Below are positions 1 through 64,000 of a stretch of 64,000 nucleotides of DNA, piece by piece. Both the position numbers and the translations under genes were made by a program. The notes under the pieces were generated by a model. The model made no database searches and was not told where the DNA came from. It worked only from the letters and a program-made list of their open reading frames with translations. Numbering within the stretch: the first letter of the stretch is position 1; each line of letters starts with the position of its first letter. The stretch lies in the IMG/VR virus record IMGVR_UViG_3300030085_002029, positions 1 through 64,000 of that record. The stretch is one strand, 5' to 3'. This stretch comes from a virus.

Positions 1-1
1 T

Positions 2-136
2 GATGTACAAGAAGAATTAATGGATGCAATACTTTATATTCAAGCTGCACGTGAAGAGCTAGCTGAAAATGAAGATAAAAAATACGAAAATACATTAAAT
101 GGTATTCCTTATTACGTAACAGATGTTGCGTCGTAA
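2..136 (+). CDS. C-terminal end of a truncated gene, possibly MazG-like/nucleotide pyrophosphohydrolase
   Basis: An open frame enters from the left edge and stops at 134-136, giving the last 44 residues (starting DVQEELMDAILYIQ). The acidic helix EELMDAILYIQAA resembles the last helix of MazG/dNTP-pyrophosphohydrolase-type proteins, but too little remains for a firm call. Its stop overlaps the start of the next gene by 14 bases, so it is part of the same plus-strand operon as the endonuclease and ribonucleotide reductase. A MazG-like gene is also cut at the right edge of the window; whether the two belong to one gene cannot be decided here. Confidence 0.6.
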   Translation, partial: DVQEELMDAILYIQAAREELAENEDKKYENTLNGIPYYVTDVAS

Positions 137-566
137 GAAGCGTGGTCCAGTCCGTTCTAAAAAGAAAACTGTAGATGGCATAGAATTTAAGTCAGGACTA
201 GAAGCATATATGTATACAGCATTAAAAAATGCAGGTATAAAAGCTAAGTACGAAGGGATTAGTTATGAATTGATCCCTTCATTTGACTTTAAAAATAAAA
301 GTTATGAAAAACAATCAAATGGAAAAGGCGAGTACAAGGATCGTGGAGGCACAAAAATACGTAAGATCACTTACACACCTGATTTTACAGGAGATAACTT
401 CATCATCGAATGCAAAGGACGGGCTAATGAGTCTTTTCCTATACGTTGGAAATTATTTAAGAAATATGTCAGCGAACGACTACGTGGCGTTACTTTATAT
501 AAACCACAAAATCAAAAAGAATGCGAAGAAACCGTGAGCTTAATACTTGGGAGAAAAAAGAATTAG
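123..566 (+). CDS. PD-(D/E)XK endonuclease (phage endonuclease I / DUF1064-like)
   Basis: 147 residues with a basic N-terminus and the PD-(D/E)XK nuclease layout: Glu27 in SGLEAYMY, Pro-Asp at 86-87 in YTPDF, and Glu96/Lys98 in IIECKGR. In the T7 endonuclease I/DUF1064 families these residues bind metal and cut DNA, often at branched junctions. The likely role is resolving recombination or replication intermediates before packaging; that substrate is inferred. The ATG lies inside the end of the upstream gene, and the next small gene starts inside this one. Confidence 0.8.
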   Translation: MLRRKKRGPVRSKKKTVDGIEFKSGLEAYMYTALKNAGIKAKYEGISYELIPSFDFKNKSYEKQSNGKGEYKDRGGTKIRKITYTPDFTGDNFIIECKGRANESFPIRWKLFKKYVSERLRGVTLYKPQNQKECEETVSLILGRKKN

Positions 567-685
567 CTCGTAAGAAATATGCTGAACGCCAGCTTGAAAA
601 GTTCATCAAGTGGAGTGTTGAAAGTAAAGGGTATTTAAAATTAAAAGAGTTAGTAGAGTATGAGAACAGATACTTTACCAAATAA
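521..685 (+). CDS. small basic hypothetical protein (54 aa)
   Basis: ATG at 521 opens a 54-codon frame starting MRRNRELNTWEKKE and ending NRYFTK. It is rich in Lys, Arg and Glu and predicted mostly helical. It overlaps the endonuclease by 46 bases and ends 5 bases before the ribonucleotide reductase, so it fills an otherwise unexplained 124-base gap in the operon. Family not recognised. The opposite-strand frame here is poorer in composition and was not used. Confidence 0.6.
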   Translation: MRRNRELNTWEKKELARKKYAERQLEKFIKWSVESKGYLKLKELVEYENRYFTK

Positions 686-690
686 AAAAA

Positions 691-2553
691 ATGGAGTTAT
701 CAAATAGTATACTAAGTGAAATAACAGTATATATGAAATATGCTAAGTATATACCTGAATTAAACAGAAGAGAAACATGGGAAGAACTTGTCACTAGAAA
801 CAAGAACATGCATATAAAAAAATACCCTGATTTAAAAGAACAAATAGAAGAAAAATATAAATTAGTATATGAAAAGAAAGTTTTACCGTCTATGCGAAGT
901 CTTCAATTCGGAGGCAAGCCAATTGAAATTTCGCCTAATCGTGTATATAATTGCGCTTATTTACCTATCGATCATATTGAATCGTTTAATGAGATAATGT
1001 TCTTGTTATTAGGTGGAACTGGTGTGGGTTACTCAGTACAAAAACACCACACAGAAAAACTTCCTCCAATAACAAAGCCGTATACAAAAAGAACTAGAAG
1101 ATTTTTAATAGGTGACTCAATTGAAGGTTGGGCTGACGCTATTAAAGTGTTAATGAAATCATATTTAGGTGACAAGAGAAGTTCACGAATAGAGTTTGAC
1201 TACTCTGATATACGTCCTAAGGGCGCGTTATTAGTAACGTCTGGTGGTAAAGCACCCGGACCTCAACCACTTAAAGAATGTATAGTAAAAATAACAGGAG
1301 TTTTAGATTCAAAGGAAGAAGCAGATACCTTATCCACATTAGAGGTACACGACATAGTTTGCCATATAGCAGACGCCGTCTTAGCTGGTGGGATACGTCG
1401 AGCAGCTTTGATAAGTTTGTTCTCAGCAGACGACGACGAAATGATCTCAGCTAAAATAGGTCATTGGTGGGAGAAAAACCCACAACGTGGAAGAGCTAAT
1501 AATTCAGCTGTTCTTATGAGACATAAAGTAACTAAGGAGTTTTTTATGGATCTATGGAAACGAGTTGAATTATCTGGAGCAGGTGAACCAGGTATTTACT
1601 TTAACAACGATAAAGACTGGGGTACAAACCCTTGTTGTGAAATAGCTTTACGACCATATCAGTTTTGTAACCTGTGTGAAGTAAATGCTAGTGATATTGA
1701 ATCACAAGAAGATTTAAATGAACGAGTGAAAGCTGCTGCCTTTATAGGTACGTTACAAGCAGGTTATACTGACTTTCACTATTTAAGAGAAGTATGGCAA
1801 CAAACAACAGAGAAAGACGCTTTAATAGGCGTCTCGATGACTGGGATAGGCTCGGGCACGGTGTTAGGATACGACATGCAGAAAGCCGCAAGCTTAGTCA
1901 AAAGAGAAAACGCAAGAGTCGCGAAGCTGATTGGAATTAATTCAGCAGCACGATGCACAACCGTAAAGCCTGCAGGGACAACATCTCTGGCATTAGGAAC
2001 TTCTTCGGGTATACATGCATGGCATAACGATTATTACATTCGTAGAATCAGAGTTGGTAAAAACGAAAGCATATATAAATACTTAGTTGAAAACCACCCT
2101 GAGTTAGTTGAAGATGAATATTTTAGACCTCATGATACAGCTGTAATAGGTATACCTCAAAAAGCACCAGCGGGTTCTATACTTAGAGATGAATCACCAT
2201 TTGATTTACTTGAACGTATAAAGAAAGTTGCTACAGAGTGGGTTAAACCAGGTCATAGGAAAGGATCCAATACTCATAATGTTTCTGCTACTGTTAGTTT
2301 AAAACAACAAGAGTGGAAGTACGCAGGTGAATGGATGTGGGAGAATAGAGAATTTTATAATGGATTATCTGTTTTACCTTATGACGGAGGTACTTATACT
2401 CAAGCACCTTTTGAAGACATAAGCAAGGTTAAATACGATTATATGATGAAGCATTTGACTGAAGTTAATCTACAAAACATTGTAGAAGTTGAAGATAATA
2501 CAGATCTATCCGGCGAATTAGCTTGCGCTGGTGGAGCTTGTGAGATTACTTAA
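691..2553 (+). CDS. nrdJ: adenosylcobalamin-dependent (class II) ribonucleotide reductase, monomeric type
   Basis: 620 residues. Class II reductases convert ribonucleotides to deoxyribonucleotides using coenzyme B12 and need no oxygen or small subunit. Visible landmarks: Cys88 in RVYNCAYLPI, the GGTGVGYSVQ loop, Asn-Pro-Cys at 313-315 (NPCCEI), CNLCEVN shortly after, and a C-terminal redox pair Cys612-xxxx-Cys617 (CAGGAC). The C-x4-C tail matches the Lactobacillus-type monomeric triphosphate reductase. The start follows an A-rich leader. It supplies dNTPs for phage DNA synthesis and depends on host or environmental B12. A 12-codon cysteine-rich micro-ORF and a strong terminator follow. Confidence 0.93.
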   Translation: MELSNSILSEITVYMKYAKYIPELNRRETWEELVTRNKNMHIKKYPDLKEQIEEKYKLVYEKKVLPSMRSLQFGGKPIEISPNRVYNCAYLPIDHIESFNEIMFLLLGGTGVGYSVQKHHTEKLPPITKPYTKRTRRFLIGDSIEGWADAIKVLMKSYLGDKRSSRIEFDYSDIRPKGALLVTSGGKAPGPQPLKECIVKITGVLDSKEEADTLSTLEVHDIVCHIADAVLAGGIRRAALISLFSADDDEMISAKIGHWWEKNPQRGRANNSAVLMRHKVTKEFFMDLWKRVELSGAGEPGIYFNNDKDWGTNPCCEIALRPYQFCNLCEVNASDIESQEDLNERVKAAAFIGTLQAGYTDFHYLREVWQQTTEKDALIGVSMTGIGSGTVLGYDMQKAASLVKRENARVAKLIGINSAARCTTVKPAGTTSLALGTSSGIHAWHNDYYIRRIRVGKNESIYKYLVENHPELVEDEYFRPHDTAVIGIPQKAPAGSILRDESPFDLLERIKKVATEWVKPGHRKGSNTHNVSATVSLKQQEWKYAGEWMWENREFYNGLSVLPYDGGTYTQAPFEDISKVKYDYMMKHLTEVNLQNIVEVEDNTDLSGELACAGGACEIT

Positions 2554-2568
2554 TTTAAAATAAAAGTT

Positions 2569-2607
2569 ATGTGTCCATATTGTAATGGCTACTGCGGTGG
2601 CTGCTAA
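2569..2607 (+). CDS. micro-ORF, 12-residue cysteine-rich peptide with a CPYC motif
   Basis: ATG at 2569 encodes MCPYCNGYCGGC and stops at 2605-2607. It lies 15 bases after the reductase stop, behind an AAAATAAAAGTT leader of the kind used by real genes here, and just before the terminator. CPYC is the glutaredoxin active-site motif, and glutaredoxins re-reduce ribonucleotide reductase. Four of 12 residues are Cys. It could be a redox peptide, a metal-binding peptide, or chance. No translation evidence is visible. Confidence 0.35.
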   Translation: MCPYCNGYCGGC

Positions 2608-2613
2608 ATGAAG

Positions 2614-2643
2614 AAAGGGGCTTACGGCCCCTTTACTTTTTTA
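2614..2643 (+). terminator. rho-independent terminator after the reductase operon
   Basis: Stem AAAGGGGC (2614-2621) with GCCCCTTT (2627-2634), 8 perfect pairs around a 5-base loop, followed by a T-rich run. It ends the plus-strand endonuclease-reductase transcript just before the convergent lipoprotein gene. Confidence 0.85.
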
Positions 2644-2698
2644 TAATGCCTGTACAATATAAGTACGTAACTAAGTTCTATACCTCCAGCCGAGTATA

Positions 2699-3682
2699 TT
2701 AATAATTTTTGTAGTAAGTCCAATCAAATGTATTCTCGTTATCTATTGTTACTGTGTCAACATTTACGTTAACATCTTGTTCATAATGAAAATCACAATC
2801 ACCTTGGTAAGATAAATATCCATTAGCACCATCTCTAAAATGTATATACGCAGGCCAAAATATAGTGTCAAGCATATTACAATTAGTTATAGTAAAGTTA
2901 GGGTTGTAAGCACCTTCACCTCCATCAGCTTCAATTACATGATCAGATACATAGTCAGGTATTAATAATAAGTTATCAATTGTACCTGAATAACCTTGAT
3001 CAATATCTATAAAGTCATCAGCACATCTCCATACTAGTATATTAGTAGCATTAACCATACCACCAAAAAACTCTACGCCATCATCTCCATTTGACATTAC
3101 TTCAATATTGTCTACAATAGTTCCATCTCCTACACAAGCTAGTGTTAATCCGTTAATTTCGTTTCCTTCTCCTATGCTAGCACCTCCATGTCTTATAGAA
3201 ACATATTGCAATATACCTGCATTGTGATTGTTGTTTGTACCTCCGTATAAACCTACCTCATCATTAGCTGGTATACCCTCTATTTGTAATTGTTCTACCT
3301 CACCTGGAAAACTACCAACAGCATCGCCGAGTATAAGTAATCCTCCCCATAAACCTCTTTGTTCAGGGTGAGCTTCCATTATACTTGTAAATACTATAGG
3401 TTGTTGAGGTGTACCTACTGCATTTATCTTAGCACCATTAGTTATTATTAAGCAACTTGCATTAGCACCATCACCAGCTTTGGCTTTTACGATTGTACCC
3501 GGTTCAATGGTTAGCGTGTAACCCGGCATTATACTTACGCGTCCATCGAGTACCCACTCTCTGTCTGCTGTCAATGTAGTATCGTTATATATTCTACCGT
3601 GTAAATCGTCGTTGACCTCAACTATTGGATCTGGCTTAGTGCAACTTCCTAGCAACAACAAAGCAATTAGTAATTTTTTCAT
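2699..3682 (-). CDS. surface lipoprotein with right-handed beta-helix-like repeats
   Basis: 327 residues. The N-terminus MKKLLIALLLLGSC is a lipoprotein signal peptide with Cys14 as the lipid-bearing residue. The body carries the repeating short Gly/Asn-rich strands of parallel beta-helix proteins (IEPGTIVKA, GTPQQPIVFTS, GLWGGLLILGDA), a pattern common in Bacteroidota outer-membrane proteins. No catalytic motif seen. It is the only long gene between the reductase terminator and the late operon and sits behind the late-operon terminator, so it probably has its own promoter. Possible roles are host-surface change or exclusion of other phages; both are inference. Confidence 0.75.
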   Translation of the reverse strand: MKKLLIALLLLGSCTKPDPIVEVNDDLHGRIYNDTTLTADREWVLDGRVSIMPGYTLTIEPGTIVKAKAGDGANASCLIITNGAKINAVGTPQQPIVFTSIMEAHPEQRGLWGGLLILGDAVGSFPGEVEQLQIEGIPANDEVGLYGGTNNNHNAGILQYVSIRHGGASIGEGNEINGLTLACVGDGTIVDNIEVMSNGDDGVEFFGGMVNATNILVWRCADDFIDIDQGYSGTIDNLLLIPDYVSDHVIEADGGEGAYNPNFTITNCNMLDTIFWPAYIHFRDGANGYLSYQGDCDFHYEQDVNVNVDTVTIDNENTFDWTYYKNY

Positions 3683-3746
3683 ACATTACCTATCACCCTA
3701 TTGTCACTATATTTCCTTAAGATAAGGTTAAGTAATTGCTAATAAA

Positions 3747-3775
3747 AAAAGGGAGACCTTTCGATCTCCCTTGGG
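3747..3775 (-). terminator. terminator at the end of the late operon
   Basis: Read on the minus strand, GGGAGA and TCTCCC form a stem around an 8-base loop, followed by a run of seven T. It stands directly downstream of the giant gene and upstream of the lipoprotein gene. The 124 bases between those two genes hold nothing else I can recognise. Confidence 0.8.
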
Positions 3776-3806
3776 TTACAGGAACTTTGGGTATGGTGCC
3801 CATTTG

Positions 3807-6800
3807 TTATTGTTCCTTCATTAGTTCTATTATTTTTTTAACTCTATCTTCTTCGTATTTTAAAGCTTTGATTTGAGCTTTACTTAAACCTAAACTATCT
3901 AACTTAGCTATTTGCTCTGCTTTGTTAAGCTTTTTATATTTGTAAGTTGCAGCTGCTATTTTATCTACTTTTATTTTACCACCACTATTTTTATGTATTA
4001 TCAACTTTATTTTATCATCTTCCGTCTTAGCATTTTTAATAGTGTACTCCCCATATCCTAAACCTTTAAGCATTTTTATTTGTTCAGCTGACGTTAGTTT
4101 TTTCAATGTATCATAGTCTGTAGATCCTTTAGCTGCTTTAACTCTTTCTCTTGCTTTATCTGCCTTGCTTACAGCCTTTTGTTCTTTTTTTATTTCCTGT
4201 TCTTTAATTTTTTCTTCTGGAGATAATTTAGCTTGTCTTTCTTCCTCTTCCTGCTTTTCAGTTTTAGGTTTTTCTAGCTGCCACTTAGGCCAACCAGCTG
4301 CCATAGCTATCCTTTGCCACATTTCATTATCACTGTTTAAAGCACCCTCAATGTTTTTAAACTTATAGAAAAGTCTATCTATAGGTACATTAGCAGTTGC
4401 ACTTACTATTTTAGCAAAAGCCTCATAAGCAGGATTGTCTAAAGAAAAACCTTTGTCAAATATTTTTTGTCTTCTTTTTTTACTATCAAACTGCCAAGCC
4501 GCTTGTTTTAATTTAGATATTTTAGAATATATAGGAGGAGAAAATCTTAATAATTCCCACACAGAATCTACATACTCCGGTCTTTTTCTACCTGATCTTT
4601 CATATACGTTTAGTAAAAAGTTTTTAGCGGTAGATACTGCTACACCGCCTATACCTAAACCTCTAAGTGTAGAATCTAGAGATCCATTAAGCATGTCATA
4701 TACTCTTTCGTTTATTTTATCCTCGTCTTCATCACCAAAACCTATTGCAAACAACGCTTGTTGTAAAGCATTAAACATTATGTTTTGTATAACACCATAG
4801 TATATTATTTTACTTACGTTTGTTTTAGCATCGCCTCTACCATTAATTAGATCTTGTATAGCTCTTTTTTGTATACGTGCATACTGCATAGGTGTATTAC
4901 CAAACGCTAATATAAGTCTACCAAAGTCACCAGATTGCTGAGCTGATATTCTACTTGGATCAGAAGACTGTTGTGATTCTTCTGCAATTTGTCTCCACTC
5001 TACTAATGCTTGAGCTTCTGCATCAGCTTGAGACATCCCTTCATTTTTAATTAGATCGTTTATTTTGTTTCTATAGAACGTAGCTCCACCTGCAGCTATA
5101 GCAAAGCTATCAGCATATTGTGTAGGTAAATAACCTTTTTGTAGTATATAATTTAAAACAGCTTTAGATTTATTTTTAGCAGTAGCAGCAGCATCAGCTA
5201 TTTCACTTTCTTGAATATTTAATTTAAGACCATTACGTCTATCTTTTAAATAATCAGAGTTCATTAGTTTTACAAAATCTGTCCAGTATTGTTTTTGATT
5301 AGCAAAAGCTTTACCAGCTTGATAAGGATTGTTAAAACTCCAATTTAAAAAGTTAATAGAAGATATAGTTTGTAATACAGCTGACCTAGTGTTGAAGAAC
5401 ATTATAGTACCAATAGAACCGTTTATGTAATCTAACATTTTATTACTAAGTCTATTGCCTGTTTCAAGCCTATTTCTACCAGACTTCATTCGAGATAATA
5501 TTCCTCTTAATGCTTCAACATATTTAGATCCGTATAAAGCTTCTAATTTGTTTAAGTTCTTTTCAGTGTATATAGCATCTGCGTTCTGTTGCCATTCAGC
5601 TAAATACTTGGCTCTTTTCTCTGTGTTAATTAAATCAACTAAATCTGTAGTTATAGTTCCTACTTGCCAATCTGCCTTAGGTTTTATATAACCATCTCCT
5701 TTTGTTATTGTAAGAATTTGATCTGCAAAAACTTTTAATTTCCCATCTGAATTAACTATGTCTGTTAACTCTTGCAAGTCTCTTTTAGATAAACCAGGTA
5801 CATCATAACCCATTTGATCAAATAAATAAACTCTTACAGCTTGCTCATTTGTTAATCCTGTTTGATTCTTTTTTCTTAAATCTTTAGGAACATCTAATGA
5901 TTTTTTAAGTGTCTTAAAATCGTTCATTAAATTTAACCTAGCCGCTGATAAGTTTTCTTGTGCTTTAGTATATGGATCTAATAAGTGTTTCTTATACCAA
6001 GCCATTTGCTTATCGCCTGTAGTACCTTTAGCTAATGTAGGGTATATTAATCCCAAGAAATCTTCAGCTGAGTAAGGTATAAAGAATTTAAACTTACCTT
6101 TGTTCGCGCCAACAGTTTTAGCTTTAACAGGCGAATACTCTTTGTAAAATTCTACACCAGTGCTTTCTTCTAGTAATTTATTAAAGTCTTCACTTAACAC
6201 TTCAGAACTTTTTATCTTAGCTTGCTGTACTTTAGATTTAACATCTAGTTGAGACATAGCTAGTTTAACGGCTGCTACATTTTGATAAGCATCGTCAGCA
6301 AAATAAAAGTCATTGTAACCTTCAGCAGCTTTACCAACTAACCATTCAGCTTTAGCTTCACCTGTAGAATTACCAAGACCAATTATGTTTTCTTTTTTAA
6401 ATTCTAAACCTTCTGCTTTTAAAAATTCATATATAGCGTCTTGCGCTTGAGGTGCTCTAGCGGTAAGCACAAATAAATCTTCATTGCCTCTAGCTTTTTT
6501 AATTGTTTGAGCAACATCAAACAAAGGACCACGACCACCGTCAGTAACGTTGTTGAAATCTGAAAAGTCCATATCCCAACCATCTTCTCTTAATTCTAAT
6601 CCTTGTTTAGCAAACTCTTCCGCGTTTAATCTTTTTGTTTTACCATCTTTAGTAGCTATTACAATATTATTACTAGTCGCCAACGTGTCATCAAAATCAA
6701 ACACTCTAATCTTTTTTATTGGTTGATCTAATGAATTAGCTTTATTTAAAGCGGTATCTAAAGTTCTAGCATCGTTAATTAAACTGTTAATATCGTTATT

Positions 6801-9800
6801 GTCATTGGCATTTGTTACTTCAGAACTTACTATTTCTGCAGCAGTAACCTTAGTTGCTTTATTTTGATTAGTCGCTAGACTACCATTTCCATTATCTTTT
6901 AAATACTGGAACAACTCTTTTTGAGCAGTTTTAGTATCTATTTTTTTAGAAGCTAAATCATATATTAACTGTTGAGTTAACGCTCTTACATTAGGGTTCG
7001 ATCTTTGATTTTTAGGAACTATATTTTCTAATTTATACTTCGCAGCAATAGACTCTCCTAAAAGCATTGTTCCGAACGGATCAAAACCTAAAGTACCATC
7101 TGGATTCTTTTGCTTGTTTACATCTGGGTGAAAATACCTTGTTTCAAAATCCCACGCCGTAGATAAATCTCCACTACGTAAAGCGTCATACCAGCTTTTC
7201 CAATATCCATCTGGCATTTTACTTTGGAATCCAGCTTTCTTTAACAAGCCATCTTGGTTGTGACTAATAAATAGTTGTAAAAAGTTTTTATTAATTAACT
7301 TAATGCCTAAATCAGTATCTAAAGATGGATCAGCTATTAAGTCAAATATAAAATCAGCTATATCAGCTTGCGGTATAACATGTTCTCTTGTTATTCCAGA
7401 ACCATCATTATAAGTTAAAGTAAGACCAGAAGGATACGCTGCCATTCTCACAACGTGCGAGCTGTTAGCACTTGCAGTTCTAAATATACCACCTATCATT
7501 TGAAGAACGCCTACTTTATTTTTAGATTTTTTATAAGTATCATCAAAAGATTTTATCATTTCTCCAAACCCTAAATAGTTTGCTTGTCTATTCTCTATGT
7601 ATTTAGGATCATTATAAAACGTGTTAGGACTTGTAGATATCTCTTTCCAAGCTGTACTAACGCTAGCAAAAACTTTTTGTAAGTTTTCACTTTTCTTTAC
7701 CTTTAATGGATCTGCTTTACTTTTGTATTTTTTATATAGGCTTTCTAGCTCACTTAAAGAACTGTTTGATAAATCTATATTACCTACATCAGGTATAGTA
7801 ATTTCATTTAAGTTCCAACCAGACTTTGTTTTATTAGCAAACAATAGTAGTAGCTTAAGCTTTGCTCTATCAACAGCGTTTAAGTTTTGACCTTTAGACA
7901 AACCGCTACTCATGTTAGCAAAACTACCTGATGTTAAAGTTTCAGAACCTAAATCATAAGAATCTAACATGCTAACCATAAAGGCGTCCCTATCTTTCGC
8001 GTTCAACTCACCTTTACTATTGTATCCTCTAAAATCATAAGAACCTATTTTCTTCATTTTCTCGTTTACTCCAGCCGCGCTAAACTTAATAGTTGGTTCT
8101 ACTTGCATTTTTTTAGCTATTTCAGCTATTTGATTAGGTGATTTACCCGCTTTTCTTGCTGCAGATGGAGATACATCTTTCCCTAGTTGATCAGTGATAC
8201 CCTCGGCAAAGGCTGTTTTTCTATTACCTCGTAAACCACTTCTAACTTCTTTACCAGTTTTCTTACTTGTTATTTTTAATGGTGGTAATAAAAAATCTAT
8301 AAGTTCTTGAGGTTTAAAATCTTTAAACTCATACAAGTTAACACCTTGCTTAGTATTCTCTACATATACTTTGTCATTGTCTAAAGCTTTATCTATATCA
8401 GCTTGCTTAGTTAACCTACGTGGAGGCTTAGTAAATATTCTATCTTCAGGTTTAACTTGACTTTCTAATCTAACAAACCATTGTGGTGGTAAAAGATCTT
8501 TCATTACAGGCGCCATCTTCTTCACTGTAAACTCATACATCTTATTATTACCTAAAGCTTTCTTAACTTTGTCAGTCATTTTACCTCTAAATATATCTGT
8601 AACTACAGCCTTAAATTCTTTTTCAGAAATAGGTGGTAATTCACTTTCGTATATTTCTAAGGCAGCAGCCATGAAATCGTCTTTAAGTTCTTGATTTATT
8701 ACTTCAGGAAATGCTTTTGGAATTTTAGATTTAGGAGTTACCCTAGATTTTTTATCTTCAGGTTTAGATTTAGGTGAATCATCAGCGGCTATTTGCTTAG
8801 CTTCTTCATCGTCTATTCTAGATTCTTGTTTTTTCTTTTCTGCTTCTATAGCTAGTTTCTTTCTAGCGTCCATTGATGCAAACCTAGTGTCTGCAAATAT
8901 TCTTTCACCAAAACCTTCAGGACCAACAACACTTCCATCTGCTCTAGTTTCTTCAGGGTTAAAGTTAAATAATCTAAACAATGTATTTTCTATCATTTGA
9001 TCACCTTCTTCTGGGCTAACTTGTTTAGATCTTATATAGTTGTTTATAGCTCCACCTGGTTTATTTAAAGAATCTATTACAGCTTTAGCTTTCCTTTCAT
9101 CTCTTATAAACTCATCATACTTAGCTTTAGTGTTTATGTCTTTAGGTAATAAGTTGTTTATAGCTTCTAGCAAAGTAACATCAGAAGATTTAATATCGCT
9201 AGCAGCTGCGGCAACTGGTTGATCTGCTGTTTCTGCTTGTTGGTTTATATCTACTACAGGAGTTTGTGATTCTACAAGCTCAGTTAATCTTTCAGTATAA
9301 GTACCTATATTAATTTCACCTTTGTTTAGTGCAGCTGCCATGCCTATAAAATACTGCACAACATCATTTTGCCCTCTAAATGGTATAGTGTAATCTCCAT
9401 CACTAGCCTCGTGCAAACCTTTATTTAACAACGTTGCAAATATAGCTGGAAAATTACCTTTAGTTAAGTCATCAGCTTTTATTTTAGGATTAGGTCCACC
9501 TGTTGCTTCAATAAAAGAAGCTATTACTTCTGTATAATCCCAAGATCCATCTTCATTCTTTAAATTACTATTCTCTGCTTGTATAACTTCCCAAACCCTT
9601 GGATCTAAATCTTCCATATAAGCGAGCAACTGCTCACCAAAACCAGTAAACTTTTCAGGATTTTCCATCATTAGTTTTGCAGAAGGAGTATGACTAGTTT
9701 CGTGTCCACCAGTATTAAACATAGAGTTATGAGCCATATTAGGAATATAAGCTACTTCAACGTTGTTTCCTTCAGGATTAACTATAGTAAAACCATTTTT

Positions 9801-12800
9801 AGTTTTATTTTTTATTCCATTAATTGTAGCTTTTTTATCTGTCTCGTTTAAATCTGAATTATTAATTATTGTTTCAACATCTTCAAAACTTTCAACAATC
9901 ATTAAGTTTGGATTAGCTCTTTTATCTATATTAGCTTGCTCTAAAGCTAGCTCTGTATTATATATTTCAACCGCCTTGTCTTGTATTTCTTGAGCTGTTG
10001 GGTTGTGTTTTAATCCTTTGTCTTGTAAAATAGCTTCTTCAGCTTTTCTGTCTAATTCTTCTAGTTTAGCTTTGTTTTTCTTATTAAAAAATCCAGAACC
10101 TTGAAGCGAGTAATAAGGATTACTCCAGTACTTAGTAGAAAGATATTTATTTTTAGATTGGTTTAAACCAGAGTACATGTCGTTAAGCAGCTTCAGTTTT
10201 GATTCTTTAAGAGAAGGCGCTATATTTTTATCATTAACTAAAGTCAATGCTTCAGCTTTTATTAAAGACATTTTTTTCATCATAGCAGTATAGTTGTTTA
10301 CACCAACGCTATTTACAGTACTATTTAAACCTACATTTTTAAATTGATAATCAAAGTTATTCCAAGACTCAGCTAAATCTATTTCTAAAGAAGCTATAGC
10401 TTCATTATTTAAAGCTATTTGTTGGTTTATATTTTGAACTTTTAAACTAACAGTAGGGTTAAAAGGCTTACCTAGATTAGATGTTAACATACCCTGCATT
10501 TGTCTAGTGAGATAACCGCTCTTATCTTTTAATTGTTTTAATTCATATGTCTGTTCATCTATCGTGTTTCTTATATCTGCAGCTATAAAATCTTTAGTAG
10601 CCAAACCATAATATACAGGACTAGCCACAGCAATAGGACCTGACATTAATAAACTAGTAGCAGTAACCTCACCTAACCCCTCAGTGTAAGGATTACCATC
10701 CATTATGTTATTAAATATTTGATTTATATTTTCACCACCAACGTCTAATGCTAAATCTTTTATTAAAGGTGAGGCTTGTTGTCTAAAATATTGTCTTCTA
10801 CTAGTAACCCAAACGTCATCAGCAAATTTGCCTGCACCTTTAGCCAAACCAAAACCTTTTTGTATTATTCTAAATTGACCAAGAGATCCTAATGTACCTT
10901 CACTTATACCGGACAGCAAACTTCTCCACATAATTCCACCTTCATTCATTGTTAGATTTCCCTTTGCTATTTGTGATCTATAGTTAAGATCTCTATCACC
11001 AGTAGCAGATAATCCGAGCAACGTTAATGGTATATAAGCTGAACCACCACTAATAGCCATAGTTGTAAATTGCCAAGCTTGAGTTCCAGCCATGTTGAAA
11101 AACCAACTAGAAAAATCTCCAAAAGAATTAATTGTTTCAAAGTTTGGTAAATTGTAGGTATTCATGTGGTTTTCTTTATAAGTTTTCCAACCTAACATTA
11201 CTTCTGTTATAGGATCTTCTTTTATAATACCACCAGCTTTTAAAGCTGAATTTGCCCAACCATACGGGGTTAAATATTTATAACCACCATATAGTATATT
11301 ACCTATAAAATCAGCCCCACCAAGCAAAAAGTTTTCTACGTTCATATCAAAGTCACTGTAGTTTAACTTATAAGCTTCCCATCTTTCATTGTCTGACGGC
11401 ATTTCTTCTAGTAAAGAATCAAACTCAATAATGTTACTTTTAGCTCTTTGACTTAACCATATAGCTTGGTTCATTTGAATCTGCGCTTGATCTGCTATTC
11501 TTTTAGGTATAAGTTTTTTAACAAACTCTCCATCAGCTCCTTTGTAATTTGTTGTTATTTCTACAATTTCCCCATCTGCACCAAATAAGTCTACATCAAT
11601 GTCGTAAGAAGGATCGTTCATTATAGCTTGTAAAGTTTCAACAGAATATAAGTTTTGATCCTTGTACTCTTGTGTTATCTTTTTATTTTCAATGTTTAAT
11701 GCTGCTAGTTTATTTTTTTGTTGTTGAGAAATTTTTAACTGACCTAACATTAATTTTCCTTGTACTTGTCTTTCTTCTGTTTCCCATCTATCTATTTCTA
11801 TAAAATTTTCAACAGCTTCTTTTCTCGCATCAAACATTTGTTCTGGAACTAGAAAATCAGTGACAGCTAAAGTAGCTATGTGTTGAGTAAAATTTTTACC
11901 ATTATTATTTTTACTCCACTCCTCTGTGTCAAATATCTTTTTTGTTCCATCTTTAGCAGTATAAGAAAATAAAGCCTCTTCGTTTTTTAAAGAATACGCT
12001 TTTATTCTTTCGTAGTTTTCTAAACCGGCAAGCTCGTCGTTTACCTCAGCTGCAACTATACTATAGCCTTTTCCTCTAGTCAAGTATTTACCGCCTCCTT
12101 CAATGTCGTCTCCAAAATCTGTAACTTTAGCATTTTGTCTATATATAGGTAGACTAGACGTATTAACATTACCACCAACTCCGCCAATAGAATTAGATTC
12201 TAAGAACGCGTTAAATGCTGCGTTTAAAGCTTCTGCATTTTTGTCATTAACATTGTCTTTGTATACTACGCCGTTGACAACATTTCTATTTTTATAGCTT
12301 ACAAAGTCTTGATAATCACCTTCAGTTGGTATTCCTCTATCCTCATATACACGATCAGCATCTTGCACAGGAGAAAAGTGAAACATGTTAACACTGACTG
12401 GAGTTGCTTGAACTTCTCCAAGTGTATTACCGTCAGCTGCAAATAATTGACCTACAGTATTAGCAACATATTTAGTGTTTTCAAATGAAGGGTTCATGTA
12501 AGCATTTATCATTCCTTCTCTTTTCCACTCTACATTTAATCCTCCTTCGTTAGAATCTTTTTCGTTAAGTTTTCTTATATAGTCATTAATTTCCTCATCT
12601 TTCTGTAGCATATAAGTAATGTCTTCAGCGTTTGTATTTAAAGACAACCAATTTGCTAAATCACCCTCTTGTTTAGCTATCTCTTTATCAGTCCATTCAC
12701 CCCACCCAAACAGCTTAGGCATTTTATATCCAAATGAAATTGTTATTTGGCGATTAGGATCTGAGCGATCTAATCTAGTATTGGTCATAGTAACTCTATT

Positions 12801-14105
12801 GTAACCATTATTAAGAAACTCTATATGTGGCGGTAAAATTTCTTTTAAAGCTGCTATACCTTGAGTAGGCTTTTGTCCAGATATAATAGGTTCGTATAAA
12901 CTAACAAAACCTTCTTCATCTCTAGATGAAAAATATCTTCTTCTATTATCTATATTACTGTAATCAGCTAATCTTTCATTTTTTCGCTTTATCGCATCTT
13001 TAACATCCTGTTTACTAGTTTCAACAACGAATTCATCGAGAAAAACCATGGTTTCGTCATCTTTGTTTACGTACTTTTTATCAGACCTAAGCCAATAACC
13101 TGCTCCTTGTGCTGTGCCATCTGTGTTCCATTTTTCTATATACTCTTCAACGCTGTTGAATTTAGGTAAAGAGTATATACTATTTAGGTATTCCTTTCTT
13201 AATGCTCTTTCAGACTGTTCATTTACATTATCTCCACCATGAAGTTTAGCGTATGTATCAGGATTTTTAAATTCTTTATATGTATACCTAGGTCCATCTA
13301 CGTATATATCTCTTATATCATTATAATTATATACACCTTTTAGTTTACCATTTTTATCATAGTGATAATACAATGTGTTTTCTAAATTTAAGGCATGTGC
13401 TTCTGACTCAGCTTTCTTTTTTAAAAACAGTTCTTGATGAATTTTATTTTCTACAGTAATCAGCTTGTTATACTCTGTAACTAAAAAATCAATATCTTCT
13501 TGGGTTTTTAATAATTCCTCTTTCTTTTCAACATGTCTGGCCATTATTTCGTTATAAACATCCAAACTTAACTGATCGCCTAACCATTGAGTTTCGCCCT
13601 TATCATTGGTTCCTATAAAATTATCTATACCCTCTGGAAACTCTACATTTAATTCTGATTCAAGGTCAGCTGCCGCTTTGTCTGTTAGAGATTGTAAGTA
13701 GTCATTTATAGGATTTGTTTTATCAGTCTTTTTTATTTTTCTTAAGTTGATATTATATTTATCTTCAAAAGCTTTAAGTATTTCTTTACTCGTTGTATAT
13801 GTAGTTGGATCACCGGGCTCTTGATCATTTGCACCATCTAATGGATCAATCTCTATGTTTTCTACATCTGGATCTTCTTCTATTTTGTTTTTTGCTTCTT
13901 CTTCTTTTATTTTAGCTTGAGCTGCGGCTTCTTCTTCTTGTTTCTTTTTAAGTTGCTCTGCTTTTTTCTTTTCTATTAACTCGGCTTCTTCTCTTTTCTT
14001 TTTTTCTTCTTCTGTCTCTATTAAAGTAAAATCATTAGGAACCTCAACTTTGTCTTCTATTAAAGTAAAGTCGGTTGGTATTTGTAACTCTTCGTATCCA
14101 GCCAT
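3807..14105 (-). CDS. giant multidomain virion-associated (polyvalent-type) protein, 3432 aa
   Basis: Last and longest late gene, after the internal virion genes. The N-terminus carries a tandem P-(T/N)-DFTLIE repeat, then a highly charged coiled coil (about 33-75). Hydrophobic segments lie near 1000-1035, 1150-1165 and 3100-3130. HETSH at about 1468-1472 fits a zinc-peptidase HExxH motif, with Glu in DYTEVIASF downstream. A HAD-fold phosphatase-like domain starts with DFDDTLA at about 2470, followed by VLTARAP and FYFADDAY. The C-terminus is Lys-rich. Giant proteins of this build (polyvalent or ejected proteins) are thought to enter the host with the DNA. The domain calls are by motif only; no RNA-polymerase DxDxD signature was found. 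Confidence 0.75.
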   Translation of the reverse strand: MAGYEELQIPTDFTLIEDKVEVPNDFTLIETEEEKKKREEAELIEKKKAEQLKKKQEEEAAAQAKIKEEEAKNKIEEDPDVENIEIDPLDGANDQEPGDPTTYTTSKEILKAFEDKYNINLRKIKKTDKTNPINDYLQSLTDKAAADLESELNVEFPEGIDNFIGTNDKGETQWLGDQLSLDVYNEIMARHVEKKEELLKTQEDIDFLVTEYNKLITVENKIHQELFLKKKAESEAHALNLENTLYYHYDKNGKLKGVYNYNDIRDIYVDGPRYTYKEFKNPDTYAKLHGGDNVNEQSERALRKEYLNSIYSLPKFNSVEEYIEKWNTDGTAQGAGYWLRSDKKYVNKDDETMVFLDEFVVETSKQDVKDAIKRKNERLADYSNIDNRRRYFSSRDEEGFVSLYEPIISGQKPTQGIAALKEILPPHIEFLNNGYNRVTMTNTRLDRSDPNRQITISFGYKMPKLFGWGEWTDKEIAKQEGDLANWLSLNTNAEDITYMLQKDEEINDYIRKLNEKDSNEGGLNVEWKREGMINAYMNPSFENTKYVANTVGQLFAADGNTLGEVQATPVSVNMFHFSPVQDADRVYEDRGIPTEGDYQDFVSYKNRNVVNGVVYKDNVNDKNAEALNAAFNAFLESNSIGGVGGNVNTSSLPIYRQNAKVTDFGDDIEGGGKYLTRGKGYSIVAAEVNDELAGLENYERIKAYSLKNEEALFSYTAKDGTKKIFDTEEWSKNNNGKNFTQHIATLAVTDFLVPEQMFDARKEAVENFIEIDRWETEERQVQGKLMLGQLKISQQQKNKLAALNIENKKITQEYKDQNLYSVETLQAIMNDPSYDIDVDLFGADGEIVEITTNYKGADGEFVKKLIPKRIADQAQIQMNQAIWLSQRAKSNIIEFDSLLEEMPSDNERWEAYKLNYSDFDMNVENFLLGGADFIGNILYGGYKYLTPYGWANSALKAGGIIKEDPITEVMLGWKTYKENHMNTYNLPNFETINSFGDFSSWFFNMAGTQAWQFTTMAISGGSAYIPLTLLGLSATGDRDLNYRSQIAKGNLTMNEGGIMWRSLLSGISEGTLGSLGQFRIIQKGFGLAKGAGKFADDVWVTSRRQYFRQQASPLIKDLALDVGGENINQIFNNIMDGNPYTEGLGEVTATSLLMSGPIAVASPVYYGLATKDFIAADIRNTIDEQTYELKQLKDKSGYLTRQMQGMLTSNLGKPFNPTVSLKVQNINQQIALNNEAIASLEIDLAESWNNFDYQFKNVGLNSTVNSVGVNNYTAMMKKMSLIKAEALTLVNDKNIAPSLKESKLKLLNDMYSGLNQSKNKYLSTKYWSNPYYSLQGSGFFNKKNKAKLEELDRKAEEAILQDKGLKHNPTAQEIQDKAVEIYNTELALEQANIDKRANPNLMIVESFEDVETIINNSDLNETDKKATINGIKNKTKNGFTIVNPEGNNVEVAYIPNMAHNSMFNTGGHETSHTPSAKLMMENPEKFTGFGEQLLAYMEDLDPRVWEVIQAENSNLKNEDGSWDYTEVIASFIEATGGPNPKIKADDLTKGNFPAIFATLLNKGLHEASDGDYTIPFRGQNDVVQYFIGMAAALNKGEINIGTYTERLTELVESQTPVVDINQQAETADQPVAAAASDIKSSDVTLLEAINNLLPKDINTKAKYDEFIRDERKAKAVIDSLNKPGGAINNYIRSKQVSPEEGDQMIENTLFRLFNFNPEETRADGSVVGPEGFGERIFADTRFASMDARKKLAIEAEKKKQESRIDDEEAKQIAADDSPKSKPEDKKSRVTPKSKIPKAFPEVINQELKDDFMAAALEIYESELPPISEKEFKAVVTDIFRGKMTDKVKKALGNNKMYEFTVKKMAPVMKDLLPPQWFVRLESQVKPEDRIFTKPPRRLTKQADIDKALDNDKVYVENTKQGVNLYEFKDFKPQELIDFLLPPLKITSKKTGKEVRSGLRGNRKTAFAEGITDQLGKDVSPSAARKAGKSPNQIAEIAKKMQVEPTIKFSAAGVNEKMKKIGSYDFRGYNSKGELNAKDRDAFMVSMLDSYDLGSETLTSGSFANMSSGLSKGQNLNAVDRAKLKLLLLFANKTKSGWNLNEITIPDVGNIDLSNSSLSELESLYKKYKSKADPLKVKKSENLQKVFASVSTAWKEISTSPNTFYNDPKYIENRQANYLGFGEMIKSFDDTYKKSKNKVGVLQMIGGIFRTASANSSHVVRMAAYPSGLTLTYNDGSGITREHVIPQADIADFIFDLIADPSLDTDLGIKLINKNFLQLFISHNQDGLLKKAGFQSKMPDGYWKSWYDALRSGDLSTAWDFETRYFHPDVNKQKNPDGTLGFDPFGTMLLGESIAAKYKLENIVPKNQRSNPNVRALTQQLIYDLASKKIDTKTAQKELFQYLKDNGNGSLATNQNKATKVTAAEIVSSEVTNANDNNDINSLINDARTLDTALNKANSLDQPIKKIRVFDFDDTLATSNNIVIATKDGKTKRLNAEEFAKQGLELREDGWDMDFSDFNNVTDGGRGPLFDVAQTIKKARGNEDLFVLTARAPQAQDAIYEFLKAEGLEFKKENIIGLGNSTGEAKAEWLVGKAAEGYNDFYFADDAYQNVAAVKLAMSQLDVKSKVQQAKIKSSEVLSEDFNKLLEESTGVEFYKEYSPVKAKTVGANKGKFKFFIPYSAEDFLGLIYPTLAKGTTGDKQMAWYKKHLLDPYTKAQENLSAARLNLMNDFKTLKKSLDVPKDLRKKNQTGLTNEQAVRVYLFDQMGYDVPGLSKRDLQELTDIVNSDGKLKVFADQILTITKGDGYIKPKADWQVGTITTDLVDLINTEKRAKYLAEWQQNADAIYTEKNLNKLEALYGSKYVEALRGILSRMKSGRNRLETGNRLSNKMLDYINGSIGTIMFFNTRSAVLQTISSINFLNWSFNNPYQAGKAFANQKQYWTDFVKLMNSDYLKDRRNGLKLNIQESEIADAAATAKNKSKAVLNYILQKGYLPTQYADSFAIAAGGATFYRNKINDLIKNEGMSQADAEAQALVEWRQIAEESQQSSDPSRISAQQSGDFGRLILAFGNTPMQYARIQKRAIQDLINGRGDAKTNVSKIIYYGVIQNIMFNALQQALFAIGFGDEDEDKINERVYDMLNGSLDSTLRGLGIGGVAVSTAKNFLLNVYERSGRKRPEYVDSVWELLRFSPPIYSKISKLKQAAWQFDSKKRRQKIFDKGFSLDNPAYEAFAKIVSATANVPIDRLFYKFKNIEGALNSDNEMWQRIAMAAGWPKWQLEKPKTEKQEEEERQAKLSPEEKIKEQEIKKEQKAVSKADKARERVKAAKGSTDYDTLKKLTSAEQIKMLKGLGYGEYTIKNAKTEDDKIKLIIHKNSGGKIKVDKIAAATYKYKKLNKAEQIAKLDSLGLSKAQIKALKYEEDRVKKIIELMKEQ

Positions 14106-14114
14106 TATATTTTA

Positions 14115-15548
14115 TTAAGGGTTTTTCTTAAATTTTCTACCATCAGACAACACTATAATTTGTCCTGGTTTAGCACTTTTAATCAACTCTAAATCTTCGT
14201 CAAAGTTATTAGACGTTATAATTCTTTCGCTTAATCTAGACGCGCCTCTGTCATCTTCTAACACTGTATTACCTTGATCGTCGTAACCAGGTTTAGGTGA
14301 TCCGTCCTCGTTGAATTTTTCCATTTGACTTACTCTTACTAAATCTATAGCATTTTCTTCTATTGTTCTTTCTACTAAATAGTCAACCATAGGTTTATAA
14401 AAGGTCGTGTAATATTCACCATAAGCAGCTGATCCTCTTGGAGGTGGTGTTAAAGGGTATTCTTTATCTCCTGTGGTGCTAGTAGGCATCATGTCTTCCC
14501 ATATACTTTCACCATCTTGAAATATAAGTTGTTCATACATACCTCCAGTAAGAACAGTTTCACCGTCAACAACGTAATCCTTACCTCCAATCTTTACAGG
14601 TATACCACTTAAAGCAGATTTTAATTCTAGTTCTTTTTCAGCTGTTAAAGTTCTAGTTGCTGTAGCAAGATCTATACCTTTTTCCTCTAGTTCTTTTTTT
14701 GTTTCTTCTTCTATAATAGTAAACACATCATTATAAGCTGTACCTCTTTTGTTTTTCATAAAAGAATCATAAGCGTTTGTAAGATCAGGTGATATGTCTT
14801 GAACGAGTTTTATGTATGGATTATCTTTGTTTGTTAAAGCTTTACCAAACTCAGCCATATTTAATACTGGGTGTGCCCCATATTTTTTATACATTTCAGT
14901 ACCTGGTTTATATGTAATGCTGTGATCTTCTAAGATAATATTAGTACCATCATGAGTTATTAATATATCATCTGCTAATGAACCACCTCTTCTAACTTTA
15001 TCTATTATATTTAACTGAGGAGCCCAAGCGCCTGTTACACTTAGTGTGTTAGCTGCACCTGCTCCCTTCTGCCTGTACACCTTCATAGCATCGTCAATTA
15101 TCTTTGATGTAGCCATGATGTTTGCTATACCATCTTCATATTGATCTACCATTTGTTCTATTCTAGCTAAGTCTCTTCTAGCAAGTTCAGGGTTTGTGTG
15201 CTCTCCTTTGTCTAAAGCAGATTGTATTTCATTAAAATTACTTATTAGCTCTGAGAAAAAGTACTGGCTTTTATCGTTGAAGTCATCATATGGAGTTCCA
15301 AATTGAGCTACTTGGTTATTCAATTTATTACTTCTTTCAATCGAAGCAACTGAAAAAGCATCTAATCCTAGTTTTCTTTGAAGTAAACTACCAACAACCT
15401 GTTCTCCAGCTGAAAAAAGTGTTTGTAGGTTTCTAGCAGTATTAGCTCTTCTCTGTTGTTCTTTTTGACTATCTCTTTCTTGTTGCTGTGCTTGAACATT
15501 AGAAGGTCTATATACCTGAAATTGTGTGTTTGGTTTTTCGTAACTCAT
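14115..15548 (-). CDS. probable internal virion protein (477 aa)
   Basis: 477 residues with a Gln/Arg-rich N-terminal helix (QVYRPSNVQAQQQERD), a long helical middle and a mixed C-terminus. No enzyme motif recognised. It sits between a 191-residue Ala/Gln-rich helical protein and the giant protein, the place of internal or ejection proteins in podovirus-like genomes, hence the role. Spacing is 9 bases on each side. Confidence 0.55.
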   Translation of the reverse strand: MSYEKPNTQFQVYRPSNVQAQQQERDSQKEQQRRANTARNLQTLFSAGEQVVGSLLQRKLGLDAFSVASIERSNKLNNQVAQFGTPYDDFNDKSQYFFSELISNFNEIQSALDKGEHTNPELARRDLARIEQMVDQYEDGIANIMATSKIIDDAMKVYRQKGAGAANTLSVTGAWAPQLNIIDKVRRGGSLADDILITHDGTNIILEDHSITYKPGTEMYKKYGAHPVLNMAEFGKALTNKDNPYIKLVQDISPDLTNAYDSFMKNKRGTAYNDVFTIIEEETKKELEEKGIDLATATRTLTAEKELELKSALSGIPVKIGGKDYVVDGETVLTGGMYEQLIFQDGESIWEDMMPTSTTGDKEYPLTPPPRGSAAYGEYYTTFYKPMVDYLVERTIEENAIDLVRVSQMEKFNEDGSPKPGYDDQGNTVLEDDRGASRLSERIITSNNFDEDLELIKSAKPGQIIVLSDGRKFKKNP

Positions 15549-15557
15549 CTCGTAAAT

Positions 15558-16133
15558 TTAATCATCTCCGCCTGTATAGGCGTTATCCATTTGCATTTGC
15601 ATCAAAAGTGATGTAGCAGCTGTTTCGTTTGCTCTAGCAGCATCTAATTGATTAGAAGTTCTATTTATGTCAGCCATTTGTCTTGATTCAGTTATACTAA
15701 ACTTAAATTTTTCTCCTTCAGCTTTTATTCTTTGTACAGCGTCTGCACCTTGCGCAGCAGCTCTAGCGTTAGAAACTTCTTGCTTTTCTATATTTGCTGC
15801 AATACCTTTCTTACTTCTTAATGCAGCTTGTGCCAACGCTGTAGCACCACCAGCACTTTGACCTGTCGCGGCCATAGTATCCAGCGTGTTAGCTAAAGCT
15901 ATGTCAGCTTCCTCTGCTTGCATCTCAGAAGCTTTTGTAGCAACTGGCAAATTATTAAATTGATTAGTTATGTTTTCATAAGGATTAATAGCAGCCTGTC
16001 TGTTTTTAACTAAATAATTTAACTGTTGTTCTTTTATATTAGCGCGTTGTGAGAACTTGGTTTGAGCATCTCTAACAAGATCCATTTTACCCTCCATCTG
16101 TTCGTTATATGCGTCTTCTGATTTGCCTCCCAT
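15558..16133 (-). CDS. probable internal virion protein, Ala/Gln-rich helical (191 aa)
   Basis: Almost entirely helical, rich in Ala, Gln and Glu, with a Gly/Ala stretch (MAATGQSAGGATALAQAAL) that could cross a membrane. Size, composition and position before two larger internal proteins recall the T7 gp14 type of ejection protein; this is analogy, not demonstrated homology. It abuts the acetyltransferase-like gene. Confidence 0.5.
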   Translation of the reverse strand: MGGKSEDAYNEQMEGKMDLVRDAQTKFSQRANIKEQQLNYLVKNRQAAINPYENITNQFNNLPVATKASEMQAEEADIALANTLDTMAATGQSAGGATALAQAALRSKKGIAANIEKQEVSNARAAAQGADAVQRIKAEGEKFKFSITESRQMADINRTSNQLDAARANETAATSLLMQMQMDNAYTGGDD

Positions 16134-16134
16134 G

Positions 16135-16530
16135 TTATATACTTTTTATTAATTGATCGTAATCAGTATCACCAACTTTAAAGCCGATGTCTACTAAAGT
16201 GTTATTAAACTTTTTATTATTTCCCCAAAAAAATAGAAACTTACCACCATCTTTTTTCCACTCTTCTTCGCACGTTTTTATTAACTCTTGTAATACTTTA
16301 TTTCTATTTTCTTCTCTATAGTTTTTATCCGATACAACCCATTGTATAGCGGCTGTACTTGAATTAGTTTTAAACATAAATATAGCAGAAATAGGTTTGT
16401 TTTCAATTTCTGCAATAAAACCTGTTTCAGGTAATATCTCACGAGGCACGGTTTTACCTTGCCAATCAATCCACCATTTATCTATGTTTATAAAATCTTT
16501 TTCATTTACTTTTCTTATATTTAATTTCAT
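16135..16530 (-). CDS. GNAT-like acetyltransferase (131 aa)
   Basis: Compact alpha/beta protein with GNAT-like elements: a central strand ending in AAIQWVVSDKNYR, then a helix (NKVLQELIKTCEEEW) and FLFFWGNNKKFNNTLVDIGFKV, resembling the last strand-helix of the fold. The canonical RxxGxG/A acetyl-CoA loop is not obvious, so activity is uncertain. Similar small proteins occur among structural genes of marine phages. The target could be a virion or host protein; unknown. Confidence 0.5.
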   Translation of the reverse strand: MKLNIRKVNEKDFINIDKWWIDWQGKTVPREILPETGFIAEIENKPISAIFMFKTNSSTAAIQWVVSDKNYREENRNKVLQELIKTCEEEWKKDGGKFLFFWGNNKKFNNTLVDIGFKVGDTDYDQLIKSI

Positions 16531-16539
16531 TATATTTAA

Positions 16540-18240
16540 TTATTGAAATCCATTGGACTGAACAAATTCAGTTCCTGTTGACCAAAGTTCTTTTGGGCCA
16601 CCTGGATCAGTTGTGGCATCTGTTTTTATTTTAACTGTAGCAAAGTATCCTTTTATACCTGTCATGTCTGCACCAAACCTAATTTCACCAGGCCTAGGCG
16701 TGGAATTAGAAACTAAATTAGCTACATATTTATTTTCTTTTCTGTTAAAACCTGCTCTTGTAGGTTGTCCTGTTACTGGATCAGAATATAAACCTTCATA
16801 ATAACTTTTTATAGATTTAATACTGTCTTTAAATTCAACCCAATTTGGATCTATAGAGTCAAATCCTTCATTTCCAGATTTAAAAGCTTCAACTTCCCAA
16901 CCACTGCTACCTTCATAACTTATAGTTTTAAAATTTTTAACTGTAGAAGGAGCTTGGTTGAAAACAAAAGTTATATCTGAACCATAATCTACACTATAAA
17001 ATCTTGATCTAAACGTTGAAGCAGGCACAGTATCATAATGCTGTTGCCATAGTTCAGTTTTAATAGTCGTGTAATATTTGTTAAGTAAACTAAACATAAA
17101 GTTAGGTTTATATGTCATAAAAGACACCCAACCGTTTATTTGCTCTTCAAAAACTACAGTATCATATTGATCTTCTATAGGTATGTTTATGTAATTTTCA
17201 ACTTTATTAGGGTATTTCTGCAGTGATACAACGTAATTTTTATTATGTATATCCCATCCACCTATTATCTCTGACTTGTAACTTATTCTAATATTAACCA
17301 CTGAACCAGACGCAAGTGTAACATCTATAGGTTTACTTAACCAAATGTCATAATTGTTTGCACTTGTTTCATTTATGTAAGTAATAGTAACGTTTTCAGC
17401 TGTAGAGGTTGGCGGCGCAAACAACATGCCAACCTGTGGTAATCCGTCGCCTTCTATTTCTATAGAAACAATCATATCACCCGTATTCATGTTGCTGGTT
17501 AAATCAGCTTGTAATGTAGCAACACTATCTAGATTCATTTCAGATAAATTATCTCTAAACCAATCCATCATTCCATACATGCTAATTTCAGTAAGACCAT
17601 CATTAGAGAGTCTCATTATAGCGTTGCGGTTTCTATCAGCAAAGTATTTCCTATAGTTATATATTGCAAAAGATTCTGGATTTTTACTTATTCCGTATTC
17701 ACCTTTATACGGTACAAATTGTCCTATAACAGCAGCGCCAGCTTGTGTTTGTGTACCACTTTCTGTAGTGTATATAGTATCTTTATCTATTAAAGCTCTA
17801 TGTATTCTATTTTCTTGAAACACAATTAAGTTAGTGTCTTCAGCATATGTGAATTGTATTGACCCATTTACCGGATCTAAAGACTTGGTTATGTCCGTAC
17901 CTACTGAAAAAACATTAGTATCATTTACTCCTGTTCTAGAGTTATATATACCAGAATATATTAAGGTGGCTTTTCTATCTTGCTGGAGTGGAAATGGATC
18001 ATCTAAATATGCTCTTACTCCTTGATCTGTACTAACATTATTAAAGCCTCCTCTTATTCTAGATTCTTCTATATACCAATTATCTGTAATTTGTGCTTCT
18101 TGACTAAATGTGTATGCGCCTCTTCTAGTAGCACCAGGCCACCACGTGCCATTTTGACTAAAAAAAACATCTGATCTTTGTGATCTTACTTTTCTTACAA
18201 CATACGAATTAAAAAAATCTACTTCTATAGCTAAACTCAT
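16540..18240 (-). CDS. tail/nozzle-like structural protein (566 aa)
   Basis: Beta-rich with many aromatic strands and no enzyme motif. Repeating short blades (ATLIYSGIYNSRTGV, FQENRIHRALIDKDT) suggest a beta-propeller-like body. It follows the 1053-residue tail protein by 5 bases. In podovirus-like phages the nozzle or muzzle is made by proteins in this position; possibly a function held by one large protein elsewhere is shared by this gene and its neighbour. Confidence 0.55.
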   Translation of the reverse strand: MSLAIEVDFFNSYVVRKVRSQRSDVFFSQNGTWWPGATRRGAYTFSQEAQITDNWYIEESRIRGGFNNVSTDQGVRAYLDDPFPLQQDRKATLIYSGIYNSRTGVNDTNVFSVGTDITKSLDPVNGSIQFTYAEDTNLIVFQENRIHRALIDKDTIYTTESGTQTQAGAAVIGQFVPYKGEYGISKNPESFAIYNYRKYFADRNRNAIMRLSNDGLTEISMYGMMDWFRDNLSEMNLDSVATLQADLTSNMNTGDMIVSIEIEGDGLPQVGMLFAPPTSTAENVTITYINETSANNYDIWLSKPIDVTLASGSVVNIRISYKSEIIGGWDIHNKNYVVSLQKYPNKVENYINIPIEDQYDTVVFEEQINGWVSFMTYKPNFMFSLLNKYYTTIKTELWQQHYDTVPASTFRSRFYSVDYGSDITFVFNQAPSTVKNFKTISYEGSSGWEVEAFKSGNEGFDSIDPNWVEFKDSIKSIKSYYEGLYSDPVTGQPTRAGFNRKENKYVANLVSNSTPRPGEIRFGADMTGIKGYFATVKIKTDATTDPGGPKELWSTGTEFVQSNGFQ

Positions 18241-18245
18241 AATAT

Positions 18246-21200
18246 TTATTTTTCAATTATTGGTGGTAAAAAAGGATCTGGATCTTGAGGTATTGGATCA
18301 GAACTTGGGCCGTCGCTTACTAAATTGTTTAATTCTGTTACAAGACCAGATGTTGACGTTTCCCAATATATATCTATTTTACTTGGTTCTGCTTTTACTT
18401 CCATCGCAGCAAATAAAGTTCTTTCGCCAGTATCTACTGGTTCTAGACCTATCGACTCTCCATTAGGCATACCTAAAACAATCATTGTCGGGTTGTTTGA
18501 AGCTGACCAAATACCTTGAGAGCTAGGATATCCATTAGTTTCTGTTTCATCTACGTCTTGTAATCCCAAATCTAACATTTTACCATAAGCTGCTATAGAT
18601 GCTGTTTTTGTTCCATAATAAAACTGGCTTGCATATTTTTTCTTAATAGGACCTAAAGTAGTTCCTATGCGAGGATATAACAAAGTGTCACTTGTACCAA
18701 ATTGTACTTGTTCAGGAGCTACCTTTTGTAAGTCTGCAGGTACTTTATTTACATTGTCAGATATTAAACTAGTACAGTAGCTATCAAAAGCAAATGGGTT
18801 AAACCCTGCAGTAGCGTTTTTCTTAACTTGCGAGTTGTTGTTTATTGTTGTTACAGATCCTAAGTATAAATTATAATACTCATTTATTAATTGTTTAACT
18901 ACTATTTTATAACTATACCAACCTAGTTTATTTCCTGGACTATGAAATGTAACTAAAGACCCGTCTTTTAAATTTTCATCACTAGTTGATTGATATATAA
19001 TAGCACCGTCTGGATACGTAGCGTCTCCTTCAGCAATGACAGATTGTACAACACCCATTACCTCATCATCGTTTTCGTCAATACCAAAAAATATATCTCC
19101 TATTTCTATGCCAGAATATTTGTCGGCGTTCCCTGTGCCAACTGGTTCAAACGCTTGAGTAGTACCAGTTGATAAATCACTATTAACTTCTCTGGTGTAA
19201 GTTTGAGGAGAAAATATACCTGGATAACCTTCAGCGTCAGTTCTTTCGCTTGGAATAGTGTTTGTAAATAACACCTTGATAGAGTCACCTCTCCAATTAG
19301 CCGGTATCAAATCGCTAGGAGAATCAGGATAAGGGTGGTAAACTGTAGATCCATCATACTCTTCTACTTCTCCATCTTGTCCTTGTTTAAAGTTAGTTAT
19401 AGAAGATAAAATTACATCACTTTGTCTTCCATATCTATCTGACAATACTATTCCTACTTGATAGTTTCTGTTTTGTTTCACGGTGTGATATGGGTAACTT
19501 GTAGCAGGTATAGTAGAAGATTGATTTACCGCTGTATAGTTTTCAGCAATTTTACTATAATCACCTGGCGTATACTTTTCGCTTATTGTTACATTATATT
19601 CTAGTTCTGAAGGTGGTGTATGTTGATTTAATATATTGCCATATATAACTCTATTACCAGTTACAGATTGAGTTTTAGCTCTTACAGGTACTTTATCAAA
19701 CACACGTATTGTTTCTGCTTCAGGCAAAACTCTAAATGGTTTTTTAGACTGATAGTCATACACATATGTTTTAGTGCTATTAGATGTAAAAGATTCGTCA
19801 TCTATAGGTATTGTTTCCAAAACTGATATAGCTAAACTATCTGATTCTCTATATAGTATATCAACTTCTTTAACTTTTAATTTATCAGCAAGTTCATTAC
19901 ATGCATACTCAAAAGGTAGATGAACGTCAACGTTGTTTACAGAATTTTCAAAAGACTTAATAGTTGTAGTACTAGCTATAGATATGTCTTGTTTAGTAAA
20001 CGAATCAGCGTCATTTGGAATAGGTTCTGTCACTACATAACCATTTTGCTTAGGGATAAAAGCGGGCTGTGTAAAGGGTGATATTAAAGAATACTCTCCA
20101 TCATCGAACTTGAATCTATAAGCAAACCTAATAAATTTGTCTTCCATTTGGTTTCTATCGCCAGGCCAAGAACTGTTAAAATTAGGATTAAACCAGCTAA
20201 CCATTAAGAAATCGCCTTCTTCAACGTCATTACCGTCGGCGTTTAACGGTCTATCTAAAGTTACGTTATAGTCGACTATTGCTCCATTTGCGTTTAATGT
20301 TTCTGTAACAGATGTTATTACAGGAGGATTTGATATTTTTTTAGAGTTAGTTAGCTGCATACCACCTAATACCTCATCAGCGCTAAAAGAACCAGAATCA
20401 AAAGAAAGTCCATCAGCCGCTATAGAGTCAGGCGATATATATTGATGTGGATACAAGTATCTATTAAACTGATCTTGACTAGAAGCTGCTACAAAAGTTA
20501 TTTTATTTAAACTATAATCATCACCTGATCCATCATCGTACGGAACAAAAGGACTGTCAGCTACATTTGGCTGAACAGGGAGTTGTTCTATATTTATTTT
20601 TATATAATAACTTTCTCCACCAGGAAGAGTGGCAGGCGCGTACCTTTCTACAATAAAAGCCCTAAACTTAGGATAAGCGTAATATTCATCTCCAGCGTTT
20701 ACATAAGAAGTAACCTCCATACCCACTCTTAACTTGTCTATAGTAGCTTTATTTAAAACCTTGTAATAAGTAGAGATATTAATATCACCGTCACCTGGCC
20801 AACCTGAATCCCACCACTCTAAATTTGTTCCATCAATTTCAACTTCGTTTATCAACAATGGAGCTTGCCATGGGTAATACTTAGCTACAGAAATATGATC
20901 TTCGCTGTAATAATAACTTGGATCTTCAAGCGCTCTTTGCCAGTTTATGACTCTTGGTTGGTTTCTGTCATCAGTCCAAAACATTAAATCTTCTATTAAA
21001 TCTACGCATAATATTTTATGAGTCTTAGAAAAATTTAAAAATCTTCCACTAACAAGAGTTTTAGGTGGGTTGTTTGCTTCTTTATATAATATATAACAAG
21101 TAGCTCCATACGGAGCGGCATTATCTAAATTATTATCTGACTCATCAGTGTAGTCTGTTGCAAAAACATAAACGCCGTTAGTATCAGTGTTTGTGGTGTA

Positions 21201-21407
21201 ACCTATTATTTCTAAATTAGGATTTACTTTTCCAAAGTTAGTTAATAAGTAGTTGCCTAGAACATTTTCTAATGCTCCAACATCATCACCCTCAGATCTA
21301 CTTATATTTACGTTCGTTGCGTCTCTATATTCTCCTGGTTGTAAAAGTCTATCGTCTAAGTCTTTATTCATTTTAGACCTGACGAAATTATTTTTCATTT
21401 GAGCCAT
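18246..21407 (-). CDS. large tail nozzle/stabilisation-type protein (1053 aa)
   Basis: The N-terminus KDLDDRLLQPGEYRDATNV followed by EGDDVGALENVLGN is the beginning typical of phage tail-nozzle or stabilisation proteins. The rest is beta-rich with Tyr-, Asp- and Gly-rich strands. It starts 2 bases after the adaptor-like gene and precedes the 566-residue tail protein. Assigned by N-terminal pattern, size and gene order; no catalytic motifs seen. Confidence 0.65.
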   Translation of the reverse strand: MAQMKNNFVRSKMNKDLDDRLLQPGEYRDATNVNISRSEGDDVGALENVLGNYLLTNFGKVNPNLEIIGYTTNTDTNGVYVFATDYTDESDNNLDNAAPYGATCYILYKEANNPPKTLVSGRFLNFSKTHKILCVDLIEDLMFWTDDRNQPRVINWQRALEDPSYYYSEDHISVAKYYPWQAPLLINEVEIDGTNLEWWDSGWPGDGDINISTYYKVLNKATIDKLRVGMEVTSYVNAGDEYYAYPKFRAFIVERYAPATLPGGESYYIKINIEQLPVQPNVADSPFVPYDDGSGDDYSLNKITFVAASSQDQFNRYLYPHQYISPDSIAADGLSFDSGSFSADEVLGGMQLTNSKKISNPPVITSVTETLNANGAIVDYNVTLDRPLNADGNDVEEGDFLMVSWFNPNFNSSWPGDRNQMEDKFIRFAYRFKFDDGEYSLISPFTQPAFIPKQNGYVVTEPIPNDADSFTKQDISIASTTTIKSFENSVNNVDVHLPFEYACNELADKLKVKEVDILYRESDSLAISVLETIPIDDESFTSNSTKTYVYDYQSKKPFRVLPEAETIRVFDKVPVRAKTQSVTGNRVIYGNILNQHTPPSELEYNVTISEKYTPGDYSKIAENYTAVNQSSTIPATSYPYHTVKQNRNYQVGIVLSDRYGRQSDVILSSITNFKQGQDGEVEEYDGSTVYHPYPDSPSDLIPANWRGDSIKVLFTNTIPSERTDAEGYPGIFSPQTYTREVNSDLSTGTTQAFEPVGTGNADKYSGIEIGDIFFGIDENDDEVMGVVQSVIAEGDATYPDGAIIYQSTSDENLKDGSLVTFHSPGNKLGWYSYKIVVKQLINEYYNLYLGSVTTINNNSQVKKNATAGFNPFAFDSYCTSLISDNVNKVPADLQKVAPEQVQFGTSDTLLYPRIGTTLGPIKKKYASQFYYGTKTASIAAYGKMLDLGLQDVDETETNGYPSSQGIWSASNNPTMIVLGMPNGESIGLEPVDTGERTLFAAMEVKAEPSKIDIYWETSTSGLVTELNNLVSDGPSSDPIPQDPDPFLPPIIEK

Positions 21408-21409
21408 AT

Positions 21410-22540
21410 TTAATTTTTAATCCATTTAGATTTTCCTCTAAAGACTTGTACTATCTCGTCTAGCTTAATGTTTTGTAATCTTATTTTTGCGTTTCTTAAC
21501 TGAGCTGATCTATCTTTTTTAAACCTTTGAACGATGTACTCAGGCACGTTACTTCTTGTTGACAGTATAGAATAAGCTATATGCATATACATGGCTTGTT
21601 CTGCCATCTTAGGTATCTTCATATCTTCATCGTATGCTAAACCATCAGATATATATTCTAGTATAATAAGTTTATTAGCTATATTACTAGAAAAACAAAA
21701 TTTATTTTCTCTTCTATTTATATTAAACCACCCGTTCTTCTGAGCATACTGTGGTTCTAACCCATATCTTCTACCATAATTTAACTTCCACCAATCATAA
21801 CTATAAACAAAAGTAGAGTCATCTTCTAAGTTTCCATTTATATCTTTAATGTTTTCTACTTTCCATCTTTCTTCAGCTAGAGACTGCGCGGCTAACAGGT
21901 TAGCTTCTAAATTATCGTGAGTAGGCACACCTTCGTCATCTTGTAAAGGTAACTCTGTAGGAGACATTGTTAAATTGTTAGTAGGATATATTATTCTTTG
22001 TATACCAGCTTCATCCACCCAAGAAACTTTAACGTAGTTTACATAATCTTGAGGTATAATAACAGATAAACTAGGAGGCACAGTAAGTTCTTGAGACTTT
22101 ATAGATTTAAGTGTATCGTAACTAAATTCTTGTAAACCTCTTTTAGCATGAAAAACAACATCTTGTCGTTTTACCCTAGGTATTAATTTATCAGTTCCAA
22201 CATACGCTACTATAAAGTTGTTTATAACATCAACTAACGATATATATTCATAACTTCCATAGTTATTATGTGTAGCTGGTTGAGATAAACTAACTACAAT
22301 TATGTCGTCTTCAGCTGGTAAAAACTCAAACTGTACAATGTTAGGATATACTAATGTGTAATCATCTTGATTAACCTCAGCTCCGTTTAATGTTACACTA
22401 AAATTAGTATTAGATACCCCAAATACCGTGTCTAGCAAATCAGTATTAAAAGTACATTGAAAAGCACTTTGCATACCATTAGCTACAAAGCTTTGTTGTC
22501 CTGAGTAGTATTGTGCGTTAGTCTCTGTTATTAATCCCAT
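21410..22540 (-). CDS. head-tail adaptor / ring-like protein (376 aa)
   Basis: Beta-rich N-terminal half, then helices including RVKRQDVVFHAKRGLQEF and a C-terminal helical bundle. It sits between another connector-type protein and the nozzle protein, with 2-3 base gaps. This fits an adaptor or ring protein binding below the portal. Assigned by context; no domain named with certainty. Confidence 0.5.
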   Translation of the reverse strand: MGLITETNAQYYSGQQSFVANGMQSAFQCTFNTDLLDTVFGVSNTNFSVTLNGAEVNQDDYTLVYPNIVQFEFLPAEDDIIVVSLSQPATHNNYGSYEYISLVDVINNFIVAYVGTDKLIPRVKRQDVVFHAKRGLQEFSYDTLKSIKSQELTVPPSLSVIIPQDYVNYVKVSWVDEAGIQRIIYPTNNLTMSPTELPLQDDEGVPTHDNLEANLLAAQSLAEERWKVENIKDINGNLEDDSTFVYSYDWWKLNYGRRYGLEPQYAQKNGWFNINRRENKFCFSSNIANKLIILEYISDGLAYDEDMKIPKMAEQAMYMHIAYSILSTRSNVPEYIVQRFKKDRSAQLRNAKIRLQNIKLDEIVQVFRGKSKWIKN

Positions 22541-22543
22541 TTT

Positions 22544-23533
22544 TTATCTTTTTTGATTAGCTTCATTAGCTTGTAATTCTTGACCAGCTGCTTGTATAAT
22601 TTGAGGATCTCTTACTATAACGCCAGCATATTTTAATATCTCTAATATAACTTCAGTTTGAAAATTATCACTTAATTCAAAGTCTTGAGAACCTGTGCTA
22701 GGTATTATAGCGCTTGCTCCAGTGTAAACTTGATCCCAAATGTATTGATCTAAATCGCCTAAACCGTAAGCCCAAACAACATTTTTAGGTTTTCTAATAT
22801 AGTTAAAGGTAACATCATTAACATTTGCGATACCAAAACTAGCAGGGTAAACTTCTAGTTTATCTTGCTGATATGTAGCTATTGGAAAGTTTTTGCTAGG
22901 TTGTAGTATTGGAGATAATACCTGTTGTTTATAACTACGCTTGTCTAATATGCTTATTTCAGGACTAGAAGGTATTAAAGTATAATATACAGATCCTAAT
23001 CTATAAACACCTTGCGTAAGTGCTGTTACTCTAAATGTCGCTGGCTCTAAGCCTGTTTCACTAGCTATTATATCACCTACTTTATACCCTTTACCAGGTG
23101 TGATTAACGTAAAGTTTTCCACATTTCCACCTAAAGTAAAAAGTTCAAGATCACATCCTGATCCTGATCCGGTCACAGGTGTGGTTGTCTGCACACCATC
23201 TAATACATCTATTCCTTCAAATACTAGTTCTAACTCAACGACTCCAGTTGAATCTGGTTGAGTATATATGTTAGGTGGCTCAACAGTGTCAGCTACCTTA
23301 GTTTCTTCAAAAAACTGAATCTCTTCATAAGCGTGATCTACTTTTGATGCAAATTCAGCTTCTAATTTTGGCATTCTTAAATATTGACTATAATCATCGA
23401 ACAGTCTTTCAAATATTTCTAATTGAACTTGAGTTGCTAGTTTGTTAAACTCATCTGGTGTTAAGTATCCTCGCTGCTCTTTGTTAAGTATACTTAATAC
23501 TGTTGTATATACTGTGTTTACGTTTATAGCCAT
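22544..23533 (-). CDS. head-tail connector protein (329 aa)
   Basis: Begins with a helical segment (VYTTVLSILNKEQRGYLT, then EFNKLATQVQLEIFERLF) and ends with VILEILKYAGVIVRDP. The middle (about 70-170) is a Gly/Thr-rich beta insert. The helical frame with a short conserved tail resembles phage tail-completion or ring proteins. It is the first gene after a terminator, so it may be transcribed by read-through or a separate promoter. Confidence 0.5.
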   Translation of the reverse strand: MAINVNTVYTTVLSILNKEQRGYLTPDEFNKLATQVQLEIFERLFDDYSQYLRMPKLEAEFASKVDHAYEEIQFFEETKVADTVEPPNIYTQPDSTGVVELELVFEGIDVLDGVQTTTPVTGSGSGCDLELFTLGGNVENFTLITPGKGYKVGDIIASETGLEPATFRVTALTQGVYRLGSVYYTLIPSSPEISILDKRSYKQQVLSPILQPSKNFPIATYQQDKLEVYPASFGIANVNDVTFNYIRKPKNVVWAYGLGDLDQYIWDQVYTGASAIIPSTGSQDFELSDNFQTEVILEILKYAGVIVRDPQIIQAAGQELQANEANQKR

Positions 23534-23547
23534 ATCTTATTATGTTT

Positions 23548-23574
23548 AAAAAAAAAGGCGGCCGCATAGCCGCC
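23548..23574 (-). terminator. terminator-like hairpin inside the structural block
   Basis: On the minus strand GGCGGC (69-74 side) pairs with GCCGCC around a 6-base loop, followed by nine T (23556-23548). It lies between the 253-residue gene and the connector gene, so it would lower transcription of all tail genes relative to the capsid genes. Confidence 0.8.
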
Positions 23575-23591
23575 TTATTTATTATCACTTG

Positions 23592-24353
23592 TTATTTTAG
23601 TTTTTTCTCTATTGATTTATAAACTTCTAAACCTTCATCAGTTTTAAACCAAGCTGCAAGAGCTGAGTAAGGGTTTTCGTCAAATGGAACAGTCATTAAC
23701 TTTCTTCCATTAGATCCCCATTTAAAAGTTCTTTGATCATCAGCAAGTCTTAATATACCTTGCTCTGTAGCTACAATTCCAAAGTTTCTTATTTGTACAT
23801 TTTCGTCTTGAGCTAACTCAATAAAAAGCTGTGGATTTTTCTTAGCGAAAAGTAAAGTGTCTCTTTTCAATTCTTTGCTACTCATTTTAGTAACTGAAGA
23901 ACCAATTTCTACTCTCATTATAGCTTCCATGAAATCTATGTCCATCTGTAGTGCTGCGTTCATTGCTATAACTTGCATTTCTAAATCTTCAACCACTGTT
24001 GAAGCTACAGCAACTTCATCATGCTCATTAAATATAACACCCTTGTGAGGATGGTGAGCTAAAAATTCTTGTAAATTTCTTTTTTCTTTAGGTACCATTA
24101 AGTGTCCATTCTCAAACACTACGTGTTTTAATGTTACTTGTCCTTGCTGTTCATCGACAAAAATACTTTCTTGATTAGTAGCATACCTTAATTCTCTTTC
24201 ATAGCCTTTTTCTGGATCAAACCAAACTAAAGGGTATCTTCTCGTGTGCTTGCTAGGTATAGTATGTGTTAATGGTGTTTTATTACCTATTAAATAATAA
24301 TTTCTATCTTTATACTCCCATTTAGCTGGAGTTTCTTTTACTTGTTCTTCCAT
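23592..24353 (-). CDS. structural-region hypothetical protein (253 aa)
   Basis: Mixed alpha/beta protein; the N-terminal part has strands around YYLIGNKTPLTHTIPSKH and the C-terminal half is helical. No known family recognised. The gene is bracketed by two terminator-like hairpins, so it may be expressed at a level between capsid and tail genes. Position between the major capsid pair and the connector suggests a virion role. Confidence 0.6.
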   Translation of the reverse strand: MEEQVKETPAKWEYKDRNYYLIGNKTPLTHTIPSKHTRRYPLVWFDPEKGYERELRYATNQESIFVDEQQGQVTLKHVVFENGHLMVPKEKRNLQEFLAHHPHKGVIFNEHDEVAVASTVVEDLEMQVIAMNAALQMDIDFMEAIMRVEIGSSVTKMSSKELKRDTLLFAKKNPQLFIELAQDENVQIRNFGIVATEQGILRLADDQRTFKWGSNGRKLMTVPFDENPYSALAAWFKTDEGLEVYKSIEKKLK

Positions 24354-24373
24354 AATATATAATATAATAATTT

Positions 24374-24400
24374 AAAAAAAGACCCCGCCTAAGCGGGATC
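24374..24400 (-). terminator. terminator-like hairpin after the capsid genes
   Basis: Minus-strand stem GATCCCGC/GCGGGGTC with one mismatch and a 4-base loop, followed by seven T. It stands 15 bases after the stop of the small capsid-linked gene and could set high capsid versus lower downstream expression. Confidence 0.75.
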
Positions 24401-24415
24401 TTGTAATATAAAAGT

Positions 24416-24748
24416 CTACGATTCCGCAGGACCTGATAGTTCAACCGCTTGAAGCACCATATAACCTGGTGTCACGATTATTCCTTCAGCTCCCCCGCCT
24501 ATAGCTATAGCTGCTGTACAATTTGCTAATTGTGCATCCTCTCCAGCTTTTGTTAATACGTTAGCCTTTTTTACTTTAGCGTCGTCACTAGAACCTGCCA
24601 ACTCTTTTATAAAAGGTGGCGTTGTGTAGGTTAAAGCCGCTGCATTACCATTTGCGTATGTTACTACAATAGTACCATCGCCATCTGCTATTGCTTGAAT
24701 CCCATCTAAATCCCAGATGGAACCGTCATTTGCTTGTATGATTGCCAT
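24416..24748 (-). CDS. small Gly/Ala-rich protein next to the capsid gene (110 aa), possible decoration protein
   Basis: Beta-rich, small and rich in Ala, Gly and Thr (DGTIVVTYANGNAAALTYT). It is the only gene between the major capsid gene and the first terminator, so both are made from the same strong transcript. That context fits a capsid decoration or head-fibre protein, but no family is recognised. Confidence 0.55.
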   Translation of the reverse strand: MAIIQANDGSIWDLDGIQAIADGDGTIVVTYANGNAAALTYTTPPFIKELAGSSDDAKVKKANVLTKAGEDAQLANCTAAIAIGGGAEGIIVTPGYMVLQAVELSGPAES

Positions 24749-24775
24749 AATTTCTAAATTTTAAATGTTAATAAA

Positions 24776-26233
24776 TTACGCTCCTCTAAATAACACGAAG
24801 TTATTAGCAGCTTGTGTAACTAAACATCTTTCAGATAAGAAATTAACTCTCATAGCATCAAGATCAGAAGTGTATGCACCACCAACAGAACCAGTGATCC
24901 AAGACTTATATCTTCTGTCTTCAGTTTCAGAAGCTCTATATCTCACATGTAAGAAAGGACGTCTGATGTTAGTTCCTAACATTTGATCATATACTGTAGT
25001 AGTTCCAGCAGGTACTAATACACCATCGATTACTTTGTCCATTCCTCTAGTAGTAGCATCATTTAAGTATTTCCAATCAGTTTTGTAGAAGTCATAAGAA
25101 CCTCTTCTAAAACCTGAAAATCCAAAGTTTAATGCCATTTCAGCTTCGTTATCAAATAAACCATAAGAAGCAGCAGCTGTAGAGTTATAGCCTCCACCAG
25201 CTTGAGCAGCTATCATATCATCAAAATCAAGAGCAGTAGATCTTGATAAGAACAACATGTTTTCTTCAATAGCACCTTGCTTGTCTAGTTGCTTAAGTAT
25301 TTCGTCAAAATCAGCTAACGCACCGTTACCTGGACCTGCAGCACCTGCAAAACCAGAGTATATATTTCCTCTATCTTCGATAGCAGCAAATAAACCTTCA
25401 GTACCTTTAACGTTAACAGCTCCTGAGTCACCATATGCAAAAGTTACTCCAGCATTGTCCATTTTAACACCTTCAACCATAGACATTTCTAAGTAATCGT
25501 CAAATCTTAATCTTGTTTCAGATTCAGATTTTAGATACCATAAATATCCAGATGTTCCATCTTCAGTTGCAACTTCAACCCAACCGATCTGAGCAGTGTC
25601 AGAACCATTGATTTCAAAGTTATCTTTTAAGATAATAGGTGAGTTAGAATACTGAGTAAACTGTGGCTGAATAGTACCAGACATTCCAGTGGAACCTTTA
25701 GCAAATTCAGAACCGTAAACAAATAAGTCAACTGGCCCTTCTTTTATACCAGCTGGTAAGTTAGCGAAAGTAGTTTCATAAAGAGAAACTGTCAACACAT
25801 CTAAATTTGCACCAGTTACGTTTTGAACTAAAGCTTTAGCTTCAGTTAATCCAGTAGCACTATCTGTTATCAAAATAGTTTGACCTATTCTAACAGCACC
25901 GTTTGGATCTGCACCTAGTGTAAGAGTGATTTGAAGCTGTGTTGCTTCACCATCTACCTCTTCAACTTCGTTTTGCTTATAAGCAACGTGTAGTCTATTT
26001 TGTTCAGACCAAACAACTTGATCAGATGTCATTGGCATTTCAGCGCCAACCATTCTCAAGAAGCCAGATAACGTTCTGTTTCCATAACGCTCTACTTCTT
26101 GTTCGTACAATTCAGGAAGATATTGCTGTGCAAAATTTCCTCCTTCCTCGCCGGTAAAATCTAAATAGTTTGTATTTAGAGCTAACCTCTTTGGTTGAGG
26201 TTGAATACCGGGAGTCATATCAATTAATCCCAT
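24776..26233 (-). CDS. major capsid protein (485 aa)
   Basis: 485 residues, beta-rich, with an N-terminal helical arm followed by strands and a helical segment. It follows the portal and a scaffold-like gene, where the HK97-fold capsid gene stands in most tailed phages. Helix FDEILKQLDKQGAIEENMLF and C-terminal FLHVRYRASETED look like spine-helix and P-domain parts, but this fold reading is inference. The leader AAAACTAATAAAA has no Shine-Dalgarno sequence. Confidence 0.75.
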   Translation of the reverse strand: MGLIDMTPGIQPQPKRLALNTNYLDFTGEEGGNFAQQYLPELYEQEVERYGNRTLSGFLRMVGAEMPMTSDQVVWSEQNRLHVAYKQNEVEEVDGEATQLQITLTLGADPNGAVRIGQTILITDSATGLTEAKALVQNVTGANLDVLTVSLYETTFANLPAGIKEGPVDLFVYGSEFAKGSTGMSGTIQPQFTQYSNSPIILKDNFEINGSDTAQIGWVEVATEDGTSGYLWYLKSESETRLRFDDYLEMSMVEGVKMDNAGVTFAYGDSGAVNVKGTEGLFAAIEDRGNIYSGFAGAAGPGNGALADFDEILKQLDKQGAIEENMLFLSRSTALDFDDMIAAQAGGGYNSTAAASYGLFDNEAEMALNFGFSGFRRGSYDFYKTDWKYLNDATTRGMDKVIDGVLVPAGTTTVYDQMLGTNIRRPFLHVRYRASETEDRRYKSWITGSVGGAYTSDLDAMRVNFLSERCLVTQAANNFVLFRGA

Positions 26234-26251
26234 TTTTATTAGTTTTAAGTT

Positions 26252-27379
26252 TTATTTTTTTCTTGTTTTAATCTTCAACTTAGAACTGTCAACGCCTGAT
26301 ACAGCTTTAACTTTAAATCCATTTATAAATATATCTTCATTGTTTTGTGGCCTAGAAGCCGTTTCAATGTTTTTAGATTTATTTACTATGTCTTTAGTTG
26401 CATCTGTTTTACCTTGCTCATAAAAATGTTTGGCTATATCATCTATATTTTGCGCGGCATAAAGAGCTTTGTGATAATTTTTGTAATCAACGTTGTCTTC
26501 TCCGGATAGAAACCTTCCTACCAGACCTTGAAGTTTCCCTTGATTTTTTATTACATTATCAACATTTTTAACGTTATATCTAAAAGTTTTTTCTCCTAAG
26601 TTAAACTCAAAACCTTTGAAATCCTTAGAAAAATATTCTTTAGTTGCCGTTTCAAATTGTTCCATTTTCTCTTTTCTAACGTCTTGTTCTTCGTTGTATC
26701 TATTGAAAAAATCCATAGCTTTTTGTTGCTCTTGACTAATCGAGGGTTTCAACTTGATCTCCTCGTAATATTTAGCTTTTGTTTGTTCCAAAAAGTTTTT
26801 GGCTTTTGCAATTTCTTCTTTGTGAGCAAGTTTCTTTTTTCTTATATCTCGCTCTTCATCCACTTCTTCATCAAATGAAAATCTATCTTCCATAATAAAA
26901 GATATCTCATCATGATCTAAATGTGGTTTAGTACTTTTGTAATACTCTCGCAGTAGTGTATTTTCGTCTACGCTGTCAAAATCAGTATTTAATCTAACGT
27001 AGTCGTTTAAGGTACCACCCGTGTCTTTCATAAAGTCAACTACTTTTTTAAGGTCTGTAGGAAGTTCATAAACAGTTTCTTTAGTTTCAACAACTGGTTC
27101 TTGTTTTTCTTCTTTTACTTTTGGTGTTTCTACAGCTTCAATAGTGACCTCATCTTTTTCTACTGGAGTTTCTTCTGTTGTAGTTTCTTCTTTTTTATCT
27201 ACATTTAATTCCACTATTTCTTTTTCTTCTTGTGGTTTTTCTTCTTTTTTAGCAGATAAATCTACCTTTGATACAGTAGCGTCTTTATTTAGTTTTTTAG
27301 GTCTACCAGGTTTTTTCTTTATTTTAAATTCACCTTGTTCTAACTCGCCTTGAGCATTTTCTTTTATTTCTTCTGACAT
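26252..27379 (-). CDS. scaffold-like, highly charged coiled-coil protein (375 aa)
   Basis: Very rich in Glu and Lys, with a disordered N-terminal third and long coiled coils from about residue 165. Gene order portal - this - capsid and the composition are typical of a phage scaffold. Near residues 22-28 it has KKPGRPKK, an AT-hook-like DNA-binding motif, unusual for a scaffold. No protease motif seen. Confidence 0.65.
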   Translation of the reverse strand: MSEEIKENAQGELEQGEFKIKKKPGRPKKLNKDATVSKVDLSAKKEEKPQEEKEIVELNVDKKEETTTEETPVEKDEVTIEAVETPKVKEEKQEPVVETKETVYELPTDLKKVVDFMKDTGGTLNDYVRLNTDFDSVDENTLLREYYKSTKPHLDHDEISFIMEDRFSFDEEVDEERDIRKKKLAHKEEIAKAKNFLEQTKAKYYEEIKLKPSISQEQQKAMDFFNRYNEEQDVRKEKMEQFETATKEYFSKDFKGFEFNLGEKTFRYNVKNVDNVIKNQGKLQGLVGRFLSGEDNVDYKNYHKALYAAQNIDDIAKHFYEQGKTDATKDIVNKSKNIETASRPQNNEDIFINGFKVKAVSGVDSSKLKIKTRKK

Positions 27380-27401
27380 AATATAATATAATAATTAATA
27401 A

Positions 27402-29789
27402 TTAACGTGACAATAAATCACTGTACTTCGCATTAAAATCTATAGGAGGTCCATCAGTTTTTCTTTGGTTTATCATTTCACTTTGTTGACTTCCTTCTAG
27501 TTTAATCCGATCATCTTTTCTTTTTTCTATTTCAGCTTCTTTAGCTTTAGTAGCTTGCATATCCATAGACTTTAACTGCATGTCAAAGTCGTATTTTATC
27601 TGCATTAAGTTTTGATCTATTCTAGCTTTGGCTTCCATCTCACTGATCTTAAATTGAGACTTACCTTGCTCTATTTGTAGCTGTGTTTCAGCTAGTGCTT
27701 GTTGTTTTTGCATTTCTGCTAGAGCTGCTCGTTCAGCCGCTTTAGCATTGGCATCTGCTTGAACAATCATATTTTCTTGCGCTCTAAGTTGATCTTCAGC
27801 AGCTTTCTTTTTTCGTCTCATTTTTAAGACTTGATTAGCTAATTTAAGATTTTTTATTTCTCTTATTTCTATAGCATCTTCCAAGAATATGCTTTGATTT
27901 TGTAAACATATTTGTATACTCTGTTCTAGTTGAGCTTGTTCTTCTTCGTCTGGCGTTAGTTCTAAATATATACCAAACTCAAACAAGTTTAAATTATACA
28001 TGTCTTGTAATGTGCCGACGTTGTAAGAGCTTATACTAGATTTTAAAGCTTCTCTAGTTAGTGGATATTCTAAAGCGTCGTTTATTCTTAGTGATATATT
28101 TTCGCAAATTTTAGCCGATAAATACAAACTAGCCTGCACGATGTGTTTTGTAGCTGTGTTGCTATTTGCGGCTGCTAGTTTTTGAAGACCAACTAAAGAA
28201 TCTTTATTGGGAACAGATCCATCTCTTGCCTCGTTGAGACCTGTTACATCTCTCATCATTTGCAAGTAATACTGGTAAGTTTGTATAAGACTTGCCATTT
28301 TTTGACCACCACTAGATGTTTGTAATTCTTGTATTGGAACTTTACCTGGATTCATACCACCATCTTGCGTCATGGATCTACCAACAATACTACCAGTTTG
28401 AAAGTACATATTTAAAGCTTCTTGTGGGTTATATGTAGTTCCGTTTCCTAAATCAACCTCAGCTAATCCGTCAACATCTAAAAACACCCCATCAGGAACT
28501 GTTCTAGCTAATACTTGTTGTAACTTTAAATGAGTTAACTGTATCATATCAGCAAAACTAGTCATACGACCAACTAAAGATTCTATTCTACCTTTATACA
28601 TTTTAGGCGCACATATGTTATAACTCATGTTTACCTTACATAAATTTGAGTTTGGCCTAGTCATATTTTTCGACATACCCCAACGCAACATCATATCGTG
28701 ACCTAATATTTTAGCTCCACTATATAATACCTCTATAGATCTACTTATTCTTTCAAAGTTATCACTTTTAGGTGGGTTAAAAACATCTGTTTTTTCTAAA
28801 GACTTTTCTAATCCAGTAGCTGTTTGTTTAACCTTCCACACTTGGTTAGTGTAGGTTTTGTATTCAAAATAAAGTACAGCTATATTATTACCGTCTCTTC
28901 TACCGTTGTATTCGTATATATAACTTTCAGTGCCTGGATATTGCTCTATTCTTTTAAGTTCTTCGTCTGTTAAATGAGGAAATTCTTTTTTAAGTTCATT
29001 AAGACTTATGTATTTAACTTCTCCAACATACCATATATCTTGAAAATTAGGATCATTAGTATAAGAATATACTAAATTTGCTGGATCAACGTACTTTACT
29101 GTAACACCTTCAGATAGATTAAAATCTGTTTTAACCGCTCCTATACCTAATATAACTAAGTCTTCTGCTATTCTTCGTCTAGTTAAATCATATTTATTAA
29201 AAGCTAATGTATTTGTAATGGCTTCTTCTTCTGCAATTTCTATAGACTGCTTATAGGTTAATTGCATGTGAACGTTTAGCTCTTCTTTGTTTTCTGGTAA
29301 CTCTTCAGGGTTGGATGTAGAATACATGTCCATTCCTGTAGTTTTAGATATTTTTTCAATTAACGATTTAGCTTGTATATCTCTCATTAAAGCTTCAGCA
29401 TAAGCAGTTCTAGTTCTTAGTGATTCTGGATCTTGCGCGTATGCTTTAACATCATATAATTTACCATCCATTCCATTAACAACGATATCAACAAACTTAG
29501 GTATGATAGGTACTGGTTTCCAGTCTAAATTAAGATAAGATAAATCTCCATTTATAGCCAACTCATCTTTGTATTTTTGAACTGGTTGTTCTGCTCTAGC
29601 GTATAATCTTAAGTTTCTAAAATTATTAAACTGGGTATTATATCTCCCTGAAACTGTAGATCTAGTACCACTAAACCAATCTCCTTCAATAGCCCTAGCA
29701 ACTTGTCTACCGTAATCTATACTTTCTTTGACCTCGTCAGGTACAACCTGATCTGGAAAAGAACTACCATTATAAGTTTTTATTTGCAT
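27402..29789 (-). CDS. portal protein (795 aa)
   Basis: 795 residues, directly after the terminase with no gap. The N-terminal half (RNLRLYARAEQPVQKYKDEL, then LNLDWKPVPIIPKFVDIVVN) resembles portal proteins of large Bacteroidota and marine phages. The last 150 residues form a long Gln/Lys/Glu-rich coiled coil, like a barrel extension. The protein forms the packaging ring at one capsid vertex. Identified by sequence style, size and order. Confidence 0.8.
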   Translation of the reverse strand: MQIKTYNGSSFPDQVVPDEVKESIDYGRQVARAIEGDWFSGTRSTVSGRYNTQFNNFRNLRLYARAEQPVQKYKDELAINGDLSYLNLDWKPVPIIPKFVDIVVNGMDGKLYDVKAYAQDPESLRTRTAYAEALMRDIQAKSLIEKISKTTGMDMYSTSNPEELPENKEELNVHMQLTYKQSIEIAEEEAITNTLAFNKYDLTRRRIAEDLVILGIGAVKTDFNLSEGVTVKYVDPANLVYSYTNDPNFQDIWYVGEVKYISLNELKKEFPHLTDEELKRIEQYPGTESYIYEYNGRRDGNNIAVLYFEYKTYTNQVWKVKQTATGLEKSLEKTDVFNPPKSDNFERISRSIEVLYSGAKILGHDMMLRWGMSKNMTRPNSNLCKVNMSYNICAPKMYKGRIESLVGRMTSFADMIQLTHLKLQQVLARTVPDGVFLDVDGLAEVDLGNGTTYNPQEALNMYFQTGSIVGRSMTQDGGMNPGKVPIQELQTSSGGQKMASLIQTYQYYLQMMRDVTGLNEARDGSVPNKDSLVGLQKLAAANSNTATKHIVQASLYLSAKICENISLRINDALEYPLTREALKSSISSYNVGTLQDMYNLNLFEFGIYLELTPDEEEQAQLEQSIQICLQNQSIFLEDAIEIREIKNLKLANQVLKMRRKKKAAEDQLRAQENMIVQADANAKAAERAALAEMQKQQALAETQLQIEQGKSQFKISEMEAKARIDQNLMQIKYDFDMQLKSMDMQATKAKEAEIEKRKDDRIKLEGSQQSEMINQRKTDGPPIDFNAKYSDLLSR

Positions 29790-32015
29790 TTATTTTATTA
29801 TTTGTGATAAACTACCTTCGTTGTTATATTTTTTTATACCCAAGTTTATTTTTTTCATACCTCTTTCTGCAACAGGTTTGTATCTATTTTTATTACAAGC
29901 CATTATAGCTAAACCAGAGCTAATAGTAGCATCGTGTTTAGTTCTATTGTTTATATTGAAAGTGGCCCAGTCTTCTAATGTTTTTTGAAAATACATATCT
30001 CCAAAACCATCTTGTAATTGACCTACATATGTTTCTATATAACTTTCGATAGCCGCTGCATGAGCTTGTTTAATATCTTCACTTGAATTAGGTATACCAC
30101 CTATTTCTTTTTCTGTTGTAGAAAGTTTGTTCCAAACTCTGTCTGGTCTATTAATACTAAATCCTCTATAACCTCTACGTTTTAAATAATACAAAAGTCT
30201 AGGTTTATTATTTTCACATAATATAGGCATTCCATAAAAAACACAAGCCATTAATATTTCTTCAAAGAATATCTCAGCTGTTTGTGGTCTAGCTATATAT
30301 TCTAAAAAAAAGTGATTAGGAGGTGCATCCTCCATTGAAAACTTAGTTAATCCATGAAGCGATCCATTAGAACCCTTACCATCAACAGTACCACTAATGT
30401 CGTAGCTATCACATCCAAATGCTCCAATATGTTCGTTTCCTGCATATTTAATACCATTCTTAATAATAACATTGTTTTGTAATTGAACTGGTGGTACCCA
30501 AGAAATTAAAAATCTACCAGTAGCGCCAGGTATAAAAATCACTCTACTATCTTTTATACCATTTTCCCACATAAAACCACCTCTAGTAATAGCAGTTATA
30601 TTATTTATTTCTTCGTTATAATCTATTTGTTGATAAATTTTTGTTAAGTTAAATAAACTGTCCTTTGTTTCATCTCTAAAAGCATGTTGCTCTGTACGTG
30701 GAAACTGTCTATAATATTCATTTAAACTATCGCTGTCATTTTTTAAACCTTCAACCTCATTTTCCCAGTGTTCAATGACTCCAACTGTAATTGGTAAACC
30801 ATCAATTCCTTTTTTTTGATCTTGTCCTGAAGTGAATACAGGTAATCCAAAAGTATCCATGAATCCTTCATAGTTCCATTCCATAGGTATGAAGAAAGAA
30901 TAGAGTCCGCTAGCTGTTTGTCCGTTTCTATTTCTTTTTGTAACGTCTGAACTGTAGTATAATTTTTTAAAGTTTCCTCCACCTTTGTCTAACGCATTTG
31001 ATGTTGAGCCCATCATACATTTACCTACTATTCTACGTCCTAGTCTTAATGTAGTTTTTGTAACTCTCCAGTTATTTAATATATTGTCAGGTCTTTCCCA
31101 TTTACCACTTTCATCATGAGCTAACAACTTTAGCTTTTCACCATCGTAAGAGTTGTCACCTGTATTTTTCCAATCAATAGTTGTGTCTAGTCCTTGTAAT
31201 TCTTTTAACTTAACGTTAGTGTCTAGTTTTCGTCTAGTAAGCTTTGAAGCTGGGACTCTATATGCCAACTCGGTCTTAGGACGATCCATACCATCTTGGA
31301 TCGGTTTGAAGAAAAACGGATAGTTAACGGATATCGGCACAACTTTATCTGTGAACATTTTTTTAGCATCAGCTCCAGACTTTGAAAGTATACCGAATCT
31401 GGAATCAGAAGATATTGTTGCTTGGTTAACCAGTTCGGCTGATGACATAAAGCTAAATCCACTCCGTCTGTTTTTAAGGTAGCACATTCCATAACATCTG
31501 TTATCTGCTTTACAAGCTTCCCAGAATATAAAGAAGAGTCTATTTGATTCTCTATAATCTGGTGCTCCAACGTCGATCTTTGACCATTGCAAGTACATAT
31601 AGTGAGTACCTGTGATATAAGTAGGGCTACCGTTATTATAAAACCAATACCCTTCATCTCTTCGTTTAAATTCTTCATCTATATAATCGTACCATTTTTC
31701 TTTAAAATCTGTAGGATATTCCTCCCAATCAAACCTACTTTTTATTTTTGCTAGTTCTTTGGGATATTCTTGTTTTTCCCAGTATTGTTCCTCTTGAACC
31801 TTGCTTCGTTTAAATGGTTCATCTTCTGCTGGTAATGCAATACGTAGGTTTTGAATTTCAATGATCTGTCCAATTTTACCTGTTTTACTTATACAAACAA
31901 AGTCATATTCATCGTTATAACCATATTCCCATTTTTTATATCTATTTTGTTTAGATAATATCTTAGGATTTATAACATCCTTTACTTCTTTCCAAAGTGT
32001 TTGCTGATAACTCAT
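29790..32015 (-). CDS. terL: large terminase subunit (741 aa)
   Basis: Packaging motor ATPase and nuclease. Walker A-like loop KNRRSGFSFMSS lies at about 181-192, Walker B with catalytic acid in LKLLAHDESG at 296-304, and coupling motif MGSTSN at 335-340. The nuclease half follows, with GAFGCDSYDISG holding a probable metal-binding Asp. Its length of 741 is on the large side. Its stop abuts the portal start and its own start overlaps the 90-residue gene by 4 bases. Confidence 0.9.
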   Translation of the reverse strand: MSYQQTLWKEVKDVINPKILSKQNRYKKWEYGYNDEYDFVCISKTGKIGQIIEIQNLRIALPAEDEPFKRSKVQEEQYWEKQEYPKELAKIKSRFDWEEYPTDFKEKWYDYIDEEFKRRDEGYWFYNNGSPTYITGTHYMYLQWSKIDVGAPDYRESNRLFFIFWEACKADNRCYGMCYLKNRRSGFSFMSSAELVNQATISSDSRFGILSKSGADAKKMFTDKVVPISVNYPFFFKPIQDGMDRPKTELAYRVPASKLTRRKLDTNVKLKELQGLDTTIDWKNTGDNSYDGEKLKLLAHDESGKWERPDNILNNWRVTKTTLRLGRRIVGKCMMGSTSNALDKGGGNFKKLYYSSDVTKRNRNGQTASGLYSFFIPMEWNYEGFMDTFGLPVFTSGQDQKKGIDGLPITVGVIEHWENEVEGLKNDSDSLNEYYRQFPRTEQHAFRDETKDSLFNLTKIYQQIDYNEEINNITAITRGGFMWENGIKDSRVIFIPGATGRFLISWVPPVQLQNNVIIKNGIKYAGNEHIGAFGCDSYDISGTVDGKGSNGSLHGLTKFSMEDAPPNHFFLEYIARPQTAEIFFEEILMACVFYGMPILCENNKPRLLYYLKRRGYRGFSINRPDRVWNKLSTTEKEIGGIPNSSEDIKQAHAAAIESYIETYVGQLQDGFGDMYFQKTLEDWATFNINNRTKHDATISSGLAIMACNKNRYKPVAERGMKKINLGIKKYNNEGSLSQIIK

Positions 32016-32284
32016 TTACTTCTCCCTTCAGCAAACTTAAATACTCTTTCTTCTTTAACTTCTTTAATCTTACCACTTAACTTTTCTTCTTCGTCTTGTA
32101 TGCGTGTTAGTATTTCAAAAGCGTCAAATATAGCTAGCTTTTTTGTAGCTGCTGCATTTTTTAATCTATCGGCAGTAACGTCTTCACCTGTATCTACTAT
32201 AGGTTCTTTTGCAACTTTTATTAGTTCAGCTACAGCTCGTTGTCCTGCTTCTATTATTTTCTTTTTGGTTTCCTTCGTGTTCAT
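32012..32284 (-). CDS. small helical protein upstream of terminase (90 aa), candidate small terminase subunit
   Basis: 90 residues, helical and charged, with an N-terminal half (AGQRAVAELIKVAKEPIVDT) and a coiled C-terminus. It overlaps terL by an ATGA, the usual site of a small terminase gene, but a DNA-binding helix-turn-helix is not evident. It also overlaps the gene upstream by 59 bases in another frame. Confidence 0.5.
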   Translation of the reverse strand: MNTKETKKKIIEAGQRAVAELIKVAKEPIVDTGEDVTADRLKNAAATKKLAIFDAFEILTRIQDEEEKLSGKIKEVKEERVFKFAEGRSK

Positions 32285-32822
32285 TAGTTAAAGCTATGTC
32301 ATTTGATTTCATACAATAAAGTTTCTCTTCGTCAATTATAAATTCAAACTCAGAGTTTGGTGTAAAGACCACTAGCGCTCCAGGTGTTATTCCTACAGCT
32401 TCTAAGGCGCTATTAGAATATTTTAATATACCAAAGTGTTCTTTTTCTTTAGACGTGCTTAGATATGATTTATTTTTAATTGGCTTAACAAAACAATAGT
32501 TTAAATTACATTTACCATTATACATGTATATTTGTTCTGGACTACAAAAATATAAGTCTTCTTTGAAATATAAAGCTGAGTTTCTTTCTCTTCCTTTTTG
32601 ATCATACCACCTTCTAAACACGTTGTGATGTACATACACCACGTCACCTGGTTTAACGTCAGTATCAAAAGCAGCAGGTGTAGATACAACCACTGCTTTT
32701 TTACTAACGAAAATATGATTTTCAATACTCGTATTTATTATTAATTCCTTGTTATCTACTTTTTTTACATTATCATACCTTTGATTATAAGGCTTAATAA
32801 TAAAGTTATATAAACTTTTCAT
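32226..32822 (-). CDS. GroES-like (cpn10-fold) protein, 198 aa
   Basis: N-terminal half has VKPGDVVYVHHNVFR, and near the end come GITPGALVVFTPNSEFEF and EEKLYCMKSNDIAL, which recall the VKxGDxV and DGEKLYRMRTNDI patterns of co-chaperonin subunits. The tail (EHEGNQKENNRSRTT) is disordered. A canonical GroES is encoded separately at 43535-43795, so this may be a divergent copy with a virion or assembly role. Confidence in the fold is moderate. Confidence 0.5.
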   Translation of the reverse strand: MKSLYNFIIKPYNQRYDNVKKVDNKELIINTSIENHIFVSKKAVVVSTPAAFDTDVKPGDVVYVHHNVFRRWYDQKGRERNSALYFKEDLYFCSPEQIYMYNGKCNLNYCFVKPIKNKSYLSTSKEKEHFGILKYSNSALEAVGITPGALVVFTPNSEFEFIIDEEKLYCMKSNDIALTNEHEGNQKENNRSRTTSCS

Positions 32823-33046
32823 TAATACTTGAGATCAAACTCAACAGCAATAGCCATATTACTGTTAAACCTTTTCCATGGTAATACTTCGTTGTCTTTT
32901 TTTATGTATATGGAATATTCGCCGCTATCTTCATTGTTTAATATATCACAAATCGTATGTCCACCATAAACTTCTTGACCAACTGAGTAATGCATTGCAT
33001 CATTTTTATAATCAGAACCTATACTAATTTTTCTAATGTTAGACAT
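32822..33046 (-). CDS. conserved-looking small hypothetical protein (74 aa)
   Basis: Small beta-rich protein (HYSVGQEVYGGHTICDIL, then VLPWKRFNSNMAIAVEFDL). No named domain. It starts inside the end of the upstream gene and its stop shares one base with the next start, so it is translationally linked to its neighbours in the block before the terminase. Confidence 0.7.
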   Translation of the reverse strand: MSNIRKISIGSDYKNDAMHYSVGQEVYGGHTICDILNNEDSGEYSIYIKKDNEVLPWKRFNSNMAIAVEFDLKY

Positions 33047-33281
33047 TCTCTAGTTCTTTTACAGGTTCGTAAGATCCATCGCTTAAGTCTATATTTACTT
33101 TACCATACTCTTTCTCTAACTCCGCCTTAACTTTATTTATGTCTTCATTTAAAGTAGCTATACTGTGTAAAGCGGCGTGTTTCTGAGCTTCTAACATTCC
33201 AATGTCGGATAGTATTCTACTTAATTCTGATTGTTGTTTTGTGATTGTTTCTAAATGTTCTTTTTTAATTTTCTTTTTCAT
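33039..33281 (-). CDS. coiled-coil hypothetical protein (80 aa)
   Basis: Helical, with a heptad pattern over residues 5-60 (SRILSDIGMLEAQKHAALHS). No family recognised. It is the first gene of the terminase cluster after the fibre gene and overlaps the next gene by 8 bases. Confidence 0.7.
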   Translation of the reverse strand: MKKKIKKEHLETITKQQSELSRILSDIGMLEAQKHAALHSIATLNEDINKVKAELEKEYGKVNIDLSDGSYEPVKELENV

Positions 33282-33308
33282 TTTATTAAATTTAATTGTT
33301 TTTTATTG

Positions 33309-35288
33309 TTAATGATTGTGTATTACCCTAATCATTAATGCATTGTCTGTTCCGTCTGTTGATATAGCGCGTCCTATCTTTACAGTGCTGCTACCAGGAT
33401 CTGTTACTAAAGCTGATCTAGTAAGATTGGAAGCACTTAGATTTACTGCTGCGTTTAGTGGAACTGATACAGGTGGTTGATCTCCACTGTAAGTTGGGGT
33501 TGCTTTCATAATAGACGTCCAACCAGATTCATTAGAGAAAGAGTCAGAAATAAAATTAGCTCTAACTCTTGTGTAAGGAGTTCCTGCGGGACCAAAAACC
33601 GGATCATCAACCGAAGATACAAAGTTAATTACTAGATTGTCATCACCTTGAAACGCTTGAGCCCATTCTTTTAATCTAGGTAATGTACAACCACCAGCAT
33701 TTACATACGACCCATCTTCTGTATCGTCCCAGTCTCCGCCATTAAACATATCGTCATTACTACCTACTCCTGGTAAGTTATTTTCTACTTTTAATCCCCA
33801 TTTCCAGTTAAACTGAAAATACTCCTCTCCATCAAAAGAAACTTCAAAAAATAATCTGTCATAAATTCTAGCGTCAGTACCTTCAAATTCCCAAGTTTCA
33901 CTATCAGAAAAATCTAATGACATAAACCTTTCGTCGTTATCACCGTCTATTGTCCACTCTACAGTGCTTGTCGCGCTGTCGCTATAATTAGCAGATCCAT
34001 CAAAGTACGTTCCATTTTCTACAGTGCTAAGGTTAACAGAGGTAAAGCCGTCTTCCATTGGATGATCAACATCATCTCCAGGTTCAGTTGGTTCAAGAAC
34101 AGTTAATCTTCTCGCGGTACAAAGACCTTCTGTTAAAACATTGACAGGATCCCCATCACTGGCGTTATTTAAAGCGATACCAATAAGTTCAATTTGATTA
34201 GGTAAAGCACCAGGGGATATAGCTCTTACTAGATTACTAGAATAACTATATACTACTGGTTGACCATTTAAAATAGTCCCAGCTGCGGTGTATTTTTCAG
34301 CATGACCATATGTAGGTTGGGTTGGGTCTGATAAATCAGCTTTGTTATCTACAACGTTAAAGCCAGTATAATCTACTTCTCCACCGCTGCCAGCTGTTAT
34401 ATTTATTGTTTCATTTTCTGATGCGTTAGCACCAAATGTACCAGCTTCTTCACCATTTACATTTATTGTTAATATACCATTATTAGCACTAACTTTAGCC
34501 GTGTTGGCTGTAATCTCTTCTGCTTGCTCAGGTGTTATGCCTACTTTCGCTGTATTAGCTGTAATCTCTGCCGCTTGCTCCGGTGTTATACCTGTTTTCG
34601 CTGTATTAGCTGTAATCTCTTTTGCTTGCTCTGCAGTAAATACTTCACCACTATATGAAATAACATTGTCATTTATTTCTATAGGTTCTTCTGCTGTGTA
34701 TTCAATAGGTTCTGGAATATCTGGAAAAGCTGGTAGCGTTAATGTTCCTGCTTCAAAACTAGCTCCATCCATTTCACTAGAAAGATTAGTCATTATACTA
34801 CCTTCAAAATTTTGTAATGCCCCTTCTCCTTCTCTACTAAAAAATAATAACGGCTTATCGTCTTCGTTTTTAAGGCTAATTTTAGCTAATTGAGCAGTGG
34901 TAGTATTTTCTTCAGCACCCATATAAATACTACTATCACTCAAAAATAAATGTCTTACTTTATATTCTGCATTACCTAAATCATAAGCAGCATTTGCGTT
35001 TGGTATAAAATGTCCACCTGAGCTTAATTCCCATCCGTAATCGTTCTCACCACCAACGATAAATTCAATTGTTCCGTCGTCTTTTGCTTCTATTTTACTT
35101 TGAGCTACTCCATCTTCAACAACTGATTGTATTTTAAATATACCGTTCATAAGCTCTTCTCCAGTACACTTTATATTGTAAGCTGCCTCTCCATCTTGCG
35201 CGGCAATATAACCAGCAAAGCCTGCAATGTCACCAAGTGTTTTAGTACCCATGGGCGTTAACCCACTTATTTTTTTATTTTCTGCCAT
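33309..35288 (-). CDS. tail fibre or spike protein with 17-residue repeats (659 aa)
   Basis: N-terminus KISGLTPMGTKTLGDIAGF is of the kind that anchors phage fibres to the virion. Around residues 220-265 there are three copies of EITANTAKxGITPEQA, a short triple-helix-like repeat. The C-terminal part is beta-rich with Gly/Asp/Ser-rich strands, as in receptor-binding domains. A role in host adsorption is inferred from this architecture. Confidence 0.7.
   Translation of the reverse strand: MAENKKISGLTPMGTKTLGDIAGFAGYIAAQDGEAAYNIKCTGEELMNGIFKIQSVVEDGVAQSKIEAKDDGTIEFIVGGENDYGWELSSGGHFIPNANAAYDLGNAEYKVRHLFLSDSSIYMGAEENTTTAQLAKISLKNEDDKPLLFFSREGEGALQNFEGSIMTNLSSEMDGASFEAGTLTLPAFPDIPEPIEYTAEEPIEINDNVISYSGEVFTAEQAKEITANTAKTGITPEQAAEITANTAKVGITPEQAEEITANTAKVSANNGILTINVNGEEAGTFGANASENETINITAGSGGEVDYTGFNVVDNKADLSDPTQPTYGHAEKYTAAGTILNGQPVVYSYSSNLVRAISPGALPNQIELIGIALNNASDGDPVNVLTEGLCTARRLTVLEPTEPGDDVDHPMEDGFTSVNLSTVENGTYFDGSANYSDSATSTVEWTIDGDNDERFMSLDFSDSETWEFEGTDARIYDRLFFEVSFDGEEYFQFNWKWGLKVENNLPGVGSNDDMFNGGDWDDTEDGSYVNAGGCTLPRLKEWAQAFQGDDNLVINFVSSVDDPVFGPAGTPYTRVRANFISDSFSNESGWTSIMKATPTYSGDQPPVSVPLNAAVNLSASNLTRSALVTDPGSSTVKIGRAISTDGTDNALMIRVIHNH
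34497..34634 (-). repeat. 51-base in-frame direct repeats in the fibre gene
   Basis: Two full 51-base units and one partial unit encode EITANTAK-(T/V)-GITPEQA. Units differ at a few bases, mainly third positions, so they look like an old duplication kept by selection rather than a fresh expansion. Confidence 0.75.
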
Positions 35289-35455
35289 TACGATTCGTTT
35301 TGTTGTTGTAATAATATTTTTCCATCATTTTCTAATAATAAAATATCTTCTAAAGAGCTTTCTAAAGCCATAAAGCTACTAGGTGCTGGTGGAGGAGTAC
35401 TACCACTTGAGCTTAGTTTTGTTTGTGGGATTGTATACCCTATGCCTAACCACAT
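35288..35455 (-). CDS. small protein upstream of the fibre gene (55 aa)
   Basis: ATG at 35455 (minus) encodes MWLGIGYTIPQTKLSS, then a Pro-rich linker and an acidic helix. The stop TAA overlaps the fibre ATG by one base (TAATG), and the gene starts 3 bases after the preceding one. Small proteins beginning GxGxxIPQ are seen in phage structural blocks. Function unknown; possibly a fibre accessory. Confidence 0.7.
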   Translation of the reverse strand: MWLGIGYTIPQTKLSSSGSTPPPAPSSFMALESSLEDILLLENDGKILLQQQNES

Positions 35456-35458
35456 AAT

Positions 35459-36115
35459 TTAAAATAAACCTAATATTTGATCAGCATCTGTTTCCACTGT
35501 ACCATCTACCGCAGCTGCTTCAACCTGCTTAATAGCTTTACTAGCAATATCGATAGCTTCCGTTTTTTGATCAAGTTGTTCTTCAATTATTGCTAATTCT
35601 TCTAGCAACGCGTCTATTTGATCAGTTACATTTTGCACTTGAATATCAATACTAGCTGCAAGTATGTCATTGCCAGCTTCTATAGCGTTTTTTAAATCAA
35701 TTAGTAGGTTTTCCTTTTGCTCTTCTAACTTTTCTATTTCAACTTCTATTTCTGCTTTTCGTGCATCAAGATCTGTGGTTTCTTGTTCTAAACTGTTTAT
35801 TAAGTTTGTATAGTAATCTACTCTTTGTGAAAAAACCTCTGCATTTGATTCTAAAACTTTTACAACGAGTATAGGTAAAAACATGCCTGTACCTATATTT
35901 GTAAAAATATTTATATTAGTGTCAAACGTATTACCTGCTGCGTCTACAGCTTCGTGAGTACCTTCCATTTCTACAACTAGTGTTCCACCAGTGCCAACGT
36001 ATAAAGCACAACCTCTTTCTTCAGTTCCAGCTATAGGTGACCCAATATCTACTGGTACAGCGCTATGAGCAAATACTCTCGGTTGAGCCATGAAATTTCC
36101 TTCTATTCCTCTCAT
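35459..36115 (-). CDS. structural protein with beta head and coiled-coil stalk (218 aa)
   Basis: Residues 10-90 form a beta domain (VFAHSAVPVDIGSPIAGTEE, TFDTNINIFTNIGTGMFLP) of a type often found in phage virions. Residues 100-195 are a long coiled coil. This looks like a fibre or head-fibre protein. Start chosen at the first Met (36115); an internal Met (MAQPRVF) at 36091 is an equally possible start. Confidence 0.6.
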   Translation of the reverse strand: MRGIEGNFMAQPRVFAHSAVPVDIGSPIAGTEERGCALYVGTGGTLVVEMEGTHEAVDAAGNTFDTNINIFTNIGTGMFLPILVVKVLESNAEVFSQRVDYYTNLINSLEQETTDLDARKAEIEVEIEKLEEQKENLLIDLKNAIEAGNDILAASIDIQVQNVTDQIDALLEELAIIEEQLDQKTEAIDIASKAIKQVEAAAVDGTVETDADQILGLF

Positions 36116-36118
36116 TTT

Positions 36119-36571
36119 TTAATTTTTAATTTTTGTTATTTTTTCAGCGCCTCTTGAACCAAAGTAGGCTACATAAACTGTAATTAGTAGAGCTTCTAAT
36201 AAAGAAACCCAACCTGTTTTTATTTCTAATAATACTGTTGAGTCTAGTATTATAAATATTGTCATAGCTAAAGTAAGAAATATAAGCGTCATAGGTCTCG
36301 TGTTTTTACTTAACCATGAGTCACTTTTCATATCACTCGCCCATCGGTTAGATATGTTATTCATTTCAGCTATATCTTGATCTAAAAGTTTTAAAGCCAT
36401 TTCTTTATCTTCGGCCTTAATAGTTCTATCACTTGTTATAATATTTTTTACTACACCAAGGCCTCCTTGATCAGGTAAAAATTCCCCTAATTTAGAAACA
36501 AGTTTAGGAGCTTTCTCGATTAAAAAAGCTCCAACTTTAGTTTCTTTAAATTTTTTCTTTTCTTTTTCCAT
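36119..36571 (-). CDS. holin-like membrane protein (150 aa)
   Basis: Cytosolic charged N-terminus, then RWASDMKSDSWLSKNTRP followed by two hydrophobic helices (MTLIFLTLAMTIFIILDS and VSLLEALLITVYVAYFG). This D-S-W-L-S-x-N-x-R-P-x-T layout is that of the GTA-type three-TM holin family. It would form inner-membrane lesions that let the amidase reach the wall. It overlaps the neighbouring metallopeptidase-like gene by one base. Confidence 0.75.
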   Translation of the reverse strand: MEKEKKKFKETKVGAFLIEKAPKLVSKLGEFLPDQGGLGVVKNIITSDRTIKAEDKEMALKLLDQDIAEMNNISNRWASDMKSDSWLSKNTRPMTLIFLTLAMTIFIILDSTVLLEIKTGWVSLLEALLITVYVAYFGSRGAEKITKIKN

Positions 36572-38061
36572 TATCCTCTATATCCAAACAACCTAACTTT
36601 TAAAGGAACCATGTTTTTAGTTTTACTATTCTTTTTTAAGTTACCTGAATAGCTAGTATCTTTTTTAAACATCTTACCTATTTGTCTAAGTTTTGCTTGT
36701 CTTTTTTGTTGTCGTACAGGTTTCATACTTTCTCTAAAAGCTTTTCTACTAGCTTTATTATAACTTCTCTGCTGTTTGTTCATTGACCTAATATCTTTCC
36801 TAGTTGGACTTCCAAACATTCCAGAAGCATAAAGTTGACCAGGCGCGCACTTACCTTCTTTAGTACATTTATTACTAAATTCAGTAGGTTCTAATTTTCC
36901 TGGTGGATTCTTTGAGGGTTTATTAGGAGGTGGTTTTATTTTTTCTTTCTTCTTACCTTTTCTTTTTCTCCATGATTCTTCAGTTATACCACCTGATCTT
37001 TCAGTTTGAACTACTAATTTTGGTGTTTGAACTACATTAGCAATAGGTTTAGCTTCAATCCTTTTCATTGGCATTATCACCTCTTTTTTAGGCTTGTAAT
37101 ATGTAGCATCGTAGTTAGCTACATTACCTTGAGATATGTGACCTTTGTCTGCTAATTCTTGACCTGAAGAACCGGGATAAGTTATAGACATTTTTTCCAT
37201 CCATTCACTAGGAGTACCAGTAAATTGCTTTTGTCCTTTTTTAGCTGTTGGTACTTTTTTTCCATCGTCATCATCTGGTACAGTATTTCCAGGAGTAGGA
37301 AGCTTTTCCTTTGGATCAGCTGGTTTTTTATTTGGTGGAGTTGGCTTTGTACTTGGAGGTGTTTCACCACCTGGTTTTTCAGTCTCTGAACCAGGTGTTG
37401 TAGTAATTTTAGCTTTACCACCAGTAACTATATTTAACATATTTTCTGCAGCTACATGACCATGGAAAGTATTTGGTTGTACTTTTTTAATAGACCCTCC
37501 TTTTTCTCCTGTCTTTGTATTAACATATTTGGTTTTAGTTATTACAGTTCCTTTTTCAGGACCAAATCTTTTAGTTTTTACTTTTTCTTTTACTTTAACA
37601 TCTGGATCTTTTTTTTCTTCTCCTCCAGAAACTGTGTAGTTCATAGACGGTCCAATTAAACCTTTATCAGCCATTGCTGCAAATGGCTTACTGTTACCTC
37701 TATGTCCTTTCATTGAAAAACCTTCTTTCATGTCATGTTGTTTATTGTTTAGTATTTTGTCGCTTTCTGCATAAGCTTTTTTCTCCCATGGTAAGTTTTT
37801 ATCAAACTCATCTAAATTTTCTCTAGGATATGTTTTACCTTTATAGTAGAAATTATTTTCATCATAGTCTAAATGAGGATCTAACTGGTGTACAGTTTCA
37901 TGAGCTACCACAGCATCTTCAACTTCTTTTGGTAAACCTTCTTGAACTATAATACCAGTATGATTTGATTTACCAACAGCGCCATCTTGTATATTTTTTC
38001 TATATACAGGTATATTCATATCTGACTCTGTGTAAGGTGCTCCGTTTAGTTTAAAACCCAT
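36571..38061 (-). CDS. HExxH metallopeptidase-like protein with long basic tail (496 aa)
   Basis: HETVH at about 54-58 (VVAHETVHQLDPH) fits a zinc-peptidase HExxH motif, with Glu in KKAYAESD as a possible third ligand. The remainder is Lys/Pro-rich, disordered and very basic, ending RKAFRESMKPVRQQKRQAKL. GPSMNYTVSGG resembles a motif in the next gene (GPGMNYTTTE). It may be a virion peptidase, or a non-catalytic wall-binding protein. Confidence 0.6.
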   Translation of the reverse strand: MGFKLNGAPYTESDMNIPVYRKNIQDGAVGKSNHTGIIVQEGLPKEVEDAVVAHETVHQLDPHLDYDENNFYYKGKTYPRENLDEFDKNLPWEKKAYAESDKILNNKQHDMKEGFSMKGHRGNSKPFAAMADKGLIGPSMNYTVSGGEEKKDPDVKVKEKVKTKRFGPEKGTVITKTKYVNTKTGEKGGSIKKVQPNTFHGHVAAENMLNIVTGGKAKITTTPGSETEKPGGETPPSTKPTPPNKKPADPKEKLPTPGNTVPDDDDGKKVPTAKKGQKQFTGTPSEWMEKMSITYPGSSGQELADKGHISQGNVANYDATYYKPKKEVIMPMKRIEAKPIANVVQTPKLVVQTERSGGITEESWRKRKGKKKEKIKPPPNKPSKNPPGKLEPTEFSNKCTKEGKCAPGQLYASGMFGSPTRKDIRSMNKQQRSYNKASRKAFRESMKPVRQQKRQAKLRQIGKMFKKDTSYSGNLKKNSKTKNMVPLKVRLFGYRG

Positions 38062-38062
38062 A

Positions 38063-38872
38063 TTACTTATTTCTAGCTTTTATTCTTTCTGTTCTTTCTC
38101 CAGCTGATATAGCTCTTCTTTTAGTTCTTTCTGCTTGTCTTAATGCAATGTTTTTTTCACGAGAAGCTATTCTAGCTTTTTTAACATCAGGATCTCCTTT
38201 TATCATATCTTTTAAATTACCACCTAAGTTTTTTAAATTAATAGAAGGACCATCTCCATAGACCATTTGTCTCCAATTACCACTTTTTCTACTAGTCATT
38301 CTGTCAGCTCTCTTTTGTGTTACAAATTTTGTTTTAGTTTTATAAGCTGACATAGGTAGCCAAGCGCTAGTTTGATCTTTATATTCTTTTTTAAGTCTTT
38401 GTTTTTGAACTGGCACTTTATTTTCTCTAGCTTGTTGGCGTAATTGTTTTTTAGAGTTTTTAGTTTCAGTAGTTGTGTAGTTCATACCAGGACCAAAACC
38501 ACCTTTAAAGTGAGGTCTAAATTGATCGTTAATTATTCTACCTCTAACAGTAACTTCTTCTCCACTGCCACCTTGATTCTGCATTCCCATTTGATTAGCC
38601 ATCATGTTAGCTCTCATAGCTTGTATTTTTCCTAGAAAACCAGGAAAAAGACCACCGCCACCACCGCTGCCACCAGCTGGTGGTTGAGGATCATTACCGC
38701 CGCCAGTAAGAGCATTACCAACAGTACTAGCAACATTACCAACGGTATTGGCCACACCTGATATTGCATCTCCTACTTTGTCAAAAAAACCAGAAGGTCC
38801 ATATGCTTTTTCAACCATATTAGCTCCTTTGCTTTTCCATCTATTATTATCGTTTATGTAGTTTTTAGCCAT
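38063..38872 (-). CDS. Gly-rich then basic hypothetical protein (269 aa)
   Basis: N-terminal amphipathic or membrane-active segment (ISGVANTVGNVASTVGNAL), a Gly/Pro linker, then a strongly basic C-terminus. Carries SKGANMVEK and GPGMNYTTTETK, short motifs shared with neighbouring late genes. No domain recognised. Probably a virion or packaged DNA-associated protein, by composition and context only. Confidence 0.6.
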   Translation of the reverse strand: MAKNYINDNNRWKSKGANMVEKAYGPSGFFDKVGDAISGVANTVGNVASTVGNALTGGGNDPQPPAGGSGGGGGLFPGFLGKIQAMRANMMANQMGMQNQGGSGEEVTVRGRIINDQFRPHFKGGFGPGMNYTTTETKNSKKQLRQQARENKVPVQKQRLKKEYKDQTSAWLPMSAYKTKTKFVTQKRADRMTSRKSGNWRQMVYGDGPSINLKNLGGNLKDMIKGDPDVKKARIASREKNIALRQAERTKRRAISAGERTERIKARNK

Positions 38873-38889
38873 AATTTTATTTATTTGTC

Positions 38890-39327
38890 TTATCTTTCTG
38901 GTTTAAAATTCCTAGTCTCCAAACGTTTTTGGATTTTTTTTCTTTCTTGCTCTTCCTTTTTTTTAGATCTAGTTTTAGATGTAACTTTTGTATTCATTGC
39001 AGCTCCACCTTTACCTTCAGCTGATGCTTTAGATTTATCTACAACAGGGTTTTTGTCAAGTAAGTTTTTAGCGTGTTGCTTGTTACTCATTGATGCTCCT
39101 TCGCTAGGTTTTAGTTGAGGATACTTTGCATATACGCAAGCTTTAATTTTGTTAGATCTTCTACCAGCATTATGAGCTAATTTTAAAGCTGACTTAGCTC
39201 TCTTAAGTGTATTAACTGGATATGTTCCATTAGGTCCACAAAAATCCTCTTTTGCAACATTTGGATATTTACCAGCATTAGACATGCCTGGTTCTTCTCT
39301 TATTTCAGATATTTTCTTCTTTGCCAT
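38890..39327 (-). CDS. basic hypothetical protein with FCGP motif (145 aa)
   Basis: Residues 25-75 (EDFCGPNGTYPVNTLKRAKSA, then KACVYAKYP) look like a small domain with two conserved-style Cys residues, found in many marine-phage small proteins. The tail is very Lys-rich. It carries SEGASMSNK and KGGAAMNTK, two copies of the GA-(S/N/A)-MxxK motif. No function known. Confidence 0.65.
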   Translation of the reverse strand: MAKKKISEIREEPGMSNAGKYPNVAKEDFCGPNGTYPVNTLKRAKSALKLAHNAGRRSNKIKACVYAKYPQLKPSEGASMSNKQHAKNLLDKNPVVDKSKASAEGKGGAAMNTKVTSKTRSKKKEEQERKKIQKRLETRNFKPER

Positions 39328-39331
39328 AACT

Positions 39332-39484
39332 TTATTTTTTATTCATGTTATATGGAAAATTTTTGTTAAACCACTGTTTTCTTTTATCACAATTACAACC
39401 ACCAGGTATAGTGTCTACTAATTTTTTTATACCTGTAGCTGTAGTAAATTTTTCTATACTATCTCCTAAACCTCTTGATTTCAT
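39332..39484 (-). CDS. small protein with paired Cys (50 aa)
   Basis: ATG at 39484 encodes KSRGLGDSIEKFTTATGIKK, then GGCNCDKRKQWFNKNFP. The CxC followed by Asp-Lys-Arg, and the helix before it, are reminiscent of small phage virion proteins. It sits between the genes at 38890-39327 and 39486-39749 with gaps of 4 and 1 bases, so the gene order supports it. Confidence 0.7.
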   Translation of the reverse strand: MKSRGLGDSIEKFTTATGIKKLVDTIPGGCNCDKRKQWFNKNFPYNMNKK

Positions 39485-39485
39485 T

Positions 39486-39749
39486 TTACCATTTTACTTT
39501 ATTAGCCCAATATGCAGCTGACATTTTTCCTTTAGCTATATTCTTGCCATGTCTAGCTTTGAAACTAGCTCTTCTAGCTTTAGATTTTTTATCTTGCTTT
39601 TTACCAGCTGTAGATACGCCTTGTTGACCAAATCTTATTATTTTTTCTTTACCACCTTCACAAGCTTTTACTATATGAGACTTAGTTTTATGATTAGGAG
39701 TTCTTCTTGGTTTATTACAAGGTAAGTCTTTTTTAGTCAACTTACTCAT
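39486..39749 (-). CDS. basic small protein, conserved-looking (87 aa)
   Basis: Lys/Arg-rich protein with IIRFGQQGVSTAGKKQDKK and SFKARHGKNIAKGKMSAAYW, a pattern recurring in small virion-linked proteins of marine phages. Single Cys residues at 11 and 29. Probably binds nucleic acid because of its charge; this is inference. Confidence 0.7.
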   Translation of the reverse strand: MSKLTKKDLPCNKPRRTPNHKTKSHIVKACEGGKEKIIRFGQQGVSTAGKKQDKKSKARRASFKARHGKNIAKGKMSAAYWANKVKW

Positions 39750-39900
39750 TACTTTTATTTTTAGGTAGTGATTTTATTTTACCGTTTTCAGTACGAGCGT
39801 ATCTATGTGTTTCTGTTTCCATGCTGGGAATTAACGTGCCGCAGTACTTTCCTTTACCATACTTCCAGCATATTTTTTTTCCTTTTTTCTTACGAGCCAT
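39742..39900 (-). CDS. small basic Cys-containing protein (52 aa)
   Basis: ATG at 39900 encodes ARKKKGKKICWKYGKGKYCG and ends SLPKNKSNE. Two Cys nine residues apart (11 and 20) may bind metal or form a disulphide. It overlaps the 87-residue gene by 8 bases and ends where the membrane-protein gene begins, so it fills the gap of the operon. Confidence 0.7.
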   Translation of the reverse strand: MARKKKGKKICWKYGKGKYCGTLIPSMETETHRYARTENGKIKSLPKNKSNE

Positions 39901-40175
39901 TACTTATCTTTTTTATTACTTAATTTGCCGTCAACTTCTCTACACCAAAAAAGTATTTCATCTACTTTTTCTTCTAAGTCTTCAATATGTTTTGTTTGCC
40001 ACTCTTGTTTTAAATCATATTCAATACGATCTATTACAGCTGGTGGCATTTTTTTAGCTTCTTCTATGTCAGCTTGTAAAGTATAATACATTCCTACAAA
40101 CATAGAGGTTATAACTATTAAGCTTATGACAGTTTTAAGATCTATCTTAAATTCAGTTCCCTCAGAGATTTTCAT
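39900..40175 (-). CDS. single-pass membrane protein next to the amidase (91 aa)
   Basis: Start taken at ATG 40175 (MKISEGTEFKIDLKTV), which overlaps the amidase stop by 14 bases; earlier Met codons at 40181 and 40217 are possible. One hydrophobic helix (VISLIVITSMFVGMYYTL) is followed by a charged coiled stalk. Position between holin/amidase-type genes suggests a spanin or lysis accessory, not proven. Confidence 0.65.
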   Translation of the reverse strand: MKISEGTEFKIDLKTVISLIVITSMFVGMYYTLQADIEEAKKMPPAVIDRIEYDLKQEWQTKHIEDLEEKVDEILFWCREVDGKLSNKKDK

Positions 40176-40575
40176 ATTCATGTGTAGCATCAAATGATGG
40201 ACACGCTTTGTTAGCAAAGTCCTTGTGTGAATGTATTACAGCATTTGGGTACATAGCTTTTAAAGTTCTAAGTACACATAACAATGCTTCTTTTTGACAG
40301 TCTAGTCTAGTATCTTTGGGAGTCTTACCATCTGCTTCAACGCCTCCACAATAACATATCCCTATCGAATTTCGATTGTGCCCTTTACAATGAGCTCCCA
40401 TTTTAGCTATATCTCTACCTTTGTGTATATTACCATATAGGTCGATATAGAAGTGATAGCCAATATCGCTCCAGCCACGTCCTTCAACGTGCCATCTACG
40501 TATTTCAGCTACATCAAAGTTTTCTCCTTCTCTAGTTGCAGAGCAATGAACTATAATCTTATTTATTTCTCTCAT
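40162..40575 (-). CDS. N-acetylmuramoyl-L-alanine amidase (T7 lysozyme-like endolysin)
   Basis: 137 residues, the length of a single Amidase_2 domain. Zinc ligands fit His10 (IIVHCSATR), His115 or His117 (VIHSHKDF) and Cys125 (ACPSFD); Tyr41 in IGYHFYID is the usual catalytic Tyr. It cleaves the peptide from N-acetylmuramic acid in peptidoglycan to release progeny. No signal peptide, so it needs the holin. In T7 the homologue also binds RNA polymerase; not implied here. Confidence 0.9.
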   Translation of the reverse strand: MREINKIIVHCSATREGENFDVAEIRRWHVEGRGWSDIGYHFYIDLYGNIHKGRDIAKMGAHCKGHNRNSIGICYCGGVEADGKTPKDTRLDCQKEALLCVLRTLKAMYPNAVIHSHKDFANKACPSFDATHEYENL

Positions 40576-41087
40576 GTTTTTTCATAATTAAAAAGTTCTG
40601 GGCTTTGCTTAAACAACGCTTTCATAGCTTTACTATCTTTCTTACTTTGTTTATCGTGATATTTAACTTTTTCTTTATTTCTGCGTAAACCGAAATTCTT
40701 TATTTGTCTATCACTTTCAAATAATAAATTACCATCACTATCTATTACATCAGCATGCTCCGTAAATATATCTTTATTACCTAAAATTTTTTGAGCTAAA
40801 GGAATTTTTCTAGGAGTACTTGACTCTTTTGAACTAATAGTGCTAATTTCTCCAGTATTAACATTTGTTTGTTTGCTGTTAAAATTAGAGCTTTGACTAA
40901 AAGTAGATTTATTTTTATTACCAAAAAGCTTTTGTGCTAAACGGTTTTTTCTAGGAGTACTTTTGTCACTTTGATTTGTTTTAATAGTTGAGTTTGCCTC
41001 TATTTTATATTTAGACGGATCTACTCCTCTTGATTTTTTAAGTTTAGCTTCAGCACTTTTTAGGTCTAGTTTAGATTTTGTATTCAT
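40572..41087 (-). CDS. disordered protein with duplicated STPRK...LAQK motif (171 aa)
   Basis: Low-complexity Lys/Ser/Asn-rich protein. Two copies of a 16-residue unit, STPRKNRLAQKLFGNK and STPRKIPLAQKILGNK, lie about 50 residues apart, separated by a Ser/Asn linker. No domain recognised. It overlaps the amidase start by 4 bases and abuts the SET gene. The repeat might be a binding peptide for a virion partner. Confidence 0.6.
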   Translation of the reverse strand: MNTKSKLDLKSAEAKLKKSRGVDPSKYKIEANSTIKTNQSDKSTPRKNRLAQKLFGNKNKSTFSQSSNFNSKQTNVNTGEISTISSKESSTPRKIPLAQKILGNKDIFTEHADVIDSDGNLLFESDRQIKNFGLRRNKEKVKYHDKQSKKDSKAMKALFKQSPELFNYEKT

Positions 41088-41443
41088 TGTTTGTAGCCTT
41101 TTAAGTTTGCACCTTTTTTAACATAGTCGGGAGCATGGTTGTAGTTTACCGTAATTTCTTCTCCTGCTTTAATATCCTTTAATGCATAAACATTTAACAT
41201 ATTGTTTTCACTTACGTTCATAGCGTTGGGATCTTTTTGGTGGTTTAAAGATTTACCAAGTATAGTTCTTGTATCTATCATAGGCATGTTAACTACTTTA
41301 GACTCGTCTTCAAAAGCAGTGTCTATAAATTCTCCTTTTTTAAAATCCCTATCTGCTATTACACCTAAACCATCTACCATACCTTCATTAATTATGCTGT
41401 ATGGCTTGTTGTTAAACTTAGGTCGTTTAAGTTTGAAACTCAT
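41084..41443 (-). CDS. SET-domain protein (lysine methyltransferase-like, 119 aa)
   Basis: Minimal SET domain: GLGVIADRDFKKGEFI at 25-40 (N-terminal SAM-binding strand), LGKSLNHQKDPNAM at 62-75 (the NH of the RFINHxCxPN motif), and KDIKAGEEITVNYN at 89-102 with the Glu-Glu and Tyr of the GEELxxxY motif. SET proteins transfer methyl groups to Lys on proteins. At 119 residues it lacks the pre- and post-SET regions, so specificity is unknown. A histone-H1-like Lys/Ala-rich protein is encoded about 500 bases upstream in the same operon. Confidence 0.8.
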   Translation of the reverse strand: MSFKLKRPKFNNKPYSIINEGMVDGLGVIADRDFKKGEFIDTAFEDESKVVNMPMIDTRTILGKSLNHQKDPNAMNVSENNMLNVYALKDIKAGEEITVNYNHAPDYVKKGANLKGYKQ

Positions 41444-41598
41444 TACGCTTTAAAAGCTAATAAAAATTCTCTTAAACCCATTCCAAAAGCAACCCCAGCA
41501 TATAGCATATGTGAGTGCATTAGTAATAATAATCCTATACCTATACAAGCAACAGCTTTAGACAAAGGGTGATTTATAATTTCCTTAACAGTTTCCAT
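41443..41598 (-). CDS. small membrane protein (51 aa)
   Basis: ATG at 41598 encodes METVKEIINHPLSKAVACIG, then a hydrophobic stretch and LREFLLAFKA. Stop and SET start share a base (TAATG). One or two membrane helices. Function unknown. Confidence 0.65.
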   Translation of the reverse strand: METVKEIINHPLSKAVACIGIGLLLLMHSHMLYAGVAFGMGLREFLLAFKA

Positions 41599-41599
41599 A

Positions 41600-41758
41600 T
41601 TATTTATTTTTTTTCATCATCCACCACTTGTGTGCAGTGTAGCCGATGGTTACAAGTAATAATGTAATTTTTAATACAGGCTCTAACCAGTCAAAACTAG
41701 CTATAGTAAACGAAGTTATGTTTAAGCAATATAACTTCAAATCGTCTAAACCGATCAT
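41600..41758 (-). CDS. small membrane protein (52 aa)
   Basis: ATG at 41758 encodes MIGLDDLKLYCLNITSF, then a helix (LEPVLKITLLLVTIGYTA) ending in HKWWMMKKNK. One membrane span with a basic tail. One base from the next gene and overlapping the previous by ATGA, so part of a chain of small genes. Confidence 0.65.
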   Translation of the reverse strand: MIGLDDLKLYCLNITSFTIASFDWLEPVLKITLLLVTIGYTAHKWWMMKKNK

Positions 41759-41928
41759 TTCTGAGCGTTTAATACAGCGTTACCTTTGTAAGCGCAGTTT
41801 GTATTAATAACCAAACCTGGTTTAATAGTTGTGTCTCTTGACGTCATAACTTTAACACCTGAAGACATTTTCTTCATTGGTGATTTATCTACTCCTGCTG
41901 GAGCTTGGAATCTTCCTATACTTGGCAT
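41755..41928 (-). CDS. small hypothetical protein (57 aa)
   Basis: ATG at 41928 encodes MPSIGRFQAPAGVDKSPMKK and ends GNAVLNAQK. Basic, with one Cys. Resembles small proteins in phage structural blocks; no function known. Its stop overlaps the next start by 4 bases. Confidence 0.65.
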   Translation of the reverse strand: MPSIGRFQAPAGVDKSPMKKMSSGVKVMTSRDTTIKPGLVINTNCAYKGNAVLNAQK

Positions 41929-41947
41929 AATTTTTTTTTTTAATGTT

Positions 41948-43096
41948 TTATTGATATGATCCTAAACTTTTTATAGTAGAATCTTGTTTTGCTGTATATG
42001 CAGATATTTTAGTAGGCACAACAGAGCTTGGTGAAATAGGTTGAGGTGAAGAACTTCTAGATGTATCTGGTTTTAATAGTTGTTTTGTTTTATCAGCAAG
42101 TTCTTTCATTCTTACAGCGTTTCTAAAATCAAACTGAAAGTTACCAATAGATATTGGTAGTTGTCTTTGCATTAATCCTTCCATTACTGCTTTTTTATCT
42201 CCTTGTCTTTTGTCTATATAAGAACTATCTTGTGAAGCCATTTTAGGTACCATTGATGCTCCACCGTAGGCGTAACCGCCTCCGCCATATCCACCCATAC
42301 CACCACCTGGATTATAAGCTACTTGAGCGTCTTCTGCTTCGTCATCTTTTTTAGAAGTTAGTCTACTAGCTAAATTAGCTGCAGCTGAGTTAGTTGCTGA
42401 TTCTATAGCAGTTTTACCTAGAGGTGAAGATGCTGCACTTTTAGCTCTGTTAGTAAATCTATCAACAGCGGCTTTAGGATTTGCTTTAAAGTTTTGAAAC
42501 TTTTGATCTAATATACCTCCTGCCATTTTAGCTTTACTACCTATATTTTGAAACATTTTACCAAAGTCAATACCTTTTGATGGACCCATTGCAGTACCAC
42601 CAGTAGCATATCCACCACTACTATGATTTACCGGAGATACACCATGTGGAACAGCATCTGGTCCTGGAATTTCTTCATCTTTTTTACTAGTAGCTCTACT
42701 TGCTAAATTACCAGCCGCGCTACTTGTTGCACTAGACATAGCTGCTTTAGCCGCTTTTGATTTAGCTGCTTTAGCTGCCGCAACTCCAACTTTGGATGCT
42801 GCTGCTTTTTTAGCTACAGCTGCTGCTTTTATACCTAGTTTCTTTAATATTATAGCTGCGGTAATTGGCTCTGATGCTCCACTTTTTGAGTCATAAGTAT
42901 CTACCATGTTTGGAGCTGCATCAGCTCTATCATCAGTTGGATTATATTCTAAGTCTGCAGCTGCTTCTCCCATATATGGACCTGTATTATCATACATATT
43001 TGGACCTTTATTGCTTTTATACATAGAACCACCATCTCTTCTCTGGTGCATAGCAACACCGTGCATAGGAGTATTTTTAGGTTGATTATAAGCCAT
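41948..43096 (-). CDS. Lys/Ala-rich histone H1-like protein with Gly-rich linkers (382 aa)
   Basis: Start taken at MAYNQPKNTPMHG (43096); an upstream Met at 43123 overlaps the neighbour more. Residues about 95-135 are H1-tail-like (KKAAASKVGVAAAKAAKSKA). The unit N-L-A-S-R-x-T-S-K-K-D-(E/D)-E occurs twice, so the middle is duplicated. Gly/Tyr-rich linker GGGMGGYGGGGYAYGG. Carries GGASMVPK. It probably binds DNA by charge; role in packaging or host-chromosome condensation is inference. Confidence 0.6.
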   Translation of the reverse strand: MAYNQPKNTPMHGVAMHQRRDGGSMYKSNKGPNMYDNTGPYMGEAAADLEYNPTDDRADAAPNMVDTYDSKSGASEPITAAIILKKLGIKAAAVAKKAAASKVGVAAAKAAKSKAAKAAMSSATSSAAGNLASRATSKKDEEIPGPDAVPHGVSPVNHSSGGYATGGTAMGPSKGIDFGKMFQNIGSKAKMAGGILDQKFQNFKANPKAAVDRFTNRAKSAASSPLGKTAIESATNSAAANLASRLTSKKDDEAEDAQVAYNPGGGMGGYGGGGYAYGGASMVPKMASQDSSYIDKRQGDKKAVMEGLMQRQLPISIGNFQFDFRNAVRMKELADKTKQLLKPDTSRSSSPQPISPSSVVPTKISAYTAKQDSTIKSLGSYQ

Positions 43097-43532
43097 TGTT
43101 TCTTGTTTTATCTTTATTAACATTCAGTATAGATGTATTTAAAACTTTATAAATATATCTATCATTTTTTTCAAATATCTTATTAGGCATATCTTCTTCA
43201 CCTAACATAATTCGATACATTCTACTTATTAACTGTTTGCACTTTGTGGATACTTTATATATATGATATTTTTGGGTTGTGCGGTTTCTTTTTCTCCACA
43301 CGGTAATCCACCCTTGCTTCAATAATCTGTTCCAGCGCCTGTTGTCCCAGCTATAAGAGTAAGTACCTTTTTTAAAATCATCTTTTGTAAACAAATCAAT
43401 TGCTTCAAGATAGATTAAAAGCTCAAGGTCTGCTTCTTTAATATCACAGGTTTTGCACGCCCATTTACGTATAATCCTGTAATGTTTCAGTAAATTCAAT
43501 TGTTTCAAGTCAGACGAGCTAATTCTTCGCAT
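43086..43532 (-). CDS. winged-helix (MarR-like) regulator candidate (148 aa)
   Basis: N-terminal helix (RRISSSDLKQLNLLKHYRII) then KTCDIKEADLELLIYLEAI, SWDNRRWNRLLKQGWITVWR and TTQKYHIYKVSTKCKQLI, a helix-helix-wing order of winged-helix DNA-binding proteins. It stands between GroES and the H1-like gene in the late operon, so it could regulate late or lysis genes. DNA-binding is inferred from the pattern only. Confidence 0.6.
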   Translation of the reverse strand: MRRISSSDLKQLNLLKHYRIIRKWACKTCDIKEADLELLIYLEAIDLFTKDDFKKGTYSYSWDNRRWNRLLKQGWITVWRKRNRTTQKYHIYKVSTKCKQLISRMYRIMLGEEDMPNKIFEKNDRYIYKVLNTSILNVNKDKTRNNGL

Positions 43533-43534
43533 GT

Positions 43535-43795
43535 TTATAAGATAATAACTACGTCGTTTTCTTTTATTATTTTCCAGCTTTTTTTATCTATTTCAATATT
43601 AAAGCCTGCGTTTTTATCGTAGTATATAGTATCGCCTTTTTTAATTGCTTCTACTGCTCCTCCGACTACTAGCACTTCTGCTTGTCTGTATCTAACATCT
43701 TCTCTTTGTGATTCAGCTAGAATTAAACCACCTTTTGTTTTAGTATTAACTTCTTTTAAAGGTTTTATTGCTATATATTTACCAACTGCTTTCAT
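43535..43795 (-). CDS. groS: GroES co-chaperonin (86 aa)
   Basis: Small cpn10: mobile loop TKTKGGLILAESQRED at about 18-33, then AEVLVVGGAVEAIKKGDTIYYDKNAG and a final strand WKIIKENDVVIIL. Length is slightly below the usual 95. It overlaps groL by 4 bases, as in bacteria, and is the partner lid for the phage GroEL. Its strong divergence from host-like sequences fits a phage-adapted pair. Confidence 0.85.
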   Translation of the reverse strand: MKAVGKYIAIKPLKEVNTKTKGGLILAESQREDVRYRQAEVLVVGGAVEAIKKGDTIYYDKNAGFNIEIDKKSWKIIKENDVVIIL

Positions 43796-45339
43796 GCTCT
43801 TATATTATTAATTACACAATCAGTTGATAATATGGTTGTGGCTACTGAAGCCGCGTTTAACAATGCGCTTTTAGTAACCAGCAAAGGATCTATTATTCCG
43901 GCTTTAACCATATTAACCATATTTCCTGTAACCACATCTAGTCCTATACCTTCTTCTTCGCATTTATTTTGTTGTGATATACCTGCATTTTGTAAAATTA
44001 AATTGTATGGTTGTCTTATAGCTTGGTATAAAACTTCTTCACCTATACAATCTGCTGTTAAATGTTGAGCGGCATTTAGTAAAGCTATACCACCTCCTGG
44101 TAGTATACCTTCTTTAATCGCGGCTTTTGTAGCACATATAGCATCTTCAACCCTATCTCTTTTTTCTTTTAACTCTATTTCGGAACTTGCACCCACTTTT
44201 ACTATAGCTACTTTTGCTTTAAGTTTTGCAAGTCTTTTTTCTAAACTTATAATTTTATTTGGGTTTTTTGTTTTTTTAAGTTTAGCTTCTAAGAACTCAA
44301 TAGTATGTTTTACTTCTTCGTTGTCTGACAAGTCAACTTGTAGTATTGTGTCTTCCTGGTTAGTTATACTTCTTTTGCATGAACCTAAGTGTTCTATAGA
44401 TATTAAGTCCATGTCGTCGCCTAAGTCTTCATTTATTAAAGTAGCACCTGTTACATCACAAAGATCTGACAATGTGTCTTTTCTACTAACACCAAATGTA
44501 GGCGCGTTAATAATATTAACTTTTATATTACCTTTAATTTTATTCATTGCTAATGCAGAAAGTACTTGAGATTCAACTTCTGCAATTATAAGTAGACTTT
44601 TGTTGTTTTTTATAACATACTCTAATACGTTTTGTATTTTTCTTATATTAGGTATTTTAGATTCTACTATAAGAACTAAAGGGTTTGTTAACTCACATAC
44701 TCCTTTATCTTTGTCTGTTATAAAATGATTGCTAGTTAAAGCTTGATCATATTGAACTCCTTCTACTAGTTCTACTATAGTGTTAGGATACTCATTAGTT
44801 TCCATCATTACTATACCAGTTTCATCTACTAACTTAAATGCTTTTCCTATTACATCTCCTAACGACTTATCATTATTTGATGATATAGTTGCTACTTGAT
44901 TTATTTTATTACCTGATACTTTTTTAGTTTTCTTACTTAAGTATTTTATAACTTTATCTACTCCTGAATTAATACCTTCTATTAAAGATCTTGTATCATC
45001 TAATAAATCATGTTCTCCTGCTTCTTTTAATATAGCTTTAGCAAGAACTGTAGCGGTTGTAGTTCCGTCTCCTGCATCTCTAACTGTTCTTTGCGCTGCC
45101 TCTTTAATTAGTGTAGCGCCAATATTTTCTAGTGGATCTTGTAATGTTATTGAATTAGCAACGGTAACACCATCTTTAGTTATTATTGGTTTACCATGTT
45201 GATCTTCTAATATTACGCACTTACCACTTGCTCCTAGTGTAGAGCTAACCGCGTTAGTCAGTTTGTCTACTCCAGCTAAAATCTTTCCTCTAGCATCGTC
45301 ACCAAAGGAAAGACTTTTAACTAATTTTATATCTTCCAT
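43792..45339 (-). CDS. groL: GroEL chaperonin (515 aa)
   Basis: Equatorial ATP site [11 protein letters not shown] at about 90-100, VTVANSITL, and GGGIALLNA near 405 (the domain with the catalytic Asp follows as LDVVTGNM and IIDPL). Ends NNIRA without the GGM repeats. 515 residues versus about 545 in bacteria. Phage chaperonins help fold capsid or other virion proteins. Because it is encoded in the late operon with groS, its likely clients are the phage's own structural proteins. Confidence 0.95.
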
Positions 45340-45364
45340 TATATTTAATTAAATTTAATTGTGT

Positions 45365-45649
45365 TTACTCGAATGTTTTAACTACTTTTGGTCCTTTTAA
45401 AAATTCCAACTTTTTACTGTAATGTTCAATAGATCCATCAATAGCAGCTTCAGCACCGTCCATTGTTTCTCTTCTTGTTACATCTATCCAGTCTTCACTT
45501 TCAGGGTGTAAGTATTCAGTTTGAAAAAATCCATTTGGTAACTGTACAATCCTCCAGTTCTTTTTTTCGGTTATGTGTTTCCAATGGTCGATCATTCTTT
45601 GATCTGGTTGTATAGCAGCTTTAAAGCCGCTGGTATATAAAAACGTCAT
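45365..45649 (-). CDS. hypothetical protein (94 aa)
   Basis: Mixed alpha/beta; residues 20-60 (MIDHWKHITEKKNWRIVQLP, then FFQTEYLHPESEDWIDVT) give the only recognisable structure. No domain named. First gene upstream of GroEL, preceded by a hairpin, so it is probably cotranscribed with the chaperonin pair. Confidence 0.6.
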   Translation of the reverse strand: MTFLYTSGFKAAIQPDQRMIDHWKHITEKKNWRIVQLPNGFFQTEYLHPESEDWIDVTRRETMDGAEAAIDGSIEHYSKKLEFLKGPKVVKTFE

Positions 45650-45676
45650 GGTTTATGTTTTTAGGTTTATATATAA

Positions 45677-45704
45677 GTATTCCCCCGCTTTCGCGGGAGA
45701 ATTA
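45677..45704 (-). terminator. hairpin downstream of the coiled-coil fibre gene
   Basis: ATTCCCCCGC and GCGGGAGAAT pair over 10 positions with one mismatch around a TTTC loop. It lies between the fibre-like gene and the 94-residue gene. The T-run lies on the plus-strand side only, so as a minus-strand terminator it is weak; it may act as an RNA-processing or attenuation hairpin. Confidence 0.45.
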
Positions 45705-45709
45705 TTTTT

Positions 45710-46678
45710 TTATTCTTCCACAGGTGGTTCTTCTGCTTCAGCTGGTGCAAATGGTGAGGATGATGGGTCTGCTTCCCACGCGTCAATAGTTGCTTTAGCT
45801 TCTACTCCGTCAACAGATGCTTTTAAAGCTTCTGATGCTGCTGACTCTGCAGTGCTAGCCGTTTCTGTTGCCTCAACTGCTGCTTCATTTGCTTTAGCAG
45901 CTGTTGTACTTGCGTCTGTTGCTGCACTTGTTGCCTCAGCTGCTGCTGCTGTAGCAGTTTCTGCTGATGATTGTGCCTCATCAGCTTTACCATCGGCTGT
46001 TTCTGCCAACGCGGCTGCTGCATCCGCTGCTGCTTGGGCTTCGTTTGCTTTACCGTCAGCTGTTGCCGCCGCATTTGCTGCATTTTCTGCTGCAATTTCC
46101 GCGTCAGCTGCTGCTGCTGAAGCTTTTTCAGCGTTACTATTAGCGACTTCTGCATCGGCTGCTGCATTGTCAGCGGTATCTTTTACAGTTTCTATTTCTT
46201 TAGTATTAGCATCAGCGTCTTCTTTCACCGACTCTATCTCTTTAGTGTTAGCATCAACCTCTTTTTCAATTTCATCAATGTCGCCAGTGTTGGTTTCTAC
46301 GTCTTCTTTAAGACTTTCAACTTCTTTTTCTAATTCTGACAAATCTCCAATAGGTGAAGCTTCTAGTTTAGCAATTCTTGCTTCAAAATCTGCGTTAATT
46401 ATCGCTTGAGCTGCTGCAAACTCGTTAAATGCAGCGCAACAAGCTTCTAGACTTGCTACTTGTTCTTGTAAAACACTAACAATACTTGTTAACGATGCTA
46501 TGTTTTCTGTATTTACCGCTACAAGTTTTTCTAAAAGGTCTAATGCTTCTTTAATATCGGCTAATAAGTTACCAACCGATATTTGTTTGGTCATTTTTTT
46601 CTCTTCTGAGTCTGATATTATGATTAAATCAGAATCAGCGGCCTTACCTTTGGTTGGATATGTATATATTATTGCCAT
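45710..46678 (-). CDS. Ala-rich coiled-coil fibre-like protein (322 aa)
   Basis: N-terminus YPTKGKAADSDLIIISDSEE with TKQISVGNL is the type that anchors fibres to a virion. Then heptads (ASLTSIVSVLQEQVASL) and from about 150 an Ala/Glu/Thr-rich coiled coil with repeated TKEIEs/TADgKAdEA-like units. C-terminus acidic and Pro-rich. It looks like a flexible fibre or neck-whisker. A 253-codon frame on the opposite strand is its shadow. Confidence 0.6.
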   Translation of the reverse strand: MAIIYTYPTKGKAADSDLIIISDSEEKKMTKQISVGNLLADIKEALDLLEKLVAVNTENIASLTSIVSVLQEQVASLEACCAAFNEFAAAQAIINADFEARIAKLEASPIGDLSELEKEVESLKEDVETNTGDIDEIEKEVDANTKEIESVKEDADANTKEIETVKDTADNAAADAEVANSNAEKASAAAADAEIAAENAANAAATADGKANEAQAAADAAAALAETADGKADEAQSSAETATAAAAEATSAATDASTTAAKANEAAVEATETASTAESAASEALKASVDGVEAKATIDAWEADPSSSPFAPAEAEEPPVEE

Positions 46679-46682
46679 TTTT

Positions 46683-47393
46683 TTATACTTTTAATTTTTT
46701 CTCTTGTTCTTTTCTGTATTTATCTCTTGCTGCAGCGTCAGATTTTGGATTTTCTTTAATATATTTTCTAACTAAGCTATTTACAGCTCTTTCTCTTTTT
46801 TTGGTTGACTTTTCTGTAGCTTTATTTTCTTTCTTTTTTATAAAAGCTTTTTTGTCATCTACTTTTTGTCTTTTCTTTCTAGCTTTTTTTCGTATTTTTT
46901 CTACTCTAGTGCTGTTTGGTTTCTTAGCTTCCTTAATATCTGCTTTAGTTTCTAATTTAGTAGCCCTAGTAGACTTTTTAGCTAAACGTTTTACACTCAT
47001 ATTGGCACCTTCTCCTTTAATACCTACTGTTTTGTATATACTATACTCACCATATCCATCTAGAGTATCTTTTTCATGCTGAACTTGGTAATCTAAGTCT
47101 TGTGGTAAACCTTCTGGACCATATTTTAAATGCTTGCCTCTTATTAAATCGCCTTCCCTAGGTCCATTCTGCATATTATGAGCCATATGTCCGCTTTCAG
47201 TTATATACTGGCCTGGTATAGAATGTATTGGCTTTATTGGCTTTGCTGGCATATTAGGCTTTTTAACTGCTGTATTGTCTGCTACAGCAGGTTTTACCTC
47301 CATCGATGCTCCATGCCTTTTACTCTTGGCGCTTCCTGGCGGAATACCACCCATGCTATGTCCGCCTTTTCTATTAAACTTTTTTAAACTCAT
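46683..47393 (-). CDS. highly basic late protein (236 aa)
   Basis: Lys/Arg-rich from about residue 130 (RVEKIRKKARKKRQKVDD). First half has Gly/His-rich and Met motifs: GHSMGG, RHGASMEVK and GEGANMSVK. No domain recognised. Presumably DNA-associated and possibly packaged, by charge and position. Shares one base with the next gene. Confidence 0.6.
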   Translation of the reverse strand: MSLKKFNRKGGHSMGGIPPGSAKSKRHGASMEVKPAVADNTAVKKPNMPAKPIKPIHSIPGQYITESGHMAHNMQNGPREGDLIRGKHLKYGPEGLPQDLDYQVQHEKDTLDGYGEYSIYKTVGIKGEGANMSVKRLAKKSTRATKLETKADIKEAKKPNSTRVEKIRKKARKKRQKVDDKKAFIKKKENKATEKSTKKRERAVNSLVRKYIKENPKSDAAARDKYRKEQEKKLKV

Positions 47394-47782
47394 TAGCTAA
47401 AGTGTTTACTGTAGTGATTATGTCTTAATACTGGATGCTTTGAATGATAAGCAGCTTCGTCATTTTCTAGATAATGAAGTCTAGCACTAGCTGTTAGATC
47501 TTTATTATGTGCCATTTTAGCATCGTATGCTTCTGCAGACATGCTTGAACCATTGTCAAAAGAAACCGTTGCTACACTTCCAGCATCTCCAAAAGCTCCC
47601 TCTGGTAAAGCTGGATTATCAGATTGAGATCTGGTAACATTCGCTTTAGCGAAATTATCAGCTATCGCCGTGTTCCACTCATCTGTGGCACCGTGCTGGT
47701 TTTTTCTTTTATGTTTGTTGGCTCTGCAGTCTTCTTTTCTTTTTCCACGCTTTAACCAACAATGTCTACTATTTTTTCCCAT
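47393..47782 (-). CDS. first late gene: His/Asn-rich basic protein (129 aa)
   Basis: Basic N-terminus (RHCWLKRGKRKEDCRANKHK) and His-rich end (HSKHPVLRHNHYSKHF). Contains GSSMSAEAYDAKMA. Family not recognised. It is the promoter-proximal gene of the leftward late operon, facing the early genes across a 590-base control region, and may be highly expressed. Confidence 0.6.
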   Translation of the reverse strand: MGKNSRHCWLKRGKRKEDCRANKHKRKNQHGATDEWNTAIADNFAKANVTRSQSDNPALPEGAFGDAGSVATVSFDNGSSMSAEAYDAKMAHNKDLTASARLHYLENDEAAYHSKHPVLRHNHYSKHFS

Positions 47783-47866
47783 GGTAATATTTTAAATATT
47801 TACTAATTTCTTTTTATGTACATATTATAGTATTTACAGGTAAAACGTAAAATTTACAAGGTACAC

Positions 47867-47912
47867 TGTGACATAAGGTACTTACTAGTATACTTAACTA
47901 CCTAATGTCACA
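47867..47912. repeat. inverted repeat, TGTGACA hairpin family copy 1
   Basis: TGTGACATAAGGTA and TACCTAATGTCACA pair 13 of 14 around 18 bases that contain the palindrome AGTATACT. Related arms occur at 48618-48664 and 57731-57776. In the divergent region it may be an operator. Confidence 0.6.
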
Positions 47913-48066
47913 TATATATTTTAGCCCGGTATCAGATATATAGAAGTAAAGTACTGCCCTACCAAAATTTTATTTTGAATTTTTTTACAAAATCATTTTT
48001 TAAAACTGGGGCTCCCCTACATTTTAATATTTAATTGCATATTCCCCGTAATAATCGAAACGATAT

Positions 48067-48090
48067 TGCGATCATGCGATCGATGCATCA
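48067..48090. repeat. tandem octamers TGCGATCA/TGCGATCG/ATGCATCA
   Basis: Three 8-base related units in a row, GATC-rich, in otherwise AT-rich intergenic DNA. Such iteron-like arrays can be protein binding sites at origins or operators; no function shown. Confidence 0.45.
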
Positions 48091-48140
48091 CGAAATAAAT
48101 TCTATTCTAACTAAAAACATTTAGCATTTTTATAATTATG

Positions 48141-48172
48141 CACAAGGCTTTTACGACTACGTATAGATAATA
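48141..48172 (+). promoter_or_regulatory. early promoter motif copy 1
   Basis: CACAA..TACG (48152-48155), 10 bases, GATAATA (48166-48172). A start codon follows after 3 bases (48176). This is the most divergent upstream arm of the seven copies but keeps exact TACG-N10-GATAATA spacing. Confidence 0.7.
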
Positions 48173-48175
48173 TAT

Positions 48176-48295
48176 ATGAATTTAAAAATAAACAAAATGT
48201 ATAAATTAAAATTAATAACTTTCAATATCGCTTTAACTCTCTTTATAATTAACGTAATTAACTTTGTATATCAACTATTAAATATAATAATATAA
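48176..48295 (+). CDS. micro-ORF, hydrophobic peptide (39 aa)
   Basis: ATG 3 bases after the first early motif encodes a peptide with one hydrophobic helix (LITFNIALTLFIINVINFVY). Possible early membrane peptide. It could also be chance in AT-rich DNA, but start placement relative to the motif is the same as for clear genes. Confidence 0.4.
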   Translation: MNLKINKMYKLKLITFNIALTLFIINVINFVYQLLNIII

Positions 48296-48298
48296 TTG

Positions 48299-48330
48299 CA
48301 CAAATTAAATACGACTACTTAAAGATAATA
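48299..48330 (+). promoter_or_regulatory. early promoter motif copy 2
   Basis: ACAAATTAAATACG then 10 bases and GATAATA (48324-48330). It precedes the 79-residue gene by 42 bases, the one case with a real leader. Confidence 0.75.
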
Positions 48331-48372
48331 TAAACAACTAAACTAAATTAATAATAAATAAATATAATAACT

Positions 48373-48612
48373 ATGAAAACTAATAATTTAACTACTAAAA
48401 GATTTGTAATAAGAAAATCATTAATTGGCGAAAACGCTATCATTACATTCACTAACAAAAAAGGTATTACTTATACTTATGATCATGACGAAATATACTC
48501 ACTATTTCAAGAAAAGTTTGAAAGTATGAATTGCTTTCAAGAGTATAAAAGTTATACTAACTCAAATGTTGTACCAAAATTCTGTAGAGAATTAGCTACA
48601 ATTAGTGAGTAG
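48373..48612 (+). CDS. hypothetical early protein (79 aa)
   Basis: Alpha/beta protein (RFVIRKSLIGENAIITFTNK), no family recognised. Leader is AT-rich without Shine-Dalgarno sequence. Ends in TAG. It is followed by a strong hairpin (48618-48664) and then an almost gene-free stretch. Likely one of the first proteins made after infection. Confidence 0.65.
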   Translation: MKTNNLTTKRFVIRKSLIGENAIITFTNKKGITYTYDHDEIYSLFQEKFESMNCFQEYKSYTNSNVVPKFCRELATISE

Positions 48613-48617
48613 TAACA

Positions 48618-48664
48618 TGTGACAGTAGCCTGTTACTCTATATAACTAATAGGCTATTGTCATA
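48618..48664 (+). terminator. long hairpin (TGTGACA family copy 2), possible terminator
   Basis: TGACAGTAGCCT (48620-48631) pairs with AGGCTATTGTCA (48651-48662), 12 pairs with one wobble, extendable to 14. No T-run follows, so it may be a pause or processing site rather than a classical terminator. Confidence 0.55.
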
Positions 48665-48971
48665 CAACACTTGAATAATAATATATTCAATATCTATGTA
48701 AGATAATGAGAACTCATGTGTTACCACCTACAACAAAAAATAATATATAAACTAATTAACACCTTTAATATGCTAATATTTTTCACAATACCACCTGTAA
48801 TAATATCACTATTTATTCTTTATGATTTCATTAGTGATTACACAAACTAAATACGTTCACTCGTAGATAATATAATAAAACATGTAGTTGATCGCCATAC
48901 TTTAGCATGTATAAATAATACGAACACTTGGCGCCACCAAACTAATTTATTAACTTTTAAAACTAACGCTT
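48665..48971 (+). other. AT-rich gap with a 26-codon hydrophobic ORF and a promoter motif
   Basis: No gene above 30 codons. ATG at 48770 encodes a hydrophobic peptide (MLIFFTIPPVIISLFILYDF) ending at 48850 inside promoter motif copy 3. A start codon follows the motif at 48882 but stops at once. The rest is featureless AT-rich sequence and the leader of the next gene. Confidence 0.5.
48841..48872 (+). promoter_or_regulatory. early promoter motif copy 3
   Basis: CACAAACTAAATACG, 10 bases, GATAATA (48866-48872). It precedes the 65-residue gene at 48972 by about 100 bases. Confidence 0.8.
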
Positions 48972-49169
48972 ATGCCTTATAACCCAAATAATCCAAGTAA
49001 TTGGTCATGGTCAAAAGCTTTTGACGAAATGGCTAAAACAGTACATCAAGCTGAAATGACTCAGCAAGTAATTAATCATCTTGGTGGTTACACAGGTGAA
49101 ACTAAATATGTAGATTTACCTAAAACTAAACAAGACGAATTGTATCACGTTTTATACCAAATACTATAA
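48972..49169 (+). CDS. small early protein (65 aa)
   Basis: Encodes PYNPNNPSNWSWSKAFDEMA and a helical rest. Leader ends in AACGCTT, with no Shine-Dalgarno sequence. The next gene starts 2 bases after its stop. Family not recognised. Confidence 0.6.
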   Translation: MPYNPNNPSNWSWSKAFDEMAKTVHQAEMTQQVINHLGGYTGETKYVDLPKTKQDELYHVLYQIL

Positions 49170-49171
49170 CT

Positions 49172-49384
49172 ATGTACGAACTAGAATTTATACCTAAAAG
49201 AAAAGTAGACAACTTTGGTGAACTAGTAGATTCTACTTGGTTACCACACGAGTCATCAGAACTAACTCAAGAACTATTAGACTTTATAGAAAACGAGTTT
49301 GAAAACGACATCAGTGAATTTGAAACAGTAGTTGTCTACTATGAAGGTTGCTACAATTTACCAATAAAAATAATAAATCTATGA
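49172..49384 (+). CDS. small acidic early protein (70 aa)
   Basis: Acidic, helical middle (SSELTQELLDFIENEFEND). No family. Its stop TGA overlaps the next ATG (ATGA), linking translation to a membrane peptide. Confidence 0.6.
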   Translation: MYELEFIPKRKVDNFGELVDSTWLPHESSELTQELLDFIENEFENDISEFETVVVYYEGCYNLPIKIINL

Positions 49385-49488
49385 ATAAATATAATAACAA
49401 GAAAGACGAAGAAAGTGCTAACAAAGTTTTAGCAGTAATTATAATACTATTTTTTATAACAGTAATAATTGACTACGTCACAATATAA
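49381..49488 (+). CDS. small membrane protein (35 aa)
   Basis: Polar N-terminus (MNKYNNKKDEESANKV) and one hydrophobic helix (LAVIIILFFITVIIDYV). Shares ATGA with the gene before. Its last codons overlap promoter motif copy 4. Length is below usual detection limits but the start overlap supports it. Confidence 0.5.
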   Translation: MNKYNNKKDEESANKVLAVIIILFFITVIIDYVTI

Positions 49489-49510
49489 ATACGAACAAGT
49501 AAAGATAATA
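49479..49510 (+). promoter_or_regulatory. early promoter motif copy 4
   Basis: CACAATATAAATACG, 10 bases, GATAATA (49504-49510); start codon of the next gene 8 bases on. Confidence 0.75.
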
Positions 49511-49518
49511 ATAATAAT

Positions 49519-49788
49519 ATGAACGATCACATAGAAACATATATAACCACAAAACACTTAGACGCAATAATCTTCAAAGCAGGCGGTATGAAACTGCAAG
49601 TATTTAAGTGTTACCATAGTCCTTATGGTTGGGATAAGCGTGATCTAATTACTTCTCACTACGGTGTAGAAGACAACGAATTCACTTACGATTATGTAAG
49701 TAACAAGGTAGACGAGGTGTATTCTACCTTTCCAAACGAAGAAATACACGAGTTAATAACCAAAGTAAAAAAATATAAAAATGGTTAA
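49519..49788 (+). CDS. early protein (89 aa)
   Basis: Alpha/beta (ETYITTKHLDAIIFKAGGMK, KWVYSTFPNEE-type end). No family recognised. First gene of a transcript started at motif copy 4. The next gene begins inside its last codons (8 bases overlap). Confidence 0.6.
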   Translation: MNDHIETYITTKHLDAIIFKAGGMKLQVFKCYHSPYGWDKRDLITSHYGVEDNEFTYDYVSNKVDEVYSTFPNEEIHELITKVKKYKNG

Positions 49789-49945
49789 AAAAGCAATAAT
49801 TAAATTCTGCTACAAAGCAGTAGAAGAAAAAATGCTAAAGATATATGCTACAATTATGAGTACTATATTCTTAGCTATATGGATACCAACTATGGTAATA
49901 GCACTTAAAAATATGTTTGTTTTCTGGTTTGAATGGTTGTTCTAA
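49781..49945 (+). CDS. small membrane protein (54 aa)
   Basis: Starts MVKKAIIKFCYKAVEEK, followed by a hydrophobic helix (IYATIMSTIFLAIWIPTM). One membrane span. Its TAA overlaps the ATG of the lipoprotein gene. Confidence 0.6.
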   Translation: MVKKAIIKFCYKAVEEKMLKIYATIMSTIFLAIWIPTMVIALKNMFVFWFEWLF

Positions 49946-50184
49946 TGAAGAAGTTATATGTAATGACCGCACTAATCTGTAGCAGTTGTACAGTTAGTCA
50001 AATGTATCACAAACCAAGCTATAAAAACAGTGTCCGCAATATCGAAGTAATGATGATGTGGTTAGAAAAAGATGTAGAAAATGGTTTATTAAGAGAAGAT
50101 GTAGCTCAAAATTACTTTCAACTATTAGAAGTTACACATTATGGACTAGTAAAAAATACTAAGTATGATAAGCAAGAAGATTAA
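49945..50184 (+). CDS. small lipoprotein-like early protein (79 aa)
   Basis: The start at 49945 (MKKLYVMTALICSSC) gives a signal peptide with a lipobox-like CSSC. An upstream start at 49933 would add four residues but is less likely because of the TAATG overlap. The mature part is helical. It may act at the envelope, for example in superinfection exclusion; inferred. Confidence 0.6.
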   Translation: MKKLYVMTALICSSCTVSQMYHKPSYKNSVRNIEVMMMWLEKDVENGLLREDVAQNYFQLLEVTHYGLVKNTKYDKQED

Positions 50185-50317
50185 ACAACTACAAAATCTG
50201 TACTCATGGAATGAGTTTTATCAAGGCACGGGTAATAAAGAACAGATGAGAAAGTGCCAAACTGAAATCCACCAGTTGAAAAGTGAGATTAACGAATTAA
50301 AAACTAATAAAAAGTGA
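50165..50317 (+). CDS. small coiled-coil protein (50 aa)
   Basis: MISKKIKQLQNLYSW, then KCQTEIHQLKSEINELKTN, a short coiled coil. Overlaps the lipoprotein gene by 20 bases and the next start by 4. Function unknown. Confidence 0.55.
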   Translation: MISKKIKQLQNLYSWNEFYQGTGNKEQMRKCQTEIHQLKSEINELKTNKK

Positions 50318-50601
50318 AAGATACTAACGCGATAGAACAAGCGCTTCAAGTTAAGATTAACGCAGAACTAAGAGAAATAGTAGACAAGTTTGCTGCTGAT
50401 GTAGAAAAAATATCAGATAAGTATGGTGGATCTATGTTCTATGACATGCAAAAAGATGCAGCACAAGATTCTCCATCATTTCATGTTCAAGGTACACATG
50501 GTATAACTAACGTGTTACATAGAATGTTGTTAACTAATCATGGTAAATACATGTTAAAGTACAAGTCACAAGAACTAATTAAAAAACTAGATCTAATATG
50601 A
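50314..50601 (+). CDS. early protein (95 aa)
   Basis: Starts at GTG 50314, overlapping the stop of the previous gene. Helical N-terminal half (QALQVKINAELREIVDKFAA), then GTHGITNVLHRMLLTNHG. No family recognised. GTG start is supported by the overlap and by the reading to the next ATGA. Confidence 0.6.
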   Translation: MKDTNAIEQALQVKINAELREIVDKFAADVEKISDKYGGSMFYDMQKDAAQDSPSFHVQGTHGITNVLHRMLLTNHGKYMLKYKSQELIKKLDLI

Positions 50602-50768
50602 CTGAAGAAGAAATAATAGACAAAGTATGTGACAGAATGGTCAACACTATGTATAACGAACTAGATTATTATATGTTTGAGTACTTGTGGTTTGAAGAAA
50701 CTAATGATGAGTATGTAGAATATGCTGATAAACTAATAACTAAAATACTAAAACAATTAACAAAATGA
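50598..50768 (+). CDS. small acidic protein (56 aa)
   Basis: Very acidic helix-rich protein (MTEEEIIDKVCDRMVNTMYN). Overlaps both neighbours by 4 bases (ATGA). No family. Confidence 0.6.
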   Translation: MTEEEIIDKVCDRMVNTMYNELDYYMFEYLWFEETNDEYVEYADKLITKILKQLTK

Positions 50769-50923
50769 GCGATAAAGAAGCATTACAAGAAATAGTATAC
50801 ATAGTAAATGACTATGTAAACGGTAATACAGGACACTATAAATCAAATGAGTTTATAGAAGATTTAACAGAATTTTTAGAGCAAAATGTAATACATTGCG
50901 CTATGGATAATAACTATAAATAA
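50765..50923 (+). CDS. small acidic protein (52 aa)
   Basis: MSDKEALQEIVYIVNDYVNG and a helical end. Overlaps the previous gene by 4 bases; one base before the next. No family. Acidic composition is shared with most genes of this cluster, which is compatible with DNA-mimic or antirestriction roles but does not show them. Confidence 0.6.
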   Translation: MSDKEALQEIVYIVNDYVNGNTGHYKSNEFIEDLTEFLEQNVIHCAMDNNYK

Positions 50924-50924
50924 T

Positions 50925-51122
50925 ATGGGAAATATGAGTTACTGCAGGTTTGAGAACACTGCAAGAGATCTAGCAGACTGTGCACAAGTTATAAGACAAG
51001 GTGATATACATGACTTAAATAACTACGAGTTAGATGGTTTAAAAGATATACTAGATCTAGCTGAACAAATAGTAGAAGAGAAAGAATATATACAAGAAAT
51101 CATAAATAACGAATATGAGTAA
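50925..51122 (+). CDS. small early protein (65 aa), MSYCRFENTxxDL type
   Basis: Begins MGNMSYCRFENTARDLADC, a beginning shared by many small phage proteins of unknown function. Then helical. Start is the ATG one base after the preceding stop. Followed with 8 bases overlap. Confidence 0.65.
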   Translation: MGNMSYCRFENTARDLADCAQVIRQGDIHDLNNYELDGLKDILDLAEQIVEEKEYIQEIINNEYE

Positions 51123-51279
51123 ATACGTAGAAAGAATAATGGACGAAGTGTATGATAACATTAGAAATCACTTTGACGACAAAGATGAAAAGATATGGTT
51201 CTTAGAAGAACTAATATTTGAATTAAAAGATGAACTTGAAGATATAAAACACCAAGACTTTAACAATGACAATGACTGA
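51115..51279 (+). CDS. small acidic protein (54 aa)
   Basis: Acidic and helical (MSKYVERIMDEVYDNIRNHF, then KIWFLEELIFELKDELED). No family. Overlaps by 8 bases upstream and 14 downstream. Confidence 0.6.
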   Translation: MSKYVERIMDEVYDNIRNHFDDKDEKIWFLEELIFELKDELEDIKHQDFNNDND

Positions 51280-51475
51280 TATACAGAAAATACAGGCTAT
51301 AACACAAGATATTCTAGCCGGATATTATGGTGCTACACAGCAATGTGGTACAGAAACACAGAAATATACTTACGCTTTTGAACAAGCTAAGAAAATATTT
51401 GCAGGTGAATTACTAATAGATCCTGATCACACTTGGTTTGACACTGGTTCAGGTATAAAATTTGAAGAACTATGA
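51266..51475 (+). CDS. small early protein (69 aa)
   Basis: Two Met near the start (51266 or 51272). Contains ATQQCGTETQKYTYAFEQAK and ends DTGSGIKFEEL. No family recognised. Shares ATGA with the next gene. Confidence 0.6.
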   Translation: MTMTDIQKIQAITQDILAGYYGATQQCGTETQKYTYAFEQAKKIFAGELLIDPDHTWFDTGSGIKFEEL

Positions 51476-51630
51476 GTGATTTTAGAACAATACAAGAGTA
51501 TTTAACTCATCAAGAAGAAACTGCAATACCAAAACTAAGATGGTTACAAGTTAAAACTTTAAAAGAGCAATATCCTAACGATCAAGAATTTGGTGAAAAA
51601 GTAAGAGAATTAGTAAATAACACAAAGTAA
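51472..51630 (+). CDS. small early protein (52 aa)
   Basis: MSDFRTIQEYLTHQEE followed by a helical stretch. No family. Its stop TAA shares a base with the next ATG. Confidence 0.6.
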   Translation: MSDFRTIQEYLTHQEETAIPKLRWLQVKTLKEQYPNDQEFGEKVRELVNNTK

Positions 51631-51743
51631 TGAGCATGAGAGATTTAGTAGCAAACGATGAGTTTGGCATGGACTATGACCAACTAGGTGAAAACGAACA
51701 ACAATGGGTGAAAGATCACATTGAAGAATGTTTAGGAATATAA
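51630..51743 (+). CDS. very small acidic protein (37 aa)
   Basis: MSMRDLVANDEFGMDYDQLG and an acidic end. Overlaps by TAATG. Too short for a family call; the overlap and acidic composition match its neighbours. Confidence 0.5.
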   Translation: MSMRDLVANDEFGMDYDQLGENEQQWVKDHIEECLGI

Positions 51744-51748
51744 TAAAT

Positions 51749-51780
51749 TACAAACTAAATACGATCACTAATAGATAATA
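51749..51780 (+). promoter_or_regulatory. early promoter motif copy 5
   Basis: ACAAACTAAATACG, 10 bases, GATAATA (51774-51780). Start codon 5 bases on (51786). Confidence 0.8.
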
Positions 51781-51785
51781 ATAAC

Positions 51786-51929
51786 ATGAAAACAATAAAA
51801 TTTTACCCAAGCGATAGGTCTAAAATAAGATTAGACGGAAAACTAATTAAAGGTTACACAATAAGTAACATACCAGATGAGTGTAACTCATGGTTCAACT
51901 ACAAAGGTTTAACTTTTGTACTAAATTAA
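51786..51929 (+). CDS. small early protein (47 aa)
   Basis: MKTIKFYPSDRSKIRLDGKL, a small beta-rich protein. First gene behind motif copy 5 and followed directly by the structured RNA region. No family recognised. Confidence 0.55.
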   Translation: MKTIKFYPSDRSKIRLDGKLIKGYTISNIPDECNSWFNYKGLTFVLN

Positions 51930-52004
51930 ACCACGACTTCAACCCACCGTGTCGTAGCGGTGAAGAAGAAAAACAGTGGGGTTGAGTGACGGCTCAACTT
52001 GGAC
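51930..52004 (+). ncRNA. structured RNA with mutually exclusive stems
   Basis: No frame of note. TCAACCC (51939-51945) can pair with GGGTTGA (51979-51985). Part of the same 3' strand, GTTGAG (51981-51986), can instead pair with CTCAAC (51993-51998). CACCG/CGGTG (51945-51949 with 51958-51962) and ACGAC/GTCGT are further options. The competing pairs look like a bistable leader or RNA switch; no known family recognised. Confidence 0.4.
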
Positions 52005-52085
52005 AGCGAGGTCAGGTGATGGAGCAGTTGTAGAAACGCCATCAGACTGTTCTAGACATGAGAGGTTCGACTCCTCTCTCTCGCT
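52005..52085 (+). ncRNA. tRNA-like structure, anticodon unclear
   Basis: 81 bases. Ends AGCGAGG (52005-52011) and TCTCGCT (52079-52085) pair over 7 positions with one wobble. A T-arm-like GAGAGG-TTCGACT-CCTCTC (52060-52078) has a normal 7-base TTCRANY loop. A D-like arm is GATGG/CCATC, with a long loop containing AGTTGTAGA. The anticodon arm is poor: TTCTAGA could be the loop (CTA) but needs a 3-base bulge. It may be a decayed tRNA or a tRNA mimic rather than a working tRNA. Confidence 0.35.
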
Positions 52086-52090
52086 CTAAA

Positions 52091-52132
52091 ATATAGTAGT
52101 GGATTGGGGTTGGTTGGAAACAGCTACTATAT
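52091..52132 (+). promoter_or_regulatory. hairpin with G-rich loop before the zinc-ribbon gene
   Basis: ATATAGTAG (52091-52099) and CTACTATAT (52124-52132) pair perfectly over 9 positions. The 24-base loop has four G-runs (GG, GGGG, GG, GG), enough for a two-layer G-quadruplex. It ends 14 bases before the ATG at 52147, so it may gate translation of that gene. Confidence 0.6.
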
Positions 52133-52146
52133 AAAAATTAAATACT

Positions 52147-52359
52147 ATGAATAAATGTAAATGTGGAAATGAAATCCACCCAGTAAGAATTAAGTATGGT
52201 TACAACAATTGTGTAGCATGTTCTACAGTAGAAAAGTATGGTTGTGCACCAGTTATTAACCACAAAACAGGCAATAGTATACAAGTATTGTCTCGAGCAG
52301 ATGCAGAGCGCATCGCCAAACTAACACGCCGTAAAGGTTATGGAACTATGTTAAGATGA
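52147..52359 (+). CDS. zinc-ribbon protein (70 aa)
   Basis: Cys4-x-Cys6 and Cys22-x2-Cys25 (MNKCKCG, NNCVACS), a small metal-binding ribbon, DksA/TraR-like in spacing to a degree. Then a basic helix (RADAERIAKLTRRKGYG). It may bind RNA polymerase or nucleic acid. Preceded by the hairpin with G-rich loop. Confidence 0.7.
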   Translation: MNKCKCGNEIHPVRIKYGYNNCVACSTVEKYGCAPVINHKTGNSIQVLSRADAERIAKLTRRKGYGTMLR

Positions 52360-52484
52360 AAAAAATCAAAGTAACTATGAAAGAAATATACGACGCTATG
52401 AGGCCATCTGTACATAGAAACAAGAAAAAGTATACACGTAAAACTAAACACAAAAACAATGGAGAAGAAAAGAACTATAAATGA
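52356..52484 (+). CDS. small basic protein (42 aa)
   Basis: MKKIKVTMKEIYDAMRPSVH and a Lys-rich tail. Overlaps the zinc-ribbon gene by 4 bases and the next gene by 26. Basic, unlike the acidic neighbours. No family. Confidence 0.5.
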   Translation: MKKIKVTMKEIYDAMRPSVHRNKKKYTRKTKHKNNGEEKNYK

Positions 52485-52815
52485 ACTTAGGCAAACTAAA
52501 GACGCTGTCTATACTAATCCAGGTGCTAAAAAAACTTGGGATACAAATGAACACGGTGGTGGTTATAAAGATATAGCAGGCGACATTGATCTAATAGATG
52601 CAGCTAAAGAGCAGATAATCAAGCAGTTACAAGATGACTTTTATGATGTGATATTTCAAGCAGTAGCTGACAAGATGAACGAAAACTATATGTTCAGAGA
52701 AAATAATTATTTCACTGAAGCAGGTATGGACGAGTTTGAAGACGCTTGGTTTGAATGGTATCACAATCATCATGGTGATATATTAACTGCTGTATTAAAA
52801 AACTTAGGACACTAA
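52459..52815 (+). CDS. early acidic protein (118 aa)
   Basis: Starts MEKKRTINELRQTKDAVYT, then DIDLIDAAKEQIIKQLQDD and a Glu/Asp-rich C-terminal half. No family recognised. Followed directly by motif copy 6. Confidence 0.6.
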   Translation: MEKKRTINELRQTKDAVYTNPGAKKTWDTNEHGGGYKDIAGDIDLIDAAKEQIIKQLQDDFYDVIFQAVADKMNENYMFRENNYFTEAGMDEFEDAWFEWYHNHHGDILTAVLKNLGH

Positions 52816-52816
52816 T

Positions 52817-52848
52817 CACAAACTAAATACGAACACTATAAGATAATA
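52817..52848 (+). promoter_or_regulatory. early promoter motif copy 6
   Basis: CACAAACTAAATACG, 10 bases, GATAATA (52842-52848). Start codon 5 bases on (52854). Confidence 0.8.
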
Positions 52849-52853
52849 TTAAT

Positions 52854-53081
52854 ATGACATTATACGACAAACTTAAACCAGAAATCAAAGCTAAACTCGA
52901 AGCAAGCTATGAAGAATATAGCACAGCAGTAGGGTATATCTCTGATAAATTACAAAAAACAAGTCATTACAGTGATTTAAAAATTGACGACATAAGAACT
53001 ATATGTACATTCGGTGACGTATGGCATTATGATCTTACTCAATCTGACTTACTGTATGGCGATTGGCTAACAATAAAATAA
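52854..53081 (+). CDS. early protein (75 aa)
   Basis: MTLYDKLKPEIKAKLEASYE, helical, ending DLLYGDWLTIK. No family. First gene behind motif copy 6. Confidence 0.6.
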   Translation: MTLYDKLKPEIKAKLEASYEEYSTAVGYISDKLQKTSHYSDLKIDDIRTICTFGDVWHYDLTQSDLLYGDWLTIK

Positions 53082-53087
53082 AATCTA

Positions 53088-53441
53088 ATGACAGAAAAAC
53101 AATATGAAGACGCGTTAGTTGCACTAGGTTGCAAAGACGTTACAAGTAAAACACAAAAGAAAAACGGTACTACTGCATTTAGGATGCCTGATGGTAAAAA
53201 CATGATCACTGAGCATAAAACAGGTTACATCAGAAGAACTATGCTAAGCGGTACAGGTAGAGTTGCTAGTTGTTATCAACTAAACCCGCAATACCTTACA
53301 GACTATAAGTTTTACGACACACATGGTAATGAGCAAACATTTAAAAGAAATAATAGAGCTCTTATCTGGTCAAGAAAAGCTAGACTTAAAAGATTATTTT
53401 TATACACAATTAAAGCAGTAAACAATGGCAAAGTATCATAG
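53088..53441 (+). CDS. early protein (117 aa)
   Basis: Starts MTEKQYEDALVALGCKDVTS, with a Tyr/Arg-rich middle and basic C-terminus. No family recognised. Overlaps the next gene by 17 bases. Confidence 0.6.
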   Translation: MTEKQYEDALVALGCKDVTSKTQKKNGTTAFRMPDGKNMITEHKTGYIRRTMLSGTGRVASCYQLNPQYLTDYKFYDTHGNEQTFKRNNRALIWSRKARLKRLFLYTIKAVNNGKVS

Positions 53442-53862
53442 AGAAGGCGAAATACGTCAAGAAAGACTAGTTGAGCTAGTTAAAAACCATCTTGGTTTAT
53501 CTATATCTACTAGCTTAGATGATTGGTCTAATGTGGATTGTAGAGTATACAGTGAATCTACTGCAGACGGTTATGACTTATTTGTTGTAACTCAGCAAAA
53601 AGATCATCCAATTATATGTGAAGATTGTTACCAATATGATCACGATCTTGCTGATGCAGTAAGAGAAGAGATTAGATATGGTGTTGAAACTTTTTACATT
53701 GATATAGATTTATACAACGATTGCTACATGGAAGACATGCTAGTAGAGATGTTTGTAGATTATGTAGAAGATATAATTGAAGATGAAGACTTAGATATAA
53801 CACTAGAAGAAATTAACTACTTAAAAGAAGAATATGGCATCACAGAAGAAGTTGAAGACTGA
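53425..53862 (+). CDS. strongly acidic early protein (145 aa)
   Basis: MAKYHREGEIRQERLVELVK, then CEDCYQYDHDLADAVREEIR and a C-terminal third rich in Asp and Glu (DYVEDIIEDEDLDITLEE). Pronounced negative charge suggests mimicry of DNA or binding to basic proteins, as in antirestriction proteins; not established. Confidence 0.6.
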   Translation: MAKYHREGEIRQERLVELVKNHLGLSISTSLDDWSNVDCRVYSESTADGYDLFVVTQQKDHPIICEDCYQYDHDLADAVREEIRYGVETFYIDIDLYNDCYMEDMLVEMFVDYVEDIIEDEDLDITLEEINYLKEEYGITEEVED

Positions 53863-54112
53863 ACAAAAATTACCTAAATGGTTTAAAGGTATGATATACA
53901 AAGAAGGTGAAACAGTAACAAATCCTTTCTCAGGTGAATCATACGAACTAACAGGTGTAGAACTATCATTGTATGACTTTATAATAGGTTGTCAAATGGT
54001 ATTTGATTCAGCACCAAGTACTATGACAAATAAACGAATTAATGAATTTCAAAAAGCATTAAACTGGTTTAGGGTGAATAACCCTGAAGCATACTACGTG
54101 TTGTTAGATTAG
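53834..54112 (+). CDS. conserved-style early protein (92 aa)
   Basis: PKWFKGMIYKEGETVTNPFSG and ELSLYDFIIG with LNWFRVNNPEAYYVLLD, a layout seen in a small family of marine-phage proteins of unknown function. Ends in TAG. The structured RNA region follows. Confidence 0.65.
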   Translation: MASQKKLKTEQKLPKWFKGMIYKEGETVTNPFSGESYELTGVELSLYDFIIGCQMVFDSAPSTMTNKRINEFQKALNWFRVNNPEAYYVLLD

Positions 54113-54126
54113 TAGTAGTTTAGTTT

Positions 54127-54286
54127 CCGCGAATAAGCGCGTGAGGTGTGTCGAGACAGTAACCGAACCAGACATAGATGGTAGTGTCAGTATCTCTTCT
54201 TACTCACTTGGCAAGCTCGTACTTAAGATACCTCAGTCATGGCTGTATAGCTATATGAAGCAGGTGACGGTACGGGCTATTCGTGG
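54127..54286 (+). ncRNA. structured RNA element copy A (covarying two-stem)
   Basis: Outer stem CCGCGAATA (54127-54135) with TATTCGTGG (54278-54286), 9 pairs. Inner stem GCTCGTAC (54215-54222) with GTACGGGC (54270-54277), 8 pairs, with the loop ending CAGGTGACG. The two 3' strands are directly adjacent. It lies in a 321-base region (54113-54433) with no gene. No known RNA family recognised. Confidence 0.7.
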
Positions 54287-54340
54287 TAGCACGGGTATGA
54301 GTGTGATACCGTAACTTGACCTAAAAACAAACAAGCGTGC

Positions 54341-54432
54341 TCACGAAATATATAAGGCGACCAGGCATCCTTTGAGTGCCCATACTTTCCCTTCGGTGTA
54401 AGCCCACAGGTGACGGTATGGGCTTTTCGTGG
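54341..54432 (+). ncRNA. structured RNA element copy B
   Basis: Outer stem TCACGAAA (54341-54348) with TTTCGTGG (54425-54432). Inner stem GCCCATAC (54378-54385) with GTATGGGC (54416-54423), 8 pairs, loop ending CAGGTGACG. The start codon at 54434 is one base after the element. Base pairs differ from copy A yet are kept. Confidence 0.75.
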
Positions 54433-54433
54433 T

Positions 54434-54622
54434 ATGAAAAGATTTATAAAATTTACACTTATATGGATTAGTCAAAATTTATCAATTCCTTTTTGGATTG
54501 TAGGACACGTGCATTTATCTGTGAATATATATAAAGATGTATACGAACTAGCGAGTTCACTAGGTATGAACTTAATAGTTTTGATTGGTTTTATTATTGA
54601 TTACAAACAAAATGCAAAATAA
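54434..54622 (+). CDS. small membrane protein (62 aa)
   Basis: Start ATG 54434 is preferred over an in-frame GTG at 54410, which lies inside RNA element B. Sequence MKRFIKFTLIWISQNLSIPF, and a C-terminal hydrophobic segment (MNLIVLIGFIIDY). Function unknown. Overlaps the methyltransferase start by 11 bases. Confidence 0.65.
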   Translation: MKRFIKFTLIWISQNLSIPFWIVGHVHLSVNIYKDVYELASSLGMNLIVLIGFIIDYKQNAK

Positions 54623-55130
54623 AGTAAAAAATAATTCAACATATGGTGAGGTTACAACAATAGGCAATGTTCAAGTTTTAAGTTATTTACATCCTCATAT
54701 TCCAAAAGAAAATGGCAAATTTTTAGATATTGGCTGTGGTTACGGTAAATTAGTTACATATATGGCAGAAAATACTAATATGTATTGCGCAGGAATAGAT
54801 ATAGATCAAGAAAAAATTAGCATTGCAAATACGATCTTGTGGACAAACCAAGCTGAAAGAATAAAATTTATTTATGGAGATATACAAGACAACTGGAAAC
54901 TAGTAGCTGAAGCTGATTTTATATTTATGAACTGCGTAACTTGGGATCCACAACTTGTTTCATCTATTTTTCAAAAATCAAAAGGAATAATTATTCACAA
55001 TCACATTAAAGCGGTTAAACTTAAAAATGGAAAATGGTGGACATACCCAGGTGAACCTGCTCCAGTTATGTGTAGTTGGGAAAAAGAAGACCAAAAATAT
55101 TACAAACTAGATAGTAAAATAGTAAAATGA
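54612..55130 (+). CDS. DOT1-like SAM methyltransferase, first of a tandem pair (172 aa)
   Basis: Rossmann-fold methyltransferase: motif I FLDIGCGYGKL, acidic GIDIDQEKI, and ADFIFMNCVTWDPQLVSSI, which parallels the motif after the catalytic strand in DOT1 (VFVNN-F-P). SAM binding is probable; substrate unknown. Start taken at ATG 54612 (MQNKVKNNS); an in-frame upstream start lies within the membrane gene. It has a diverged twin directly downstream. Confidence 0.7.
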   Translation: MQNKVKNNSTYGEVTTIGNVQVLSYLHPHIPKENGKFLDIGCGYGKLVTYMAENTNMYCAGIDIDQEKISIANTILWTNQAERIKFIYGDIQDNWKLVAEADFIFMNCVTWDPQLVSSIFQKSKGIIIHNHIKAVKLKNGKWWTYPGEPAPVMCSWEKEDQKYYKLDSKIVK

Positions 55131-55621
55131 ATAAAATTGTTAATATATCAACTTATGGTGAAGTAAACACTTTAGGTTATAAAGATGTTTTAAATGTTAT
55201 TCCAGAAAAAATAAAAACAGGTAATTTTATAGATATAGGATGTGGATATGGTAAATTAATACAATATATAGCAGAACACACAGAAATGAATTGTACAGGT
55301 ATTGAAATAGACAATGATAAAATAAAAATTGCAAAGAAAATACTTTGGACTAATAGACAAACTAAATCACGAATAAAATTTTTAGCAGCAGACATACAAG
55401 ATAACTATAAATTAGTGGAAAATGCTGATTTTATATTCATGAATTCAATATGTTGGAAACCTGAATTAGTAAAAGAAATAATTAAAATTTCTAATTGTAT
55501 AATACTTACTAACTCGGTAACTGCCACTAAACATTTAGATGTAGAAAAAATTAAAGTAAACTGTAGTTGGTCGCTTAAACCTCAAACGTTTCACAAACTA
55601 AATACGATTACTAATAGATAA
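55127..55621 (+). CDS. DOT1-like SAM methyltransferase, second of a tandem pair (164 aa)
   Basis: FIDIGCGYGKL, GIEIDNDKI and ADFIFMNSICWKPELVKEI align with the first copy across the whole length, so the two arose by duplication. Overlap with the first gene by 4 bases. Its last codons (NTITNR) lie in promoter motif copy 7, showing the motif sits inside a coding end. The pair may methylate two different sites or partners. Confidence 0.7.
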   Translation: MNKIVNISTYGEVNTLGYKDVLNVIPEKIKTGNFIDIGCGYGKLIQYIAEHTEMNCTGIEIDNDKIKIAKKILWTNRQTKSRIKFLAADIQDNYKLVENADFIFMNSICWKPELVKEIIKISNCIILTNSVTATKHLDVEKIKVNCSWSLKPQTFHKLNTITNR

Positions 55622-55623
55622 TA
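55592..55623 (+). promoter_or_regulatory. early promoter motif copy 7
   Basis: CACAAACTAAATACG, 10 bases, GATAATA (55617-55623). Start codon 5 bases on (55629). It overlaps the last codons of the second methyltransferase gene. Confidence 0.8.
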
Positions 55624-55628
55624 TAAAT

Positions 55629-55925
55629 ATGGATAAAAAAACAATGAACGAACTAGCTGATCTTATTATAGCTAAGCTAGAATTAAAACAACAACAATGG
55701 GACGATGAATTTCACAATTCCATTGTAGATATGTACGGTAAAGAAGGACATAAAGAGGCGTTTGTAATGTCTGAAGAAGAAATGCTAATCGGTGAATTAG
55801 CTAGATTACAAACTATTCTTATGATATATGAAAACAACGAAGAGTATGAAAAAGCTGCAATTGTACTCAGTAAATTAAACGCAGTAAAATCTAAATTAAG
55901 AAAAGGAGATTATGACGATGATTAA
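55629..55925 (+). CDS. helical early protein (98 aa)
   Basis: MDKKTMNELADLIIAKLELK, with ELARLQTILMIYENNEEYEK and AAIVLSKLNAVKSKL, a UvrB/C-like helical pair. Widespread in phages next to ligase, role unknown. Overlaps the ligase gene by 14 bases. Confidence 0.65.
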   Translation: MDKKTMNELADLIIAKLELKQQQWDDEFHNSIVDMYGKEGHKEAFVMSEEEMLIGELARLQTILMIYENNEEYEKAAIVLSKLNAVKSKLRKGDYDDD

Positions 55926-56745
55926 ACCTATGCTAGCGCATAAATATGATCCTGATAAAGCTGATTATCCTGCATACATACAACCAAAACTAGACGGTGT
56001 AAGATGTGTATTTACAAAAGATGGAGCATACAGCAGAACAGGTAAAGAATTTAAAAATGTAGATCACATTAAAAAAGCATTAAAAAACGTGTTCTTAGAA
56101 AACCCTAGTCTAATATTAGATGGCGAACTATACAACCATGGACTAAAACATGATTTTGAAAAGATTATTTCATTAGTCAGAAAAACTAAACCAACTGAAG
56201 AACACAGACAAGAAGCAGCAGAGCTTATACAATATCACGTATATGACGTAGCTAATTTTGCTCACGCAACTTATACTAACAGATTATCTATGCTTACAAG
56301 TATGGTTAAATACAACCATATTATATTACCTGTAGAAACTAAAATTGTATTAGACTATGACGAAGCTGTTAAACAACACAATAAATACTTAAAACTAGGT
56401 TACGAAGGTAGTATATACAGATCTACAGATGGTAAATACAAAAATACTAGGTCATGGGACTTAATGAAGTTCAAAGACTTTGAAGATTCAGAAGCCACAA
56501 TTGTAGGCTATGAAGCAGGTAAAGGTAAGAGGCAAGGCACGATTGGTAAGTTTATTATGCTAGATGACGAAGGCGTTGAGTTCGGCTGCCCACCGGGTAA
56601 GGGATACGACTACAAGGATCTAGCAGCAATGCTCGATAACATTCATGACTATATAGGTCAGCGTGCTACCTTTACTTATTTTCAACGAACTCAAGCAGGT
56701 AGTTATAGACACCCGCTTTATAAATGTATAAGAAATTATGAATAA
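55912..56745 (+). CDS. ATP-dependent DNA ligase (277 aa)
   Basis: Nucleotidyltransferase motif KLDG at 26-29 (QPKLDGVR; Lys26 is adenylylated), then LILDGELYN (motif III), GYEGSIYR (motif IV) and LMKFKDFE (motif V). Size is that of a compact phage ligase with an OB-fold end (RATFTYFQRTQAGSYRHPLYK). Seals nicks during replication and recombination. The start may be 55912 or 55918. Confidence 0.9.
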   Translation: MTMIKPMLAHKYDPDKADYPAYIQPKLDGVRCVFTKDGAYSRTGKEFKNVDHIKKALKNVFLENPSLILDGELYNHGLKHDFEKIISLVRKTKPTEEHRQEAAELIQYHVYDVANFAHATYTNRLSMLTSMVKYNHIILPVETKIVLDYDEAVKQHNKYLKLGYEGSIYRSTDGKYKNTRSWDLMKFKDFEDSEATIVGYEAGKGKRQGTIGKFIMLDDEGVEFGCPPGKGYDYKDLAAMLDNIHDYIGQRATFTYFQRTQAGSYRHPLYKCIRNYE

Positions 56746-56860
56746 AAAAGATATATTAAATATAATAAACACTTATCAGAATTATTACAATGATTTTGTC
56801 AATGTAAATGAAAAAGACTTAAATAATATATATGAGAAAGTTAATATGGAAATTATATAA
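56738..56860 (+). CDS. small protein after ligase (40 aa)
   Basis: MNKKDILNIINTYQNYYNDF, mostly helical. ATG overlaps the ligase end by 8 bases. No family; small size limits confidence. Confidence 0.45.
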   Translation: MNKKDILNIINTYQNYYNDFVNVNEKDLNNIYEKVNMEII

Positions 56861-56918
56861 TGATAATATGATCAGTGAAGAAGTTGCATTATTATTATTA
56901 GAAAAATACTACGAGTAA
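56832..56918 (+). CDS. micro-ORF (28 aa)
   Basis: MRKLIWKLYNDNMISEEVALLL and a charged end. The amphipathic pattern looks protein-like. Its last codons form the 5' outer strand of RNA element copy C. Confidence 0.35.
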   Translation: MRKLIWKLYNDNMISEEVALLLLEKYYE

Positions 56919-56980
56919 AATCAGAGATTGCGCGCGCACCTTGGTACACCTCATGCTGGAAACGGTATGAGGTTTCGTGG
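56909..56980 (+). ncRNA. structured RNA element copy C
   Basis: Outer stem CTACGAG (56909-56915) with TTCGTGG (56974-56980), 7 pairs with two wobbles. Inner stem ACCTCATG (56948-56955) with TATGAGGT (56966-56973), 8 pairs with one wobble, loop ending GGAAACGG. The gene's ATG (56983) is two bases beyond. Weaker outer stem than copies A and B. Confidence 0.6.
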
Positions 56981-56982
56981 GT

Positions 56983-57456
56983 ATGAATATATTTTATTTA
57001 CACAGAGACCCAGTTAAAGCTGCACAGTATCAATACAACAAACATGTTGTTAAGATGATCTTAGAATCAGCCCAGATGCTGTGTACGGCGCATCATGAGA
57101 TCATGGGAGAAGACGCAGATGTACCTTACAAACGCGCACATGTGAATCACCCATCAACTATATGGTGTCGTAGATCAGCTGAAAATTACACGTGGTTATA
57201 TGACCATATGATGGCATTAGGTAAAGAATATACTAAAAGATATGGTAAAACACATATGTCAATTAACAAGTGCGCGCTACCATTGTATAGACTACCAGGT
57301 GGTTTAGCTTACACAGGCTTTACACAACCACCTCAAGCTATGCCTGACAAATATAAAGATGAATGCAGCATAAAAGCTTATTGGAACTATTATATAGGCG
57401 AAAAGCATGTTGTTGCAGGTAAAAATGAAAAGATATATGAGACGATACCGAGATGA
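56983..57456 (+). CDS. pyrimidine-dimer glycosylase-like / DNA repair protein (157 aa)
   Basis: Starts MNIFYLHRDPVKAAQYQYNK with KHVVKMILESAQMLCTAHH, a layout of a phage family related by pattern to pyrimidine-dimer glycosylases. The in-frame GTG at 56977 lies inside RNA element C, so ATG 56983 is chosen. Likely a DNA-binding repair enzyme; substrate is not shown. Confidence 0.65.
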   Translation: MNIFYLHRDPVKAAQYQYNKHVVKMILESAQMLCTAHHEIMGEDADVPYKRAHVNHPSTIWCRRSAENYTWLYDHMMALGKEYTKRYGKTHMSINKCALPLYRLPGGLAYTGFTQPPQAMPDKYKDECSIKAYWNYYIGEKHVVAGKNEKIYETIPR

Positions 57457-57634
57457 ATTAATAAAGTATCTTAGGTATAAAAAGCATTACAACTATGTAG
57501 AATCAAGAGTAGTTGAATTACGTGCTAAAATATGCCGAGATGCTACAAAATATGGTACAATAGGTACTATAACAAGAGATTTATATCTTAAATATAACAA
57601 CTATCTAATTAAATTAAAAAATGGGAGCAAGTAA
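57425..57634 (+). CDS. small basic helical protein (69 aa)
   Basis: MKRYMRRYRDELIKYLRYKK and further basic helix. An earlier Met (57407) is possible but overlaps the previous gene more. No family recognised. Basic charge suggests nucleic-acid binding. Confidence 0.55.
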   Translation: MKRYMRRYRDELIKYLRYKKHYNYVESRVVELRAKICRDATKYGTIGTITRDLYLKYNNYLIKLKNGSK

Positions 57635-57758
57635 AAGAGATTACATGGATTACCATGGACATGCTACATTAGAAGAGATTATATACAAATATAATTTAGA
57701 CGCAGAAGAACAAATGTTTTATCAAACATTATGTGACACAAGGTCTAATAATAAATAG
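57621..57758 (+). CDS. small early protein (45 aa)
   Basis: MGASKRDYMDYHGHATLEEI, then a helix. Overlaps the previous gene by 14 bases and ends in TAG. The TGTGACA hairpin family copy 3 overlaps its last codons. No family. Confidence 0.55.
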   Translation: MGASKRDYMDYHGHATLEEIIYKYNLDAEEQMFYQTLCDTRSNNK

Positions 57759-57776
57759 TAATAGGCTAATGTCATA
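57731..57776 (+). repeat. TGTGACA hairpin family copy 3
   Basis: TGTGACACAAGGTCT and AGGCTAATGTCATA are the two arms, matching the arms at 47867-47912 and 48618-48664. The ATG at 57769 lies in the 3' arm, so pairing would hide it. The stem is weaker than in copies 1 and 2. Confidence 0.4.
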
Positions 57777-58392
57777 TAGAGCTATGAAATACTTAAATGA
57801 TAACCGCATCGTGTACAGGAAGTATTCAGATGATCAACCAACTCAAGAGTATGAGTGGGGTTGGTACTATGCTGATGGTACTCACGGGTATTATAGTCTA
57901 TTTAATAGTGACGCTAAGATCAATACTTTAAGATCTTTAAAATGGCATTTGTTGACTTTATGGTGGTTAAATCCTGACATGGATTTAGATAAATTTAAGC
58001 AACTATCTGAGGTTATTTGTTATAAACCAAATGGTTTTGTAACATTTAACGTAACACCTGATTTATTAAATAAAGTAATACAAGATGTTTTTATGCAAGA
58101 TCTTGAACAACCACCTAAAAACAAACTACGTAAAGTAGTATTTAAAGATGGAACAGGATTAGATAAAAAACAAAAACTTAGTATTGTAGGACAATTAATA
58201 GGTAGAAAAAGTATAGTTGATGAAGAAGCTATATATCAATATATGTTAAATTTAAACGATATTGGTGAAAATATTACTATTAATAAACTAGCTAAATACT
58301 TTAAATGTTCAAGTAGAACAATACATAGAAATATGAGCGATGAGCTAAGAAAAGAAAAAGATCTTTTAAATATAGAAAATGAAAAAATATAA
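57769..58392 (+). CDS. helix-turn-helix protein (207 aa), probable replication or transcription regulator
   Basis: C-terminal HTH: TINKLAKYFKCSSRTIHRNM at about 173-192, a helix-turn-helix of the kind in DNA-binding regulators. N-terminal two-thirds alpha/beta with Trp- and Tyr-rich patches (YEWGWYYADGTHGYYSLF). Start ATG 57769; a GTG at 57733 would add 12 residues. It precedes the sigma factor gene, overlapping by 14 bases, so it may act with it. Confidence 0.65.
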   Translation: MSYRAMKYLNDNRIVYRKYSDDQPTQEYEWGWYYADGTHGYYSLFNSDAKINTLRSLKWHLLTLWWLNPDMDLDKFKQLSEVICYKPNGFVTFNVTPDLLNKVIQDVFMQDLEQPPKNKLRKVVFKDGTGLDKKQKLSIVGQLIGRKSIVDEEAIYQYMLNLNDIGENITINKLAKYFKCSSRTIHRNMSDELRKEKDLLNIENEKI

Positions 58393-59128
58393 TGTAAAAA
58401 ACTATATTAGATATAAAGAAGATGTTAAGCTAGCTATTGCAGCTATACCAATTAAAAACTTTATAGATTATACACCTAGCGAACTTAAAGTTATATTTTT
58501 ACCATTAGTTGAGAATATAGGTAGAAAGTTTGCTACTAGTCAAGAAGCTTCAGGTGTTATGTCAATTATGGATATAATACAAGAAGGTAGTTTGCAACTA
58601 TGTAAAGCTGTAGATAAAATAGATAGAGAAAAATTATTTGTATCTGAAGATATAGAAAAAACATTAAAGTCTTTTTTAGCAAAAAGAATACGTGGTGGAA
58701 TACGTAGAGCTATTGACACTAACAGAGGTACAATGCGTATACCTGAACATAGGCTTAATGAAATGCGTAGTACTAAAGATGAGAAAATGGTTAGAATGTT
58801 TTTTAATTCTATATTTTTATCTTATGACGCGAAACAAGATGATGAAGATATGGTTTATCAAATACCTGATAAATCAGATCCTTATAATGAAACTTTATTA
58901 AATGCTTATTTAATGAGTTTATTAAACAAACATCTTGAATGGAACGAAACATTTGTACTGAGCAAAAGTTATGGATTAGACGGACCTAAGTGGTCTGCTA
59001 ATGAAATAGCAACAGCTTTAGAGATAAAAGGTGTGTCAGCTTATGTACGAGTTTCAGAGTTAAAAAAACAAGCTGTAGAGAAATTAATAGCCAACGTGGA
59101 TCACTCACAAGTACTTGATTATCTGTGA
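58379..59128 (+). CDS. phage sigma-70-family factor (249 aa)
   Basis: Region 2-like MDIIQEGSLQLCKAVDKID (about 64-82) and SFLAKRIRGGIRRAIDTNRG (about 98-117) give the core-binding and -10-melting part. Region 4-like FVLSKSYGLDGPKWSANEIA (about 193-212), followed by a helix and AYVRVSELKKQAVEKLI. Small sigma without region 1. It probably directs host RNA polymerase to phage promoters; the seven early motifs are candidate targets but the match is not shown. Confidence 0.8.
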   Translation: MKKYNVKNYIRYKEDVKLAIAAIPIKNFIDYTPSELKVIFLPLVENIGRKFATSQEASGVMSIMDIIQEGSLQLCKAVDKIDREKLFVSEDIEKTLKSFLAKRIRGGIRRAIDTNRGTMRIPEHRLNEMRSTKDEKMVRMFFNSIFLSYDAKQDDEDMVYQIPDKSDPYNETLLNAYLMSLLNKHLEWNETFVLSKSYGLDGPKWSANEIATALEIKGVSAYVRVSELKKQAVEKLIANVDHSQVLDYL

Positions 59129-59171
59129 GTTACCATTGTAAATTGTATAATAAATATGTAATTATAATAGT

Positions 59172-59699
59172 ATGACAATTAACGAAAAATTATCAAAAAT
59201 CCAAGTAGAGTTTAAATCAAAGAAAAGTAGATTTAACTCATTCGGTAAGTACTACTTCAGGTCTGCCGAAGATATTCTCGAAGCAACAAAACCCTTTTTA
59301 AAGGAGCTTAATGTAACAGTTACAGTACACGAGGAACTAGTATCTTTTGACCCGCCAGTTATGCAGGTTACTGCAAAAGTGTCTGACGGTAAAGATAGTA
59401 TAGAATCCAAAGCTGTAGTAGGCGTTGATCTTGAACAAAAGGGTATGCAAATGCCACAGAAATATGGTGCTGCAAGTTCATACGGTAAAAAGTATGCACT
59501 TGGTAATCTGTTCTTGATTGATGACACTCAAGATTCAGATGCAACTAACACACATGGTAAATCATCTGCCAAGCAAAAGATGACAAACGAATCGTTAGCT
59601 AAAGCTAAGGAGTACATCGCAAAAGGCGGTAGTCTAAACGCTATTAAAGCTAAATACGAAGTAACACCTAAGCAAGCTGAATTATTAACCACACTATGA
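59172..59699 (+). CDS. erf: ERF-family single-strand annealing protein (175 aa)
   Basis: Characteristic KYYFRSAEDILEATKPFLK, LGNLFLIDDTQDSDATN and MPQKYGAASSYGKKYAL of the ERF superfamily. ERF proteins anneal complementary single strands in phage recombination. The exonuclease gene directly downstream overlaps by 4 bases, a recombinase-exonuclease pair. A possible promoter (TTGTAA and TATAAT, 59135-59151) lies just before. Confidence 0.85.
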   Translation: MTINEKLSKIQVEFKSKKSRFNSFGKYYFRSAEDILEATKPFLKELNVTVTVHEELVSFDPPVMQVTAKVSDGKDSIESKAVVGVDLEQKGMQMPQKYGAASSYGKKYALGNLFLIDDTQDSDATNTHGKSSAKQKMTNESLAKAKEYIAKGGSLNAIKAKYEVTPKQAELLTTL

Positions 59700-60427
59700 A
59701 ACGTGAAGAAATAATAGAAAAGCTTAGAATAGATGAGCATTATTACGGCGACTTTGGCAAACAGTATTTAAGTAATTCAGATATTAAAACATTACTTACA
59801 AACCCATTAGCATTTAAGGAACCAAGTAAGACAAATGCCCACTTCTTAGTAGGAGGCTATTTTCACACTGCGATACTTGAGCCTGATAAAATAAAAAAAT
59901 ATAAAATTATAGATTCAAGTTCTAGAAATACGAAAGTATACAAAGAAATGTCAGGTGGTGAAATGTGCTTGTTACAACATGAGGTTGACTTAATTGATAA
60001 TCTCATTTCTACAATGTTAAACAATAAAGTTTGCAGAGACTTGATAGCTGAAGAAAAAGGCGAATATGAGGTACCTGCAATAACTGAGCTGTTTGGCCAA
60101 ATGTGGAAAGGTAAAGCAGACGTTGTTAACCACAACGAAAAATTAATAATAGATCTTAAAACTACTTCTGATCTTGACAACTTTAAATGGAATGCTAAGA
60201 AATATAATTATGATTCTCAAGCTTACATTTATAGAAAACTATTTGGCTATGAATTTGTATTTATAGCTATAGATAAAAAATCAGGTCAAATAGGTTTGTT
60301 CGATTGTTCTGATAAATTTTATAATTCAGGAGAAGAGAAAGTTGAAAAAGCATCAGAAGCTTATGATCTATTTTATAACACAGAGGGTTTTGATCCTCAG
60401 CAATATTTTATAAATCAAACATTATAA
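59696..60427 (+). CDS. PD-(D/E)XK exonuclease, RecE/lambda-exo type (243 aa)
   Basis: YLSNSDIKTLLTNPLAF near the start, GGYFHTAILEP, then GKADVVNHNEKLIIDLKTTS, in which Asp and the D-x-K (DLK) form the metal-dependent active site. Final AYIYRKLFGYEF helix. Trims DNA ends to give single strands for the ERF protein. Classified by motif; polarity not visible. Confidence 0.8.
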   Translation: MKREEIIEKLRIDEHYYGDFGKQYLSNSDIKTLLTNPLAFKEPSKTNAHFLVGGYFHTAILEPDKIKKYKIIDSSSRNTKVYKEMSGGEMCLLQHEVDLIDNLISTMLNNKVCRDLIAEEKGEYEVPAITELFGQMWKGKADVVNHNEKLIIDLKTTSDLDNFKWNAKKYNYDSQAYIYRKLFGYEFVFIAIDKKSGQIGLFDCSDKFYNSGEEKVEKASEAYDLFYNTEGFDPQQYFINQTL

Positions 60428-60429
60428 TT

Positions 60430-60738
60430 ATGGCAGGAATAATAAAGGCTAGTATCAATTTAAATAACATTGATAAGAGTAAGATAATAGAAGGTAAAAA
60501 AGGTAAATACTTGCCCATTACAATTACGGTGAATGATGAACCAGATCAGTTTGGAAATCAAGGACCAGTTTGTATAGAGCAATCTAAAGAAGAAAGAGAA
60601 GCTAAAAACCCTAAAACATACTTAGGTAATGTTAAAGTGGTTTGGACGAACGGAACTTTTCCAGACAGAATACCATTTGAAGGCGGAGCACCACAAGCAA
60701 AACCACAACCCAAAGTAGAAGAAGATCTACCATTTTAA
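60430..60738 (+). CDS. SSB-like protein with acidic DLPF tail (102 aa)
   Basis: Beta-rich body (KYLPITITVNDEPDQFG, TYLGNVKVVWTNG), Pro/Lys linker, and acidic tail ending EEDLPF, the form of the bacterial SSB interaction tail. OB fold is inferred. Located between exonuclease and primase-helicase. It would protect ssDNA and recruit replication enzymes. Confidence 0.7.
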   Translation: MAGIIKASINLNNIDKSKIIEGKKGKYLPITITVNDEPDQFGNQGPVCIEQSKEEREAKNPKTYLGNVKVVWTNGTFPDRIPFEGGAPQAKPQPKVEEDLPF

Positions 60739-60751
60739 TTAAATAAAATAA

Positions 60752-62461
60752 ATGCAAGTCGAAGAAATAGAAATAAATGGTTTTCAAATTGAAAACTTTA
60801 ATCAGCACGGCTTAGACGTAGGTAAATCGCAGGGGACTTGTCCCCTGTGTTCTTCTTCTAGGAAACCTGAGAATAGAAAAGCAAAATGTGCTAGCTATGA
60901 TTGGGAACGTGGTCTTGGTACTTGCCATAACTGTGACAAAACTTTTCAAATGCATACATATAAACGTAAAGGCAAAGCTGAACGTGAATATGTTATACCT
61001 GAATTAAACCGAACACCAGTTAAATCAAAAGCTGTAGAATGGTTTAAAACAAGAGGTATATCTAAACAAACCTTAGATGAGGTTGGTGTAGGTGAAGGTA
61101 AAGAGTATATGCCACAGACCGGTAAAACCGAGAATACTATTCAGTTTAATTATTTTGTAGGTGGAAATATCACAAATGTTAAATATAGAGATGGTAGAAA
61201 AAACTTCAAGCTCTACAAAGGAGCTGAAAAAGTATTTTACAATATTGATAGCATAGTAGGTCACGATGAGTGTGTTATAGTTGAAGGCGAGATGGATGTA
61301 TTAGCTTTGCATGAAGCTGGTATTACAAACGCTATATCAGTACCTAACGGCGCTACATTAAACAGTAATAATTTAGATTATTTAGATAACTGTATAGATT
61401 ATTTTGAAGATAAAAAGAAAATAATAATTGCAGTAGATAACGATCCACCTGGTTTAGCATTACAAGCTGAGCTTATACGTAGACTAGGCGCTGAAACTTG
61501 TTATCTAGTTACATTTGATGATTGCAAAGACGCTAACGAATACTTATTAAAGTATTCAGCTAAAGAGCTATTGTCACGTGTTAAGAACTCAAAACCTGTA
61601 CCTCTTGAAAATGTAACTACATTTAGAGACATTGAAGACGAGATCACAGACTTTGTTAGAAATGGTTTTAAACGTGGTTATACTATTGGTCTTAATAATT
61701 TTGATGAAATATTTAGTACTTATACTAAACAGTTTATTACAGTAACTGGAATACCTAGCTCAGGTAAATCAGATTTTGTAGATCAAATGTGCGTAGGTTA
61801 TAATAAAGAGTATGGTTGGAAAACAGCTTTTGCTAGTCCAGAAAATGCTCCTACATACTTACATGCTCACAAGCTTATGCGTAAGGTATGGGGTGATATG
61901 CCTAATAAAGGGCATATTGGCGGAGCTAAATGGAATGAAGTAGCTAATCATGTTAACGACAATTTCTTTTTTATTGATATGGAGCGTTATACACTTGAAT
62001 CTGTATTACGTAAAGGTGCAGAGCTTGTAAAACGTAAAGGTATCAAATGTTTAGTTATAGATCCATTTAATAAAGTTAGAGACGTTGACTGTACAACAGA
62101 AGATGTTAATAGATATACAATGGAGTATTTAACTAAGATCGAAACTTTTGCTAAGAAATATGATGTGCTAGTATTTATTGTAGCCCATCCCACTAAAATG
62201 TATAAAAACAATGAAGGTAAAATTGAAGAGCCGACAATGTACAACATTAAAGGTGGTGGAGAATGGTATGACGCGTCATATCATGGTCTGCTCGTACATA
62301 GAGACTATGAAGCTAAAACGACAAAAGTTAAAATACTTAAATGCAAGTTCCAAAACCTTGGTGAAAACGGAGCAGAAGCCTTCTTTACGTGGGAACCACG
62401 ATCAGGATGCTTTGTACCTCACGTACAACCTGAATTAGAAGAAGCAATGCCATGGGAATAA
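60752..62461 (+). CDS. primase-helicase (Twinkle/T7 gp4-like, 569 aa)
   Basis: Zinc finger Cys30-x2-Cys33 and Cys58-x2-Cys61. TOPRIM primase: EGEMDVLAL at 178-186 and AVDNDPPG at 227-234. RecA-like helicase: Walker A GIPSSGKS at 333-340 and LVIDPFNKV as Walker B. It unwinds DNA and primes lagging-strand synthesis. The phage has no visible polymerase here, so polymerase must lie outside the window or be from the host. Confidence 0.92.
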   Translation: MQVEEIEINGFQIENFNQHGLDVGKSQGTCPLCSSSRKPENRKAKCASYDWERGLGTCHNCDKTFQMHTYKRKGKAEREYVIPELNRTPVKSKAVEWFKTRGISKQTLDEVGVGEGKEYMPQTGKTENTIQFNYFVGGNITNVKYRDGRKNFKLYKGAEKVFYNIDSIVGHDECVIVEGEMDVLALHEAGITNAISVPNGATLNSNNLDYLDNCIDYFEDKKKIIIAVDNDPPGLALQAELIRRLGAETCYLVTFDDCKDANEYLLKYSAKELLSRVKNSKPVPLENVTTFRDIEDEITDFVRNGFKRGYTIGLNNFDEIFSTYTKQFITVTGIPSSGKSDFVDQMCVGYNKEYGWKTAFASPENAPTYLHAHKLMRKVWGDMPNKGHIGGAKWNEVANHVNDNFFFIDMERYTLESVLRKGAELVKRKGIKCLVIDPFNKVRDVDCTTEDVNRYTMEYLTKIETFAKKYDVLVFIVAHPTKMYKNNEGKIEEPTMYNIKGGGEWYDASYHGLLVHRDYEAKTTKVKILKCKFQNLGENGAEAFFTWEPRSGCFVPHVQPELEEAMPWE

Positions 62462-62709
62462 AAGCCAAATATACTGAATGTAAACCTCCTGAATGGACTA
62501 AAGAAGATTTAAGAGCTTACAGTTGGTGTATTAATCATGGCATATACATATCTGCCTTAGCTGAAGGTAAAGGTAACCACAATAAACTGTGGACTATACA
62601 AGTTGAAGCTAAAGGCAAGAAAGTCATAAGTCCTAAAACATATGGACCTGATGACTTATATAGTAAAATATTTGAATTATATAGATTTTATTATGATAAA
62701 AACATTTAG
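62452..62709 (+). CDS. conserved-style small protein (85 aa)
   Basis: MGIKAKYTECKPPEWTKEDL, then EGKGNHNKLWTIQVEAKGKK. No family named. Overlaps the primase-helicase end by 10 bases and the next start by 17. Ends in TAG. Confidence 0.65.
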   Translation: MGIKAKYTECKPPEWTKEDLRAYSWCINHGIYISALAEGKGNHNKLWTIQVEAKGKKVISPKTYGPDDLYSKIFELYRFYYDKNI

Positions 62710-63406
62710 CAATAATTTCAGAAACGCTGATGAAGCTTTTCAGTATTGGTATCAATGTATAGAACATTATGGTACAGACTTTGCTGGAACTAAAGCTTTG
62801 TTTAATATAGGTTTTCAACTTGATGAACCTGATGAAATGATGATTAAACAACCTTGGCGTAAATGGAATCCTGATTATGCTGCAGCTGAATGGCAATGGT
62901 ATTTGTCAGGTGATAATAACATTGAAAAACTAGGTGAACTATACGGTAAAATACCTGCTATCTGGAAACGTATGGCAGATAGACATAACAACGTAAACTC
63001 TAACTATGGTTATCAATGGGATAGATTTCAACAATTAGATAAAGTTATATCTATGTTAAGACGTAATCCAGACACTAGACAAGCTGCAATTTCAATATAT
63101 GATGGTAAAGAAATATACAAATACGATAATGATACTCCATGTACGTACGCAATCCAGTTTACAGTTGTAAATGATAAACTGAACATGTGTGTTACGATGA
63201 GATCTAATGATCTCTGGTACGGTTTCTGTAACGATCAGTATTGTTTTGCACAATTACAAATTTTAGTTGCACAGGAGACAGATTATGAATTAGGTTCATA
63301 CTATCACTTTGCACATAACTTACATTTATACGAAAAAGATTTAGGTAAGTTTTTACCGCAACGATCTAGTTCTCTGCTACAAAGCAAATGGGAGGAGTAT
63401 GGATAA
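62693..63406 (+). CDS. thymidylate synthase-fold enzyme, likely dCMP hydroxymethylase (237 aa)
   Basis: Thymidylate-synthase fold with catalytic Cys150 (DTPCTYAIQF), Arg170-Ser171-Asn-Asp173, and His211-Leu-Tyr213. Spacings Cys-Arg of 20 and Arg to the base-reading residue of 11 fit E. coli ThyA exactly. Position equal to Asn177 of ThyA is Asp181 (GFCND), the change that makes dCMP hydroxymethylases prefer dCMP. Thymidylate synthase is less likely. Start chosen at 62693 (MIKTFSNNF). It may lead to modified cytosine in phage DNA. Confidence 0.75.
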   Translation: MIKTFSNNFRNADEAFQYWYQCIEHYGTDFAGTKALFNIGFQLDEPDEMMIKQPWRKWNPDYAAAEWQWYLSGDNNIEKLGELYGKIPAIWKRMADRHNNVNSNYGYQWDRFQQLDKVISMLRRNPDTRQAAISIYDGKEIYKYDNDTPCTYAIQFTVVNDKLNMCVTMRSNDLWYGFCNDQYCFAQLQILVAQETDYELGSYYHFAHNLHLYEKDLGKFLPQRSSSLLQSKWEEYG

Positions 63407-64000
63407 AGAAATAACATATTATTTATACCACATCCCGGGTAAAAAGATCGGCGTTACGCGTGATCTTAATAGCAGGGTTACACAACAACAAGGCTATAGC
63501 CCAGACGAGTATGAAGTTCTAGATCAAAGCACAGACATCGATTATATATCGAGCCGCGAGTTAGAACTTCAAAAGTCTTATGGCTATAAAGTAGATTTAA
63601 AACCATATAACAAATTATTTAAAATGAAGATAAACGCAACCGAACAAACCAGTACGTTTCCAGTTCCATTAAATAAATTAAAAGGAAGACTTATGGACGA
63701 AATGGGTAAAACGTGGGAAACCATGCATGGCACATTTGAATTAACTAAAGAGACTATACAATGGATAATGGAAAATGCTTCAACATCCATGTTTAATAAA
63801 AAGAGATCTTATATATATAATAAAGCTTTTTATGAAAAGTTTTTAAAGGAAGCTAAATCAGAGGCACAATTGTTTTACAATGCTATTAATGATAGAGTTG
63901 TTAAACAAAACGGCAAAGCTTGGGTAGATAAAGATAGATTCCAGCTTATAAGAGACTGGGCTGGAACTAGAGGATTATATACTGGTGGTGATACTAAAAC
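63399..64000 (+). CDS. GIY-YIG-like plus MazG-like fusion, cut by the right edge
   Basis: Begins MDKEITYYLYHIPGKKIGVT, a GIY-YIG nuclease-like N-terminus (YxYxI...KIGVT.D). The end has LIRDWAGTRGLYTGGDT, the start of a MazG-type pyrophosphohydrolase. Between them a helical linker. The reading frame runs off the window. Overlaps the previous gene by 8 bases. MazG may hydrolyse a dNTP and work with the dCMP-type enzyme. Confidence 0.65.
   Translation, partial: MDKEITYYLYHIPGKKIGVTRDLNSRVTQQQGYSPDEYEVLDQSTDIDYISSRELELQKSYGYKVDLKPYNKLFKMKINATEQTSTFPVPLNKLKGRLMDEMGKTWETMHGTFELTKETIQWIMENASTSMFNKKRSYIYNKAFYEKFLKEAKSEAQLFYNAINDRVVKQNGKAWVDKDRFQLIRDWAGTRGLYTGGDTK

Follow-up and report, generated by a model that had tools for sequence, protein, structure and literature searches.

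In T4-type phages, Promoter early Stem-Loop (PeSL) cassettes join an early promoter to a terminator-like hairpin, and in mitochondria, tRNAs punctuate the transcript. Phages are also known to carry tmRNA (PMC9004378), and Flavo-1 is a structured leader RNA of the Flavobacteriaceae (PMC9723704). Bacteroidetes ribosomes do not use Shine-Dalgarno pairing (PMC9976891, PMC6847099); in F. johnsoniae, initiation is favored by A at −3, −6, −12 and −13 and by little structure (PMC6847099). In the open-licence literature, we found no paper on tRNA-like marks at phage start codons; the known cases are mitochondrial tRNA punctuation, phage tmRNA and T4-type stem-loop cassettes. Here, we describe a two-stem RNA, P1/P2, that stands directly before early start codons in a group of related marine phages and changes places there with tRNA-like structures, which suggests a so far unreported means by which viral messages are cut or opened where genes start.

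The window, by which we mean the whole 64,000-nt stretch of DNA analyzed, belongs to a virus record of 64.6 kb (G000), in which the minus strand carries the late genes and the plus strand, from ~48 kb, an early operon made up of numerous small genes. The closest relatives of the portal, terminase and primase-helicase proteins are those of Cellulophaga, Flavobacterium and Maribacter phages; therefore, judging from these phage relatives, the host is probably a flavobacterium. The early genes of the window without the element have A-rich, G+C-poor leaders, whereas those of the element-led genes are rich in G+C and structured, contrary to the preference of F. johnsoniae ribosomes; A makes up 0.0 and 0.07 of the final 15 nt in the two element-led genes, against mostly 0.4–0.7 in the other early genes. 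Given the preference of F. johnsoniae for A and for unstructured leaders, the element-led starts look ill-placed unless their structure is taken away or put to use.

Structure and family of the P1/P2 element

The element consists, in order, of the 5′ strand of P1, a third arm (0 to ~130 nt), P2, and 9 nt that hold the 3′ strand of P1, after which the AUG follows. P1 is CCACGAA/TTCGTGG and P2 is AGCTCRTAC/GTAYGGGCT, each with variants. The window contains three copies, A, B and C, whose coordinates had been given correctly by a sequence-only reading of this DNA; they and the neighboring features are listed below.

52005–52086, + strand: tRNA-like structure at slot 1, with an acceptor-like 7-bp stem, a middle arm and the T-arm GAGAGGTTCGACTCCTCTC
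53834–54112, + strand: reading frame ending in YYVLLD and a stop, the upstream neighbor at slot 3
54127–54286, + strand: copy A, whole (covariance model E 4.5e-6); ATG lost, with AGC at the ATG position
54127–54134 / 54279–54286, + strand: P1 of copy A, CCGCGAAT/ATTCGTGG
54135–54212, + strand: third arm of copy A, long
54213–54221 / 54270–54278, + strand: P2 of copy A, AGCTCGTAC/GTACGGGCT, with a long loop
54341–54432, + strand: copy B, whole (covariance model E 4.4e-9)
54341–54348 / 54425–54432, + strand: P1 of copy B, TCACGAAA/TTTCGTGG, followed by T and then ATG 54434
54349–54377, + strand: third arm of copy B
54378–54385 / 54416–54423, + strand: P2 of copy B, GCCCATAC/GTATGGGC
54434–54622, + strand: reading frame MKRFIKFT..., downstream of copy B, of no known family
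56870–56918, + strand: 3′ end of a small reading frame, ending in MISEEVALLLLEKYYE and a stop; its last codons are the P1 5′ strand of copy C
56909–56980, + strand: copy C, whole (covariance model E 6.3e-9)
56909–56915 / 56974–56980, + strand: P1 of copy C, CTACGAG/TTCGTGG, followed by GT and then ATG 56983
56916–56947, + strand: third arm of copy C
56948–56958 / 56963–56973, + strand: P2 of copy C, ACCTCATGCTG/CGGTATGAGGT, closed by a GAAA loop
56983–57456, + strand: reading frame MNIFYLH..., downstream of copy C, pyrimidine-dimer DNA glycosylase-like (Pyr_excise)

As the same reading had claimed, an ATG follows closely on copy B (at 54434, after 1 nt) and on copy C (at 56983, after 2 nt). 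The start codon at 56983 is fixed by homology, and homologues of the MKRFIKFT... frame in the relatives G005 and G035 likewise start 1 nt past an element. Copies B and C fold better than shuffled sequences (z −2.4 and −3.3); the fold of copy A is weaker (z −1.8), and P2 is absent from its predicted fold. Chance could account for the three copies taken alone.

Relatives were gathered by pattern scans and synteny, and a covariance model was built on P2 together with the following 12 nt, a strong match being one with E<1e-5. This search, which had been proposed along with the claim of a covarying element, yielded 52 strong matches in 30 of 40 related phage records (1–6 per record) and with them further compensatory changes; three more copies were read by eye, and the family comprises at least 55 copies on at least 32 phage contigs, with 1–6 per genome. 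The window copies have no match in Rfam at gathering, and a lenient search (E up to 5) found nothing on the element and one chance-level match elsewhere; they also have no match to RF00005 or RF00023 and no ARAGORN call, and neither Flavo-1 nor the rest of the Rfam library matches the element. P1/P2 is an RNA family absent from Rfam, and the earlier impression that no named family fits was right. BLAST of the region against a phage database found no relative of the element, a scan with a C-type pattern gave no matches, and most loci returned by a loose pattern scan were chance matches. In bacterial and archaeal genomes, the pattern scan gave one match, on a 4.3-kb contig binned as Ilumatobacteraceae that has the same phage gene order, and we read this contig as a mis-binned phage fragment.

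The pairing of both stems is conserved through sequence change. The P1 5′ strands were mostly placed by sequence anchors, but the alignment omits the third arm and the loop, which tilts its pairing counts towards structure. In this alignment, 95.7% of the cells of P1 and P2 are paired across 26 distinct rows, and four pairs (P2 pairs 2, 6 and 7 and P1 pair 2) are changed on both sides; as controls, shuffles give a covariation score of 0.176 ± 0.009 versus 0.246 for the element (none of 500 reaches it), and helices slid out of register are only 30–45% paired. P2 by itself is 98.5% paired over 22 distinct rows. At P2 pair 4, 53 of the 55 copies have a U·G wobble, which only window copies B and C replace, and its retention argues for RNA. 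Single-sequence folding gave a median z of −4.4 and predicted P2 in 46/47 and P1 in 43/47 cases; P2 of copy A is the one that fails, and three slot-4 copies with TTTGTAG are among those whose P1 is missed.

Of the earlier description of shared stems around a variable middle, the stems stood; the middle is a hypervariable, swappable third arm, and the P2 loop is variable too, ranging from GAAA to ~50 nt (CAAAA, GAAA and TAACC are examples), with arms and P2 loops shuffled between copies. P1 has 7–8 bp in most copies and ~5 bp plus an internal loop in compact ones (CCACG TT...TTT CGTGG), and the element has no conserved unpaired pocket. The gap between the 3′ strands of P2 and P1 is 0–2 nt in all copies, a contiguity of the kind seen between T-arm and acceptor stem. 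P2 has 9–11 bp in place of a 5-bp T-stem with a TTCRANY loop, and for this reason we do not file the element as a tRNA or tmRNA. P1 occurs in two registers one base apart (TTTCGTGGT, TTCGTAGGT), yet P2 keeps a distance of 9 nt from the AUG in both. An ATG stands at its fixed place in ~85% of the copies, a share somewhat inflated by the search because the covariance model and some scan patterns contain TATG; ~8 of the 55 copies lack it there, and in several of these a repeated promoter-like motif (ACAAACTAAATACGA..AGATAAT) follows instead.

P1/P2 elements and tRNA-like structures are interchangeable at early-operon slots

The element occupies four fixed slots in the early operon, always in gene sense, and lies between reading frames and directly before the start codon, as punctuation would. 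The 5′ strand of P1 lies ~10 nt past the upstream stop at slot 1, at or near it (0–1 nt) at slot 2 and 16–20 nt past it at slot 3, and at slot 4 it falls within the last codons of the upstream frame; some copies have long insertions between the upstream stop and P1. The downstream genes belong to ~12 unrelated families, the Pyr_excise protein among them, and one slot can carry different genes across genomes.

We inspected what precedes the same genes in relatives and then searched for a T-arm joined to a 7-bp acceptor stem. Such structures were found throughout the phage group, ending 3 nt before an ATG. Type 1 consists of GGGCGTG-AAATGG, 45–160 nt to the T-arm, and then GCAGGTTCGATTCCTGC-CACGTCC-ACT-ATG. 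A dedicated scan found 15 contigs with a type 1 structure ending exactly 3 nt before ATG, and at all 13 listed places, this ATG opens a reading frame of 24–149 codons. The Rfam tmRNA model matches one type 1 structure at 1e-22; for four more, the E-values are 2e-14 to 9e-10, short of gathering, and neighbors such as those in L083 and L210 are recognized by RF00005/RF00023 or ARAGORN. We class type 1 as a mini-tmRNA, a tRNA-like domain with hairpins in place of the mRNA part. Type 2 is AGCGAGG...GAGAGGTTCGAATCCTCTCTCTCGCT-CT-ATG. The type 2 structure at slot 1 of the window carries an extra ~60 nt before the ATG and drew no ARAGORN or Rfam call; in its homologues in G005, G007 and G010, only 3 nt separate the end of the structure from an ATG. 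Minimal forms of 40 nt also occur (L078:4047). Folds of both kinds show that the tRNA-like arrangement, a 7-bp acceptor with an abutting T-arm, has the same topology as P1/P2.

At these slots, one form takes the place of the other before the same gene. The MSKQQ gene at slot 2 starts 1 nt past P1/P2 in G021, G024, G025, G036 and G038 and 3 nt past a type 1 structure in G002/L002; in L078, the gene upstream of slot 2 is likewise followed by type 1. The MKHIKIT/MKKIKVT gene is preceded by P1/P2 in G031 and by type 2 in G005/L191, and slot 1 (MKCNHN vs MNNQICKCG/MKNKCKCG) has P1/P2, type 2 or neither. The distribution is complementary, with type 1 in G011–G017, P1/P2 in G000–G008, G010 and G020–G039, and both in G002. 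Sequence is also common to the two kinds: they have 17 12-mers in common versus 0.47 in shuffles, the exact sharing involving mostly one arm, and a 21-nt arm, GGCATGAGTGTGATGCTGTAA, occurs both in the type 1 structure of L078 and in the P1/P2 elements of G037, and closely similar arms are present in G021, G038 and G004. These arms and slots suggest common descent of P1/P2 and the tRNA-like structures, although no T-loop is left in P1/P2. The sequence-only reading had suggested that copies B and C could gate translation; the presence of tRNA-like structures at the same slots in relatives points to punctuation over a simple riboswitch-type gate.

Proposed punctuation and rival explanations

We favor, at a confidence somewhat short of even, the explanation that P1/P2 is an interchangeable intercistronic tRNA-like punctuation mark, probably processed to free a near-leaderless AUG. 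On this view, the element substitutes for a tRNA-like structure in position and topology and probably also in function. P1 would take the role of the acceptor stem, P2 that of the T-arm, with its 3′ strand running directly into the 3′ strand of P1, and the third arm would stand in place of the D and anticodon arms. The early polycistronic transcript would fold into P1/P2, a processing enzyme would cut at the base of P1, much as RNase Z cuts just past the discriminator position, and the downstream AUG, left 0–3 nt from the new 5′ end, would then initiate without Shine-Dalgarno pairing or an A-rich leader. CT-ATG comes after the discriminator in the tRNA-like types, and T-ATG or GT-ATG after P1; in each case, a cut directly past a discriminator-like position would put the AUG 0–2 nt from the 5′ end. 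We infer the cleavage, the identity of the enzyme and the leaderless initiation, and likewise that the purpose common to both forms is to mark a cut. Counting against this explanation, the element departs from the canonical substrates of RNase P and RNase Z in lacking a T-loop, in its 9–11-bp P2 and in the short P1 of compact copies. More tentatively still, we speculate that this lineage swapped the ribosome-binding leaders of many early genes for P1/P2, mini-tmRNA and second tRNA-like marks with exchangeable arms, the host tRNA-processing machinery cutting the polycistronic message into near-leaderless mRNAs.

Further points speak against punctuation. Genome compactness might by itself bring tRNA-like structures up against reading frames, and ~8 of the 55 copies have no ATG at the fixed place. 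Flavobacterium has few leaderless mRNAs (5.5% in F. psychrophilum; PMC9723704), as against the near-leaderless starts predicted here.

The closeness of P1 to the upstream stop, which it overlaps or follows within ~20 nt, and the constant 9 nt from P2 to the AUG while P1 slips by one base are explained equally well by a translational gate, in which P1, lying over the nine bases that precede the AUG, would hold the start shut until opened by a ribosome ending the upstream frame, with P2 remaining immediately beyond the mRNA exit at −10 and positioning the 30S subunit. A further point for it is that most other early genes in the window overlap or almost touch the upstream gene. However, such a gate leaves unexplained the tRNA-like structures at the same spot, which have no need of opening, the copies with a promoter-like motif in place of the ATG, and the long insertions between the upstream stop and P1; we consider it rather unlikely, though it and the cassette described next are serious rivals, and coupling may act in addition to punctuation.

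That the same element precedes ~12 unrelated genes, that one slot holds different genes, and that third arms and P2 loops are shuffled among copies would also follow if the elements were recombination cassettes like the T4-type promoter-stem-loop, boundary hairpins that let early genes swap by annealing, with RNA structure secondary (termination or mRNA stability). In G006, G007, G010 and G026, the downstream gene has been cleanly lost, the break falling where the element ends, and the phage encodes an Erf-like annealing protein (59172–59699). Pure DNA homology, however, has no need of compensatory changes, a retained U·G or a fixed AUG distance, and we regard this explanation as quite unlikely. 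Genes have visibly been shuffled along the elements, perhaps as a by-product, perhaps as a second role; the cassette reading is compatible with the other explanations.

Direct recruitment of the ribosome, in which the fold would dock on the 30S platform, or be bound by a ribosomal or phage protein, and bring the AUG to the P site, seems improbable. It would suit a structured RNA at an exact distance from the AUG, a conserved P2 U·G that is possibly a protein contact, and Bacteroidetes ribosomes working without Shine-Dalgarno pairing (PMC9976891, PMC6847099), but P1 ends 1–2 nt before the AUG and must melt because the 30S channel needs a single strand, and a known binding motif was not found in the element. 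A metabolite riboswitch, suggested by a structured leader with a conserved core at start codons, is highly improbable given the ~12 unrelated downstream genes, the hypervariable arm and loop, the absence of an unpaired pocket and the lack of an Rfam match.

Several readings of single features were rejected. Hammerhead, HDV-like and twister-type ribozymes (GGAAACGG and GGTGACGG loops) were set aside because the loops are not conserved and no Rfam ribozyme matches; the AGGTGA of copies A and B as a Shine-Dalgarno sequence, because the motif is missing from most copies; and an intrinsic terminator formed by P2 and TTTT, because the T run has only 3–4 T and is broken by CG. The compensation, the kept U·G and the fixed AUG distance speak against integron attC-type and other DNA sites.

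Comparison with known systems

Bacteroidetes and their phages initiate without Shine-Dalgarno pairing, and what is at stake here is how their early genes are opened. If the punctuation explanation is true, the element would be the bacterial-virus counterpart of mitochondrial tRNA punctuation, and if cleavage is confirmed, tRNA-style cutting of messages would join the modes of phage gene expression. Mini-tmRNAs that lack an anticodon and are missed by annotation programs may then be regulatory parts, not broken genes. The one-for-one replacement of tRNA-like domains by compact marks at start codons makes a sharp and cheap test possible.

Flavo-1 is likewise a structured RNA that lies upstream of genes, in bacteria of the same host group. 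The PeSL cassettes are, like P1/P2, mobile structured elements between early genes with modular gene shuffling; in P1/P2, unlike PeSL, the pairing is compensated and the AUG follows P1 by 1–2 nt, with no early promoter between the stem and the gene. As for tmRNA (RF00023), the relatives carry its tRNA-like domain at the same slots, reduced to an acceptor stem, a D-loop-like stretch and a T-arm, and this domain, with its 7-bp stem, variable insert and an arm contiguous with the stem's 3′ strand, has the topology of P1/P2. P1/P2 nevertheless lacks the T-loop, the G3·U70-type acceptor, the D-loop sequence and a tmRNA match, and the mini-tmRNAs differ in lacking the mRNA-like domain and in mostly scoring below gathering. 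Mitochondrial tRNA punctuation differs from the present case, a phage early operon whose marks are mostly not tRNAs and whose processing is inferred; the likeness that we propose is that in both, a tRNA shape between reading frames marks the cut from which near-leaderless mRNAs result.

Mini-tmRNAs in phage relatives and a mini-tmRNA-like stretch in phage Gack

The mini-tmRNAs, the type 1 tRNA-like structures that occupy the early-operon slots in related phages, retain the tRNA-like domain of tmRNA and lack the mRNA-like domain, the place of which is filled by varied hairpins; many are followed by an ATG 3 nt downstream. Five loci are named here (coordinates within each contig).

L083:8171-8252, mini-tmRNA
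L210:1390-1480, mini-tmRNA
L213:2654-2725, mini-tmRNA
L209:382-479 (-), mini-tmRNA
L205:556-654, mini-tmRNA

What looks like the same sort of anticodon-less mini-tmRNA lies, without annotation, between tRNA-Asn and tRNA-Gln in Microbacterium phage Gack (GGGCCTGAATGG...GCAGGTTCGACTCCTGCCAGGTCCACT). Gack is unrelated to the window's group.

L216 ~439-530 (Gack PP978884 ~39854-39945), unannotated mini-tmRNA-like stretch

Genomic setting and a candidate regulator

Contig L193 (JABSQH010000001.1), binned as Ilumatobacteraceae, carries the P1/P2 element and the gene order of the window's phage group, and this binning is probably wrong. In the window, a promoter-like motif, (A)CAAACTAAATACGAnnACTnnnAGATAATA, recurs 5' of early genes. 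It is also found 3' of elements whose ATG is lost and might be a target of the sigma-factor-like protein, which adjoins a NUMOD1/HTH-like protein.

Near 48303, 48845, 49485, 51748, 52817 and 55598, promoter-like motif
57733-58392, NUMOD1/HTH-like protein (match E 6e-4, under the curated cut-off)
58379-59128, sigma-factor-like protein (PHROG 351)

Other tRNA-like forms

The tRNA-like structure at slot 1, called by neither ARAGORN nor Rfam in the window, is kept in the related phage records G005, G006, G007, G009, G010 and G026. Four further loci hold acceptor and T-arm hairpins of ~40 nt, without D or anticodon arms.

Window 52005-52086, slot-1 tRNA-like structure
L078:4047-4086, ~40-nt hairpin
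L085:5406-5445, ~40-nt hairpin
L076:2034-2073, ~40-nt hairpin
L002:3123-3164, ~40-nt hairpin

These four hairpins resemble minimal RNase P/RNase Z substrates.
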